From Myxococcota bacterium (lineage in GTDB: Bacteria > Myxococcota_A > Polyangia > Polyangiales > Houyiibacteriaceae), in assembly GCA_028284955.1 (NCBI GenBank), contig JANQQS010000086.1, forward strand, positions 1 through 43,404: DNA of 43,404 nucleotides, given 5' to 3'. The notes under the pieces are model-generated. The model saw nothing but the letters and a program-made list of their open reading frames with translations. It was not told the origin of the DNA and made no database searches. The position numbers and the translations under genes were made by a program. Of the stretch, positions 1-43,404 are shown one piece after another. How positions within the stretch are numbered: position 1 is the stretch's first letter; each line of letters opens with the position of its first letter.

Positions 1-15
1 GCTCTCTCCCTGCGA

Positions 16-30
16 AAGGCTCGGAGCCTT
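16..30. repeat. short inverted repeat in a gene-poor left edge
   Basis: Arms AAGGCT and AGCCTT flank a 3-base loop. No convincing gene is seen in bases 1-263; the hairpin may be the tail of a terminator of a gene outside the window, but no clear T-run follows it. Confidence 0.35.
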
Positions 31-263
31 CCTCAGTCGTTCGCTGTGGGGGCGCTCGCGCTCAGACCAAAATTCCACTGCTCTATGGGATGCTCCTTGA
101 GCGGCAAATCAGGGCAACTGATCGCTGCTCTAGAACACCTGCCGCATCTCCTGATCCCGACACTCCGCCTCATCCCGTTTCCGCTGCGAGCGAGAGGTTC
201 ACGACCAACACAACAAGTCACCGCTATCACTGGTCTATAACGCGCTGAGTCGCTTCATGGTGC

Positions 264-1154
264 CTATGGGTTGCGCGTGTAGCGAACCTCGACGATGTTG
301 AAGTCCGAGTTGTTTTCTCCGTAGTTTCGATCGTGCGGGCTGCCGTCGCCGTGGCCGAAGCCCGTCGCTTGCACGCGCAAGGATCGGAACTGACGACGGG
401 TTGTGATGTCGATGGGATACATGCCGTAGCTTCCGGATACCTTGTTGTTGGGGCCAAGCGTGCTGAGTTCCGGTCCGATGAGCCCTGTCGCCACAGTGGC
501 TCCCGACGCATCGAGTGCAGTCCATCGGCCTGTTTCGTGAAATCCGCGGCCGCCTTCGTTGAAGCCCAACATCCCGACCATGAGCGTGACGTCGGTGACC
601 GAGTCGCCGAAATCGATCACGATGGTCTCACTTGCTGGCCCACCTCGTTCGCGCTCGTAGTAGTCGATCTGTTTCCATCGTGCCCCGGCGACACCGAAGC
701 CTTTGTCTTTAAACTCGTCATCGTAGCTTACCCGGGCCGCTCCGCCTCGTAGGTCAAACGCGGCCAGGGTAACCCCGTCCCCCCAGTTTTGGGCGCCCTG
801 GCCATCGCGACGGATGATGTTTGGATTCACTTTCAGAGTGCGCATCACCGGGTCGCCGCCTCCGCTTCCGCCGTCGCGCTCCTCGTTCGGGGGATCGACG
901 CTGCCGCCTCCGGCATCTCTCATCGGGTTGGTCGCCGAATCGGGCATCGCCGCGATTTGGGCGTCTTGGTCTCCGTTGCTGTCCTCCAAATTATCGGGCT
1001 GTATTTCAGCGTCGAGTCGCCCGGATCCCTCGTGCGAACCGTCCATCTTCCCGCCCAGCTCGTCGCTGCCGCAGCCGCAAACGCCCGCGCTACAAAGTCC
1101 CGTGAGTAGCCACGCAACGGTCCACAATCTTTTTCGACGCCCAATGTCCATCAT
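264..1154 (-). CDS. secreted lipoprotein, unknown function
   Basis: A 296-residue protein. The N-terminus is a lipoprotein signal: an Arg/Lys patch (residues 6-9), a hydrophobic stretch (10-25) and a lipobox ending at Cys28 (V-C-G-C). An Asp/Gly/Ser-rich linker of about 100 residues follows, then a compact C-terminal domain of about 160 residues with alternating polar/hydrophobic strands (for example TIVIDFGDSVTDVTLMVG) that looks like a secreted beta-sandwich; no family was recognised. The frame is open further upstream, but the start at 1154 is preferred because the signal peptide begins there and GGA lies 7 bases before it; the ATG at 1151 is equally possible. A relic of a related gene lies at 6328-6435. 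The cell location follows from the lipobox; the role is unknown. Confidence 0.75.
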   Translation of the reverse strand: MMDIGRRKRLWTVAWLLTGLCSAGVCGCGSDELGGKMDGSHEGSGRLDAEIQPDNLEDSNGDQDAQIAAMPDSATNPMRDAGGGSVDPPNEERDGGSGGGDPVMRTLKVNPNIIRRDGQGAQNWGDGVTLAAFDLRGGAARVSYDDEFKDKGFGVAGARWKQIDYYERERGGPASETIVIDFGDSVTDVTLMVGMLGFNEGGRGFHETGRWTALDASGATVATGLIGPELSTLGPNNKVSGSYGMYPIDITTRRQFRSLRVQATGFGHGDGSPHDRNYGENNSDFNIVEVRYTRNP

Positions 1155-1437
1155 CGCGTTTTCCGATCGTTCGTGAACAGAGCCCTGAACAGAGCAAGTT
1201 TTCACGATAGAAATAGAAATTTTCGGCGTCGATTACAAAGCTGGCGCGCCGGAAGCTAGCCTCGGGAGCTGGATCATTGGAAAAAACAGAAAGAAGAAAA
1301 TTTACTGAAGAGTTCAAGCGGGAAGTGCCCATACTGCGTCCATTCGTATTCGAATTGAGCGAATACGCTACTCCAAAATATCCGCGGATCTCAGGTTGGC
1401 CGCGACGGGTGGATCATATTTTGCTCCCTTGTCGGAC

Positions 1438-1887
1438 GTGGTTGCAATACTGAGGTCTCCAGTCTCCAATCGAACCGATCGTTCGCGGATTGCCCGCAGC
1501 TCGATAGCCTATTTCGTGTTGTGCGGCTTGCTCTTCGGTTGCGTGGCGCAGACTTCGCCTTCCAGCGGCGAGACGGAGAGTGAGGACAAATTGGGTAGGG
1601 CTCGCCGGTGTGATAGCAGCGAGCTCCAACAGTATGAAGACGGACTGGTGGAGGACGCGTTGTGCAGCAATACCGAGGAGACGTCTTGCTTCGTCCGCGA
1701 GACAAAGATTGACGAGAGCAAGCAAGGCGTGGGTCAACTTACGACGACGTCGACCTTTTATTCTCGAGGCGTCGTGAAAGAGATTCCAGGTCACGGTGAG
1801 CCAGCACGATGCACTTGCATCCGTACAGGAACTCCTCGGTGTGTCGTAGTCAGCTACTTGGGGGAGGGCGGCGCTATCGAGCAATAG
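1438..1887 (+). CDS. small Cys-containing lipoprotein, unknown function
   Basis: About 149 residues from the GTG at 1438; the frame stays open back to a TTG at 1396, and no clear ribosome-binding site decides between them. A hydrophobic signal segment (IAYFVLCGLLFGC) gives a lipobox LFGC. The mature part is short, with Cys residues spaced as in small disulphide-bonded secreted proteins (RRCDSSEL, DALCSNTEETSCF, RCTCIRTGTPRCV). The gene is divergent from the lipoprotein at 264-1154 across an AT-rich region and converges on the outer-membrane pair at 1970-3420. No family is recognised; coding status rests on the lipobox and the unbroken frame. Confidence 0.55.
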   Translation: MVAILRSPVSNRTDRSRIARSSIAYFVLCGLLFGCVAQTSPSSGETESEDKLGRARRCDSSELQQYEDGLVEDALCSNTEETSCFVRETKIDESKQGVGQLTTTSTFYSRGVVKEIPGHGEPARCTCIRTGTPRCVVVSYLGEGGAIEQ

Positions 1888-1969
1888 AATACGGATTCGT
1901 CGCTTAGGTACGTCACGCCCGCGATTCTGCGAACCGACGCTGGCGTGGAAATGCCCAGCATCGGCCACG

Positions 1970-2662
1970 CTACGGCTCGACGATCAACGCCAAAGAACCG
2001 CTTAGGCCGTGCGTACGGGTGCCTTCGACGGCCAATGTGGTGATGCCGAAGAAGGCTGAATAGTGGAGCCCGAGCCCCAGGAAGACTCCGAGGTCGGAAG
2101 CCAGCTGGACACGCGCTCGCGCACCGACATCCAGGACGAGACCGACGCTTACGTCTCGTTCGTCGAGCAGCTCGTTCTCCCATGCGCTCACGCGACGGCC
2201 ATCCGGAGTATCGCGATCGTCGCCAAGAAGGGGGGTGCCGACGAATCCGGGACCCACGGTGATCGGGAGCTCGAGCGAAAAATGCGACTGTCTCCCAAGC
2301 GGAACAATGGGCGAAACCATCACGCCAAACCAACCATATTGAAGCCCGAGGTCGAGGCTCGACTGACCCTTGTACGTCCGGTCGATGGGCAACGCGTAGC
2401 GCTGCCGGTGCCGCGTCCACGGAGCGGGACGAAACGCCCCGGCGATGCCGATCTTCAGCCAAGCGATACGGACCCCCACTTCGCTATGAAGGGACGCGTG
2501 GAGGTGCTCGAAAAGGCCCGACGCCCGAGCAGACTGTACGACAAACCAAGAATGCCTTGGTCGGGATGACTCCGGCGAAGCCGGCATTTGAGCGGCCCCG
2601 GCGGAAGAACCAGTCCACACGATCGCAAACGCCAAACCCAATGCGCGTTTCTGTGTTTTCAC
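1970..2662 (-). CDS. outer-membrane beta-barrel-like protein (downstream paralogue)
   Basis: A 230-residue protein starting at the GTG at 2662, chosen because AAAGGA lies 6 bases upstream and a clear signal peptide starts there (MKTQKRALGL..., cleavage probably after SSAGAAQ). The rest alternates hydrophobic and polar residues with Gly and aromatic strand ends (for example LDLGLQYGWFGVMVSPIVPLG, LGLGLHYSAFFGI), as expected of an outer-membrane beta-barrel. It follows the similar gene at 2686-3420 with a 23-base gap, so the two are probably one transcript and arose by duplication. The barrel call is inferred from strand pattern and signal peptide; no specific porin family was recognised. Confidence 0.7.
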   Translation of the reverse strand: MKTQKRALGLAFAIVWTGSSAGAAQMPASPESSRPRHSWFVVQSARASGLFEHLHASLHSEVGVRIAWLKIGIAGAFRPAPWTRHRQRYALPIDRTYKGQSSLDLGLQYGWFGVMVSPIVPLGRQSHFSLELPITVGPGFVGTPLLGDDRDTPDGRRVSAWENELLDERDVSVGLVLDVGARARVQLASDLGVFLGLGLHYSAFFGITTLAVEGTRTHGLSGSLALIVEP

Positions 2663-2685
2663 AATCGATCCTTTCGAAGCCCGGC

Positions 2686-3420
2686 TCAAATGGAACCGCT
2701 CAGCGGAGGCGTGACGCGATATGGACGTCGGCGGGTGAACCAATATCGAAACGAGAGCGCGACTTCGACGATCGATTTTTCGCCATCCCCGTCGTAGCCT
2801 TCAGGAGCGCTTAGATAAGCCTGCAGCCGTGCCGACCATCGATCGGAAAGCAAGTAGCTCGCGCCGGCGCTGACGGTGACTCCAGGAAAGCGCGCGAGCT
2901 CCCTTTCCCCATTCACGTCCATCGCAAAAGGAAACAACACCCCCGTATGCAGCGCCCAGTCTTCGCCGATCGACACCGTCGCTTGAACGCCCAGATCGAG
3001 CGTGAGGGAGGATGCGCTGAAGCCTCCGGCGCGAAGCAAGCGAACCCCGGGTGCAACGATGGCGTCAAAACGTGCGCGTCTCCATTGGGTAAGGAGGCCC
3101 ATCACTGGAATCCGTGCGCGAAAACGCAGCCCATGTTCACGCGCCCGTCCCTGAATCGCTGCATGTTCGAGTCGCCCGGCCATCGCTTGCATACCCAGCA
3201 ACCAGGCGCGCCGCTGAACAAAATAGTCGAGTTCGCCCATCGGGTAGTCTTTGTCCGACGCAGCAAGACCGAAGAGCATCGAATGCGACCACGCTTCGGT
3301 CTGCTTGGCGTCCCCCGTCTGCGCGTTCGCAGCGTCAGCATTTACGATCGAGCACATCCACCACAAACCGACCGAGAGCCCTGCTGCAGGAGAGACCAAA
3401 CCGCGATTCTTCCGAAACAT
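2686..3420 (-). CDS. outer-membrane beta-barrel-like protein (upstream paralogue)
   Basis: A 244-residue protein with a signal peptide (Arg3/Lys4, hydrophobic core around residues 9-28, likely cleavage at the ANAQ stretch near residue 34). The body has amphipathic strands such as FDAIVAPGVRLLRAG, LTLDLGVQATVSIG and VSAGASYLLSDRWSARLQAYL, typical of small barrel proteins, and ends in basic, Pro-containing residues. It is the first gene of a two-gene minus-strand unit and is divergent from the LysR-type regulator at 3477-4472, which may control it. The transported substrate, if any, cannot be read from the sequence. Confidence 0.7.
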   Translation of the reverse strand: MFRKNRGLVSPAAGLSVGLWWMCSIVNADAANAQTGDAKQTEAWSHSMLFGLAASDKDYPMGELDYFVQRRAWLLGMQAMAGRLEHAAIQGRAREHGLRFRARIPVMGLLTQWRRARFDAIVAPGVRLLRAGGFSASSLTLDLGVQATVSIGEDWALHTGVLFPFAMDVNGERELARFPGVTVSAGASYLLSDRWSARLQAYLSAPEGYDGDGEKSIVEVALSFRYWFTRRRPYRVTPPLSGSI

Positions 3421-3460
3421 GGGAATACTCTAGTCAGCTCGCGAGCATGCACCAAACGCA

Positions 3461-3474
3461 TTATATTCATATAA
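3461..3474. promoter_or_regulatory. candidate LysR-type operator between divergent genes
   Basis: Inverted repeat TTATAT-TC-ATATAA with T-N11-A spacing, the usual core of LysR-type sites, lies immediately upstream of the regulator start at 3477. A second palindrome, GCTCGCGAGC, is at 3437-3446. Both sit in the 56-base gap shared with the divergent outer-membrane genes. That the regulator binds here is inferred. Confidence 0.45.
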
Positions 3475-3476
3475 CC

Positions 3477-4472
3477 ATGCACGAAAATAATGATCTCGCG
3501 CTTCATCGAATCGACACGAATCTCCTCGTTACACTCGACGTTCTCCTCGCGGAACGAAATGTCACCCAAGCCGGCAAACTGCTGGGCCTTTCGCAATCCG
3601 CGATGAGCCATCGGTTGCGCCGACTGCGCGAACTTTTTGAAGATCCCCTGCTGGTCCCCGGCGCCGGAAACTTGCTCCTGCTGACTCCTCGAGCGAGTCG
3701 TCTCGAAGCGCCCTTGCGGCACGCGCTTTGCGAAGTGCGAAGGCTCTTTGCGCCTCCGGGGGAGTTCGAACCGGGCATGTCCACGCGGAGCTTCGCTCTT
3801 CGAATGCCCGACGTGGCCGAGCTCATGTTGGGGCCGGAGATGTTGTCTTTGGCCGCGACCGAGGCGCCCAAGGTTCGTTTTGATTTTCTGCCGTGGAGCA
3901 ACGATCTCGACGCGCTCGAAAACGGTCGGGTCGATCTACAACTCGGCGCAGGGCCCAAGCCGAAGCATGCGTGGGTTGACTCCGCAGACCTCGGGCTCGC
4001 GAACTATCAGTGCGTCGTGCACCGAGACTGTCGCTACCGTGGCAAAAAGCTTTCGATGGCGCAGTACTTGAAGCTTGACCACATCATCGTTGGCACCAAA
4101 GACGAAGCGCTCAGCCTCGTGGACATCGCGCTTCAAAAGCAGGGCGTGCAAAGACACGTCGCGTTCCGAGTCTCGAACTTCATCTCTGCGCCGATATTCG
4201 TCGCTCAGTCCCCGTCGTCCGTGGCGACGATGCTCGTCGTGCCGGCGATGCCGATTTGGCGACTGCTCCCCCTGCGTCTCATGAGGCCACCCGTGCTCCA
4301 TGCACCGTTCGCACTCACCATGATGTGGCACAAACAGCACGAAGCCGACGCCGCACAGTTGTGGTTGCGATCGTTCATTGCCAAGATCGCAAGACAGAAG
4401 CTTACGCACCAAGCGCGCGCCAGCTTGCCCCAATCTCAGAAGCAAAGCCGGGCCAACCGAACGCGCAAGTAG
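3477..4472 (+). CDS. LysR-family transcriptional regulator (NodD/PcpR-like)
   Basis: A 331-residue protein. Residues about 8-67 form the LysR helix-turn-helix (LHRIDTNLLVTLDVLLAERN, then VTQAGKLLGLSQSAMSHRLR), with the 'RIDLNLL..LD.LL.ERNVT.AA..L..SQ.A.S..L.RLR' pattern of the NodD/PcpR branch. The C-terminal effector domain (about 95-300) is intact. The ATG at 3477 is preferred over an in-frame ATG at 3447; neither has a clear Shine-Dalgarno. The tail from about residue 300 is basic and extended (RANRTRK). It is divergent from the outer-membrane pair, so that pair is the likeliest target. The effector is unknown. Confidence 0.88.
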   Translation: MHENNDLALHRIDTNLLVTLDVLLAERNVTQAGKLLGLSQSAMSHRLRRLRELFEDPLLVPGAGNLLLLTPRASRLEAPLRHALCEVRRLFAPPGEFEPGMSTRSFALRMPDVAELMLGPEMLSLAATEAPKVRFDFLPWSNDLDALENGRVDLQLGAGPKPKHAWVDSADLGLANYQCVVHRDCRYRGKKLSMAQYLKLDHIIVGTKDEALSLVDIALQKQGVQRHVAFRVSNFISAPIFVAQSPSSVATMLVVPAMPIWRLLPLRLMRPPVLHAPFALTMMWHKQHEADAAQLWLRSFIAKIARQKLTHQARASLPQSQKQSRANRTRK

Positions 4473-4535
4473 ACATGATCCGCATTCGACCGGCAACGGT
4501 TGACGACTTCGCCAAGCCCCTGGGTCAGGTTTTCG

Positions 4536-5207
4536 TTACGGAAGCTCGCATGACATGCACGTTCCTTGGCTGCACACTTCGCCAGGCTCGCAGCGATATG
4601 AGGCTGCGCACACCAATATGGCCCAGTCTTCGTCGATGACAGCGTCCCCGTCCGAGTCTCGGAAGTCGTTTGAGTAGGCACCGCAGCAGTCCGGCTCGGA
4701 AACTGCGCCAAAAAAGTAGGTGCAATCTACCATCCCGGAATCCACGCCGCCCGCGTCGGGAAGGCGGGTGGGATCTCGGGGGTTATCCGCTCCCCCGGTT
4801 GAGAGCTCGCGGCCGACAAAACCCAAACTAAAATGATCGACTTCAGCTTCCAGTCCCGACGATCGCGCTTGGCTGGGCCGTGGCGCATAGGCGTCGCGAG
4901 TGCCCATGCGTGACCAAAAGATCTGCTGCTCTTCGTCAAACTCGCCCACAAACTGAACAACGGCGGGCTGAGCATGTGGTGCGCATTAAAGAGAGAGATT
5001 TGGGGCGATCAAGATGGAAGAGCCAACGGTGAAGACCTTGTGGATTGCCCGCCGCGTGGCGATTGCATCGAGCTCTCCCGCAAAAGGAAACTGACCCTCT
5101 GGGCCGGAGCTTTCGCCCGTGTACTTCTCCGTGGTGTCATGCTTTGCGCCCACGGGGCTGCAGGCCGCCGCCGCCGCTACTAGCGCGACCGAAGAGCTGG
5201 TGATCAT
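4536..5207 (-). pseudogene. broken lipoprotein gene, trypsin-like N-terminus interrupted by TAA
   Basis: From ATG 5207 the frame encodes a lipoprotein signal (MITSSSVALVAAAAAC) and a segment (GELDAIATRRAIHKVFTVG, then SSILIAPNLSL) that recalls the start of secreted trypsin-like proteases, just before the usual catalytic-His region. An in-frame TAA at 4986-4988 stops it after 74 codons. The same frame then stays open for about 150 more codons to 4536, reading through AQPAVVQFVGEFDEEQQIFW and ending in a Cys-rich tail (YRCEPGEVCSQGTCMSC). No GDSGGP catalytic-Ser motif is found, so the downstream half is either a different domain or the protease core has been deleted. The simplest reading is a decayed secreted-protein gene; a truncated 74-residue lipoprotein could still be made. 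Confidence 0.55.
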
Positions 5208-5575
5208 TCGACTGCGTCCACACCGATCCGGTGCCGCGATGTTGCCGAGTTTTGTAACAGGCTTTGTGTTGATCAAGGGCGCTCCGCGGCAAAGTGTTTG
5301 AAATATTTGCGAAACACAAACGCGGTTTAGTCGTTGAAAGATGCGCAAAGCTGGTGAACTGGTGGCTGATTCTGTCGCAGACAAGTGCCGGATGCGTCTC
5401 GGCGTACGGGTCGCTTCATTGGTGCAATATTGAAAATAGTCACAATTTATCTTTCTTTTGCGTCGTCTCATTCGATTTCATTATTTTCATTTCTTCGTTT
5501 GATGTTTTGATTTTCCGTATTGAAGGGTATTCTCCGGCTGAAGAAAAAGCTTCGATGCGTGCGGGAGGTGCAACG
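5208..5575. other. AT-rich intergenic stretch, no convincing gene
   Basis: A plus-strand frame is open through here, but its composition (long runs of Phe/Ile/Ser from T-rich codons around 5430-5540) is not protein-like and no family was seen. The marked drop in GC at about 5430-5660 contrasts with the GC-rich neighbours and suggests decayed or recently acquired DNA. Confidence 0.4.
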
Positions 5576-5662
5576 ATGTTTCGATTTTTGTACGCCAGTG
5601 TAAGTCGGTTGTTCGGGGTCGTTTTTCTCCCTTTTATTTTCGTTACGGGCGGATGTTTTTAG
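5576..5662 (+). CDS. candidate micro-lipoprotein (28 codons)
   Basis: A perfect GGAGGT (5564-5569) sits 6 bases before ATG 5576. The product is almost only a signal peptide: MFRFLYASVSRLFGVV, then a hydrophobic core and a lipobox V-T-G-G-C followed by Phe and a TAG stop. If processed by signal peptidase II, the mature product would be a lipidated dipeptide. A further small frame (GTG 5676 to TAG 5774, Ala/Glu/Thr-rich) abuts the start of the next gene. This may be a genuine tiny lipopeptide, or the surviving start of a lipoprotein gene whose body has decayed; the strong ribosome-binding site favours translation. Confidence 0.4.
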   Translation: MFRFLYASVSRLFGVVFLPFIFVTGGCF

Positions 5663-5774
5663 TCCGAAGTAGCGCGTGAAGCACGATCTGCAGAAGCAGA
5701 GCTTCACACCCGCTGCCGACGAAACCGCCGCCGCCGAAACCGCGGCCGAGAAAACGCCAGAAAGGGAGGGCTAG

Positions 5775-6293
5775 GTGTCCGCAGAAATAGCTAGACAGCT
5801 ACGAATATGCGCGTTGTGGGTCTGCGCCATGGTGACGTTGGCCGCCTGCGCGGCGCAGGCAGAAACAGAGGTTGAAGGGTCGGCTGAGGATTTTTCGCAG
5901 AAACAGACTTCTGATGAGCGAGGAGAACCAAAGAAACCACCACATCCCGGCGAGGTTATCTTCATGAGTTCGTGCGCTGGTTGTCATCCCACGTACGACG
6001 CGTTTGAAGAGATTATGTCGGCACGTGCCGTCAGCGCCGACGTCAATCTTAAGCAACTCGAATGGAAAGACGCATGGATTAAGATCCGTTGCGACGAACC
6101 TGAAGAAGCACAGGACATGCCAAGGATTACCGAGCAAATGGTTTCGAATGAGAAGCTGACCTCGGTGTTCACGTACCTTAGAGACAAAGGAATATTTTTT
6201 AACGCCGACAAAGAGAAGACACTCCGAAAGACTATTGTTGGAGAAGCACCGGAAGAGTTTCCGGAATGCCCAAAGACGATCGCCGGAGAATAG
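5775..6293 (+). CDS. lipoprotein with one cytochrome c-type CxxCH haem motif
   Basis: A 172-residue protein from the GTG at 5775, preceded by AGGGAGGG 4 bases upstream. It has a lipoprotein signal with lipobox LAAC (Cys25), a Glu/Lys/Ser-rich linker, then CAGCH at residues 67-71, the covalent haem-binding motif of c-type cytochromes. Downstream Met residues (in QDMPRITEQM) could give the sixth ligand, and SVFTYLRDKGIFF resembles the last helix of small cytochromes. It is probably a membrane-tethered electron carrier outside the inner membrane; partners are not encoded nearby. No other cytochrome or maturation gene is in the window. Confidence 0.65.
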   Translation: MSAEIARQLRICALWVCAMVTLAACAAQAETEVEGSAEDFSQKQTSDERGEPKKPPHPGEVIFMSSCAGCHPTYDAFEEIMSARAVSADVNLKQLEWKDAWIKIRCDEPEEAQDMPRITEQMVSNEKLTSVFTYLRDKGIFFNADKEKTLRKTIVGEAPEEFPECPKTIAGE

Positions 6294-6327
6294 CGTAAGC
6301 TACTTCCCCTACTCGCAGCCGTTCCCT

Positions 6328-6435
6328 CTAGGGGGCGAACTCTCCGTTCGGAGGATCGACGTCGCTGCCTCCCGTGTCTCTCACCGGGTCCGTCGCGGAA
6401 TCGGGCGTCGCCACGATTTGTGCGTTTTTCGAGCT
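6328..6435 (-). pseudogene. relic fragment of a paralogue of the lipoprotein gene at 264-1154
   Basis: On the minus strand this reads AQIVATPDSATDPVRDTGGS, then DVDPPNGEFAP and a TAG. The intact gene at 264-1154 has AQIAAMPDSATNPMRDAGGG, then SVDPPNEERDG. The DNA also aligns base by base (about 6339-6430 against about 875-965). The fragment has no signal peptide and no C-terminal domain, and an upstream in-frame TAA closes it. It is a leftover of a duplicated or recombined lipoprotein gene. The rest of the 355-base gap between 6293 and 6649 shows nothing further. Confidence 0.65.
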
Positions 6436-6648
6436 GAACCTCAACTTGGCGGCGAATGTGGTCTTGCCTTGCGGTACCGTCTTTTAGGTCTTGAAATCGA
6501 CCGAATGCCTCCTCCAAAGGGTTTCTTTCGCGGTTGCATAAAACACCCATGGGGACCATCTAGCGACGCGCAAATATTGCGCCTCTCAGTCGGTATCTCT
6601 CCGTTCGTGGATGTTGACGAGTGGAGATAGTCATACGAAGAAAGCAGC

Positions 6649-7536
6649 GTGACAGATCCTCTTCCCGCCGCCGTTCGGCAACGACTCGAGGAGCTACCCG
6701 TGCTGCCGATGGTTGTGGCTCGGCTCATGAGCCTCGACCGAAGTGCGGACGATTACTTCGATCGCGTCATCGAACTTGTTCAGCTCGAGCCGGTTTACGC
6801 AGCACGACTGATCGCAAGCGCAAACACCGTGGAGCATCGCGGGGTCACCGAAATCAAAAGCATCCAAGATGCGGTAGTGAGAATCGGTGCGCGAAAAGTC
6901 TCGTCGTTGGTCATCGGTATGTCGGTCGTCAAGGTGTTCGCTCCCACCAACGAGTGGGAGTCATCGCTTTGGCGGCATGCGGTTCAGGTGGCGCTTGGCG
7001 CAAAGCAACTCGCGGTCGTGAGTCGAGACCAGGCGGTTGATCCGGAACAAGTGTATCTTGCTGGATTGCTCCATGACGTGGGCAGATTCCTGCTGTTCGA
7101 CGTCGCCCGCGACAAGCTTCGTCACGTGGACGAAGCCGACTGGGCTAGTCCTACGGAAATGGTCCAGGCTGAACGAGAGCTCGTGGGATTGGATCACACC
7201 GAGCTTGGCCACAAAGCGGCCAGCAAGTGGTCTCTGCCAGCGGTCATTTGCGATTCGATTCTCTGTCACCATTCCCCAAGCCGCATTGGCAATCTGGGGG
7301 AAAAGGCGCGGAAAACTGCCGAGCTGGTGCGCATGTCCGACGTAGCTATGTTTGGCTCGGTCAAGTCGGGTATGCCGTCCCTTTGGGATGCGACGCCTGA
7401 AGAGGCCGTGGCGCGATTGGAACGAGTTCGGCCTCCGTGGTTTCCAAGCGTGACGCCGTCGCTGGTCGAGCGTCTGTCGAGCGTGGAAGAGGAATCAGCC
7501 GCCGCCATGGTGCTCTTGGGGCTGGCGTCAGCCTGA
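6649..7536 (+). CDS. HDOD-domain signalling protein
   Basis: A 295-residue protein from GTG 6649. Residues about 10-205 match the HDOD domain: LPVLPMVVARLMSL at the start, a helical 'IELVQLEPVYAARLIASANT' segment, 'SIQDAVVRIGARKVSSLVIG', and the HD-type core GLLHDVGRFLLF with later LDHTELGHKAASKW and ILCHHSP. Several histidines of the parent HD fold survive, but HDOD proteins are generally regarded as non-catalytic scaffolds in signalling, biofilm or stress pathways. It stands alone, with no response-regulator receiver or GGDEF attached. Common as multiple paralogues in myxobacteria and other deltaproteobacteria. Confidence 0.88.
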   Translation: MTDPLPAAVRQRLEELPVLPMVVARLMSLDRSADDYFDRVIELVQLEPVYAARLIASANTVEHRGVTEIKSIQDAVVRIGARKVSSLVIGMSVVKVFAPTNEWESSLWRHAVQVALGAKQLAVVSRDQAVDPEQVYLAGLLHDVGRFLLFDVARDKLRHVDEADWASPTEMVQAERELVGLDHTELGHKAASKWSLPAVICDSILCHHSPSRIGNLGEKARKTAELVRMSDVAMFGSVKSGMPSLWDATPEEAVARLERVRPPWFPSVTPSLVERLSSVEEESAAAMVLLGLASA

Positions 7537-7569
7537 CCTGTCTTCGTCGTACCATGACGGCGTGCCTAC

Positions 7570-8154
7570 TTAAGCGGCGATGGCCCGGGCCAGAGGGTCG
7601 CCGAGATCGTAGACATGATGAAGCACCGTGCGCGTCCGGCGAGCTGGCGTGTAGAGCGGAGTCGGAGGATAGCCATCGTCGATATGGCGAGTGGCTAGGT
7701 CGAGGGCAACGAGGTCTTTGAGGGCCAGCGTGGTCGCCCGCGGGGTTGCTTCAGCAAGCATTTTCAGAATCTCGTTGAAGCGTTGTGCGCCAAGGCCGAC
7801 GGCTGCCAAGGTCGGCAGCGACCACTTCTTTAGCATCGACCGCTCGACCGCACAGCGGTGTATCCAGTGCCAGAGCGCCTGGGCAGGTTCGGCGACTTCG
7901 TGCCCAAGTTCGCCGAGCACGTACTCGGGTCGCAAGGGGTGACCGTAGTTCGGGTTTGGCACGACGAGATCAAGCGTCTCAAGCTGGCTCAGCGTGCGTT
8001 TGAGGCTCTCGGGAGCAATGCCCAATCGCTTGTAGAGGGTGATGAACTTGCAGCCGCGTTCGTTGGCCACTTGGGCCGTGACGGGTAGGGCCCAACGGCA
8101 GTGGAGCAGGCGGGCGAGGGCTCGTGGCGCGGAGTAAGAAACGGCCAAGCTCAC
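7570..8154 (-). CDS. winged-helix regulator, two HxlR/MarR-like modules
   Basis: A 194-residue protein from GTG 8154; no clear ribosome-binding site was seen, so a later start is possible. Two helix-turn-helix modules are visible: ITLYKRLGIAPESLKRTLSQ LETLDLVVPN (about residues 38-67) and WSLPTLAAVGLGAQRFNEILKML followed by TLALKDLVALDLATR (about 110-160). The second has the HxlR-style 'F.EI...L......TLA..LK.L...GL' arrangement. It is divergent from the glyoxalase-like gene at 8226, a frequent pairing, and probably represses it and itself. The ligand is unknown. Confidence 0.75.
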   Translation of the reverse strand: MSLAVSYSAPRALARLLHCRWALPVTAQVANERGCKFITLYKRLGIAPESLKRTLSQLETLDLVVPNPNYGHPLRPEYVLGELGHEVAEPAQALWHWIHRCAVERSMLKKWSLPTLAAVGLGAQRFNEILKMLAEATPRATTLALKDLVALDLATRHIDDGYPPTPLYTPARRTRTVLHHVYDLGDPLARAIAA

Positions 8155-8168
8155 ACCGAGATTTTGGG

Positions 8169-8195
8169 TTGACTCAGAAATATATCAAGTATAAA
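8169..8195 (+). promoter_or_regulatory. candidate promoter of the glyoxalase-like gene
   Basis: TTGACT (8169-8174) and TATAAA (8190-8195) are separated by 15 bases in an AT-rich divergent gap, 30 bases before ATG 8226. The spacing is shorter than ideal; assigned by eye. Confidence 0.35.
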
Positions 8196-8225
8196 AATCT
8201 TAAAACACACAGAAAGGGAAGAGTC

Positions 8226-8615
8226 ATGGCATCTCCGCTACGCTACGACGGCATCATCACCGCTGCGCTCAATGTCTCAGATCTCGACAAGAGCATTGCC
8301 TGGTATCGGGACGTCCTCGGCTTCGAACTTATCTATCGCCTCGACGACATGGGGTGGTGTGAATTCAAGACGGAGACCAAGGGTGTGAACGTTGGTCTGT
8401 CCGTACGCGAAGAGACCAAACAAGGGGGAGGCGCCACACTCACCTTCGGCGTGAAGGATGTCGCGGCCGCGCGGTCTCTGCTCGAGGCGAAGGATGTGAG
8501 ATTCGACGGTGAGATTCAGACCATTCCAGGCATGGTCTCGCTGGCGACGTTCTTCGATCCGGATGGCAACCAACTGATGCTCGCGCAGGATCTTTCCGAA
8601 GAAGGTGGCGAATGA
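8226..8615 (+). CDS. VOC/glyoxalase-fold protein
   Basis: A 129-residue protein; ATG 8226 is chosen because AGGGAAGA precedes it. It has the paired beta-alpha-beta-beta-beta pattern of the vicinal oxygen chelate fold: ITAALNVSDLDKSIAWYRDVLGFEL, then LTFGVKDVAAARSLLEAKDV and ATFFDPDGNQLMLAQ. The 'F.DPDGN.L.L' close is characteristic. The usual first metal-ligand His near the N-terminus is not present (ITAAL instead of ...HV.L), so the enzyme class cannot be stated; candidates are a dioxygenase/lyase of small molecules or a binding protein for antibiotic resistance. Regulated probably by the divergent winged-helix gene. Confidence 0.85.
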   Translation: MASPLRYDGIITAALNVSDLDKSIAWYRDVLGFELIYRLDDMGWCEFKTETKGVNVGLSVREETKQGGGATLTFGVKDVAAARSLLEAKDVRFDGEIQTIPGMVSLATFFDPDGNQLMLAQDLSEEGGE

Positions 8616-8649
8616 TCATTCGCGCGCCATTTTCTAGGTTCGCTCGACG

Positions 8650-8673
8650 TAGTTAGGAACGTTAGTTAGGAAC
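8650..8673. repeat. direct repeat of TAGTTAGGAAC
   Basis: Two exact 11-base copies (8650-8660 and 8663-8673) are separated by 2 bases and cover the stop codon (TAA, 8666-8668 on the minus strand) of the hydrolase gene. Probably a small slippage duplication at the gene end; a related CTAACTAAC string occurs at 43318-43326. Confidence 0.5.
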
Positions 8674-9559
8674 TGGACGCGTCGGCTGTCGAAATCCTCT
8701 TGAGAAAGGAGCGCGCTTTGCCGGCGATGAATGCGAGTTCTTCTTCCAAAGCAAAATGTCCAGTATCGAGAACGTAGTAATCAACGTGGTCGAGATCGCG
8801 CTGGTAGGCTTTGGCCCCGGGCTCCGGAAAGAACGCATCGTGTTTTCCCCAGGTAATCAACGTAGGGGGTTGGTGCTCCCGCAAATATCGCTGCCATTGT
8901 GGATACCGCGCCAAGTTGTGTCGGTAGTCGTAGATCAGGTTCAACATGTTCTCTTTGGTGCCCGGACGAGACATCTTCATGAAGTCCAAGTTCCAGTTGT
9001 CGGGGTTGATGCCGTCCGGATCGCGGGTTCCGTGGGTGTACTGCCACCGCAGACCTTCGAGCGTGAACACGCCATCCAGAGCGTTGGCGTGTTCATCTGA
9101 TCGGTCTTCCCAGTACTTCCGTACGTCTGCCCAGCCTTCACGGCCAAGACCTTCCTCGTAGGCGTTGCCATTCTGCACGATAAAGCCGTTGATTCGTTCC
9201 GGATGTCGGGTGGCGATGCGAAAGCCTACCGGGGCGCCGAAATCCTGGATGTACAGCGCGTATCGCGTGAGCGCGCGTTGCGCGAGGAAACGATCGATAA
9301 CATCGGCGAGCGCGTCGAAGGTGTACTCAAACTCCGCGGAAGATGGCGCTGAGCTGTCTCCAAACCCCGGGTAGTCCGGCGCGACGAGGTGGACGTCGCT
9401 GGCGAGTTCGCGCATCAGCTTTTCGTACATATGCGAGGATGTCGGAAAGCCATGGAGAAGGACCAGGGTCGGGTGTTCGGGATCTCCGGCTTCGCGAAAG
9501 AACACGTCGAGCGAACCTACTTTCTCGACGCCATATCGAATTTGTTGTGCATGCTTCAT
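8666..9559 (-). CDS. alpha/beta hydrolase, haloalkane dehalogenase/epoxide hydrolase-like
   Basis: A 297-residue protein from ATG 9559, where similarity to the family begins. Visible parts: HGFPTSS (residues 36-42, oxyanion-hole HGxP), a nucleophile elbow YIQDFGAPVG with Asp106 in place of Ser, a cap region rich in Trp/Tyr (LEGLRWQYTHGTRDP), and the catalytic His268 in LDTGHFALEEE. An Asp nucleophile points to haloalkane dehalogenases or soluble epoxide hydrolases rather than esterases. It follows the AhpD-like gene (9627-10175) by 67 bases on the same strand and is likely co-transcribed; both may be controlled by the divergent LysR gene. The substrate is unknown. Confidence 0.85.
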   Translation of the reverse strand: MKHAQQIRYGVEKVGSLDVFFREAGDPEHPTLVLLHGFPTSSHMYEKLMRELASDVHLVAPDYPGFGDSSAPSSAEFEYTFDALADVIDRFLAQRALTRYALYIQDFGAPVGFRIATRHPERINGFIVQNGNAYEEGLGREGWADVRKYWEDRSDEHANALDGVFTLEGLRWQYTHGTRDPDGINPDNWNLDFMKMSRPGTKENMLNLIYDYRHNLARYPQWQRYLREHQPPTLITWGKHDAFFPEPGAKAYQRDLDHVDYYVLDTGHFALEEELAFIAGKARSFLKRISTADASSS

Positions 9560-9626
9560 GGTCGATGCTCCGTGCTCGTGACGCCTTCCTGCGAACGTGG
9601 ATGGGAAGGCGTCACGAGCGAGAAGG

Positions 9627-10175
9627 TTACGCGGCAAGCTTGTTGACCTCGGGAAAGTCGATTGTCGTGTCGAGCACGGAGTTGACATAGTTGGTGAGTG
9701 TGTTGAGCGCGACATGGGTCACGATTTCCACGATCTCCGCGTCGCTGTAGCCGGCTTGGCGAACCTCTTCGACGGCTTGCGCTCCGACGTGCCCGCGCTT
9801 TTGTACAATGTCGACCGCGAAGCGCACCGCGACTTCAGCTTTTGCGTCTGTTGAAGCGCCACGACGGTTGGCTTCAATTTCGGCTCCCGTCAGCTTAGCG
9901 ACGTTCGTGCCAAGGTAGGTATGCGCGGCGAGGCAATAACCGCATTGGTTGAGCTCGCCCACCGCCAAGGCGATTCGCTCCCGGGTTGCGGCATTGAGTT
10001 TGCCTTTGCTAAGCGCGCCGTTGAGGCTGAGGTAGCCCTCGAGCGCGGCCGGGCTGGTCGCCACAATCCGAAACAGATTGGGCACGCTGCCGAGCATCTT
10101 CTGGACGTTGTTCAGCAGTGGCCGGGAGGCGTTGGGGGTGTCATCGATGGTGGCTGGGGTGGGGATACGAGACAT
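9627..10175 (-). CDS. carboxymuconolactone decarboxylase/AhpD-like protein
   Basis: A 182-residue all-helical protein from ATG 10175, preceded by GGAGAAAGACC. It carries the AhpD-type redox motif C78-G-Y-C81 with the following His85 (ELNQCGYCLAAHTYLG), after the typical REGIALAVG-like helix (RERIALAVGE). The C-terminal part (DAEIVEIVTHVALNTLTNYV) is also family-like. Such proteins act as peroxidase-associated reductants or in detoxification of reactive compounds. It is the first gene of a pair with the hydrolase at 8666-9559 and is divergent from a LysR regulator. Confidence 0.88.
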   Translation of the reverse strand: MSRIPTPATIDDTPNASRPLLNNVQKMLGSVPNLFRIVATSPAALEGYLSLNGALSKGKLNAATRERIALAVGELNQCGYCLAAHTYLGTNVAKLTGAEIEANRRGASTDAKAEVAVRFAVDIVQKRGHVGAQAVEEVRQAGYSDAEIVEIVTHVALNTLTNYVNSVLDTTIDFPEVNKLAA

Positions 10176-10279
10176 GGTCTTTCTCCGTTCTTGGTGCCGT
10201 GGCGGGAGTGCCTGGCGGTCACGTGGATGAAGATAGATCCTCAGAAAAATAAAAGAATATATGCTTATCGAACTTAACA

Positions 10280-10296
10280 ATTCCGAAATACGGAAT
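10280..10296. promoter_or_regulatory. palindromic LysR-type operator candidate
   Basis: Perfect inverted repeat ATTCCG-AAATA-CGGAAT containing a T-N11-A core, located 12 bases upstream of the LysR start at 10308 and in the 132-base gap shared with the divergent AhpD-like/hydrolase pair. Position and symmetry fit an autoregulatory LysR binding site; binding is inferred. Confidence 0.6.
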
Positions 10297-10307
10297 AATC
10301 TGGGTGT

Positions 10308-11201
10308 GTGGATCGAATGCGCGCACTGGAAGTGTTCGCCGCGGTGGCGGAGCAGGGAAGCCTCGCCGGAGCGGCGCGCGCCCTCTTGCTCAGTCCACCC
10401 ACGGTCACTCGAATCGTGGGCGAGCTCGAAGACGACCTAGGCGTCTTGCTGTTTCATCGAACCACCCGGGCGGTGACCCTGACCGAACCCGGGCGTTGCT
10501 TTCTCGAGAGCGCACGGCGACTCATTCATGACTACCAGGATGCGCGCGATGCGGTGCGGGGCGCGCAGCTGGAGCCGAAGGGCTTGTTGCGGATTACGGC
10601 TTCTGTCTTGTTCGGTCAGCACTACGTGTCGCCGATCGTGCTCGATTTCTTGGAGCGCTATCCCCAAATGAGCGTCGATGCAGTGTTCGTCGATCGCGTG
10701 GTCAACCTGGTGGAGGAAGGGTTCGACCTTGCGGTTCGCATCGGGCCGCTTCCCGATTCCAATCTCATCGCGATTCGGGTGGGAGAAGTTCGGCGCGTAG
10801 TTTGTGGCTGCGCGTCGTATTTTGAACGATTTGGGCTCCCTCAAGAACCCGGCGACCTTACAAAGCATCAGGTCATCGTCGCGCGATCCTCCACCCGCAC
10901 CGATCGCTGGCGGTTCGGGCGGGGCATCTCCGTGCGCATCCAACCGCGCCTATCCTTCTCTTCGGTTCCTGCTGCGATCGCTGCCGCGACCTCAGGCTGG
11001 GGACTTACGCGGGTCCTCTCTTATCAGGTCGGCCCTGAGCTTGGAGAGAGTCGACTCAAGACGGTACTGAGTGAATACGAGCCAGAGCCGCTTCCTATCC
11101 ATCTTGTGCATGCGGAGGGGCGCGAAGCGTCTGCCAAGGTGCGCATGTTTGCTGAGATGACCGCAGCCGCACTACGCGCAAACCCTCATCTTCAACGCTA
11201 G
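10308..11201 (+). CDS. LysR-family regulator (CrgA-like branch)
   Basis: A 297-residue protein starting at GTG 10308 (an ATG follows at 10317). Residues about 4-62 form the helix-turn-helix (MRALEVFAAVAEQGSLAGAA, then RALLLSPPTVTRIVGELEDDLG), followed by LFHRTTRAVTLTEPGRCFLE, typical of the branch including CrgA and YhcS-like regulators. The effector-binding domain covers about 90-290. The product probably senses a reactive or aromatic compound handled by the divergent AhpD-like/hydrolase pair. An inverted repeat GCGCCT...AGGCGC (11201-11226) follows the stop and may aid termination. Confidence 0.9.
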   Translation: MDRMRALEVFAAVAEQGSLAGAARALLLSPPTVTRIVGELEDDLGVLLFHRTTRAVTLTEPGRCFLESARRLIHDYQDARDAVRGAQLEPKGLLRITASVLFGQHYVSPIVLDFLERYPQMSVDAVFVDRVVNLVEEGFDLAVRIGPLPDSNLIAIRVGEVRRVVCGCASYFERFGLPQEPGDLTKHQVIVARSSTRTDRWRFGRGISVRIQPRLSFSSVPAAIAAATSGWGLTRVLSYQVGPELGESRLKTVLSEYEPEPLPIHLVHAEGREASAKVRMFAEMTAAALRANPHLQR

Positions 11202-11236
11202 CGCCTTGCGATTCTCTTCGAGGCGCGCAGAATAGC

Positions 11237-11296
11237 GCCATTCGAACGGGGGCCATTCAAACGGGGCCATTCAAACGGGGGCCATTCAAACGGGGG
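11237..11296 (+). repeat. four tandem copies of a 15-base unit
   Basis: GCCATTCRAACGGGG is repeated four times (11237-11251, 11252-11265, 11266-11280, 11281-11296) with one substitution in the first copy and one-base length changes in the G-run. The array ends 7 bases before the ATG of the next gene, so it occupies its leader or promoter and could alter expression by copy-number change. Confidence 0.8.
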
Positions 11297-11303
11297 AAGT
11301 TCA

Positions 11304-12365
11304 ATGAAGTCAATGAGACTATTCACCGCATTCATGATCCTTGCGGGCGTCGGATGCGCAGCGAACGCCAATGAACGTGACGAAGGCTTTGTCGCCAGTG
11401 CCCTGATTCAGGGTACCGATGAACGCGAGGATGCCGACGAAAGCAAAGTTGCCGACAAACACGGTGCCGATGGGTACGGCGACGAGTTTGTGCGCAAATG
11501 GGTCTATGCGTTGTTTCGACGACCAGGGCTTGTGACTACGCGCAGCAAACGTGACTTCGAGGACACTTATTCTGCGCTTGTTTCCGCGCTCGATGCGAAC
11601 CCTGCGATTCGAATCGTGGCGACGCTCGACCACCAAGCCAACGCCGCTCGAGTGGGGCTGGACCTTCCCCCCACGCGAGAGATCTTTTTCGGCAATCCAA
11701 ACCTCGGCACTCCGCTCATGCAGGCGTCTCAAACAGCGGGGATCGATCTTCCGCAAAAGATCTTGGTATGGGAAACGCACCGCGGCACCGTCAAGGTTGC
11801 GTACAACGATCCCGCATACCTTCAAGCGCGCCACCGCATTCGCGGCGCCTCCGCACCGCTCGAAACCATTGCCGGAGCGCTCAAGGGCCTTGTCGAAACC
11901 GCGACGGGTAGGCGCGTCAAACCTAGTCGCGGATACATTCGTCGTCTTCGTTTGAGCAGCGTTCGCCGCAGACCCGGCCTGCGATTCGTTCGCAGCGAAA
12001 ACGACGCAGACGAAACCTTTCAGCGACTGCGCGCAGCGGTGGACGCGGCGCCTCCGCTCAGCGAGCTTTTCGCGCTGGAACACGACAGGAATGCCGCCTC
12101 GGTCGGGCTCGAACTGCGCCCCACCAAGCTTCTCGTGTTCGGCAATCCCGCGCTCGGAACCCCGCTCATGCAGTCCGCCCGCTCGATCGGCATCGATCTA
12201 CCCCAGAAATTCTTGGTCTTGGAAGACGAGCGCGGCAGCGTCTGGATTGCCTACAACGACCCCAGATTCCTTGCCCAGCGCCATCGCGTTCGTGGACAAA
12301 GGCAGCGGCTCGACACGATTGCGGGAGCGCTCGCGAACATCGCCGCGGGAGCGGCGAGCGACTAG
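11304..12365 (+). CDS. lipoprotein with two DUF302 domains
   Basis: A 353-residue protein. The signal peptide ends in lipobox AGVGC (Cys18). Two DUF302 domains follow: about 70-190 (AIRIVATLDHQANAARVGLD, then EIFFGNPNLGTPLMQASQTA, and KVAYNDPAYLQARH) and about 210-345 (ELFALEHDRNAASVGLELRP, then LLVFGNPALGTPLMQSARSI, and WIAYNDPRFLAQRH). The 'FGNP.LGTPLM' and 'YNDP..L..RH' signatures are intact in both copies. DUF302 proteins are usually single-domain; the function is not established. The two halves clearly arose by internal duplication. It is an isolated gene, with a tandem-repeat array immediately upstream. Confidence 0.88.
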   Translation: MKSMRLFTAFMILAGVGCAANANERDEGFVASALIQGTDEREDADESKVADKHGADGYGDEFVRKWVYALFRRPGLVTTRSKRDFEDTYSALVSALDANPAIRIVATLDHQANAARVGLDLPPTREIFFGNPNLGTPLMQASQTAGIDLPQKILVWETHRGTVKVAYNDPAYLQARHRIRGASAPLETIAGALKGLVETATGRRVKPSRGYIRRLRLSSVRRRPGLRFVRSENDADETFQRLRAAVDAAPPLSELFALEHDRNAASVGLELRPTKLLVFGNPALGTPLMQSARSIGIDLPQKFLVLEDERGSVWIAYNDPRFLAQRHRVRGQRQRLDTIAGALANIAAGAASD

Positions 12366-12708
12366 CGGGCCGCGTGCGCGACAAATAAATACCGCGTCAA
12401 GCGAAGCGCGTCATCGTCTGCGTCTTGCTCGCTTGGCGTTGCAAAGCTGTGGTCGCCGCTGTCCACGCGGCCGTTGTCTGCGGAGCGATAGAATCATCGC
12501 TCCGTGCGCGTGGTCACGGGAGCTGAAAGTGTATACTGAAATCGTATCACGAAGTGCCTGTAAAAAGCATGTATTGTCGTTCTTATGGGCTCCAAATGGT
12601 GATTTCTGTATACGGATCTGACTCCATTCGCCTGGCGTTTTTCGGGAAACGGTCGATACAGTGAGCTCACGAACTGGTCCTGCGGGACCGCAACTAGGAG
12701 TGACCTCA
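12366..12708. other. intergenic region with one strong stem-loop
   Basis: No gene is seen. Perfect 9-base arms CGGAGCGAT and ATCGCTCCG (12481-12489 and 12496-12504) enclose a 6-base loop; no T-run follows on either strand, so it is a weak terminator candidate for the DUF302 gene or a protein/RNA site. The region 12530-12620 is AT-richer and may hold the promoter of the FAS1 gene. Confidence 0.5.
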
Positions 12709-13665
12709 ATGAGTCTTTCACGTTCCCATACTCGCCGCTGGGCGGCCTATCTTCCCTTCCTCGCTGCCGCAATGGTCGCCGGTTGTGCCTCTGACACCGA
12801 CGCCATCGACGCGAACTCCATCGACAGCGTCGAGGCGGAACTACATGGCCCCGGTTCGCGTGCGGCGCGCGGCAACCTGGCCGAGGTTGCCATCGCATCG
12901 CCGGAACTGTCCACGCTCGTGGCCGCCGTCGTCAAAGCAGGGTTGGTCGACGCGATCAGCGATCCGAACACCCCTCTGACGATCTTTGCGCCGACCAACG
13001 GAGCGTTCGCCGCCGCCGGGATCGACGTTGAAGCCACCGACGCGGACACGCTTTCCGCGGTTTTGCTCGACCATGTGATTCCTGGTCGAGTCGGCGCCGG
13101 TCGACTCCGCGCTGCCGCGTTTCGCGACGCAAGTATCGAAAGCCTTGGTGGTTTGACGCTGAGCCCTCAGAGGAAACCTTTGCGGGTGAACGACATCCCC
13201 GTTCGCTTCGGAAATCGGCGGGCGAGCAACGGCATCATTCACGTCATCGATGGCGTCCTCTTGGACGGAGGAAATACGCTGGTGGCGCAAGCCATCAACC
13301 GGCGCGATCTCTCGACGTTGGTTTCCGCCGTCGTTCGGGCTGAGCTTGCGGAAACTCTGGCCGGCGAAGGCCCGTTCACCGTATTCGCGCCAGACAACGC
13401 CGCGTTCGCTGCGTTTGGGATCGACCCTGAAGAGGTGGACATCGACACGCTGACCGCCGTGCTCTTGGATCACGTGGTGGCGGACGACGTGAGCCTCGAT
13501 GACCTCAATCGTGCCAGCCGCCGCGGCGAGCCGTTGACCACTCTGGGAGGCTTGGAGCTTGATGTGCGAAGAGGCCGCTTCGTCAACGGGCTTCGAATCA
13601 CCGATCGTGGAAGCGCCACCAACGGAAGCTTCTACGTGATCAACGGCGTATTAGTCGAGCAGTAG
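12709..13665 (+). CDS. lipoprotein with two fasciclin (FAS1) domains
   Basis: A 318-residue protein from ATG 12709, chosen because AGGAG lies upstream at the right distance and the signal peptide starts there; lipobox VAGC (Cys26). Two FAS1 domains follow. The first (about 48-180) has SPELSTLVAAVVKAGLVDAI, TIFAPTNGAFAAAGI and VLLDHVIPGRV. The second (about 190-318) has DLSTLVSAVVRAELAETLAG, FTVFAPDNAAFAAFGI and VLLDHVVADDVS, ending in the usual GSFYVINGVL. FAS1 domains mediate adhesion at cell surfaces. The copies are closely similar, so internal duplication is likely. Closed by two hairpins downstream. Confidence 0.92.
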   Translation: MSLSRSHTRRWAAYLPFLAAAMVAGCASDTDAIDANSIDSVEAELHGPGSRAARGNLAEVAIASPELSTLVAAVVKAGLVDAISDPNTPLTIFAPTNGAFAAAGIDVEATDADTLSAVLLDHVIPGRVGAGRLRAAAFRDASIESLGGLTLSPQRKPLRVNDIPVRFGNRRASNGIIHVIDGVLLDGGNTLVAQAINRRDLSTLVSAVVRAELAETLAGEGPFTVFAPDNAAFAAFGIDPEEVDIDTLTAVLLDHVVADDVSLDDLNRASRRGEPLTTLGGLELDVRRGRFVNGLRITDRGSATNGSFYVINGVLVEQ

Positions 13666-13675
13666 AACTGCGTTC

Positions 13676-13708
13676 GCAGGTTTCACGCTTCCGTGGCGTG
13701 AGACCTGC
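13676..13708 (+). terminator. stem-loop after the FAS1 gene
   Basis: Thirteen-base arms (13676-13688 and 13696-13708, GCAGGTTTCACGC against GCGTGAGACCTGC, one G-T pair) with a 7-base loop, followed by TCTTTGTTCTT. Good intrinsic terminator shape for the plus strand, 10 bases after the stop codon. Confidence 0.75.
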
Positions 13709-13737
13709 TCTTTGTTCTTCATTCGAATCGAAAGAGG

Positions 13738-13778
13738 AATGCGCCGCGCATCCCATACGCGCGGCGCATTCTCTTTTT
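13738..13778 (+). terminator. strong intrinsic terminator, possibly bidirectional
   Basis: Perfect 12-base arms AATGCGCCGCGC and GCGCGGCGCATT around a 9-base loop, followed by CTCTTTTT. It lies between the convergent FAS1 gene and the hibernation factor gene and may serve both, though the minus-strand side has fewer T residues. Confidence 0.85.
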
Positions 13779-13805
13779 ATGCCGTTTTTCGTTTCGGTCT
13801 GAGCG

Positions 13806-14126
13806 CTATGCGCTGAGTCGACGGGTTTGACGTTCGTCAACCCGGCGCCGAAGAGTGTGGGCAAGCCGATGTGTCGCGGCGCCTACTGCAGCGTATGCGT
13901 CTGAGTCGATGGACCGCACGGACAGAGGCTCAAAGCTGCGGCCGCGTAGAGTGACGCTGCACTGTTTGTCGAGGCCGCCGCGGGGTCCGTTGATGTCGTG
14001 GATCCGCACGGACACGCTGTGTACGTACGACGCGAGCCTATTCAATTTTCGCTCGACCAATCGAACCGTGTAGTCGCGCAGTGATTCGGATGCATCCAAG
14101 CCGACGAATCGAACATCTACTTTCAT
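13806..14126 (-). CDS. hpf: ribosome hibernation-promoting factor / RaiA-like (short form)
   Basis: A 106-residue protein from ATG 14126, with GGAGA 4 bases upstream. It has the S30AE/HPF fold pattern: MKVDVRFVGLDASESLRDYT, a helix with RLVERKLNRLASYV, strands SVSVRIHDINGPRGG and CSVTLRG, and a C-terminal helix with SDAYAAVGAATHRLAHTLRR. It lacks the C-terminal dimerisation domain of long HPF. Members bind the 30S decoding region and store idle ribosomes in stress. It lies downstream of the NhaR-type gene on the same strand with a 110-base gap that holds TGTAGA-like motifs, so stress-regulated expression is plausible. Confidence 0.85.
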   Translation of the reverse strand: MKVDVRFVGLDASESLRDYTVRLVERKLNRLASYVHSVSVRIHDINGPRGGLDKQCSVTLRGRSFEPLSVRSIDSDAYAAVGAATHRLAHTLRRRVDERQTRRLSA

Positions 14127-14153
14127 GGCGTCTCCTATCATCGAATGAGGGGA

Positions 14154-14233
14154 TGTGTAGATCACTCTGGGCCGATCTATCTGGTGCGCCACGCATGAAA
14201 AGTCTTCATCGATATAGGTTCTGTCTACGTAGA
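14154..14233. promoter_or_regulatory. TGTGTAGA element and TCTACGTAGA palindrome upstream of hpf
   Basis: TGTGTAGA at 14154-14161 and the perfect palindrome TCTACGTAGA at 14224-14233 lie in the gap between the NhaR-type gene and hpf. The same TGTAGA core occurs twice, plus once inverted, upstream of the NhaR-type gene, so these may be sites of one regulator. Inferred from recurrence only. Confidence 0.4.
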
Positions 14234-14236
14234 TAG

Positions 14237-15142
14237 CTATTTTGTGTCGAAGAGATGCTCTCGCGCCGAGCGACAGACTGCTTCAACCGCTGCGTTGCGA
14301 ACCCGACGTTCCATCGAAATTGCGTAGAAGTGTTCTTCGGGAGTCGATGTTTCCCCAACCACGACGACGCCATATTGCTTCTTCACGGATTTCTTGATGA
14401 TGGAAGGCGTACAAAAAATGCCGATGCCATCCTCTCCGAACGCTTTCATCAACGCGCTGTCTTCAAACTCCGCCACCACCTGAGGGCTCAACCCCTGCTC
14501 ATCGAACCACAAACGCAAATTGCGCCCGAGCGTTGTGGTGCCCACCGGAGAAAGAAAGGGTTGACCATGAAGGCATTGCGGAAAGCGACCGGATAGCGTC
14601 TTTTTCAGCGAAGGAGTCGCGAAAAATGTGAGCCCGCAGCGGCCGAGCTGATGGTTAAACGCCCGAATTCCGCTGCTTGGGGGCACGGGGGCGTCGGCAA
14701 GAACAACGTCCACATTGTGAAGGGCAAGCTCTGCGATGAGTCGATCGTGGCGGTCGTGCTGACAAACAAGGCGAACCGGTTCCTCCAACTGAAGCGCGGG
14801 TTCGAGCAGCTCGCGAACCACCAGTTTGGGCATGACGTCGGTGATTCCCACGACAAAAGATGGATTTCTCGAGACGCTGCGACCTTTTGCTACGTCGAGA
14901 AATTCCTGACCGAGCGAGAAGATTTCTTCCGCGTACTGATGCGCCGTCTTGCCCATCTCGGTGAGCTTCAGCCGGCGACCGGTTCGATCGAATAAAGGTT
15001 GCCCCAAAGACTCTTCAAGCTGCTTGATCTGCGCGCTTACCGTAGGGTGCGTGAGCCGAAGCGCTCTCGCAGCCGGCTGAATGCCACCCTCGCGCACCGC
15101 CATCCAGAAGTAGAAAAGATGATGATAGTTGAGCCACTCCAT
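14237..15142 (-). CDS. nhaR: NhaR-type LysR-family regulator
   Basis: A 301-residue protein, the same length as Escherichia coli NhaR. The N-terminus WLNYHHLFYFWMAVREGGIQ followed by PAARALRLTHPTVSAQIKQL is the characteristic NhaR signature (NYHHLYYFW with a Thr-Pro/His-Pro turn). The effector domain has the NhaR-like GITDVMPKLVVRELLEPAL and a C-terminal GEDGIGIFCTPSII. In Enterobacteria NhaR senses Na+ and activates the nhaA antiporter gene; no antiporter is present here. Instead the downstream gene is hpf and the divergent one encodes a TerB-like protein. ATG 15142 is chosen by family length, although the frame is open further upstream. Confidence 0.88.
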   Translation of the reverse strand: MEWLNYHHLFYFWMAVREGGIQPAARALRLTHPTVSAQIKQLEESLGQPLFDRTGRRLKLTEMGKTAHQYAEEIFSLGQEFLDVAKGRSVSRNPSFVVGITDVMPKLVVRELLEPALQLEEPVRLVCQHDRHDRLIAELALHNVDVVLADAPVPPSSGIRAFNHQLGRCGLTFFATPSLKKTLSGRFPQCLHGQPFLSPVGTTTLGRNLRLWFDEQGLSPQVVAEFEDSALMKAFGEDGIGIFCTPSIIKKSVKKQYGVVVVGETSTPEEHFYAISMERRVRNAAVEAVCRSAREHLFDTK

Positions 15143-15147
15143 TTTTG

Positions 15148-15221
15148 TTGTGTAGAGCACTCCATTTCCCTTGTGTAGAGAAAAGCGACACTGGTTGTCG
15201 ATTTTTGGTGCATTCTCTACA
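15148..15221. promoter_or_regulatory. TTGTGTAGAG direct repeats, divergent promoter region
   Basis: TTGTGTAGAG occurs exactly twice (15148-15157 and 15171-15180, 23 bases apart, about two helical turns) and an inverted CTCTACA at 15215-15221. They lie between the NhaR-type gene and the TerB-like gene, the position expected for an autoregulatory LysR site. The regulator-site link is inferred. Confidence 0.5.
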
Positions 15222-15257
15222 TCCGCAAAGGCCCTATATTCTACTTCGGGAATAGTT

Positions 15258-15737
15258 ATGAGAGCCGTCGCCGCAACCCAGTCACCAGCGCTACACCTGG
15301 CCGTCGCCTGGGCGATGATTCGAGCCGACGCCAAGGTAACTTCCTCCGAGCAACGCGCTCTCGAGGTGATCCGCGAGCTCTACGGGGCAGGGTTGGCATC
15401 GAGAGACTGGCGCGAGCAGCTGAAGAAGCAAAGCCCGCCGTGGACGAAGCGCGACCGCTACCGACTCTTCGTTCTCGCGGCCTGGGTCGCGAACGTCGAC
15501 CACGACGAATCGCCCGAAGAAATCGATCTACTGTGCCAGCTGCGGGCCAGTCTTGGTCTCGACCCATGGCTTGCGCGGCACCTTCATCAGTTCGTTCGCG
15601 CAGCTCGGCGAAGCACGCAGCAGACGCCAGAGCTTCAAGAACTAGAGGCGATTTTGGATGCCGCATCGCGGAAGGTCGCGCAATGGAACACGAATGAAAA
15701 CTCAGGTCCTTCCGATGACGATGGGGCGCCGTCATGA
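15258..15737 (+). CDS. TerB-like domain protein
   Basis: A 159-residue protein from ATG 15258. Helices with paired acidic loops match the TerB/DUF533 type: LHLAVAWAMIRADAKVTSSE followed by QRALEVIRELYG, and later FVLAAWVANVDHDESPEEID followed by LLCQLRASLGLDP. The two 'ADxxVxxxE' and 'VDHDESPEE' loops are the expected acidic sites. The acidic tail (NTNENSGPSDDDGAPS) is disordered. Its stop codon overlaps the start of the diguanylate cyclase gene by ATGA, so the two are translationally coupled. Its role in tellurite or other stress is not shown. Confidence 0.72.
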   Translation: MRAVAATQSPALHLAVAWAMIRADAKVTSSEQRALEVIRELYGAGLASRDWREQLKKQSPPWTKRDRYRLFVLAAWVANVDHDESPEEIDLLCQLRASLGLDPWLARHLHQFVRAARRSTQQTPELQELEAILDAASRKVAQWNTNENSGPSDDDGAPS

Positions 15738-16600
15738 ACCATGTCCGCATGAGACAGGGGCTCTCAGCAAGACAGCGGCTCCCCACGAGACAGCGGCTCC
15801 CCACGAGACAGCGGCTCCCCATGAGGCAGAGATTCAACGCAGCCGCTGATACGAATCCTATCCCTCGGCGATTCCATTCTCATCGAAGCCTCTACCTACT
15901 CGCACTGATGCCAGTACTGACGGACTGGATCGATACGGGTCACTTCCCGCACCAGATTCAAGAATGGACGACTGAACTGCTTACTGGACTTCTGATCTTC
16001 GCCGGAGTTCACGTGCTGATTCGCCAATCCGATCGACTTCGTCAGCTCGCTTCGACCGACGCCCTCACGGGGCTGCGGAACCGGTCATGTTTCGAGGCAG
16101 ACCTGCACGCGATCAAGCGTCGAATACGCACGAAGGGACCAACGATTCTGGTCTATCTCGATTTGGATGGCTTCAAAGAGCTCAACGATCGATGCGGTCA
16201 CTTGGCGGGCGACGAACTGCTTCGCCAGATCGGTCGCGCGCTTACCGACCGTCTGCGGGAAGGAGACACGAGCTACCGCCTCGGAGGCGATGAGTTCGCG
16301 GTGCTCTTGCGAGCCAGAAACGAACAAGAGGGTCTTGGAATCGTGGCTCGCGCACTCGCCGCGGTTCAATCCTCATTTTTCGCAACGACATGCTCCATGG
16401 GCGCGGTCAAGATTCGAAGCGGCGAAGCGATCGAAGACATCATCGCAGCCGCCGACACGCGAATGTATGCCGCGAAGAACGGCCGGGGACAACAGGTCGA
16501 ACATAGGATGGCCGCGACCGCCGAAATCGGCGCCGCGTCCGAACCGCGAAGCTCGTTTATCCAGTGCAAAGAGTGGCCGAAACAGGTCGGCGTCGCGTGA
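15734..16600 (+). CDS. membrane diguanylate cyclase (GGDEF)
   Basis: A 288-residue protein starting in the ATGA overlap with the preceding stop. Residues about 8-40 are a basic repeat RQRLPT encoded by an 18-base tandem repeat. One or two membrane segments follow (SLYLLALMPVLTDWI at about 56-70 and ELLTGLLIFAGVHVLI at about 86-101). The GGDEF domain (about 115-270) has STDALTGLRNRSCFEADL at its start, the active-site GGDEF at 184-188, and an intact inhibitory I-site REGD at 175-178, five residues before it. It should make cyclic di-GMP under product feedback. Probably co-expressed with the TerB-like gene. Confidence 0.9.
   Translation: MNHVRMRQGLSARQRLPTRQRLPTRQRLPMRQRFNAAADTNPIPRRFHSHRSLYLLALMPVLTDWIDTGHFPHQIQEWTTELLTGLLIFAGVHVLIRQSDRLRQLASTDALTGLRNRSCFEADLHAIKRRIRTKGPTILVYLDLDGFKELNDRCGHLAGDELLRQIGRALTDRLREGDTSYRLGGDEFAVLLRARNEQEGLGIVARALAAVQSSFFATTCSMGAVKIRSGEAIEDIIAAADTRMYAAKNGRGQQVEHRMAATAEIGAASEPRSSFIQCKEWPKQVGVA
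15751..15831 (+). repeat. 18-base tandem repeat inside the GGDEF gene
   Basis: About 4.5 copies of GAGACAGCGGCTCCCCAC (15751-15768 degenerate, 15769-15786, 15787-15804, 15805-15822, then a partial). Each unit adds RQRLPT in frame, so copy-number change keeps the reading frame and lengthens the cytoplasmic N-terminal tail. Confidence 0.85.
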
Positions 16601-16918
16601 CGCCGGCCGGCGAAGGGCTTCGATCACAAACCGTCATCCCGATGCGATCAGCCGCGAACCTCGATCCGTCCTTCCCCCGAACCTTCGCGTGACGTGACGA
16701 GGCGACTTCGCTACGCGGCGCCTCGTTCGCGTTGAACTGCATCCCATAGATCCACTCTCGCCCGCAGTCCCATCCAAAACTGTGGCGTCGTGCGGAATAC
16801 TCTGGCCAACCGCAATGCAGTATCCGCAAGTGGCACCGAACCTTTTGCGCGCAGCCTGCACTAGGAGTGCTGTGGCTCACGGCGCAGGTGCCGTAACGCG
16901 AGCCCAATGGAGGCTTCA
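16601..16918. other. intergenic region with a weak hairpin
   Basis: A hairpin with 8-base arms ACGAGGCG and CGCCTCGT (16697-16704 and 16719-16726) may end the diguanylate cyclase transcript. No gene is recognised in the rest; the last 20 bases contain GGAGG (16909-16913), the ribosome-binding site of the next gene. Confidence 0.45.
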
Positions 16919-18298
16919 ATGAACAACGAACACTCACTCAATAGGCAGCGCGACCGCGCTGCGCGGCTGCCGCGAGCAGGCTTGCCAGGGCTTGTTGGCT
17001 CAGCCCTGGCCTTGCTTGCTTCTGCCTGCACAGCTGTCGACTCCGGCGATACAACAAGCTCTGGGACGTCCGCCCTCGTCACCGTTATCGACAGCCCGGG
17101 TGGTGGACCAAAACACTGTTGGGATTGGCCCAAACAGCGAACCACCACGACGAAGCGCAACGACCCGATCATCGATGCCAGCGTATTCGCCGAGACCTGG
17201 CGCAACGTCATGGACGACCGCGGTATGGGCCACGCCATGATACTCAAGGGCAATCAAGGTGAAGACGTGGTGGTCGCGGAAACCGGCTGGGCGGTATCCC
17301 CCTGCGACGCCAAGGTCCCGACCGCGTTCAAGGTCAACACTCAAACCAAGGTGGGCAGCGTGTCCAAGGTCATCACCGCGGTTGCCACCCTCAAGGCAGC
17401 CGAAGAGGGACTGCTGGGGCCCAACCAAGGCACCATCGATGACATCGAAGAGACGGTGTGGCCGGCATTGCCAGCACGCTGGACGCTGCTGCCCGACTTC
17501 CCGGCCTTGCGCTGGTCCGAAATTTTGGGCCACCGCGCGGGTTGGCGCAAAAACACCGGTGTTCCGCTACGCGAGCGTCTGTCGATTTGGGATCCAAACA
17601 CAGATCCTCCACGCGGCGTTTGGAATTACTCCAATGCCCTTGGAGCAGCCGGGCTTTTGCTGTTCTCGAGAATTGATCCGGAAGGCATGGCAGAGTTCGA
17701 GCGCGTGAACTTCGTCACGACCGACGACGCCTATGAGGACGATTTTCGCGCCCGGTCGATGGAAGCCTACGGCAAGTATATTCGCCAAAAGATCTTCTTG
17801 CCGGCTGGCGCACCCAACGCGAGTTGCCGACTCGAAGACGCGCTCGACAACAACCTCCCCTACGCGCTCTACTACTCATCAGACGGAGATACCACGGGTC
17901 TCATGGGGGTAGATGGGACCCGCGCGTGCCATACCGGTGGCTTAGCCATCTCCGCAAGAGAGATGGCCAACGTCCTCTACGCCATTCGTACCAACTGGAA
18001 CGTTCTGACGCCAGCTTCGGTGGCTCGCATGGAAGCCAACTTCGTCGATGCTGCAGGTGTGGGTCGGCCGTATCTCGCCTACGACAACAGTTCAACACAG
18101 TACACCGGAGGCACGGCGTACCTGAAGAACGGCGCGGTTCAGAGCTACCGCGCCCAGATCGTCATACTGCCACACGGCTACTATGCGGTCGCGGTAACCA
18201 ACTCCGGCGATGTAACCCCCCAAACCATGCAAGACACCCTTCAGGACGCCTGGAACGCTGCCTACATCCAACAACCCGGCGGGATTTTGACCAAGTAA
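16919..18298 (+). CDS. lipoprotein serine hydrolase, beta-lactamase/DD-peptidase-like
   Basis: A 459-residue protein from ATG 16919, set by GGAGG 5 bases upstream; an in-frame ATG at 16907 lacks a site. Lipobox ASAC (Cys37). The catalytic set of the beta-lactamase superfamily is present: S147-V-S-K150 (SxxK) in TKVGSVSKVITAV, Y237-S-N239 in WNYSNALGAAG, and HTGG in RACHTGGLAISAREMANVL, with a second TGG near the C-terminus (QYTGGTAYLKNG). The family covers carboxypeptidases, esterases and class C-like enzymes; a role in peptidoglycan or ester hydrolysis outside the cytoplasmic membrane is likely, but the substrate is unknown. Confidence 0.88.
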   Translation: MNNEHSLNRQRDRAARLPRAGLPGLVGSALALLASACTAVDSGDTTSSGTSALVTVIDSPGGGPKHCWDWPKQRTTTTKRNDPIIDASVFAETWRNVMDDRGMGHAMILKGNQGEDVVVAETGWAVSPCDAKVPTAFKVNTQTKVGSVSKVITAVATLKAAEEGLLGPNQGTIDDIEETVWPALPARWTLLPDFPALRWSEILGHRAGWRKNTGVPLRERLSIWDPNTDPPRGVWNYSNALGAAGLLLFSRIDPEGMAEFERVNFVTTDDAYEDDFRARSMEAYGKYIRQKIFLPAGAPNASCRLEDALDNNLPYALYYSSDGDTTGLMGVDGTRACHTGGLAISAREMANVLYAIRTNWNVLTPASVARMEANFVDAAGVGRPYLAYDNSSTQYTGGTAYLKNGAVQSYRAQIVILPHGYYAVAVTNSGDVTPQTMQDTLQDAWNAAYIQQPGGILTK

Positions 18299-18338
18299 CG
18301 GACCCGCAATCGATAACCGGCAGAATACAAGAAGGAAA

Positions 18339-18374
18339 AGCGGCTGAGGCGGATTGAACGCTGCCTCAGCCGCT
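18339..18374. terminator. hairpin between convergent genes
   Basis: Perfect 12-base arms AGCGGCTGAGGC and GCCTCAGCCGCT with a 12-base loop, 40 bases after the serine hydrolase and 70 bases before the end of the minus-strand lipoprotein. T-runs are poor on both sides (GTCTTG), so termination strength is uncertain. Confidence 0.6.
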
Positions 18375-18442
18375 GTCTTGTCCGTTCTCTGAGCTTGGGA
18401 ATTCGTGAGCTTGGACCACGGCCACAGAGCAGGGCTCGGGGT

Positions 18443-20644
18443 CTACCTCGACTGCGGGGACGTCCCGCAAACAAAAGGCGGCGGGCAAACACAGACGTCT
18501 CGATTCTCGGGAAAGCCATAGGACGCGCCCACATCCTCGGCGCAAATCAACGACCCCGCGCATTCGCTATCCAAATCGCAATCCGCTTCACCTTGATCGC
18601 ACGGTCCGCACCAAGAGCAATACAAAGGGTGACCGGGGTCGACGCGACACACGCACACGTCGTAGTGCTCGGGAAGCCCGTATTGCGCGCCGACATTGTC
18701 TGCGCAGACGCTATTTTCTACGCACTCATTGTCGCGATCGCAATCCCCGACACCAATCGGACATGGGCCGCAGTCGCGACAATAGTTCGGGTGATTTTCA
18801 GCCCATGGGCATTCGCAGACATCAAAATAACTCGGGAGGCCATACCGATCGCCGACGTTGTGACGGCAAACACGCCCGCGAATGCATTCCCCGTCGTTGT
18901 CGCAATCCGCCATGCCTTCCTCGCAGGGGCCGCAATCGCGACAGTAGTGTTCGTGATTGTCGGGCCACTGGCAGAGCGGGTTGGTTCCGCGCTCATATTC
19001 TTCGAGATTGGTCGCCCCGTCACCATCTGCATCCAGGTCCGCGTCGGTGAGGTCATTGGGGTCGAGGTTGTGTTCCTCTTCCCAATCGTTGGGCATCCCA
19101 TCTCCGTCGAAATCGAGACATGGACGGCCAATCAATTCAAGATTCTCGCTGCCCTCGTCGAGGTTCAGAATCCTGCAGTTATCCCCATTGTTGAGCGCAG
19201 GAATACGGAACTCTTCCGAGATCGGGGAGAACTCGTCTTCGGCTTTTCCTTCGAGGTAGAGCTCGAAGCAATCGATGAGGTTGACACAACTTCCCTGCGC
19301 TCCGGTCGCGAGCCCAACCGCTGTGCCCAAAGCGTCCATGAGTAGATTGAAGTCCACATTGGAATCCACCCCGTTGAGCTCAAGAGTCGAGATGGCGACA
19401 TCGTTGTCGAAGCGAGGTTTCAACTTCGCGTACCCCCATAGGTCCACATCTGGATTGGACAAGATAGGAATATCTGCCTTGAGATGAAGCTGCACAAAGA
19501 GCGTTCGGTAGTCGATCAATTCAAGCTCGAAGGCATTGTTTCCCCTCCACTCCGTGTTGCCCTGGAAATGAAGCAGATGGCCAGCCACCGCCTCAAAGCG
19601 ACTTTTGAGCGTACTCAAACTCATCGGAAATGCCCGGAGCCCGCAGGCGTCACTCGAATCCCCGCACCAATCGCTCGATGGCTCAGGCCACGCGGGGTGC
19701 GCGCGCAAATCGTCGTGAAAGAAAGTCACCATCGGTGAATGTCCACTGTTTCCATTGATCCAATGGCAGTTGGCCCACGTGGATCCAAACACGTGCTCGA
19801 AGACGGTCACTCCCTCCCCGGAATCTGTCGTGTTGAGCATCAGCCGCACGCTCTCGAGGCACGTTTCGTCGGTGCCATGCTTTTCGATGGTCAGTAGGGT
19901 GATGTCGGAGAGATCGTCGACGGTCTGCAGATCGTAGGTAAAGGTCGAGCCGCGCTCAAAATCATCTCGTCCGTAGTCGACCCAAGTGCTGTTGCCCGCG
20001 GGCACATAGGGCGCAGAGGCTGGCGAGTTCAGACGCACATTGATCGGATCATCCGTTCCGGCGTGCGGAATATCGGCGACTGTGATTTCAATTTGCGCAC
20101 GAATCACCTCTCTTCGCGGCTCGTCGCGGGTATACACGCATTGAGTTTGAGAGTGCTTGGATGCGCTGCCTCGGTAGACTACAAGCCGGTAGCAATAGAG
20201 CGTATCGGCGCTCAGATTGTTGTCTTGGAAAGAGTGTTCCCCGCTGAGCGAGCCATAGTTGCGAATCACCTGAGGAGCTCCGCCAGAAACACTCCGAAGC
20301 AACTCGTAGCGATCTTCGACATCCGTCCGGTCATACCAACTGAGCGTCGCACTGTCCGAGCTCCGTGCGACGATTCGAATATTGCCCGGGGCCGTCAGCA
20401 TCGACGATGGATCGATCGGTGGCACAGAACCAGGATTGGGACTCGCAGGATTCGGTCGGAGAGGATCGGCAGACACGATCGTCGCGCCCACGCTCAGTTG
20501 TTCGCGGTCCGGCGCAGGGATCTCGAACAAGACTGGCTCGGTATCGACACAAGAGAGCAGCGCCACGCTTGCAGTGGCGCAGGTCCACGCAAATGCCGGT
20601 GGCGTGCCTGGGCGCGCGACTCGCAAAGATGAAATGAGATCCAT
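18443..20644 (-). CDS. large lipoprotein: FN3 + PLAT-like + calcium-binding + Cys-rich repeats
   Basis: A 733-residue protein from ATG 20644, set by GGGAGGATGCC upstream. Order of parts: lipobox LLSC (Cys32); a fibronectin type III-like domain (about 83-180, SATLSWYDRTDVEDRYELLR); a PLAT/LH2-like domain (about 185-305, HAGTDDPINVRLN, FERGSTFTYDL, DITLLTIEKHG); a middle region of unknown fold; a thrombospondin-3-type calcium-binding stretch (about 508-555, DFDGDGMPNDWEEEHNLDP and DLDADGDGATNLEEYERGTN); and three Cys-rich repeats of 54 residues (558 to end) with the signature CxxCGPCxxGxxDCDxDxEC then NVGxxYGLP and DVCxC. All parts suggest an extracellular, adhesive or substrate-binding surface protein; no catalytic residues are seen. 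Confidence 0.88.
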   Translation of the reverse strand: MDLISSLRVARPGTPPAFAWTCATASVALLSCVDTEPVLFEIPAPDREQLSVGATIVSADPLRPNPASPNPGSVPPIDPSSMLTAPGNIRIVARSSDSATLSWYDRTDVEDRYELLRSVSGGAPQVIRNYGSLSGEHSFQDNNLSADTLYCYRLVVYRGSASKHSQTQCVYTRDEPRREVIRAQIEITVADIPHAGTDDPINVRLNSPASAPYVPAGNSTWVDYGRDDFERGSTFTYDLQTVDDLSDITLLTIEKHGTDETCLESVRLMLNTTDSGEGVTVFEHVFGSTWANCHWINGNSGHSPMVTFFHDDLRAHPAWPEPSSDWCGDSSDACGLRAFPMSLSTLKSRFEAVAGHLLHFQGNTEWRGNNAFELELIDYRTLFVQLHLKADIPILSNPDVDLWGYAKLKPRFDNDVAISTLELNGVDSNVDFNLLMDALGTAVGLATGAQGSCVNLIDCFELYLEGKAEDEFSPISEEFRIPALNNGDNCRILNLDEGSENLELIGRPCLDFDGDGMPNDWEEEHNLDPNDLTDADLDADGDGATNLEEYERGTNPLCQWPDNHEHYCRDCGPCEEGMADCDNDGECIRGRVCRHNVGDRYGLPSYFDVCECPWAENHPNYCRDCGPCPIGVGDCDRDNECVENSVCADNVGAQYGLPEHYDVCVCRVDPGHPLYCSWCGPCDQGEADCDLDSECAGSLICAEDVGASYGFPENRDVCVCPPPFVCGTSPQSR

Positions 20645-20855
20645 GGCATCCTCCCATACCGAACTGAGCAACGGTCGTACCAATGGAAATCGCGTTTGAT
20701 TTCGGAAGTCTTTTGTTTTGAATCGTGAGACCGCGCGTGGGCTGCACGCGAGCCGTCCGCACGTGTCTCGCGCGCCGCGCAAAAACTCTCGCCGCCCCGC
20801 TAAGCTTCGCGAGCGGAGCATTCATTGCCGCCGAACCTTGTCCCGATGCGAGCAG

Positions 20856-21206
20856 CTAAACTGCTTTCAGAAATCCTTCCGGCGCGACGAGGTTGCGTTT
20901 GCGCAGCGGTTCAGGAGTGGAGTCTTTGATAATCTTCAGTAGCTCTGCGCTTTTGGCGGGACGGCATAGGTAGATGGTGTCGGTCGACCGGTCGATATGT
21001 GATGTCCAGGTCGGCGGCTCGACTTCGGCGTACGATGCGAGCAGCTCGGCTAGAGCCGCAGCAACCACCAAAATCTCGTTAGAACTAGTTGCCGGCCGCT
21101 TCAAATGAGAGATCGTTCCCGAGCGCATGATTTCTTGGGAGATAGCTCGCGCTTTCAGCGATTCTCTGTCGAGCACCGCGCGAGCAAGTTGTTCAATCAG
21201 GGTCAT
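20856..21206 (-). CDS. uncharacterised small protein overlapping a HicB-like gene
   Basis: A 116-residue protein beginning TLIEQLARAVLDRESLKARA. It ends PEPLRKRNLVAPEGFL, a C-terminal pattern seen in many short proteins of unknown function in GC-rich bacteria, some beside antitoxin-like genes (from memory, not checked). Helical N-terminus, then a variable hydrophobic helix (SNEILVVAAALAELLAS). Its start at 21206 overlaps the end of the HicB-like gene by 14 bases, so the two are one transcript. It might be the partner of that antitoxin-like protein, but it has no recognised toxin motif (it is not HicA: no small dsRNA-binding fold with the G-His pattern). Confidence 0.65.
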   Translation of the reverse strand: MTLIEQLARAVLDRESLKARAISQEIMRSGTISHLKRPATSSNEILVVAAALAELLASYAEVEPPTWTSHIDRSTDTIYLCRPAKSAELLKIIKDSTPEPLRKRNLVAPEGFLKAV

Positions 21207-21474
21207 GAATTTCGTCCCAAAGCTCATTGTTGATCGGTTTGGGGATCGGGTGCCCATGTTTGTGCGCCGAATCGAGCCAAAGCTGGGCCGCTTCGAAAGC
21301 ATTGCCCAAAGCTTCTTCCGAGCTTTCTCCGTGCGTGATGCAACCATCGAGCGCGGGAGCACTGGCCACGAAACACTGGTCTTCTTCCGACCATCTCACG
21401 ACGACTTGATAGTCACGCGCGCTTGGCTTTTTCGATCGCGTTTTGGACAAGCCTTTCCTGGTATTTCTTGGCAT
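21193..21474 (-). CDS. HicB-like antitoxin-type protein
   Basis: A 93-residue protein from ATG 21474. The core ARDYQVVVRWSEEDQCFVASAP, then DGCITHGESSEEALGNAFEA, then AAQLWLDSAHKHGHPIPKP is the HicB partial RNase H-like fold ('YE.V..WS.ED..FVA..PEL.G....G.T.EEAL.N..EA'). The N-terminus is basic (RNTRKGLSKTRSKKP). HicB usually pairs with HicA, which is absent; here the downstream overlapping gene encodes an unrelated 116-residue protein. It is divergent from a HigA-like antitoxin gene. Confidence 0.82.
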   Translation of the reverse strand: MPRNTRKGLSKTRSKKPSARDYQVVVRWSEEDQCFVASAPALDGCITHGESSEEALGNAFEAAQLWLDSAHKHGHPIPKPINNELWDEIHDPD

Positions 21475-21496
21475 CGTGACCGCTCTTTCCCGAACG

Positions 21497-21512
21497 ATGT
21501 CGTATATGACAT
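21497..21512. promoter_or_regulatory. operator-like palindrome between two antitoxin-like genes
   Basis: ATGTC-GTATAT-GACAT is a near-perfect palindrome in the 66-base gap between the HicB-like and HigA-like genes. Antitoxins of the XRE family usually repress from such sites; binding is inferred. Confidence 0.5.
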
Positions 21513-21540
21513 GATAGGGCGCGACAGGGAAACGCATACG

Positions 21541-21873
21541 ATGTCGAAATCGCCGACGACCACTAGACGCAGGAACGCATCTGCCGAACTGCTCAAAAAC
21601 CCACATCCAGGTGAGATTCTCATGCTCGAGTTCATCAAGCCTATGGGTCTAAGCCAAAGCGCCTTAGCGCGAGCCATTCGGGTGCCACCCCGGCGCATCA
21701 ATGAAATCGTGCTCGGTAAACGCGCCATCACGGCCGACACCGATCTGCGCCTCGCACGCTACTTCCGTATGTCGGAAGGCTTCTTTCTTGGTTTGCAGAC
21801 CGACTATGATCTCATGCAGCAGCGCCGCGCCCTCGGCTCCGCTCTCGACGCCATCGAACCGCATGCCGCTTAG
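21541..21873 (+). CDS. higA: HigA-family antitoxin-like XRE regulator
   Basis: A 110-residue protein from ATG 21541 (AGGGAAA upstream). It has the HigA/VapI signature: NPHPGEILMLEFIKPMGLSQ, then SALARAIRVPPRRINEIVLG, then KRAITADTDLRLARYFRMSE, then FFLGLQTDYDLMQQRR. The helix-turn-helix covers about residues 35-60. No HigB toxin is next to it; the neighbours are the divergent HicB-like pair and the convergent hydrolase gene. It may be an orphan transcriptional regulator or part of a hybrid module with the divergent genes. Confidence 0.85.
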   Translation: MSKSPTTTRRRNASAELLKNPHPGEILMLEFIKPMGLSQSALARAIRVPPRRINEIVLGKRAITADTDLRLARYFRMSEGFFLGLQTDYDLMQQRRALGSALDAIEPHAA

Positions 21874-21904
21874 CGGCGGATGACAAGCATCCAATGACCG
21901 AGCA

Positions 21905-22963
21905 CTAGGAGCATCCTTGTAGCAGACCGTTGACCGATGCAACTTGCTCGATTCTCGGTTGTATATCGTCCGGCCGAGGCTCGGTGCCGAGCTCGCACGC
22001 GGCTTGCTGGTCGTCGGCCAGATACGCGGCGAAGAACGTAGCTACTGTGTTTCCAATGTAGCGCTGCACGCTGGGTGCTCCGAGTCCGCCCATTTGCGCG
22101 TGCGTTTGTTCGGGGATGATGATGCGCATGCGATCGAAACCTTCGGGGTAGTGGTCCCACGGCTCGAGGCGCCAGCCTACGGCGATGAACATCCCGTCTC
22201 CTGCGCTATTGATCTCCGCGCCGCCAATCATCGTCAACAGTGGAACGCGCACCGTGTTCCACGTGTTGTCCTGCGGGCCGTTGTCGTATGCTTCGAAGAA
22301 ATCGCCTTCGCCCTGTGGGGAAATGGGGGCGATCGCGGCGATTCGTGCATCGGCTTTGGGGTCGTAGAGATATTGCCCGTTGGCCACTGCATGCGAGGTG
22401 TAGGCACCTGCCGAATGACCGACGTGGCCCACTCGCTCGGTGTCGAGCGTTCCGCCGAACTCAGGCAGCTCAATCTCGTCCGCGGCGAATGCGTCGATCA
22501 CGAAACTCACATCGAGCGGACGATCGAGTCGATGGGTTTCGGTATCGGTGGAGGGGCGATGCCCAAGCTGAACGGCGATTCCTCCGCGCTGCGCGATGGG
22601 CAATCCCAGATGGTCAAATCTGGTTTCTCCCGCCGCCCATCCCAGGCCGCCGTGGCTGATCAGCACCACGAAATGCGACCCGCGCGTTCCCAAGGGATAG
22701 TGCACGCGGAGCCCCACTTCTCGGTTTTCGCGAGAAGAATCGATGAGCACCGTATCCGCCGACCGCGTTCCCGTCACAAATCCGCGGTCGCCGCCGTCTA
22801 GGTCGGCATCGTTTGTCGAAGCATCGGTCGCGCCACCAGAATCTGCTCCGCTGTCCGCGGTTTCGGGATCCATCGCGGGCATGGCGTCGTCGCCACAGCC
22901 GCCTCCGAAGATGACGCCGACTAGGATCCAGCCCGCAGGTCGAAATCGGTTTCTCTGGTCCAT
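21905..22963 (-). CDS. alpha/beta-hydrolase-fold lipoprotein
   Basis: A 352-residue protein from ATG 22963, with GGAGAGAT directly upstream. Lipobox GGGC (Cys23), then an Asp/Ser/Ala-rich linker (about 24-60). The hydrolase part shows VVLISHGGLGW (oxyanion-hole region), a nucleophile elbow VGHVGHSAGAYTS (GHSAG, Ser about 179), an aspartate candidate, and QTHAQMGG late in the chain. It resembles secreted dienelactone-hydrolase/PAF-acetylhydrolase-type proteins ('PxxRGPFPVVVLSHG...'). The upstream leader carries a 15-base duplication of the ribosome-binding region. Substrate unknown; probably acts at the cell surface. Confidence 0.85.
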   Translation of the reverse strand: MDQRNRFRPAGWILVGVIFGGGCGDDAMPAMDPETADSGADSGGATDASTNDADLDGGDRGFVTGTRSADTVLIDSSRENREVGLRVHYPLGTRGSHFVVLISHGGLGWAAGETRFDHLGLPIAQRGGIAVQLGHRPSTDTETHRLDRPLDVSFVIDAFAADEIELPEFGGTLDTERVGHVGHSAGAYTSHAVANGQYLYDPKADARIAAIAPISPQGEGDFFEAYDNGPQDNTWNTVRVPLLTMIGGAEINSAGDGMFIAVGWRLEPWDHYPEGFDRMRIIIPEQTHAQMGGLGAPSVQRYIGNTVATFFAAYLADDQQAACELGTEPRPDDIQPRIEQVASVNGLLQGCS

Positions 22964-22990
22964 ATCTCTCCGCCCTATATCTCTCCGCCC
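22962..22990 (-). repeat. tandem duplication of the ribosome-binding leader
   Basis: On the minus strand, GGGCGGAGAGATAT occurs twice with 15-base period, immediately before the ATG of the hydrolase lipoprotein. The second copy supplies the GGAG ribosome-binding site. A recent slippage duplication that leaves two potential sites. Confidence 0.7.
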
Positions 22991-23150
22991 CGCGAACTTC
23001 AGTGTTTACAACGACAACGCCGGCGACCACCAAAGTCCTACGCATTCTTTTTCTATCGCGAACGTTTTGCGGCATAGGATTGTGGGCCCGGGCGGCGTCG
23101 TTCGTGAGGGGCCGCATAGAGCTCACGAGAAAATCTTGGAGATACGGCCC

Positions 23151-24083
23151 CTAGAGATTCAGTTCTGGGTCGGCGCCAGCATTGAAGTTTTGCGTGACTT
23201 CGGTGTTGTCCAGCGCGCGGCAGTAGATGGCGACGAGATGGAAAGTGCCGCGCCAGCGGCGGTCCGCGTCGTGCTCGTTGGCCAGCGCGAGACGGTTTGG
23301 GGTTGCGCTCCAGGGGTCGAGACCGCCCTCGCGCAAACCACTCCCGGCGTCAGCCCCATCGACGAAAAGCTCATAGCCCAAGTCTTCTCCCACTACGGCG
23401 CCTCGAAGCACAACGTGCCTGAGTTCGCGAATCGCGGTGTCGGCGTTCGTGATGATGTCGGGCGTCCCGTTTGGGTCCGTTCGCCGGGTGCGAATCCGCG
23501 CGGAGTAGCTCGTCCGATCGCCACTTTGGCCACCTTGGCCCAGCGTGAAGTTGCGCACCTCGGAGCCAGCAGAAACCGTGACGATGCGAGCTGGTCCGTC
23601 TTGTTCAGTTGCTGGGTGGACCCAGGCTTCCACCGTAAACGCTTGGTTGGCGACGCACGGGTCGACCAGTTTGCTCGGCATTTCGTCAGAGCGAATGATC
23701 AAGTCCAGTGCCGTGGAGAGATCCAGTGCACCAGGTCGCCAAACGAACTCGGGTTCGATCGCGGGGTCCAAGATGGAGAGATCAAGAAATTCTCCGACTT
23801 GCGAGTGGTCGTAGATGTAGTTGCCCGCTCCCTCATTGAAGAGGTACAGAGCGTTCGCGCCCACCACTCGCCCCAAGTCCACTTCGTTCAAAAGCATTCG
23901 CGGGGGTTGGCCCTCGTTGCCCGATGCATCGGGGGCTGGCGCGCCATCCACGTCTCGACGGGATCCCCCATCATTGACGACGATGATATCCCCGGTTTCG
24001 ATAGTCTCGAACCCCGTTCGGCAGCCGCCGAGCATCAGAACGACGCCGCAAAGTCTTATCGCGAAGATCCACCTGTGGCGCAT
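23151..24083 (-). CDS. lipoprotein with LamG/concanavalin A-like domain
   Basis: A 310-residue protein. The lipobox is LGGC (Cys21) after a basic, hydrophobic signal (RHRWIFAIRLCGVVLML). After a short Asp-rich linker, residues about 75-300 match a LamG-like jelly-roll: LYLFNEGAGNYIYDHS, then ALDLSTALDLIIRSDE, then AFTVEAWVHPATEQDGPARI and YELFVDGADAG, ending in FHLVAIYCRALDNTEVTQNF followed by NAGAD. 'LYxFxEGxGxxxxDxS' and 'hxAIYxRALxxxEVxxNFxAG' are typical bacterial LamG-like edges. Likely glycan or surface binding. Its promoter (TTGGCT-N17-TATAAT) ends 6 bases before the ATG. Confidence 0.87.
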   Translation of the reverse strand: MRHRWIFAIRLCGVVLMLGGCRTGFETIETGDIIVVNDGGSRRDVDGAPAPDASGNEGQPPRMLLNEVDLGRVVGANALYLFNEGAGNYIYDHSQVGEFLDLSILDPAIEPEFVWRPGALDLSTALDLIIRSDEMPSKLVDPCVANQAFTVEAWVHPATEQDGPARIVTVSAGSEVRNFTLGQGGQSGDRTSYSARIRTRRTDPNGTPDIITNADTAIRELRHVVLRGAVVGEDLGYELFVDGADAGSGLREGGLDPWSATPNRLALANEHDADRRWRGTFHLVAIYCRALDNTEVTQNFNAGADPELNL

Positions 24084-24089
24084 TATTCC

Positions 24090-24118
24090 ATTATAAGGAG
24101 ACAGGGGTTTTTAGCCAA
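24090..24118 (-). promoter_or_regulatory. near-consensus promoter abutting the start codon
   Basis: Reading the minus strand: TTGGCT (24113-24118), 17 bases, TATAAT (24090-24095), 6 bases, ATG of the LamG-like lipoprotein (24083). Transcription would begin about at the A of ATG, so the mRNA would be leaderless or nearly so; no Shine-Dalgarno is present in the 6-base gap apart from GGA. Confidence 0.65.
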
Positions 24119-24178
24119 GCTGGCAGCGCCTTGCGTTCCTTAATTGTGTCGCGGAGGGTTCGCTACGGAGTTCGGGCG

Positions 24179-24424
24179 ATGTCACGATTCGAGCGACTAA
24201 ACATTCGCCACAGGTTTCTGCGTCTCGCGGCCGGGGTGCTTGCCCTGATGGTGCACGTGGGTTGTGCGGCGAGCGCGGGACCGAGCCCGCAGGATGGAGT
24301 TAAGGCAGCGGAAGAGACGGGAGGCCTCGATATTCTATCCGTTGATCTTGCGATGGATGTGGCAAGTCTGCTCGAGGTGATGCATGGATGCGACGACGGT
24401 CGTTGTCCTCCGTCGGTTGCCTAG
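24179..24424 (+). CDS. small lipoprotein, unknown function
   Basis: An 81-residue protein from ATG 24179 (the frame extends upstream to 24131). Signal RFLRLAAGVLALMVHVGC gives lipobox HVGC; the mature part is about 52 residues, acidic, with a Cys pair near the end (HGCDDGRCPPSVA). Its TAG stop overlaps the TAG stop of the oppositely oriented permease gene in a shared CTAG. No family seen; supported by the signal peptide and unbroken frame. Confidence 0.5.
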   Translation: MSRFERLNIRHRFLRLAAGVLALMVHVGCAASAGPSPQDGVKAAEETGGLDILSVDLAMDVASLLEVMHGCDDGRCPPSVA

Positions 24425-25266
24425 CCCTTAAGAGCTCCGCTCGTAAATCCAGCAATGAAGTCGCGTTGGAAGAAGAGGAAGAGGAGCAACACGGGGAGGA
24501 CTCCGATGGTTGTTCCTGCCATGACGAGAGCGTAGTCGTGATGGTAGAGGCCACGAAAGTGGCTGATCGCTACGGAGAGCGGGGTTTTCTGGGGATCTTG
24601 AAGGACGACTTGCGGAAAGACGAAGCTATTCCAGACGCTGAGATAGCTTACCATGAGGTAGGCGCCGACTGTCGGACGCAGTACGGGGAGGGCGATGGCG
24701 AAAAAACACCGCACTTCGCTACAACCGTCGAGCCGAGCTTGCTGCAAGAGCTCCTCCGGGACCGACGAGAGCATCGAGCTCCGAAAAAGGTAGACACCAA
24801 AAGCCGACGCAATGGCCGGCAGAATGATGCCGGCGAAGCTGTCTAGAAGATGGAGATGGTAGAGAAGCAAGTAGCTTGGCGCCAAGGTGAGTGAAGCGGG
24901 AACGAAGAGCGCAGTCCAGAGCGCAGCATCGATCATTCTTCGGCCGCGCATGTTCTGCTTTGCAAGTACATACCCCGCGGCCGCGCAGACCACAGTGGAG
25001 GCTGTGCTGGCCGACGACGCAAGAAAAACCGAGTTGAGCAAATGCCAAAGGAAGCCGTGTTCGAACAGTGTGCTTTGGAAGTGGTCGAGCGTAAGGCGCT
25101 GCCAAGCGATCCCCAGAAAACCGTCGCCGCGAGGCAAGAACAGGACAGCGTAGGTGTCCTCTCTTCGTCGCAACGCAGCGGCAAATAGGTATAGTAGCGG
25201 GACCATGGAAACAAGCGACGCGGTGATCAACACCCCATGCGAAAGCCAACGCGCGCGCGATTTCAT
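24421..25266 (-). CDS. sugar ABC importer permease (MalG/UgpE-type)
   Basis: A 281-residue membrane protein with about six transmembrane segments, from GVLITASLVSMVPLLYLFAA near the N-terminus to TTIGVLPVLLLFLFF near the end. The cytoplasmic EAA loop is present as EELLQQARLDGCSEVRCFFA and IALPVLRP, the coupling site for the ATPase. It starts in an ATGA overlap with the end of the first permease gene and is the last gene of the operon. Typical carbohydrate uptake (CUT1) inner permease; the substrate is not identifiable. Confidence 0.92.
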   Translation of the reverse strand: MKSRARWLSHGVLITASLVSMVPLLYLFAAALRRREDTYAVLFLPRGDGFLGIAWQRLTLDHFQSTLFEHGFLWHLLNSVFLASSASTASTVVCAAAGYVLAKQNMRGRRMIDAALWTALFVPASLTLAPSYLLLYHLHLLDSFAGIILPAIASAFGVYLFRSSMLSSVPEELLQQARLDGCSEVRCFFAIALPVLRPTVGAYLMVSYLSVWNSFVFPQVVLQDPQKTPLSVAISHFRGLYHHDYALVMAGTTIGVLPVLLLFLFFQRDFIAGFTSGALKG

Positions 25267-26225
25267 GAAGAGGCGTCCATGGACCCTACCGCCCGGACTG
25301 GGCGGATCGAGGTCGTGCGTCGGTGGCTTATTCTACTGACGTTGAGCGACAGGCGGATGGCGGCAATTGTGGCGGCCACAATCCCGGCGACGATCCAGCC
25401 CAAAGCGCCCGCGTAGCCCAAGTCGCCCGTCTCGAACCCGAGCTGGTACAGGTAGTACACCAAGGTAAGCGCGCGCTGCTCAGAGCCCCCGCCCGGATGC
25501 ATGATGTAGGCGAGGTCGAAGATTTGCAGCGCGTGGGTGAGCGAGATGATGGTCAGAAAAACCGCTACGCGGTCGATGGCTGGCCACGTGACATGTCGAA
25601 AACGCTGCCAAGCGCCAGCGCCGTCGAGGGCTGCCGCGTCTTCAAGGTCGCGCCGGCGGGATTGCAGAGCTGCGAGTAGGAAAACAAAGAAGAAGCCAGT
25701 GTTCATCCAAAAGTGAGCAGCGATCAGTGTGGTCATCACATAGCGCTCGAGCCACGGGAATTCGAGATTGAAACCCCACAGGTGGTGCAACGAGACATTG
25801 AGCAGACCCGCATGAGGCTCGAAGATTGTTCCGAAGATCACCGCGACAAACGCAGAGCCCACCAGGGTAGGTGAGAAGATCATCAGCTTCCACAGAGTGC
25901 GCCCTCGGATGCTTGGCTGGTCGGCGAGGTATGCGAGCCATAGAGCGAGCGGCACCTGCAGTAAGGCCAGCCCTGTGAACGAGAGCGTGTTGCGGGCGCT
26001 AAGCCAAAACACCGGGTCTCGGAGAAGACTAACGAAGTTGTCGAACCCGACGAAGTATTGTTGCTCAGGGCCCCAGCTGCGGTGCAGCGCGAGCCAAAAA
26101 GAGTAGAGCAGCGGGATGACGGTGAAGAGAACAAAGAGCATCAGAAAGGGCATCAGCAGCATTGCGCTCGGTGTGCGCCACAAGAGCCATGGGGCTCGCG
26201 ACCACTTCATCTGCTTGTTGTTCAT
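25263..26225 (-). CDS. sugar ABC importer permease (MalF/UgpA-type)
   Basis: A 320-residue membrane protein from ATG 26225 (MNNKQMKW), the start being set by a 4-base ATGA overlap with the stop of the binding-protein gene. Segments include FLMLFVLFTVIPLLYSFWLA at the N-terminus; the EAA loop reads LEDAAALDGAGAWQRFRHVT followed by WPAIDRV. It forms the heterodimeric channel with the MalG-type permease and overlaps that gene by ATGA as well. The frame remains open upstream of 26225, but that part overlaps the binding-protein gene and is not protein-like. Confidence 0.92.
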   Translation of the reverse strand: MNNKQMKWSRAPWLLWRTPSAMLLMPFLMLFVLFTVIPLLYSFWLALHRSWGPEQQYFVGFDNFVSLLRDPVFWLSARNTLSFTGLALLQVPLALWLAYLADQPSIRGRTLWKLMIFSPTLVGSAFVAVIFGTIFEPHAGLLNVSLHHLWGFNLEFPWLERYVMTTLIAAHFWMNTGFFFVFLLAALQSRRRDLEDAAALDGAGAWQRFRHVTWPAIDRVAVFLTIISLTHALQIFDLAYIMHPGGGSEQRALTLVYYLYQLGFETGDLGYAGALGWIVAGIVAATIAAIRLSLNVSRISHRRTTSIRPVRAVGSMDASS

Positions 26226-27628
26226 GGTTGCCGCTCGGTACGCCACGCTTGGCGCCTTTCGATTTCGGCGAGACGCGCTTGTGCTGCGGCTAGGAGGCGC
26301 GTCGCTTTGTTCCTCAATACTGACGTCATGCAGCGTTCCTCCGTGGGCTGCATCGCACGAAGCTTCATCAGCGTGTTGAGCAGCTCTTGCACAGCGAGGG
26401 AGCGCAACGGCGACAATACACGGCGTGGGACCTGGTTCATCACGTCGATAAACGCTGTGCCGATCGCTTGGCCAGAAAAGTAGGCGTCGGGCTGGTGATA
26501 GAACGCTTCGCGCCAGTAGTCGCGGACCGGGCTGATGATGCCGCTCAGAGCGTAGGTGCGCCGGGCGCCGGTTTTGGATAGATAGAGGCGCTTCGAAGTT
26601 TCCCACGCGGCGTCCGGCCGCTGCGTTTTCTTGCTGATGGCCATCGCGGTAGATCCCCAGGTGCTTGTGCGCAGGCCTCCGCGTCGCCATGCGGGCAGCG
26701 GCATCAGACGGAACTTGCCTCGTAGCTGGGGCATATTGAGTTTCCAGACGCCGGTCATCCAATCCGGCATCAGCGCTGCCAAGACTACACCGCGTTCGAA
26801 GAGGCGTGCGGCAGGTCCGCTGTCAGAGCCGATCGACGTGATGAAGCGTTCGTTGCTGGCGGTCCAGCATGTCAGCTTGGTGAGCACCTCTGCATTGATC
26901 TCGCGGTCCACGCGGAGTGTGCCGTCAGAGTCAAAAGCGCCTCCACCGGCCTGCTGGATCAACGAATGAACTTCCTCTGCGCTCCCTCGTAAATCCAGCT
27001 TCATCAAGTAGCGGGGATAGTTGCCTTGATCCGTAGGGGCGCCCATAAGCCGTTTGCGGAGCGCGGCAAAGTCATCCCACGTGTGGATCTTGTTGATGTC
27101 GACGCGATGTTTCTGGAAGATATCGTGGCGGTAGGCGAGCAGTACTGGATGGGCGTCGTGGGGAAGGGCATACACTCCGGAGCCACGCGTGTAGGCGTCG
27201 AGTGACGCTTGATGAATGCGGTTCATCCACCCTTCGCGTTCCAGACGTTCGCGCAGGTCAAGCAAGCCGATAGACGAGGGTGGTCCGGATAGGGCGTGCC
27301 CCGCAGAAGGCATGGGCATTTCGAACAAATCAGGTAGGACCGTATTGGCCCTGAGTCCGGAGTGGATACGTTGCTGCAGGGCCTCGTAGGCGAAGAGTCG
27401 GATGGCCAGCGAACCTGGTGCATCTTGTCGAACGAGTTCGTCGTGGACGTTTTTGTGTGTACGGGCGAAGGTCCATAGCTCTACGGATGAGGAGGTCCGA
27501 GCCGACGTGTGTGTGTAGATCGCGGCGCTGGACCCCGCCGCGCAGAGCACCAGCAACCACCCGGCCGGCGGCAGCGCGTGCATCCACATCGGCGTCGATC
27601 GATGCGGGAGGCCGGACCATCGCGTCAT
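26222..27628 (-). CDS. extracellular solute-binding protein, sugar ABC family
   Basis: A 468-residue protein from ATG 27628 (AGGA about 10 bases upstream). It has an N-terminal membrane anchor or signal (PPAGWLLVLCAAGSSAAIY) without a clear lipobox, then the family-1 binding-protein fold: VELWTFARTHKNVHDELV, YALPHDAHPVLLAYRHDIFQ ('LP.......LYYRKDLF'), a hinge region, and AWRRGGLRTSTWGSTAMAIS, then KKTQRPDAAWETSKRL. The C-terminus is longer and more basic than usual. It donates sugar to the adjacent permeases. Lack of a lipobox suggests an inner-membrane anchor by its N-terminal helix. Confidence 0.88.
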   Translation of the reverse strand: MTRWSGLPHRSTPMWMHALPPAGWLLVLCAAGSSAAIYTHTSARTSSSVELWTFARTHKNVHDELVRQDAPGSLAIRLFAYEALQQRIHSGLRANTVLPDLFEMPMPSAGHALSGPPSSIGLLDLRERLEREGWMNRIHQASLDAYTRGSGVYALPHDAHPVLLAYRHDIFQKHRVDINKIHTWDDFAALRKRLMGAPTDQGNYPRYLMKLDLRGSAEEVHSLIQQAGGGAFDSDGTLRVDREINAEVLTKLTCWTASNERFITSIGSDSGPAARLFERGVVLAALMPDWMTGVWKLNMPQLRGKFRLMPLPAWRRGGLRTSTWGSTAMAISKKTQRPDAAWETSKRLYLSKTGARRTYALSGIISPVRDYWREAFYHQPDAYFSGQAIGTAFIDVMNQVPRRVLSPLRSLAVQELLNTLMKLRAMQPTEERCMTSVLRNKATRLLAAAQARLAEIERRQAWRTERQP

Positions 27629-27656
27629 GTTCGTTCTTCCTTAATCAACTCTCCCG

Positions 27657-28805
27657 CTACTGATCGAGGTGTCGCAGGTTGCGTCCATACTCGCCCCGTT
27701 CGAAGTAGTGCAGCTGCGTTGTGTCGATGGTGAGCAGGATTTCGTTTTGCTGCGTTCTTGGCGTTAGGGATTGTGGTAGTCGGGCGATGAACGGTATGTC
27801 GTCCCCGACATGACCACATAGGTCAACGTGGCTGCCCAAGGGTTCACAAACATCTAACGTGAACGAGACCGACGCAGACTCATACGCACGATGGTCTGCA
27901 GCTTGTTTGTCTAGGTCATCCGCTATTGTCGTCACTGTTTCTGCTCGAACACCCACCACCAATTCGGTGTCGCGCCTAGCCTGAAGCACAGGGTGGTCTT
28001 GTTGTGGAAGGCGTAGCTCGAATCCGGGGCGAACTAGATACAGTTGGCCAGCTTTTTCGATGAGCCGACCTTCGATCAAGTTCATGGCTGGTGTTCCCAG
28101 AAAGGATGCCACAAAGCGGTTGGCAGGGTTGTGGTAGAGCTCCATCGGAGCGGCAAATTGCATCAGCACGCCTTGCGACAACACGGCGACGCGGTCGCCC
28201 ATAGTCATGGCTTCTTCTTGGTCGTGGGTCACGATGACACTGGTCACGCCAAGGCGGCGCTGCACACGTCGAAGCTCGATGCGGGCACTTTTCCGGCGTG
28301 CTGGATCGAGGTTCGACAACGGTTCGTCGAAAAGAAATACCGAAGGCGCGCGCACCATGGCGCGACCGAGGGCGACGCGTTGCTGCTCGCCCCCCGAGAG
28401 CTCCCGAGGGTAACGTTGCAGCAAATGGGCGATGCCAAGTGAACTCGCCACGTTGGTGATTCTCGTCGCGATGTCTTCTATGCGATGGCATCGCAACCTG
28501 AGGGCGAAGGCCATATTGTCGAACACGCTCATGTGCGGATAGAGGGCGTAGTTCTGAAACACCATCGCGACGTCTCGATCCTTGGGCGCCACGTCGTTCA
28601 TTTCGCGGTCGCCAATGTGGATCGTTCCCTCGGTCGCGTGTTCGAGCCCGGCAATCAATCGCAGCGTAGTGCTTTTGCCGCATCCAGACGGACCCAGCAA
28701 CGCCACAAACTCACCGTCTCGGATTTCGAGGCTCAGACCCGCGAGAGCGAATTCCGAACGATTCTCGTAACGCTTGGTGAGGGACGTGAGCGTAATCGCG
28801 GCCAT
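27657..28805 (-). CDS. ABC importer ATPase (MalK/UgpC-type)
   Basis: A 382-residue protein from ATG 28805 (AAITLTSLTKRYENRSEFAL). All ATPase motifs are intact: Walker A GPSGCGKST, Q-loop VFQNYALYPH, signature LSGGEQQRVALGRA, Walker B VFLFDEPLSNLD, H-loop VTHDQEEAMTMGDRV. The C-terminal OB-type regulatory domain (about 240-382) ends LLTIDTTQLHYFERG, as in MalK/UgpC/MsmX. A frame extends upstream of 28805 but is not conserved-looking. Placed between the unknown membrane protein and the binding protein in the same operon; gaps are 28 and 77 bases. Confidence 0.94.
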   Translation of the reverse strand: MAAITLTSLTKRYENRSEFALAGLSLEIRDGEFVALLGPSGCGKSTTLRLIAGLEHATEGTIHIGDREMNDVAPKDRDVAMVFQNYALYPHMSVFDNMAFALRLRCHRIEDIATRITNVASSLGIAHLLQRYPRELSGGEQQRVALGRAMVRAPSVFLFDEPLSNLDPARRKSARIELRRVQRRLGVTSVIVTHDQEEAMTMGDRVAVLSQGVLMQFAAPMELYHNPANRFVASFLGTPAMNLIEGRLIEKAGQLYLVRPGFELRLPQQDHPVLQARRDTELVVGVRAETVTTIADDLDKQAADHRAYESASVSFTLDVCEPLGSHVDLCGHVGDDIPFIARLPQSLTPRTQQNEILLTIDTTQLHYFERGEYGRNLRHLDQ

Positions 28806-28882
28806 GCATGCTTTTCCAGAGCAACGCTGGACGTTGCCATGCAAGGCCCGGAAGCGCAAAGGTGGGGGCGCTGTCGATTTCG

Positions 28883-30022
28883 CTAACGACTCGTTGAATG
28901 ATCGAAGAGAGGATGATGAAGTCTCGCCGCTTCCATGAGTTTGTGTTCGGCGTCGACGAGTTTGCGCGCTGCGGTTGCGGTGGGGTCCCACGCGACGAGG
29001 CCGTCGATTCCTGCTTTCGCGAGGGCTTCGAAAGCTCCTTCCAGAATCATTTGGGACAGCCACTTGCGGTCGACGGAGCGCCATAGAGCTTCGTTGGCGC
29101 CGCCAGGTCCTGGGGTGGCAATCGCGTCTCGTACGACGCTTTTTCGTTTTTGGTCCACGGCGCTCAGTTTTTCCCATTCGACTGAGTCGAGCTCGCGGCG
29201 CGCGCGTTCCCGGTCTCCGCTGAGCAACGCCTGCCATGCTTTGAGCACTTGCCGGCGATGTTTCGCGACATCCAACTGGGCGAGGTTCCGCACACTCGCG
29301 GCGAGGTGGTCCGCGGCTTCTTTGGGTCGCTCTTGACGAACTGCGCAACAGGCTCGCGCACCGTCGATGAGGAGTAGTTGAACGGCGGTGAGTGTGTGAC
29401 CAATCGTCTCGCGCTGCTCTTCGGGAATGGGGTCCTGAATGAAGCGCGCAAAGCTATCGGTATCGACGGCGGGCAAGGGCTTGAATCGACGCAAGTCTTC
29501 TTCGATGAGTTCGCAGTAGCCACCGAGCGAGTAGGCGTACGCCCGGGTGGCCACGACCAGCCCGCGTAGCCGGCGGTTGACGCGCTCGATGGATAGACGC
29601 TCGGCTTCGTACATCAGCACGTACTCGGGCAGGCTATGGCCTGGGTTTGAGCTTTGCGCGACCATGGCCAGCGTGGTGAAAAATCGATCGTGAACCGCGT
29701 CGATATCCGCCGCGCCGAGCGCCGGCAGCACGGCCTTTGATGGATCGGAAGGGGATTTCACCTCAAGCAGTTCGTTGGCCAAACGTTGGGCCTCAGCAGC
29801 GCTATCGATCGATGCTTCCACGCGACGTCCGAACTTGCGGCCTTCTCGGGCGAGGCGTTCGCGGAGCGCGACGTGGAAACGCACGGATGGACGTCGCAAG
29901 CGCTGCTCCAGTCGGTCCCGGTTCGGCGCCTGGAAATCCTCCGGCAGGAGGTAAGTAAGGAGAATAAACCCGCCGGAGAGGAACATCACGGCGATGACCA
30001 CGAAGAGGATTTTGCGAGGCAT
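28883..30022 (-). CDS. membrane-anchored protein of unknown function in the ABC operon
   Basis: A 379-residue protein with one N-terminal transmembrane helix (PRKILFVVIAVMFLSGGFIL followed by LTYLLP) and no other membrane segment. The rest is helical and charged (for example RLEQRLRRPSVRFHVALRER, LVVATRAYAYSLGGYCELIE, LLSGDRERARRELDSVEWEK), with tetratricopeptide-like helix pairs in the middle, although no clear TPR signature. It lies between the winged-helix regulator and the ATPase gene on the same strand (11 bases after the regulator). Its position suggests a sensor or accessory factor of the transporter; no family recognised. Confidence 0.7.
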   Translation of the reverse strand: MPRKILFVVIAVMFLSGGFILLTYLLPEDFQAPNRDRLEQRLRRPSVRFHVALRERLAREGRKFGRRVEASIDSAAEAQRLANELLEVKSPSDPSKAVLPALGAADIDAVHDRFFTTLAMVAQSSNPGHSLPEYVLMYEAERLSIERVNRRLRGLVVATRAYAYSLGGYCELIEEDLRRFKPLPAVDTDSFARFIQDPIPEEQRETIGHTLTAVQLLLIDGARACCAVRQERPKEAADHLAASVRNLAQLDVAKHRRQVLKAWQALLSGDRERARRELDSVEWEKLSAVDQKRKSVVRDAIATPGPGGANEALWRSVDRKWLSQMILEGAFEALAKAGIDGLVAWDPTATAARKLVDAEHKLMEAARLHHPLFDHSTSR

Positions 30023-30032
30023 GGATGTTGAC

Positions 30033-30371
30033 CTATTCGGACAACTCTTCCATCGTACCGCCTAGGGCGGACATGAGTTGTCCAATCGTGCAGTGACGCT
30101 CTAGGGGATGGCGTAAGGGTTGGCACACGTTCACGAGGTAGCGGTTGCGTCTTCCGTGGCGTTCCCGAGTCAGTATCTCGACTTCTTCGAGTTCGCTGAG
30201 AATGCGCTGCACCGCGCGCTGAGTAATGCCCACCTTCGCCGCAATGTCGCGCACCCGAGCGTCGGGGTCGCGCACGATGCAGAGAAGAACGTGGGCGTGG
30301 TTGCTGAGAAACGTCCAGCGGTGCGCGGCCGTTTCGGCATCCGAGATGTTCTCGCTTGAAGGCTCACTCAT
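30033..30371 (-). CDS. winged-helix transcriptional regulator (ArsR/MarR-like)
   Basis: A 112-residue protein with a helix-turn-helix at about 30-80: HVLLCIVRDPDARVRDIAAK, VGITQRAVQRILSELEEVEI and LTRERHGRRNRYLVN, where RHGRRNRY is the wing. The 'F..NHAHVLL.I...P.AR.RD.A..VGITERA.QRI...LE..GYL.R.R.GRRN.Y' pattern is a known small-regulator family. It is the first gene of the sugar ABC operon and is divergent from the exporter operon; a palindrome in the shared gap is its likely operator. Confidence 0.82.
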   Translation of the reverse strand: MSEPSSENISDAETAAHRWTFLSNHAHVLLCIVRDPDARVRDIAAKVGITQRAVQRILSELEEVEILTRERHGRRNRYLVNVCQPLRHPLERHCTIGQLMSALGGTMEELSE

Positions 30372-30476
30372 GTATCAACTTTGTATAAACATAGTTCAGG
30401 TATTGACAAACGTCAATAATATATCATGAATAAGATTGCATGAATCGATTCCCCTGAGAAAGCATGCTCAAATCGT
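30372..30476. promoter_or_regulatory. divergent promoter region with TATTGAC...GTCAATA palindrome
   Basis: A 105-base AT-rich gap separates the regulator/ABC-importer operon (minus) from the exporter operon (plus). Perfect 7-base arms TATTGAC (30401-30407) and GTCAATA (30412-30418) overlap a minus-strand -35 candidate TTGACG (followed after 17 bases by TATGTT) and a plus-strand TTGACA. A repressor bound here would block both directions. The regulator at 30033-30371 is the obvious candidate; binding is inferred. Confidence 0.6.
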
Positions 30477-32555
30477 ATGACCGCTGAAATCGCTGAAGAT
30501 ACTGGCCCCCAGGGCATTCTTGAACGCGCCCACGAGCTGCTCGGGGTACCCATGTCGTGGCGCCCGCCGCGGTCGGGCGAGCCAGAAAAACCGGATCTCG
30601 AGACGATTGCCGCGGTAGCTCGAGAGGGAGGATTGCGCACCAACCGTTTTGCCGCGCCTCCGCTTGCGGTGCTCCAGTCGCTTTCCCCGCGGCGACCCGT
30701 GGTCACGTTGGATGAGCATGGCTTCCCGCTGTTGCTGCTTGAGGAGCGCGGCGGACGGTTTTGTGTCGAGGACGGCGCGGGAGCTCGCTCCTGGCTGACG
30801 GTGGCGATGGTGGTGGAGCGATTGGGACTCGCGCATGGCGGGGTGGAGCACACGTGGCTCGCGCTCGATTCGCCTGCGTCGCTTAGCGTACCGCTTACCG
30901 ACGATTCGACGCCGTGGCAGAACGCCATCGCGCTGATTCGCAGCGAGGGTAGCAACCTCGGCTCGATCGTGATCTACGCGATTGGCGTGGGTTTGCTGTC
31001 GCTTGCGCTCCCGCTCGCCGTGCAGATGCTCGTCAACACGGTGGCGTTTGGCCAGCTCATCCAGCCCATACTCGTCCTTACTGTGTTGCTCGCCGGCGGG
31101 TTGATTTTTGCCGCCACGCTCCGCGCCATTCAGGCATGGATGGTCGAAATCGTGCAGCGCCGTCTGTTTGTGAAGTTGGTTTCTGAACTCGCGGACCGTT
31201 TGCCGCGCGCCCACGTCGAAGCGTTCGAAAAAGGCCAGGGGCCCGAACTCGTGAACCGATTTTTCGACGTGTTCACCGCGCAAAAAACGGTTGCACAGCT
31301 CCTCCTCGGAGGAATCGAGGCGCTGCTGACGGCGCTGGTCGGCTTGGTCGTGCTCGCCTTCTATCACCCGGCGTTGTTTGGTTTCGGACTAGTACTGACA
31401 GCGAGCGCGTTGGTGGTGTTCGTCACCCTCGGACGAGGAGCCACCAGCACAACGATCGCCGAATCGAAAGCGAAGTATGCGGTGGCGGGCTGGCTCGAAG
31501 AGATGGCGCGCCATCTTTTCGCGCTCAAGATGGCGGGCGGCGGAGACTATGCGCGACGTCGTCTCGACGCGCTGGCGACCCAGTGGCTCGATACCCGGTC
31601 GGCTCATTTTCGCGTCTACTACCGCCAGTTCATGGGTGCGCTGGCGCTGCAGGTGATCGCCCACGCCACGCTCCTTGGCTTGGGCGGCTGGTTGGTGGTT
31701 GAGCGAGAGCTCACGATCGGCCAACTGGTGGCCGCAGAGCTGATCGTAACCGCGGTGGTTGCGTCTCTGAGCAAGCTCGGCGGCAAGTTGGAGTCGGTGT
31801 ACGACCTGGTGGCCGCGGCCGACAAGCTCGGGGTATTGCTCGGCTTGCCTTTGGAGCAGCAGGGGGGAGACGACCCGATTTGTGGCGGCCGCGCAGCTCG
31901 CGTGGAGCTCCGAGAGGTGAGCTCAGCGGGTGGTGAGTTGAAAGATTTTGATTTGGTGATCGAGGCGGGGGCCCGGGTCGCGATCCACGGGGACCGCCAC
32001 GCATCGACAGCCCTTGTCGACCTGCTGTTTGGCTTGCGGCTGCCGAAACGCGGAGCGGTGATGATCGACGGTCAGGACCTGCGCGACGTGCGCCTCGATG
32101 CACTGCGTTCGCGTATCGCCGTCGTGCGCGAGCGCGAAGTCTTACCAGGCACGGTGGCGGACAATATTCGCTCGGTGGGGCGACACGTGCCTGCTTCCGA
32201 AATATGGGAGACGCTTGCCCAAGCGCGCCTCGCTGGCGCGGTGCGCAATCTTCCCCGAGGGCTGCAAACGGAGCTGATGCCGTCAGGCGCCCCGCTTGAC
32301 CGGTTGGACGCATTGCGCCTGACTTTGGCGCGCGCCATTGCGGCTCGTCCGGCATTGCTGGTGCTCGATGGCGTGATCGATGCGTTGCCCGAGGAAGAGC
32401 GCGGGCCTCTTCTGGAGACGATCAACCGCAACCGAACCTTGGTGGTCCTGACCCACGAGCAGGCCGTGGTCAACGACTGCGGTTCGTGCATCGAACTCGA
32501 GCCCAACGATACGCGGACCTCGCCTCCGACGAGTCCTGAGGAGGTCACATCATGA
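30477..32555 (+). CDS. type I exporter-like ABC membrane protein with degenerate ATPase domain
   Basis: A 692-residue protein. N-terminal domain (about 1-145) resembles the C39-peptidase-like domain of type I exporters (PVVTLDEHGFPLLLLEERGG then RFCVEDG) but lacks the catalytic Cys motif. The transmembrane domain (about 155-440) has six-helix character, from LGSIVIYAIGVGLLSLALPL to LIVTAVVASLSKLGGKLESV. The C-terminal nucleotide-binding domain (about 470-692) keeps the fold order but lost key residues: the Walker A region reads IHGDRHAST (about 501-509, no GK[ST]), the signature region reads APLDRLDALRLTLARA (no LSGGQ), and Walker B reads LLVLDGVIDAL (Glu replaced by Gly). The H-loop His (LTHEQ) remains. 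It overlaps the HlyD-type gene by ATGA. Confidence 0.85.
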   Translation: MTAEIAEDTGPQGILERAHELLGVPMSWRPPRSGEPEKPDLETIAAVAREGGLRTNRFAAPPLAVLQSLSPRRPVVTLDEHGFPLLLLEERGGRFCVEDGAGARSWLTVAMVVERLGLAHGGVEHTWLALDSPASLSVPLTDDSTPWQNAIALIRSEGSNLGSIVIYAIGVGLLSLALPLAVQMLVNTVAFGQLIQPILVLTVLLAGGLIFAATLRAIQAWMVEIVQRRLFVKLVSELADRLPRAHVEAFEKGQGPELVNRFFDVFTAQKTVAQLLLGGIEALLTALVGLVVLAFYHPALFGFGLVLTASALVVFVTLGRGATSTTIAESKAKYAVAGWLEEMARHLFALKMAGGGDYARRRLDALATQWLDTRSAHFRVYYRQFMGALALQVIAHATLLGLGGWLVVERELTIGQLVAAELIVTAVVASLSKLGGKLESVYDLVAAADKLGVLLGLPLEQQGGDDPICGGRAARVELREVSSAGGELKDFDLVIEAGARVAIHGDRHASTALVDLLFGLRLPKRGAVMIDGQDLRDVRLDALRSRIAVVREREVLPGTVADNIRSVGRHVPASEIWETLAQARLAGAVRNLPRGLQTELMPSGAPLDRLDALRLTLARAIAARPALLVLDGVIDALPEEERGPLLETINRNRTLVVLTHEQAVVNDCGSCIELEPNDTRTSPPTSPEEVTS

Positions 32556-33952
32556 AGATTTTGAGCACGCTCGCAGGGTTTCGTTCGCAGAGCTGGGCGG
32601 AGGGGCGAAGTCTGCTGCCCGCGTCTCGACTCGTGCCCGAGCCGGTTCGCTCGCAGCGCGTGGCTCGGTGGCTCGCGATTTCGGTCGTCGCGTTTGTGGC
32701 CGTCGCCGCGCTCGCGCCGTGGCAGCAGAACATCGCCGGCAGCGGCCGAGTGATAGCGTTTGCGCCCAACGACCGGCCTCAGGCGTTGCAGGCGACCATT
32801 TCCGGTCGCGTGGTGCGCTGGCATATCGTGGAGGGCGCTCGGGTGTCGGAGGGCGATGTCCTCGTCGATCTGACGGACAATGACCCCGATCGCCTGGAGC
32901 GAATGACGCAGCAGCGGGATGCGACTCGCGCCCGGCTTGAAGCCTACCAGTCGCAAGTCATCGCCTACGAAGAGCGCTTGGCGGCGCTGCAGCGCTCGCA
33001 GGGCGCGCAGATCAGTGCTCAAGAGGCGGAGGTTCGGGTAGCTCGAGAGTCGCTGCAGGCGAAGCGCGAACTCCTCATCGCAGCCGATGCCAAAATGGCG
33101 ACTGCGCGCATCCAACAAGAACGAATCGAAGGGCTCACCAAAGACGGCTTGGCTTCCCAGCGCGACCAGGAATTGGCGCTGCTGAGCGCAACCAGTTCGA
33201 CCGCGAGCCTCGCGTCGGCCAAGGCTGGGGTTCGGGGGGCCGAGAGCTCGCTTCAGACCAAACGCGCGGCGCTAGAGCGAGTACGCGCGTCGACCGAAGC
33301 AGATCTCCGTTCGGCGACCGCCTCGCTCCGTTCGGCAGAAACCCAAGTCGCGAGCGCCCAGGCCGCGCTGGCGGACACCGAGTCTCGGCTCGCCCAGCAA
33401 AAGGCCCAGGTCGTCCGGGCGCCGCGAGACGGCATGGTGCAGCGCATTATGGTTCAGCAGGGAGGAGTGCAGGTTTCGCGCGGTCAGACGCTTGCCTACC
33501 TCGTGCCCAACACCGAATCACGCGCGGTGGAAGTCTACGTCGACGGCAACGATGCGGCGCTGATCACCCCTGGACGTCATGTGCGCCTGCAGTTCGAAGG
33601 ATGGCCCGCGCTGCAGTTTTCGGGTTGGCCGAGCGTCGCGGTGGGAACCTTTGGGGGTACGGTCGCGTTCGTCGACCCTAGCGACGACGGACGAGGCGAT
33701 TTCCGTATCGTGATCCTGCCCGACCGCGATGACGAAGAATGGCCCGACACCCGTTTTCTCCGTCAGGGCACGCGCGCCAAGGGATGGGTGCTGCTCGATG
33801 AGGTTCGGGTTGGTTTTGAGATTTGGCGACAACTCAACGGGTTCCCGCCATCGTTCCGCAGCGCACCAACCCAAAAAGACGACGGCACTGGAGCGAAGTT
33901 CGAGGAGTCGAAAGCCGAGGAAGAGTCTGGAAAAGATGGTGCGGTCAAATGA
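32552..33952 (+). CDS. HlyD-family membrane fusion protein
   Basis: A 466-residue protein starting in an ATGA overlap with the ABC gene. One N-terminal transmembrane helix (LAISVVAFVAVAALAPW at about 42-58), then the biotinyl-lipoyl half GSGRVIAFAPNDRPQALQAT with ISGRVVRWHIVEGARVSEGD, a long coiled coil (about 110-300, rich in Ala/Gln/Glu/Arg heptads), the second lipoyl half VVRAPRDGMVQRIMVQQGGV then QVSRGQTLAYLV, and a beta-barrel domain. It bridges inner membrane protein and outer channel in tripartite export. The acidic/Lys tail (KFEESKAEEESGKDGAVK) is extra. It overlaps the TolC-type gene by ATGA. Confidence 0.93.
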   Translation: MKILSTLAGFRSQSWAEGRSLLPASRLVPEPVRSQRVARWLAISVVAFVAVAALAPWQQNIAGSGRVIAFAPNDRPQALQATISGRVVRWHIVEGARVSEGDVLVDLTDNDPDRLERMTQQRDATRARLEAYQSQVIAYEERLAALQRSQGAQISAQEAEVRVARESLQAKRELLIAADAKMATARIQQERIEGLTKDGLASQRDQELALLSATSSTASLASAKAGVRGAESSLQTKRAALERVRASTEADLRSATASLRSAETQVASAQAALADTESRLAQQKAQVVRAPRDGMVQRIMVQQGGVQVSRGQTLAYLVPNTESRAVEVYVDGNDAALITPGRHVRLQFEGWPALQFSGWPSVAVGTFGGTVAFVDPSDDGRGDFRIVILPDRDDEEWPDTRFLRQGTRAKGWVLLDEVRVGFEIWRQLNGFPPSFRSAPTQKDDGTGAKFEESKAEEESGKDGAVK

Positions 33953-35400
33953 GGCGCGCAGCGTCTCCCATGTTCGTTGCGGCTGCGCTTTTGTGTTCGT
34001 GGACCGCGATCGGCCGCGCGCAATCGATATCCCTTCGCGACGTTTTGGCCTCGGTAGAGCGGCATCATCCCAAGATTTCCGCCGCTCTTGCCAAAGAGGA
34101 TATGGCGCACGCCAAGCTGTTCGCCGCGCGAGGTGGCTTCGATCCCAAACTCAGTGCGTACGGCGCGCTCCGCACGGGAGGGTACTACGAGCTGCGCCGG
34201 GCGACGGTGGAGTTGCGTCAGCCGACGCCGCTGTGGGGCGCAGAGGTTTGGGCGGGGTACCGTTTTGGCCAGGGCATCGACGACGAGCAGCGATTTCCTA
34301 CCTACTATGAAGATGAAACCCTCGATACCGGTGAGGTGAACGCGGGGCTCCGGGTGCCGCTCTGGCGCGACGGGCCTCAGGATGAGCGCCGGGCGGCGCG
34401 AACGCGGAACGGTCATTTCGTGACGGCGGCGACCGAAGCGCGCGAGGCGACCGTGCTCGAACTGCAGCGCAAGGCCACCGATGCGTATCTCGCTTGGGTG
34501 GCGGCGGGCCGGCGGCTGGCCGTGGCGGAAGAGCTGCTCAAGTTGGCGGAAGACCGGCAGGCGTGGGTCGATGCTCGCGTGAAGGCGGGTGCGATTGCGC
34601 GCGTGGAATCGCTCGAAGTCGAGCGCTCGGTACTCAAACGAAAACTCACGCTCGTATCGGCCCGGCGCGGAACCGAAGCCACGAGCTATGTCTTGTCGCT
34701 ATTCTATCGCGACGAACGCGGGGTTCCCTCGACGCTGGGGGCGGCGGCGCTTCCGGAGAAGCTGTCTTTTCCCGCGGCGCCCAAAGAGACTCCGGAAAAA
34801 GCCTTTCGCCAGGTCGTCGATTGCCATCCCCTGCTCGTCGAGCAGCGCGCAGCATTGGCCGCCTCGGAAGTCGACCAAGATCTCGCCCGCGCAAGAAGGG
34901 CGCCGCAAGTCGACGTGCAGGGGCAAGTATCGCGAGACTTTGGTGAAGGTGACGTGACCCTGCCCGGCACGGTGTTCGAAGCGGGTCTCGTATTTTCTCT
35001 GCCTTTGCCGATGCGCAAAGCGCGCGGCGACCTGCGAGCCGCGAACGCGAATGTGGAAGCGACCCGGCAGTCGCTTCGCTTTCGTGAAGATCAGCTGCGC
35101 ATGCAACTGGATGACGCCGCCTCCGCATTCACCGCCGCAGATTCGCGTCGCCGCCTCGCGACGGACATGATTCGCAACACGCGCGACCTCGCCGATGCCG
35201 AACGTCGCCGCTTCGAAGCCGGCGTGACGACTCTCTTCGTCGTCAATCTACGCGAGCAATCTCTCGCCGAAGCGGAAGTCGCCGAAGTCGACGCGGTACG
35301 AGACCAGTGGAAAGCAAGGGCGCAGTGGGATGCGCTAACGACCTGCAACCCGGATGATCTTGTCGGAGTGGCGCGTCAAGCGAACGCGTCTGGTCGTTGA
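33949..35400 (+). CDS. TolC-family outer-membrane channel
   Basis: A 483-residue protein starting at ATG 33949, an ATGA overlap with the HlyD-type stop. Signal peptide RRAASPMFVAAALLCSWTAI then GRAQ. Mature part starts SISLRDVLASVERHHPKISA ('L.EAL..A...NP.L'), the usual TolC repeat start, with two helical hairpin halves (for example ELQRKATDAYLAWVAAGRRL, later AANANVEATRQSLRFREDQL, and SAFTAADSRRRLATDMIRNT). It closes a three-gene export operon. Followed by a 14-base repeat (35418-35459) with no gene. The frame is open upstream of 33949 but that part overlaps the HlyD-type gene. Confidence 0.93.
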   Translation: MRRAASPMFVAAALLCSWTAIGRAQSISLRDVLASVERHHPKISAALAKEDMAHAKLFAARGGFDPKLSAYGALRTGGYYELRRATVELRQPTPLWGAEVWAGYRFGQGIDDEQRFPTYYEDETLDTGEVNAGLRVPLWRDGPQDERRAARTRNGHFVTAATEAREATVLELQRKATDAYLAWVAAGRRLAVAEELLKLAEDRQAWVDARVKAGAIARVESLEVERSVLKRKLTLVSARRGTEATSYVLSLFYRDERGVPSTLGAAALPEKLSFPAAPKETPEKAFRQVVDCHPLLVEQRAALAASEVDQDLARARRAPQVDVQGQVSRDFGEGDVTLPGTVFEAGLVFSLPLPMRKARGDLRAANANVEATRQSLRFREDQLRMQLDDAASAFTAADSRRRLATDMIRNTRDLADAERRRFEAGVTTLFVVNLREQSLAEAEVAEVDAVRDQWKARAQWDALTTCNPDDLVGVARQANASGR

Positions 35401-35417
35401 GTGTTTTGTCGCGCTGG

Positions 35418-35459
35418 GCCTATCGTACCTAGCCTATCGTGCTGAGCCTATCGTATCGG
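35418..35459 (+). repeat. three 14-base units starting GCCTATCGT
   Basis: GCCTATCGT recurs at 35418, 35432 and 35446 with exact 14-base spacing and variable last five bases. It lies between the TolC-type stop and the end of the next minus-strand gene. No role is evident. Confidence 0.6.
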
Positions 35460-35462
35460 GGC

Positions 35463-36032
35463 TCATCTTACTTGGCCCTTGGAGCACGGAACGGCGCGAA
35501 AGCCGAGTTGGCCAGACGAGTCGCGCACTGCGTTGAACAAGAGAGCCATGTTGATGTATTTGCAGCCTTGGCGCAGCACCGTCCGCGGTTTTCCGTCGGT
35601 TCCGTTCGCCGTACTGATGAGTCTGATTTCGCTGGAGCCGTCTGGTGTCGGATATGAACTGCTGCTCAGAGTCGCCTTGCGCAAAACGATTCGTTCGATT
35701 GGCGCTGCGCCGGTTTGCACGTAGGACAGTCGGTATTCGTCCTCAAGCCAGTTTGCACCGCCGTCGTTCACACGACGCCAGCACGCGCCCTGAGGAACAC
35801 CGTTGATGTCGAACACTTTGCGGGTTGAAGTATCCCGGTGCCGGTATTGCCCTACTACCGACAGTCCGAGCAGCCATATTCGAGCGTCGGTACATTCGAC
35901 AAGAAGCTTCGCGTGAGTACTTTTTTCGATGTGCTCAGTAGGCTCCAGCTCTTCATCCATTGTTGCGGTGCAGGCTGTGGCGCCAACGACGAAGGCGAGC
36001 GGTGCGAGGTGGCGTAGGGCGAGCGGATTCAT
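35463..36032 (-). CDS. lipoprotein, unknown function
   Basis: A 189-residue protein from ATG 36032 (AGGA 8 bases upstream). Signal NPLALRHLAPLAFVVGATAC gives lipobox ATAC. The mature part is about 168 residues with predicted strands (HAKLLVECTDARIWLLGLSV, EDEYRLSYVQTGAAPIERIV) and three well-spaced Cys. No family recognised; it resembles the small secreted beta-rich proteins elsewhere in the window only in general style. It converges on the TolC-type gene. Confidence 0.7.
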   Translation of the reverse strand: MNPLALRHLAPLAFVVGATACTATMDEELEPTEHIEKSTHAKLLVECTDARIWLLGLSVVGQYRHRDTSTRKVFDINGVPQGACWRRVNDGGANWLEDEYRLSYVQTGAAPIERIVLRKATLSSSSYPTPDGSSEIRLISTANGTDGKPRTVLRQGCKYINMALLFNAVRDSSGQLGFRAVPCSKGQVR

Positions 36033-36260
36033 AAGGCGATCCTGTTGGCTAAAGTCGGGTATCTGAGATGCCAATGGAGGCACAGTTTCCTAGCGTGATT
36101 GAGTTTGGTCATCAAACGAACCAACCGTCTCCAACCATGCGAGCTCTTTGCCTGGCGTGAAATCTGCAGCTTCTTAACCATAGCGCCCGGTGTTGACTGA
36201 CTCTGGGCCCCAGCTGGTGTCTGCGCAGGGCAGCGATACGGGAAGGCAAGTGTCCGTAAT

Positions 36261-37142
36261 ATGATGAAATACTGGAGTGCATGGGCTGGTTTGTTGTGCG
36301 CCGGCGTGATGTTTGTGGTTGGGTGTGGAGACTCCAGTTCTCCGGCCATGGGGCCTCAGTTCGACGCCGGGCTCGACGCCGACATCTCCGCCGTGGCGCC
36401 CGGGACGATGGATGCGGCCGATGCCGATGCATCGGTCGATGCTCAAGCGGGTGAGGACGCATCGGTTTCGCCGACCCCATGCGAGCCAACGGATCTTCTC
36501 GAGCCGAAGACCTGCGGCGCAGGGCAAGCGTGCCGCGCGCAACTCGATGCGGAGAACAACCTGGTGCGCCTTTGTTCGGCGGCGAACGAGACCGGCACCC
36601 AAGCCGCGCGGTGCACCACCGATGCAGAGTGCGCGGCGGGCTTTACGTGTGTGCCCGCGGGACCCGACGTTCGCGTGTGCGCGAAGTATTGTGACGAAGC
36701 GAACCCGTGTCCGGGCGCAACGGCTCTGTGCTTTCCTTATCGAATTCCGAAGCCAGATTCGACCGACCCGAGCGACATGGTGGACGCAGAAATCGGCGTG
36801 TGCACCACAGCGTGTGATTTTGTGAGAGGCGCATCGTCGGTGAGCGGAGTCGTGATGTGTCCCTCGGGCACCGATTGTGAAGCGGTTCGTTTTCGAGGAT
36901 ACGCCGACTGGACGACGACATGCATGCAAACCGGAACCGTGGCGATAGGACAGCCGTGCTCTTCGCGCTACGAATGCGTTTCAGGAGCGACCTGCGCGGT
37001 CCCTGCGGGCGAGCAAAAAGGCGCTTGTCGACGTTGGTGCGACTACAATGCGCCGGATCGCGACGCGCTATGCGCAGGGCAGCGATGCCTACCGTCGGGA
37101 AACGTCGTCCTTGGAGGTCGGCGGGTCGGCATGTGTATATAG
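36261..37142 (+). CDS. Cys-rich lipoprotein, unknown function
   Basis: A 293-residue protein from ATG 36261 (a second ATG follows at 36264). Lipobox VVGC (Cys22). The linker about 23-72 is Asp/Ala/Ser-rich. The mature domain carries many Cys in small loops: PCEPTDLLEPKTCGAGQACR, then RCTTDAECAAGFTCVPAGPD, CAKYCDEANPCPGATALCF, and a C-terminal CSSRYECVSGATCAV with CRRWCDYN. The 'C.TD.ECA.G..C' loops are common in myxobacterial secreted proteins. Disulphide-rich surface protein of unknown role. Confidence 0.8.
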   Translation: MMKYWSAWAGLLCAGVMFVVGCGDSSSPAMGPQFDAGLDADISAVAPGTMDAADADASVDAQAGEDASVSPTPCEPTDLLEPKTCGAGQACRAQLDAENNLVRLCSAANETGTQAARCTTDAECAAGFTCVPAGPDVRVCAKYCDEANPCPGATALCFPYRIPKPDSTDPSDMVDAEIGVCTTACDFVRGASSVSGVVMCPSGTDCEAVRFRGYADWTTTCMQTGTVAIGQPCSSRYECVSGATCAVPAGEQKGACRRWCDYNAPDRDALCAGQRCLPSGNVVLGGRRVGMCI

Positions 37143-37181
37143 CGATTTGAAAGTGGCCTGATTTTTGCTCATCAGGGAGGG

Positions 37182-37790
37182 ATGCATAATCGCTGGCAAT
37201 TTCGCGTTCCATACGTATTCGCTATGGTGTGTTCTTTGTCGGGTGCTCCGGCGTGCGTTGCTGAAGTCGACCCGACTGAATCGGAGCAACTCGGAGCTAA
37301 AAAAAGCACAGTTCAGCACGTGATCGACTGTGGGCCGGGAGATACACGGCTCAGCCTGACCGGCGGCTCGTTTACCGGCTCGGTTCTTTTCAACCGAGAC
37401 ATCCCTGAAGCGAACGCAACCAATACGCTCCGGACGGTCAATTTCACTCCATTCTATGCTCACGCGAGGCTTAAGGACGACGAACCGTATGTATTTGAAT
37501 TCGATGTGACGGCGCACTCGGACTCCCCCGTTCACCGCTTCTACTTCAACATCACTGCGACCGAGAACGAGGTGCTCGTGTCATTTGAACGAGCTCGAAC
37601 GTGGAACCAACCTCCGGGCCCCGGCAATCCTCTTGTTCTTTGGTCACGTTCTCTATGCGAGATCAAACTGCAAAAACTCGAACTCCGCTTCTTTCCTCAC
37701 GAGTACCAGTACGGGATCCCGAAGTACCCTGCAGATGCTCTTCTCCAACCAACGACCTCGTCTGAGACTTTTTCGACCCAAGGAATATAG
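37182..37790 (+). CDS. secreted protein, unknown function
   Basis: A 202-residue protein with N-terminal signal (RVPYVFAMVCSLSGAPAC); a lipobox-like APAC is possible but weak. GGAGGG is only one base from ATG 37182, too close for an ideal ribosome-binding site, so the start is uncertain. The body is beta-rich (LSLTGGSFTGSVLFNRDIPE, EPYVFEFDVTAHSDSPVHRF, RFYFNITATENEVLVSFERA). No family recognised. Follows the Cys-rich lipoprotein by 39 bases, and may be co-transcribed with it. Confidence 0.65.
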   Translation: MHNRWQFRVPYVFAMVCSLSGAPACVAEVDPTESEQLGAKKSTVQHVIDCGPGDTRLSLTGGSFTGSVLFNRDIPEANATNTLRTVNFTPFYAHARLKDDEPYVFEFDVTAHSDSPVHRFYFNITATENEVLVSFERARTWNQPPGPGNPLVLWSRSLCEIKLQKLELRFFPHEYQYGIPKYPADALLQPTTSSETFSTQGI

Positions 37791-37829
37791 AGATCTCGTT
37801 GATGGTCGTGGCGCAGAGTCAGTTGGTTC

Positions 37830-39209
37830 TCAAAGTGAAATCAAGCCTGCTGGTTTCGAGAGCTCTGACGCGATGATCTCGAGTCCGCGTTCGAGCTCGG
37901 CTCGGGTTCGAACTGCGCCGAGGCAAAGTCTCAGGGCGTTGGGGGCGGTTTTGTGGTCCGCGGCGAAGGTTTCGGGAGGCAGGAGTCGCACGCCGCGTTC
38001 GGCGGATCGTGCGATGAGGCGATGCGCAGAGATAGACGGCGGAAGCTCGAGCCATAGATGATAGCTGCATGAGCCGCGCAGGGTTCCCGGCAGCGTTCCG
38101 AGAATGCGGCGCGCGATGCGATGGCGGGCTTTGGCCTCGTTTCGCTTTGCGCGCACGGTATTCATCGCTACGCCGCGTTCCCACCAGCGCGCAAAGATTT
38201 CGGCATTTAGCGCTGAGGTAGAAAACATGGTGGCGTTCAAACCAGTGAGAAGCCGCGCGTGTTCGGGGCCGGCGAGAAAGCCGAGCCGCAGCCCTCCGGC
38301 GACCACTTTGGATACCGAGCTGATGAAAAACGAGTGGCTGGGGCAGAGCGTGTAGAACGCAGGGGGCGGGCGCGGTACGAGCAGGCGGTGGATTTCGTCT
38401 TCGAGGATCCAAAAATCATGGTCCATCGCGAGTTCCGCAATGCGTCGTTTACGGCTCGCGGGCATGGTCACGGTGGTGGGGTTTTGCAGCGTGGGTACGC
38501 AGTAGAGCGCGCGAGGGCGATGTTTGCGGCAGCGCGCGGCGAGCGCATCCGGGTCAATCCCTTCTTCGTCCATGGGAATCGATTGAACGGTGATGCCGAG
38601 CATAGCCGCCACGGCGAGCACGCCCGGATACGTAAGCTCGCCGACGAATAGAGTGTCGCCTGACGACAGCATGCTCGATAGAACGGTGGCGATTCCATGC
38701 TGCGCGCCGGCCGTGACGATCACGTCGTCGCGGTCAACGTTGACTCCTTGCGCCTCGATCCATGCTGCACCTACGGATCGGTGCTCCGGCCAACCGGCGG
38801 TGGGCGCGTAGTGGAGAAGCTTCTGAATTTCATGTTGGCCGCTCGGCTGGTTTGCGATTGATTGGAGTGCCGGAGCGAGCGGGGGGTCGAGCGCGGTGGG
38901 AGGGTAGTTGCCTCCGAGATCGATTTCGGTGTGTCCCGTCGCATCGGGAGACACCAGCGACGAAAGCGATGTGTCTCCATCGTCGCTTCCCACAAACGTG
39001 CCTCGACGACCGTGCCCCGAGATGAGCCCTTTCTTTTCGAGTTCGGCGTAGGCGCGGGTCACTGTTCCGAGAGACACGCCGAGTTGGTCCGCGAGCTCGC
39101 GCTGCGGAGGAAGGCGCGCTCCAGAATGCAGCTTGCCGCTCGCGATGTTCGCCTCAAATCGCTTCGCGATGGCTTGATAGAGTTTGTGGCGCGGAGAGAG
39201 TTTTGTCAC
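37830..39209 (-). CDS. MocR-type regulator (GntR helix-turn-helix + aminotransferase fold)
   Basis: A 459-residue protein from GTG 39209. Residues about 5-75 are the GntR-type winged helix (PRHKLYQAIAKRFEANIASG then KLHSGARLPPQRELADQLGV and SLGTVTRAYAELEKKGLISG then HGRRGTFV). Residues about 95-450 are the fold type I aminotransferase domain, with NPTTVTMP, DHDFWILEDEIHR and the PLP-binding Lys301 in FISSVSKVVAGGLRLGFLAG. Such PdxR/MocR regulators sense PLP or amine/amino acid adducts. It is divergent from the PLP decarboxylase gene at 39260 across a 50-base gap with direct GTACAA repeats. Confidence 0.92.
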   Translation of the reverse strand: MTKLSPRHKLYQAIAKRFEANIASGKLHSGARLPPQRELADQLGVSLGTVTRAYAELEKKGLISGHGRRGTFVGSDDGDTSLSSLVSPDATGHTEIDLGGNYPPTALDPPLAPALQSIANQPSGQHEIQKLLHYAPTAGWPEHRSVGAAWIEAQGVNVDRDDVIVTAGAQHGIATVLSSMLSSGDTLFVGELTYPGVLAVAAMLGITVQSIPMDEEGIDPDALAARCRKHRPRALYCVPTLQNPTTVTMPASRKRRIAELAMDHDFWILEDEIHRLLVPRPPPAFYTLCPSHSFFISSVSKVVAGGLRLGFLAGPEHARLLTGLNATMFSTSALNAEIFARWWERGVAMNTVRAKRNEAKARHRIARRILGTLPGTLRGSCSYHLWLELPPSISAHRLIARSAERGVRLLPPETFAADHKTAPNALRLCLGAVRTRAELERGLEIIASELSKPAGLISL

Positions 39210-39211
39210 TG

Positions 39212-39240
39212 GTACAATAAATACATTGAACGTAGTACAA
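39212..39240. promoter_or_regulatory. MocR-type operator candidate, GTACAA direct repeats
   Basis: GTACAA at 39212-39217 and 39235-39240, in the same orientation and 23 bases apart, in the 50-base gap between the MocR-type regulator and the decarboxylase gene. Directly repeated half sites about two helical turns apart are known for MocR regulators such as PdxR and GabR; binding here is inferred. Confidence 0.6.
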
Positions 39241-39259
39241 AACGCTATATGGATCGCTC

Positions 39260-40606
39260 ATGGCGAATTCACAACTTCTGCGCGAAGCCTGCGCTCGATC
39301 GATCCGCTATCTCGAAGAGCTCCGCGAGCGGCGCGTATTTCCGGATGCATCGGCTCGCGACGCGCTCCGAGCGCTAGATACCCCGCTGCCCGAACGTCCC
39401 TCCGATCCCCACGAAGCGCTCAAGCTCCTGGACGAGATGGGCTCGCCAGCCACCGTGGCCACGGCGGGTTCGCGTTATTTCGGCTACGTCGTGGGTGGGT
39501 CGCTCGACGCATGCGTAGCGGCAAACTGGCTGACGACGGCCTGGGATCAAAACGCGTCGATGGTGAGCTTGTCTCCGGCGGCGTGCGCGATCGAAAAGGT
39601 GGCGGCCCGCTGGTTGCTCGATGTGTTGGGGCTGCCGAAAGACGCGCACTGTTCGTTTCAAACCGGCACCACGACGGCCCATATGACCGCGCTGGTGGCT
39701 GCGCGAAACGCGGTGCTTCGTCGCGTGGGCTGGGATGTGCGCGCGGACGGTTTGTCGGGTGCTCCCTCGATTCATATCGTGGTCGGGGGTGAGGCCCATC
39801 CGAGCCTGATGCGCGCGCTCGGGGTGGTCGGTTTTGGCGCGCGGCAGGTCACGTCGGTGCGCGTCGACGATCAGGGGCGCATGCTTCCTGAAGCCATATC
39901 CGAGTTTGGCGAACACCCGACCATCGTGTGCGCGCAGGTTGGCAATGTGAACACGGGAGCGAGCGATCCGATCGCCGCGATTCGCGACGCCGCGCCGGGC
40001 GCATGGTTGCACGTGGACGGAGCGTTTGGGCTCTGGGCGAACGCGTCTCCCCGCCGGCGGCATTTTACGAAAGGCATCGAACATGCTGATTCATGGGCGA
40101 CCGATGGCCACAAATGGCTCAACGTTCCCTACGATTCGGGCATCGCGATTGTTCGAGAAGGGGCTGCGGTGAAACACGCGCTTTCCATGAGCGCGGCATA
40201 TCTTACCGACGAACGAAGCGATCCCAAGGACTACACGCTCGAACTGTCGCGGCGCGCGCGCGGAATCGATGTCTGGATGGCGCTTCGCACCCTCGGACGC
40301 CAGGGCATCGCAGATTTGGTGGATCGCTGCTGCGACCTCGCGAAACGCTTTGCCGAACGACTCGGCGCTTTGGGTTATTCCGTGCTCAATGACGTTGTCC
40401 TGAATCAGGTGCTGGTTACGTTTGGTTCGGCCGAACAGACCCATCGCGTCATTGAAGCGTTGCAGTCCGATGGCGTGTGCTGGTGCGGTGGCACGGTGTG
40501 GCAGGGACAGGTGGCGATGCGCATCAGCGTGAGTTCGTGGGCCACGACGGTTGCCGATGTCGATCGATGCGTCGACACGATGGCTCGCATCGCTCGGCCA
40601 GACTAA
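39260..40606 (+). CDS. group II PLP-dependent amino acid decarboxylase
   Basis: A 448-residue protein. It has the fold type I decarboxylase signature: FGYVVGGSLDACVAANWLTT, FQTGTTTAHMTALVAARNAV, APGAWLHVDGAFGLWANASP, and the PLP-binding WATDGHKWLNVPYDSGI with Lys285. The C-terminal segment is small-domain like (SVLNDVVLNQVLVTFGSAEQ). It fits aromatic-L-amino-acid/glutamate-type decarboxylases or related aldolase-like pyridoxal enzymes. Divergent MocR regulator (37830-39209) suggests induction by its substrate. The substrate cannot be named from sequence alone. Confidence 0.85.
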   Translation: MANSQLLREACARSIRYLEELRERRVFPDASARDALRALDTPLPERPSDPHEALKLLDEMGSPATVATAGSRYFGYVVGGSLDACVAANWLTTAWDQNASMVSLSPAACAIEKVAARWLLDVLGLPKDAHCSFQTGTTTAHMTALVAARNAVLRRVGWDVRADGLSGAPSIHIVVGGEAHPSLMRALGVVGFGARQVTSVRVDDQGRMLPEAISEFGEHPTIVCAQVGNVNTGASDPIAAIRDAAPGAWLHVDGAFGLWANASPRRRHFTKGIEHADSWATDGHKWLNVPYDSGIAIVREGAAVKHALSMSAAYLTDERSDPKDYTLELSRRARGIDVWMALRTLGRQGIADLVDRCCDLAKRFAERLGALGYSVLNDVVLNQVLVTFGSAEQTHRVIEALQSDGVCWCGGTVWQGQVAMRISVSSWATTVADVDRCVDTMARIARPD

Positions 40607-40739
40607 CTCTTTGCGAATTCGGAAGACCGGGCTTTGATAGCGGGTGCTTTGAAGATGGAGAGATGGCGGTGATGAAAAAGATCGGCTTGCTTGTTCGATA
40701 CCGCGGTGATTCATGCCGAAACGGGGGTGTCGTTTGTAT

Positions 40740-40757
40740 TTCAGCCCTAGGGCTGAA
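40740..40757. repeat. perfect 18-base palindrome upstream of a lipoprotein gene
   Basis: TTCAGCCCTAGGGCTGAA; with flanks GTAT and TAC it extends further apart from one extra T. It lies 76 bases before the repeat-rich lipoprotein gene at 40834 and 130 bases after the decarboxylase gene. It could be an operator, or a hairpin between transcripts; no T-run follows. Confidence 0.55.
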
Positions 40758-40833
40758 TACCAATGTCGAAAAAATACGACTTCGCTCAATTCAATCTTGT
40801 ATTGCGGTTTTGGTTCGAGGATATTTCTGAACT

Positions 40834-42486
40834 ATGAGCATACAAAATTGGACGTTTTCTTTGTTGTTGGCCGTGATTGGGGCGATAGCGCTCGGGGGCT
40901 GCGGAGACGACACAGATTCGTCTACCGGATCAGACGCGGGCGGCATCATCGATGGGGGCCGAATCGATGGCGGGGGCGCGGACGCCTCGGACATCGATGC
41001 GGGTCCACGTTGCGGCGCGCAAACCCTTTGCGGCGATCTCTGCGTCAGCACCGACACCGACCGCAACCACTGCGGCGGGTGCGGAACGGTCTGCGAGTCG
41101 GGCGAAGTATGTTCGGGTGGAACCTGCGGCCTGTCATGTGGGGGCAGCACGCCGACGCTGTGCGGCGACGCGTGCGTAGACGCCGATACCGATCGCAACA
41201 ACTGCGGCGGCTGCGACGATGGCGCAGGAAGCAACACCTGTGCGGCGGGCGAAGTATGTTCGGATGGCACGTGTGGCCTGTCGTGCGGAGGCAGCACGCC
41301 GACGCTGTGCGATGATGCCTGCGTCGATACCGATACCGATCGAAACCACTGCGGCGGCTGTGACGACGGGGCGGGAAGCAACACCTGTGCAGCGGGCGAA
41401 GTATGTTCGGATGGCACATGCGGTCTTTCGTGCGGCGGCGACACCCCCACGCTCTGTGGCGACGCTTGCGTCGACACCGACACGGATCGAAGCCATTGCG
41501 GTGGCTGCGACGATGGCGCGGGAAGCAACACGTGCGCAGCGGGCGAGATATGTTCGGATGGCACGTGCGGTCTTTCATGCGGCGGCGACACGCCGACGCT
41601 CTGCGGGGACAGCTGCGTCGACACCGATACTGACCGCAGCAACTGCGGCAGGTGCGGTACGGCCTGCGCAGCGGGCGAGGTATGTTCGGATGGCACGTGC
41701 GGCCCGTCCTGTGCTGCTCCGCTTGAAGAGTGCAACAACATGTGCGTGAACACCGACCTCAACCCGAGCCACTGCGGAGGTTGCGGCACCGTATGTTCGC
41801 TTCCCAACACGGCGAATGCGGGCTGTTTTTCCGGCAACTGTTTCGTGGCCTCGTGTGAAAGCGGCTTCGGCGACTGCGACAGCGACCCCAGCAACGGCTG
41901 CGAGCAGACCGGGCTTGATTCGGATCCCAACAACTGCGGCGCATGCAATCGAGTATGCGATAGCGGCATGTGCCGGGGCGGCGAATGTCTCAAGGTGTCG
42001 TTTGTCACAAGCACGATGACCAATGGCGACATCGGCGGGCTCGACGGTGGCGACGCGTTCTGTCAAATGCATGCCGATGCGGCCGGATTCAACGGCACGT
42101 ATCGGGCATGGCTAAGCACCGCGGCAGGCTCACCGTCGACGCGGTTCACGCGGTCCTCGGTTCCCTACGTGCTGGTTGACGGGACGGTCATCGCAGACGA
42201 CTACGCTGATCTGACCGGTGCGGGTCTGGATGCTCTGCTCAACCTGACTGAGCTCGGAGGCGCGGCGCCGGTAGGAAATACGAGCTGCGGAGGCGGTGGT
42301 TTCTTGACGGTGTGGAGCGCGACCAACCGCAACGGGACGGCTCAGCGCGGCGACGTGTGTGGAGGCTTCACGAGCACCTCGGGCGGCGGTCTTTGGGGAC
42401 TCGCGAGCTCGACGACTTCGTGGTCAAGCTGGTGCTCTGGCGGGCTGTGTTCCTGGACGTCGCCGGTCTACTGCTTTGAGCAGTAG
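40834..42486 (+). CDS. lipoprotein with Stig1-like Cys repeats and DUF1554-like domain
   Basis: A 550-residue protein. Signal and lipobox LGGC (Cys23), then an Asp/Gly/Ser-rich linker. Residues about 58-290 carry five Cys-rich repeats: CGLSCGGSTPTLCGDACVDT, then DTDRNHCGGCDDGAGSNTCA, then AGEVCSDGT, in which 'NCGxCG..C..G..C..G.C' fits Stig1-type units. The repeats are encoded by a 147-base tandem array. The last part (about 390-550) resembles DUF1554 ('VFVTST..NG..GGL.GAD..C...A.AAGL.G.Y.AWLS'). Surface display is expected from the lipobox. No enzyme motif seen. Confidence 0.85.
   Translation: MSIQNWTFSLLLAVIGAIALGGCGDDTDSSTGSDAGGIIDGGRIDGGGADASDIDAGPRCGAQTLCGDLCVSTDTDRNHCGGCGTVCESGEVCSGGTCGLSCGGSTPTLCGDACVDADTDRNNCGGCDDGAGSNTCAAGEVCSDGTCGLSCGGSTPTLCDDACVDTDTDRNHCGGCDDGAGSNTCAAGEVCSDGTCGLSCGGDTPTLCGDACVDTDTDRSHCGGCDDGAGSNTCAAGEICSDGTCGLSCGGDTPTLCGDSCVDTDTDRSNCGRCGTACAAGEVCSDGTCGPSCAAPLEECNNMCVNTDLNPSHCGGCGTVCSLPNTANAGCFSGNCFVASCESGFGDCDSDPSNGCEQTGLDSDPNNCGACNRVCDSGMCRGGECLKVSFVTSTMTNGDIGGLDGGDAFCQMHADAAGFNGTYRAWLSTAAGSPSTRFTRSSVPYVLVDGTVIADDYADLTGAGLDALLNLTELGGAAPVGNTSCGGGGFLTVWSATNRNGTAQRGDVCGGFTSTSGGGLWGLASSTTSWSSWCSGGLCSWTSPVYCFEQ
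41125..41700 (+). repeat. 147-base tandem repeat array in the lipoprotein gene
   Basis: The codon for the first Cys of each unit falls at 41125, 41272, 41419 and 41566 (exact 147-base period, 49 residues), then at 41698 after a unit 15 bases shorter that lost the DDGAGSNT-type insert. Units differ by scattered silent and conservative changes, so the array is not newly expanded. Confidence 0.85.
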
Positions 42487-42518
42487 CCCTGGTACCGTCG
42501 TTCGGTCATAAAAAGGCA

Positions 42519-43301
42519 ATGGCTCAGGACGCGGTGGTCTATGAAGCTCGGGACGGGGTGGCCGTAGTTACGCTCAACCGTCCCGACAACCGCAACAGCA
42601 TGACGCAGGATTTGCTGCGCGCATTCCGGAACGTGCTGCAACAGGTGAACGCACAGTCGCCGCGGTGCTTGGTGATTACCGGCCGCGGCTCGTGTTTTTG
42701 TGCTGGCGCAGACGTACGGGAGTCGCTGCAAGCCGGCAGCGACGATCTGCTGCCCCACGAACGATCGATGCTGATGTACGAGCCCTTTCTTTCGGTGCTC
42801 GACGTTTCGGTGCCAGTGGTTGCGGCGATCAACGGCCACGCCGTGGGCGGCGGCTTTGGCTTGGCTCTGCTGGCCGATATTCGCGTAGGAAACGTGTCAG
42901 CCAAATACGGAGCGAATTTCGTGCGGCTTGGAATTCACTCAGGAATGGGCATCAGCCATACGCTGCCTTTGCTCGTAGGGGCTGCGGCGGCGGCCGAAAT
43001 GCTCCTTACCGGCGGCCTCATCGATGGCGAACGCGCGCATCGGCTGGGCATCTTGAACCACGCGGTGCCCGCGGATGAAGTCATGCCCGTGGCGGAGAAT
43101 ATCGCTCGCCAGATCGCGAGCGCGGCTCCGATTCCTGTGCGCACGATCAAACAAACGCTGAGTTCGAGTCGCCGCGCCGCGATACGCGATGCCGCGCGCC
43201 GCGAAGCCCAGCTGCAAGCCGAAACGCTCCAGACCGCCGACGCGAAAGAAGGCATGTCCGCGTTGCTCGAAAAGCGACCACCGAGCTTCCTCGGCCACTA
43301 G
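42519..43301 (+). CDS. enoyl-CoA hydratase/isomerase family protein
   Basis: A 260-residue protein of crotonase fold from ATG 42519 (AAAAGGCA upstream). Family marks: VAVVTLNRPDNRNSMTQDLL, VITGRGSCFCAGADVRESL (oxyanion-hole region), AAINGHAVGGGFGLALLADI, KYGANFVRLGIHSGMG, and GISHTLPLLVGAAAAAEMLL. The second catalytic Glu expected near 'PE..LG..P' is replaced by an RLGIHSGMG stretch, so the hydratase activity is not certain; isomerase or another CoA reaction is possible. It stands alone, at the right edge. Confidence 0.9.
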   Translation: MAQDAVVYEARDGVAVVTLNRPDNRNSMTQDLLRAFRNVLQQVNAQSPRCLVITGRGSCFCAGADVRESLQAGSDDLLPHERSMLMYEPFLSVLDVSVPVVAAINGHAVGGGFGLALLADIRVGNVSAKYGANFVRLGIHSGMGISHTLPLLVGAAAAAEMLLTGGLIDGERAHRLGILNHAVPADEVMPVAENIARQIASAAPIPVRTIKQTLSSSRRAAIRDAARREAQLQAETLQTADAKEGMSALLEKRPPSFLGH

Positions 43302-43327
43302 GTTAACTAAGGGTCTCCTAACTAACC
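43301..43327 (+). terminator. imperfect hairpin after the enoyl-CoA hydratase gene
   Basis: GGTTAACTAAGG pairs imperfectly with CCTAACTAACC around a short loop, directly after the stop codon. No T-run follows. The remaining 77 bases hold no recognisable gene. Confidence 0.35.
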
Positions 43328-43404
43328 CCCGATTCGGTTTGTGGGATGGGTAAGAGTTTGAACCCGAACACCTTAGCTTTTCTCTCGAGATTACGAATCA
43401 CGCG

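Follow-up and report, generated by a model that had tools for sequence, protein, structure and literature searches.

An ABC-type tripartite export operon that, like its kin, persists with no recognisably competent ATPase of its own

A three-gene export operon from a Myxococcota bacterium, together with its kin, persists although no ATPase encoded in cis is recognisably competent. The operon lies in the window, the stretch of 43,404 nucleotides analysed here (contig JANQQS010000086.1, assembly GCA_028284955.1). Sequence and predicted structure show that the nucleotide site of its only ABC subunit has been lost clade-wide, under purifying selection, and that relatives in the same operon have dropped the nucleotide-binding domain (NBD) wholly. 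These observations suggest a TolC-dependent tripartite conduit, in which a dimer of ABC-fold transmembrane domains (TMDs) works without relying on its own NBD to bind or hydrolyse ATP. We favour this reading at a probability of roughly 0.6; transport, substrate, and energy source are all inferred.

The operon and its products

The three genes all lie on the plus strand. The first (30477..32555) encodes an ABC-exporter-like half transporter of 692 residues, identified through gene call, Pfam, alignment, and predicted structure; the second (32552..33952), a HlyD-type periplasmic adaptor, or membrane fusion protein, of 466 residues (Pfam HlyD_3); and the third (33949..35400), a TolC-type outer-membrane channel of 483 residues (Pfam OEP). 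The first two genes share an ATGA overlap at 32552-32555, and the second and third share another at 33949-33952. The original prediction, made from sequence alone, had described three intact frames joined in this way, and both coordinates and Pfam matches bear it out. ABC protein, adaptor, and channel encoded together satisfy the gene-content criterion for type I secretion; efflux through the TolC-type channel is inferred from that content. A divergent gene for a MarR-like winged-helix protein (30033..30371, minus strand) occupies the same place in the window's own clade, and is likely the regulator of the operon.

The ABC protein comprises a C39-like domain (residues 1-140, approximately), a six-helix TMD (about 145-462), and a degenerate NBD (about 464-677). 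It passes the Pfam cut-offs only narrowly: ABC_membrane (PF00664) scores 32.2 bits, with a cut-off of 28; and ABC_tran (PF00005) scores 29.1 bits, with a cut-off of 25. Its top NCBIfam matches, NHLM ABC1/ABC2 and LssB, fall far under their cut-offs, and the curated type I permease/ATPase models are missed widely (LssB, 125 of 693 bits; HlyB, 115 of 726 bits).

The amino-terminal domain (30477..30899, plus strand) matches the fold of C39 peptidases, with a Z of 12.5 against both 7n87, the PCAT1 peptidase, and 3b79. The domain contains a single cysteine, C96; the catalytic cysteine expected near the amino terminus is absent. The PCAT criterion of a C39 fold is thus satisfied and that of the catalytic cysteine is not, as had been predicted.

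An NBD fold without its nucleotide site

Motif positions in the NBD (31866..32507, plus strand) were set by aligning the window's ABC protein with its relatives and with intact exporters. The Walker A region reads VAIHGDRHASTALVD. Within the former Walker A, IHGDRHAST (residues 503-511; 31983..32009, plus strand), both the lysine and the Ser/Thr are gone, and the loop has one residue fewer than that of GxxxxGKST members, so the GxxxxGK[ST] criterion fails. So too does the LSGGQ criterion: the signature position is occupied by APLDRLDALRL (residues 605-615; 32289..32321, plus strand). The former Walker B, ALLVLDGV (residues 626-633; 32352..32375, plus strand), retains Asp631, with Gly632 at the position of the catalytic glutamate. 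The Q-loop glutamine is replaced (VVRERE), and the A-loop aromatic is missing. The H-loop His660 is present; because most relatives are without it, this residue is an incidental leftover.

The predicted structure of the NBD is confident (pLDDT about 90-97). Residues 464-677 superpose on the ATP-bound TAP1 NBD (2ixf) with Z 25.5 and an rmsd of 1.6 Å over 212 residues, and exporter structures align across both TMD and NBD of the model (Z about 25). Superposition on 2ixf revealed no intact Walker A or signature hidden elsewhere in the NBD. The fold is therefore intact, and no alternative motif is concealed in the domain. Sequence and predicted structure together show a retained fold from which the nucleotide-contacting motifs have been lost. 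All sequence and structure tests made here support the inference that this subunit cannot hydrolyse ATP alone. (An anti-phage defence screen returned just a weak mad3 match, 19.2 bits over part of the NBD, which is uninformative.)

Most of the original prediction for this domain thus held. It had called the Walker A lysine and serine, the signature, and the Walker B glutamate lost, to which the A-loop aromatic and Q-loop glutamine are now added, and had judged the sole ABC subunit unable to hydrolyse ATP by itself. It had also called the fold and H-loop histidine retained, which is correct for the window, but the histidine is lost in most relatives. Neither of the outcomes named as refuting it, an intact motif elsewhere or a recent pseudogene, is found.

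Graded decay across a multi-phylum family

Relatives were detected in 82 of 379 Myxococcota genomes, 9 of 247 Acidobacteriota, 29 of 294 Planctomycetota, and 75 of 296 Bacteroidota; these counts rest on strict E-value cut-offs, and the candidates scored in each genome were capped in number. Plasmid records extend the family to Sphingomonadales, and to further Bacteroidota. The window's own operon matches Sandaracinus and other myxobacterial MAGs. Where the flanking sequence is long enough to tell, the order ABC-adaptor-TolC is kept at essentially every family locus, in Myxococcota, Planctomycetota, Acidobacteriota, Bacteroidota, and Sphingomonadales alike. Comparison of flanks identified no conserved neighbour that might be a cognate substrate or accessory gene, apart from the divergently transcribed regulator of the window's clade; the stop-to-stop clustering used for flanking ORFs suffered from noise, since high-GC DNA abounds in antisense ORFs. 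Neighbouring genes in Bacteroidota varied. A TetR-type regulator adjoins one Bacteroidota member.

Decay of the NBD is graded. Among 121 members with a readable NBD, pattern-based and hence approximate counts find the Walker A lysine in 97; the Walker B glutamate in about 35; the H-loop histidine in about 22; and an SxGQ-like signature in about 20. The A-loop aromatic is lost in 18 of the 24 rows without the Walker A lysine, versus 12 of the 97 rows with it. Near-canonical motifs occur in one Acidobacteriota group; elsewhere the signature and Q-loop are lost nearly everywhere, an intact LSGGQ surviving in one Myxococcota member (L074). Both Walker motifs are gone from two Sphingomonads, Novosphingobium aromaticivorans DSM 12444 (SARO_RS19820, in the operon SARO_RS19820-19810) and Sphingobium (WP_169574853.1). 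Most members do keep Walker A, so ATP binding may retain a role in branches that have lost neither the P-loop nor the NBD.

On a tree built from the TMD only, the P-loop-less clade comprises 17 rows, the window included, and is nested inside the family. Seventeen rows in one such clade make chance loss of the motif untenable. The Walker B aspartate is the sole nucleotide-site residue still common to all members of the window's clade. The state of the Walker A lysine changes about nine times on this tree among NBD-bearing rows; at least seven changes of the lysine-minus group are forced by starred branches.

Could the locus simply be a decaying pseudogene, or a dispensable one under relaxed selection? 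In its favour, the NBD evolves faster than the TMD. Against it, open frames and operon order are conserved across phyla, and the identical loss is common to several genera. In the window's clade, dN/dS is about 0.13-0.36 for the NBD and 0.03-0.19 for the TMD, giving an NBD/TMD ratio of 1.2-5.6, versus 0.65-1.06 in four canonical pairs (dS was near saturation in several pairs). These values place the NBD under purifying selection, yet weaker than that on the TMD, the reverse of canonical exporters. This alternative is all but excluded, and a recent pseudogene in particular is rejected by the motifs of relatives, the P-loop-less clade, and dN/dS. Loss of ATPase motifs is a property of a multi-phylum family rather than of one local pseudogene. 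The expectations that selection maintains the operon, and that orthologues could reveal whether degenerate motifs and gene order are conserved, have thus been met: the motifs are degenerate to graded extents, and the order is nearly always kept.

Relatives without the domain

Some members have no NBD at all. In 17 sampled Bacteroidota loci, a TMD-only protein of 334-374 residues is followed directly by the adaptor gene; the nine proteins checked extend only 6-11 residues beyond their TMD match, ending where TMD gives way to NBD. In three Myxococcota (G127, G204, and G143), the TMD is fused in frame to the adaptor through linkers of roughly 20-30 residues, although the G143 fusion is truncated by a contig end. 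Complete loss occurred about three times on the tree, at least two of these being forced by starred branches; one row (L158) sits on a long branch. HlyB-HlyD complexes may hold equal numbers of ABC and adaptor chains; if they are so built, the natural fusion would fit this stoichiometry, which remains no more than a possibility.

Was the missing domain moved rather than deleted? The surroundings of the NBD-less operons hold no NBD gene. A search of 14 genomes with such operons turned up no family NBD at another site: the top hit, at 32% identity and 99 bits, lies within ordinary half transporters, against 210 bits for a true family NBD in a control genome. A split NBD gene relocated elsewhere was thus not detected in these genomes, and deletion is the likeliest account.

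These relatives also bear on a heterodimeric alternative, in which an intact half transporter, encoded at another locus, would partner the degenerate subunit. Degenerate sites are indeed common in heterodimeric exporters (PMC7756269), and the window genome carries other half transporters and many ABC ATPases. However, no intact ABC partner gene is found inside the operon in any lineage examined, which does not exclude a partner elsewhere. Genome G131 (95% complete) has the module, yet shows only one other PF00664 protein, which is generic and intact; this protein also occurs in the congeners G013 and G178, which have no detected module. The search for co-occurring half transporters that the original prediction had proposed thus yields, in G131, nothing specific to module genomes. 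Moreover, what heterodimers lack is one of two working sites rather than a whole NBD, and pairing with an NBD-less member would leave a single NBD. Heterodimerization is therefore unlikely. The original prediction had left three options: a partner ATPase, another energy source, or a non-transport role. Complete absence of the NBD in relatives favours independence from ATPase activity over a cognate partner.

The transmembrane domain is the constrained part

Residues invariant across the family in the TMD (30909..31862, plus strand) are, by alignment, E224, N260-R-F-F-D264, Q269-K270, S330, K333-Y334, G338-W339-L-E-E-M343, R374, K433, and K450. The motifs NRFFD...QK (260-270) and S330 with KYxVAGWLEEM (330-343) are common to members across phyla, and most TMD motifs are at least 90% conserved in NBD-less members too, in which the linker residue E460 is relaxed. 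Inferred from helix boundaries in the model, the invariant residues gather next to the coupling helices, where TM2-TM5 end on the cytoplasmic side; K433 and K450 fall in TM6.

A stand-alone ATPase might dock on this domain in trans, as shared ATPases do for some importers. Stand-alone NBD proteins are present in these genomes, and conserved cytoplasmic helices persist in family TMDs even without the NBD. Against such docking, no NBD gene adjoins NBD-less operons, and no family-like NBD was found elsewhere in those genomes. The segments of the coupling helices, onto which an NBD would be expected to dock, also rank with the most variable of the TMD (a comparison made without a canonical control), and the folded NBD of window-clade members would block the docking site. 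This explanation is unlikely. Nevertheless, a trans-acting NBD stays possible, given the many other ABC ATPases of the window genome.

Alternatively, the ABC-like subunit may no longer transport. It might instead be a scaffold or gated plug, holding the adaptor and channel in place to serve another pump or to export from the periplasm to the outside. Loss of energy coupling and the TMD-adaptor fusions in three Myxococcota speak for this role. However, the TMD is the most constrained domain, beyond the needs of an anchor, and most of its invariant residues fall where an intracellular gate would be expected. We consider a scaffold unlikely as well.

A proposed mechanism

In the favoured model, the ATPase-independent conduit, the TMD, adaptor, and channel would still move substrate. 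The NBD of the window's clade may be a structural cap or a remnant that holds the dimer together, and would be dispensable. Gating and energy would come from the TMD, most plausibly by way of an ion gradient; alternatively, a substrate gradient might suffice through a gated conduit. The candidate gate is the cluster of invariant charged residues where TM2-TM5 reach the cytoplasm. The MarR-like regulator, together with the TetR-type regulator beside one Bacteroidota member, hints at small-molecule efflux; a single cognate protein is the less likely substrate, and the small molecule may be toxic or lipophilic.

The nearest experimental precedent is MsbA without its NBD, for which proton-coupled drug transport has been reported, as it was earlier for LmrA (PMC4979069). 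Proton coupling by MsbA and LmrA rests on truncated constructs, and is not the majority view of ABC transport. Searches of the open-access literature found no experimental study of any family member.

Relation to known systems

The operon resembles type I secretion systems (HlyB-HlyD-TolC, LssB, and PCAT/NHLM-type) in its three-gene order, exporter fold, HlyD-type adaptor, TolC-type channel, and C39-like domain. Unlike them, its ABC subunit has lost the ATPase motifs; no substrate gene was found alongside; and some relatives lack the NBD or have TMD and adaptor fused. Like EmrAB-TolC, it may combine a non-ATPase inner-membrane transporter with a HlyD-type adaptor, TolC, and a MarR-type regulator nearby, but its inner-membrane protein has the ABC exporter fold rather than that of the MFS, and proton coupling is only inferred. 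MsbA-MD and LmrA-MD (PMC4979069) are likewise ABC exporter TMDs without an NBD, and were reported to be proton-coupled; those constructs are artificial truncations of intact ATPases, whereas the NBD-less form of this family is natural and recurrent. Finally, TM287/288, TAP, and TmrAB, among the closest folds in structure comparison, also have degenerate motifs within a kept NBD fold, but retain one working site; here the operon's only ABC subunit is degenerate.

One published operon deserves mention. HlyBD2-OMP2 of Blastomonas fulva was annotated computationally as a HlyB-HlyD-OMP operon and compared with Novosphingobium aromaticivorans (PMC9505733), a species with a family member; we take HlyBD2 to be a probable member itself, listed there as an ordinary HlyB-type pump. 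The parts of type I secretion and tripartite efflux are already known, as are degenerate sites in heterodimers (PMC7756269). What appears to be new is the repeated loss, in a sole ABC subunit, of the nucleotide site and even of the whole NBD. The open-access literature searched holds no description of such a family; subscription papers were not covered.

Implications

Near-canonical exporters, motif-less NBDs, NBD-less TMDs, and TMD-adaptor fusions all survive in the same operon. Many genes annotated "ABC transporter ATP-binding protein" probably do not encode ATPases. These natural proteins also make a debated question testable: is an ABC exporter TMD useful without ATP, and if so, what drives it?

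A bolder reading, which could as readily prove wrong as right, is that ABC exporters have given rise, in nature, to a class of transporters that are secondary-active or gated, comprising TMD, adaptor, and TolC without any ATPase, with the NBD degenerating along many lineages and removed outright from some. If so, TolC-dependent tripartite systems would gain another energisation class, in addition to RND, MFS, and ABC. ATP-independence, if demonstrated, would merit a class of its own. The general definition of ABC transporters rests on the ATPase; this family suggests that evolution can free an ABC-type pump from having to consume ATP itself.

One member of the family, the multi-phylum relatives of the window's ABC subunit, retains intact Walker A, LSGGQ and Walker B motifs (locus L074, 961-3141); in the graded series of motif decay it stands close to the canonical extreme. 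Other members differ in domain makeup: in three Myxococcota loci (L156, L157 and L158), the HlyD-type adaptor is naturally fused directly to an ABC exporter transmembrane domain (TMD), and one Bacteroidota genome (G1340) encodes at least two separate TMD-only members, in open frames of 340 and 334 aa. On a Sphingobium plasmid (L217, 1362-5664), a DUF2309 gene lies immediately upstream of the family operon.

Elsewhere in the window are intact-looking genes for a sugar-type ABC importer (24421-29348, minus strand), comprising an SBP_bac_1 binding protein, two BPD_transp permeases and a MalK-like ATPase, and a divergent pair encoding a GntR-aminotransferase (MocR-type) regulator and a PLP-dependent decarboxylase (37830-40606).

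The window also encodes a 379-aa protein without a Pfam match (28883-30022, minus strand). A homologue in a related locus (L007, 6395-7552, minus strand) adjoins the same MarR-like regulator, a divergent winged-helix gene. The 379-aa protein therefore may belong to the exporter-like module in part of the clade.
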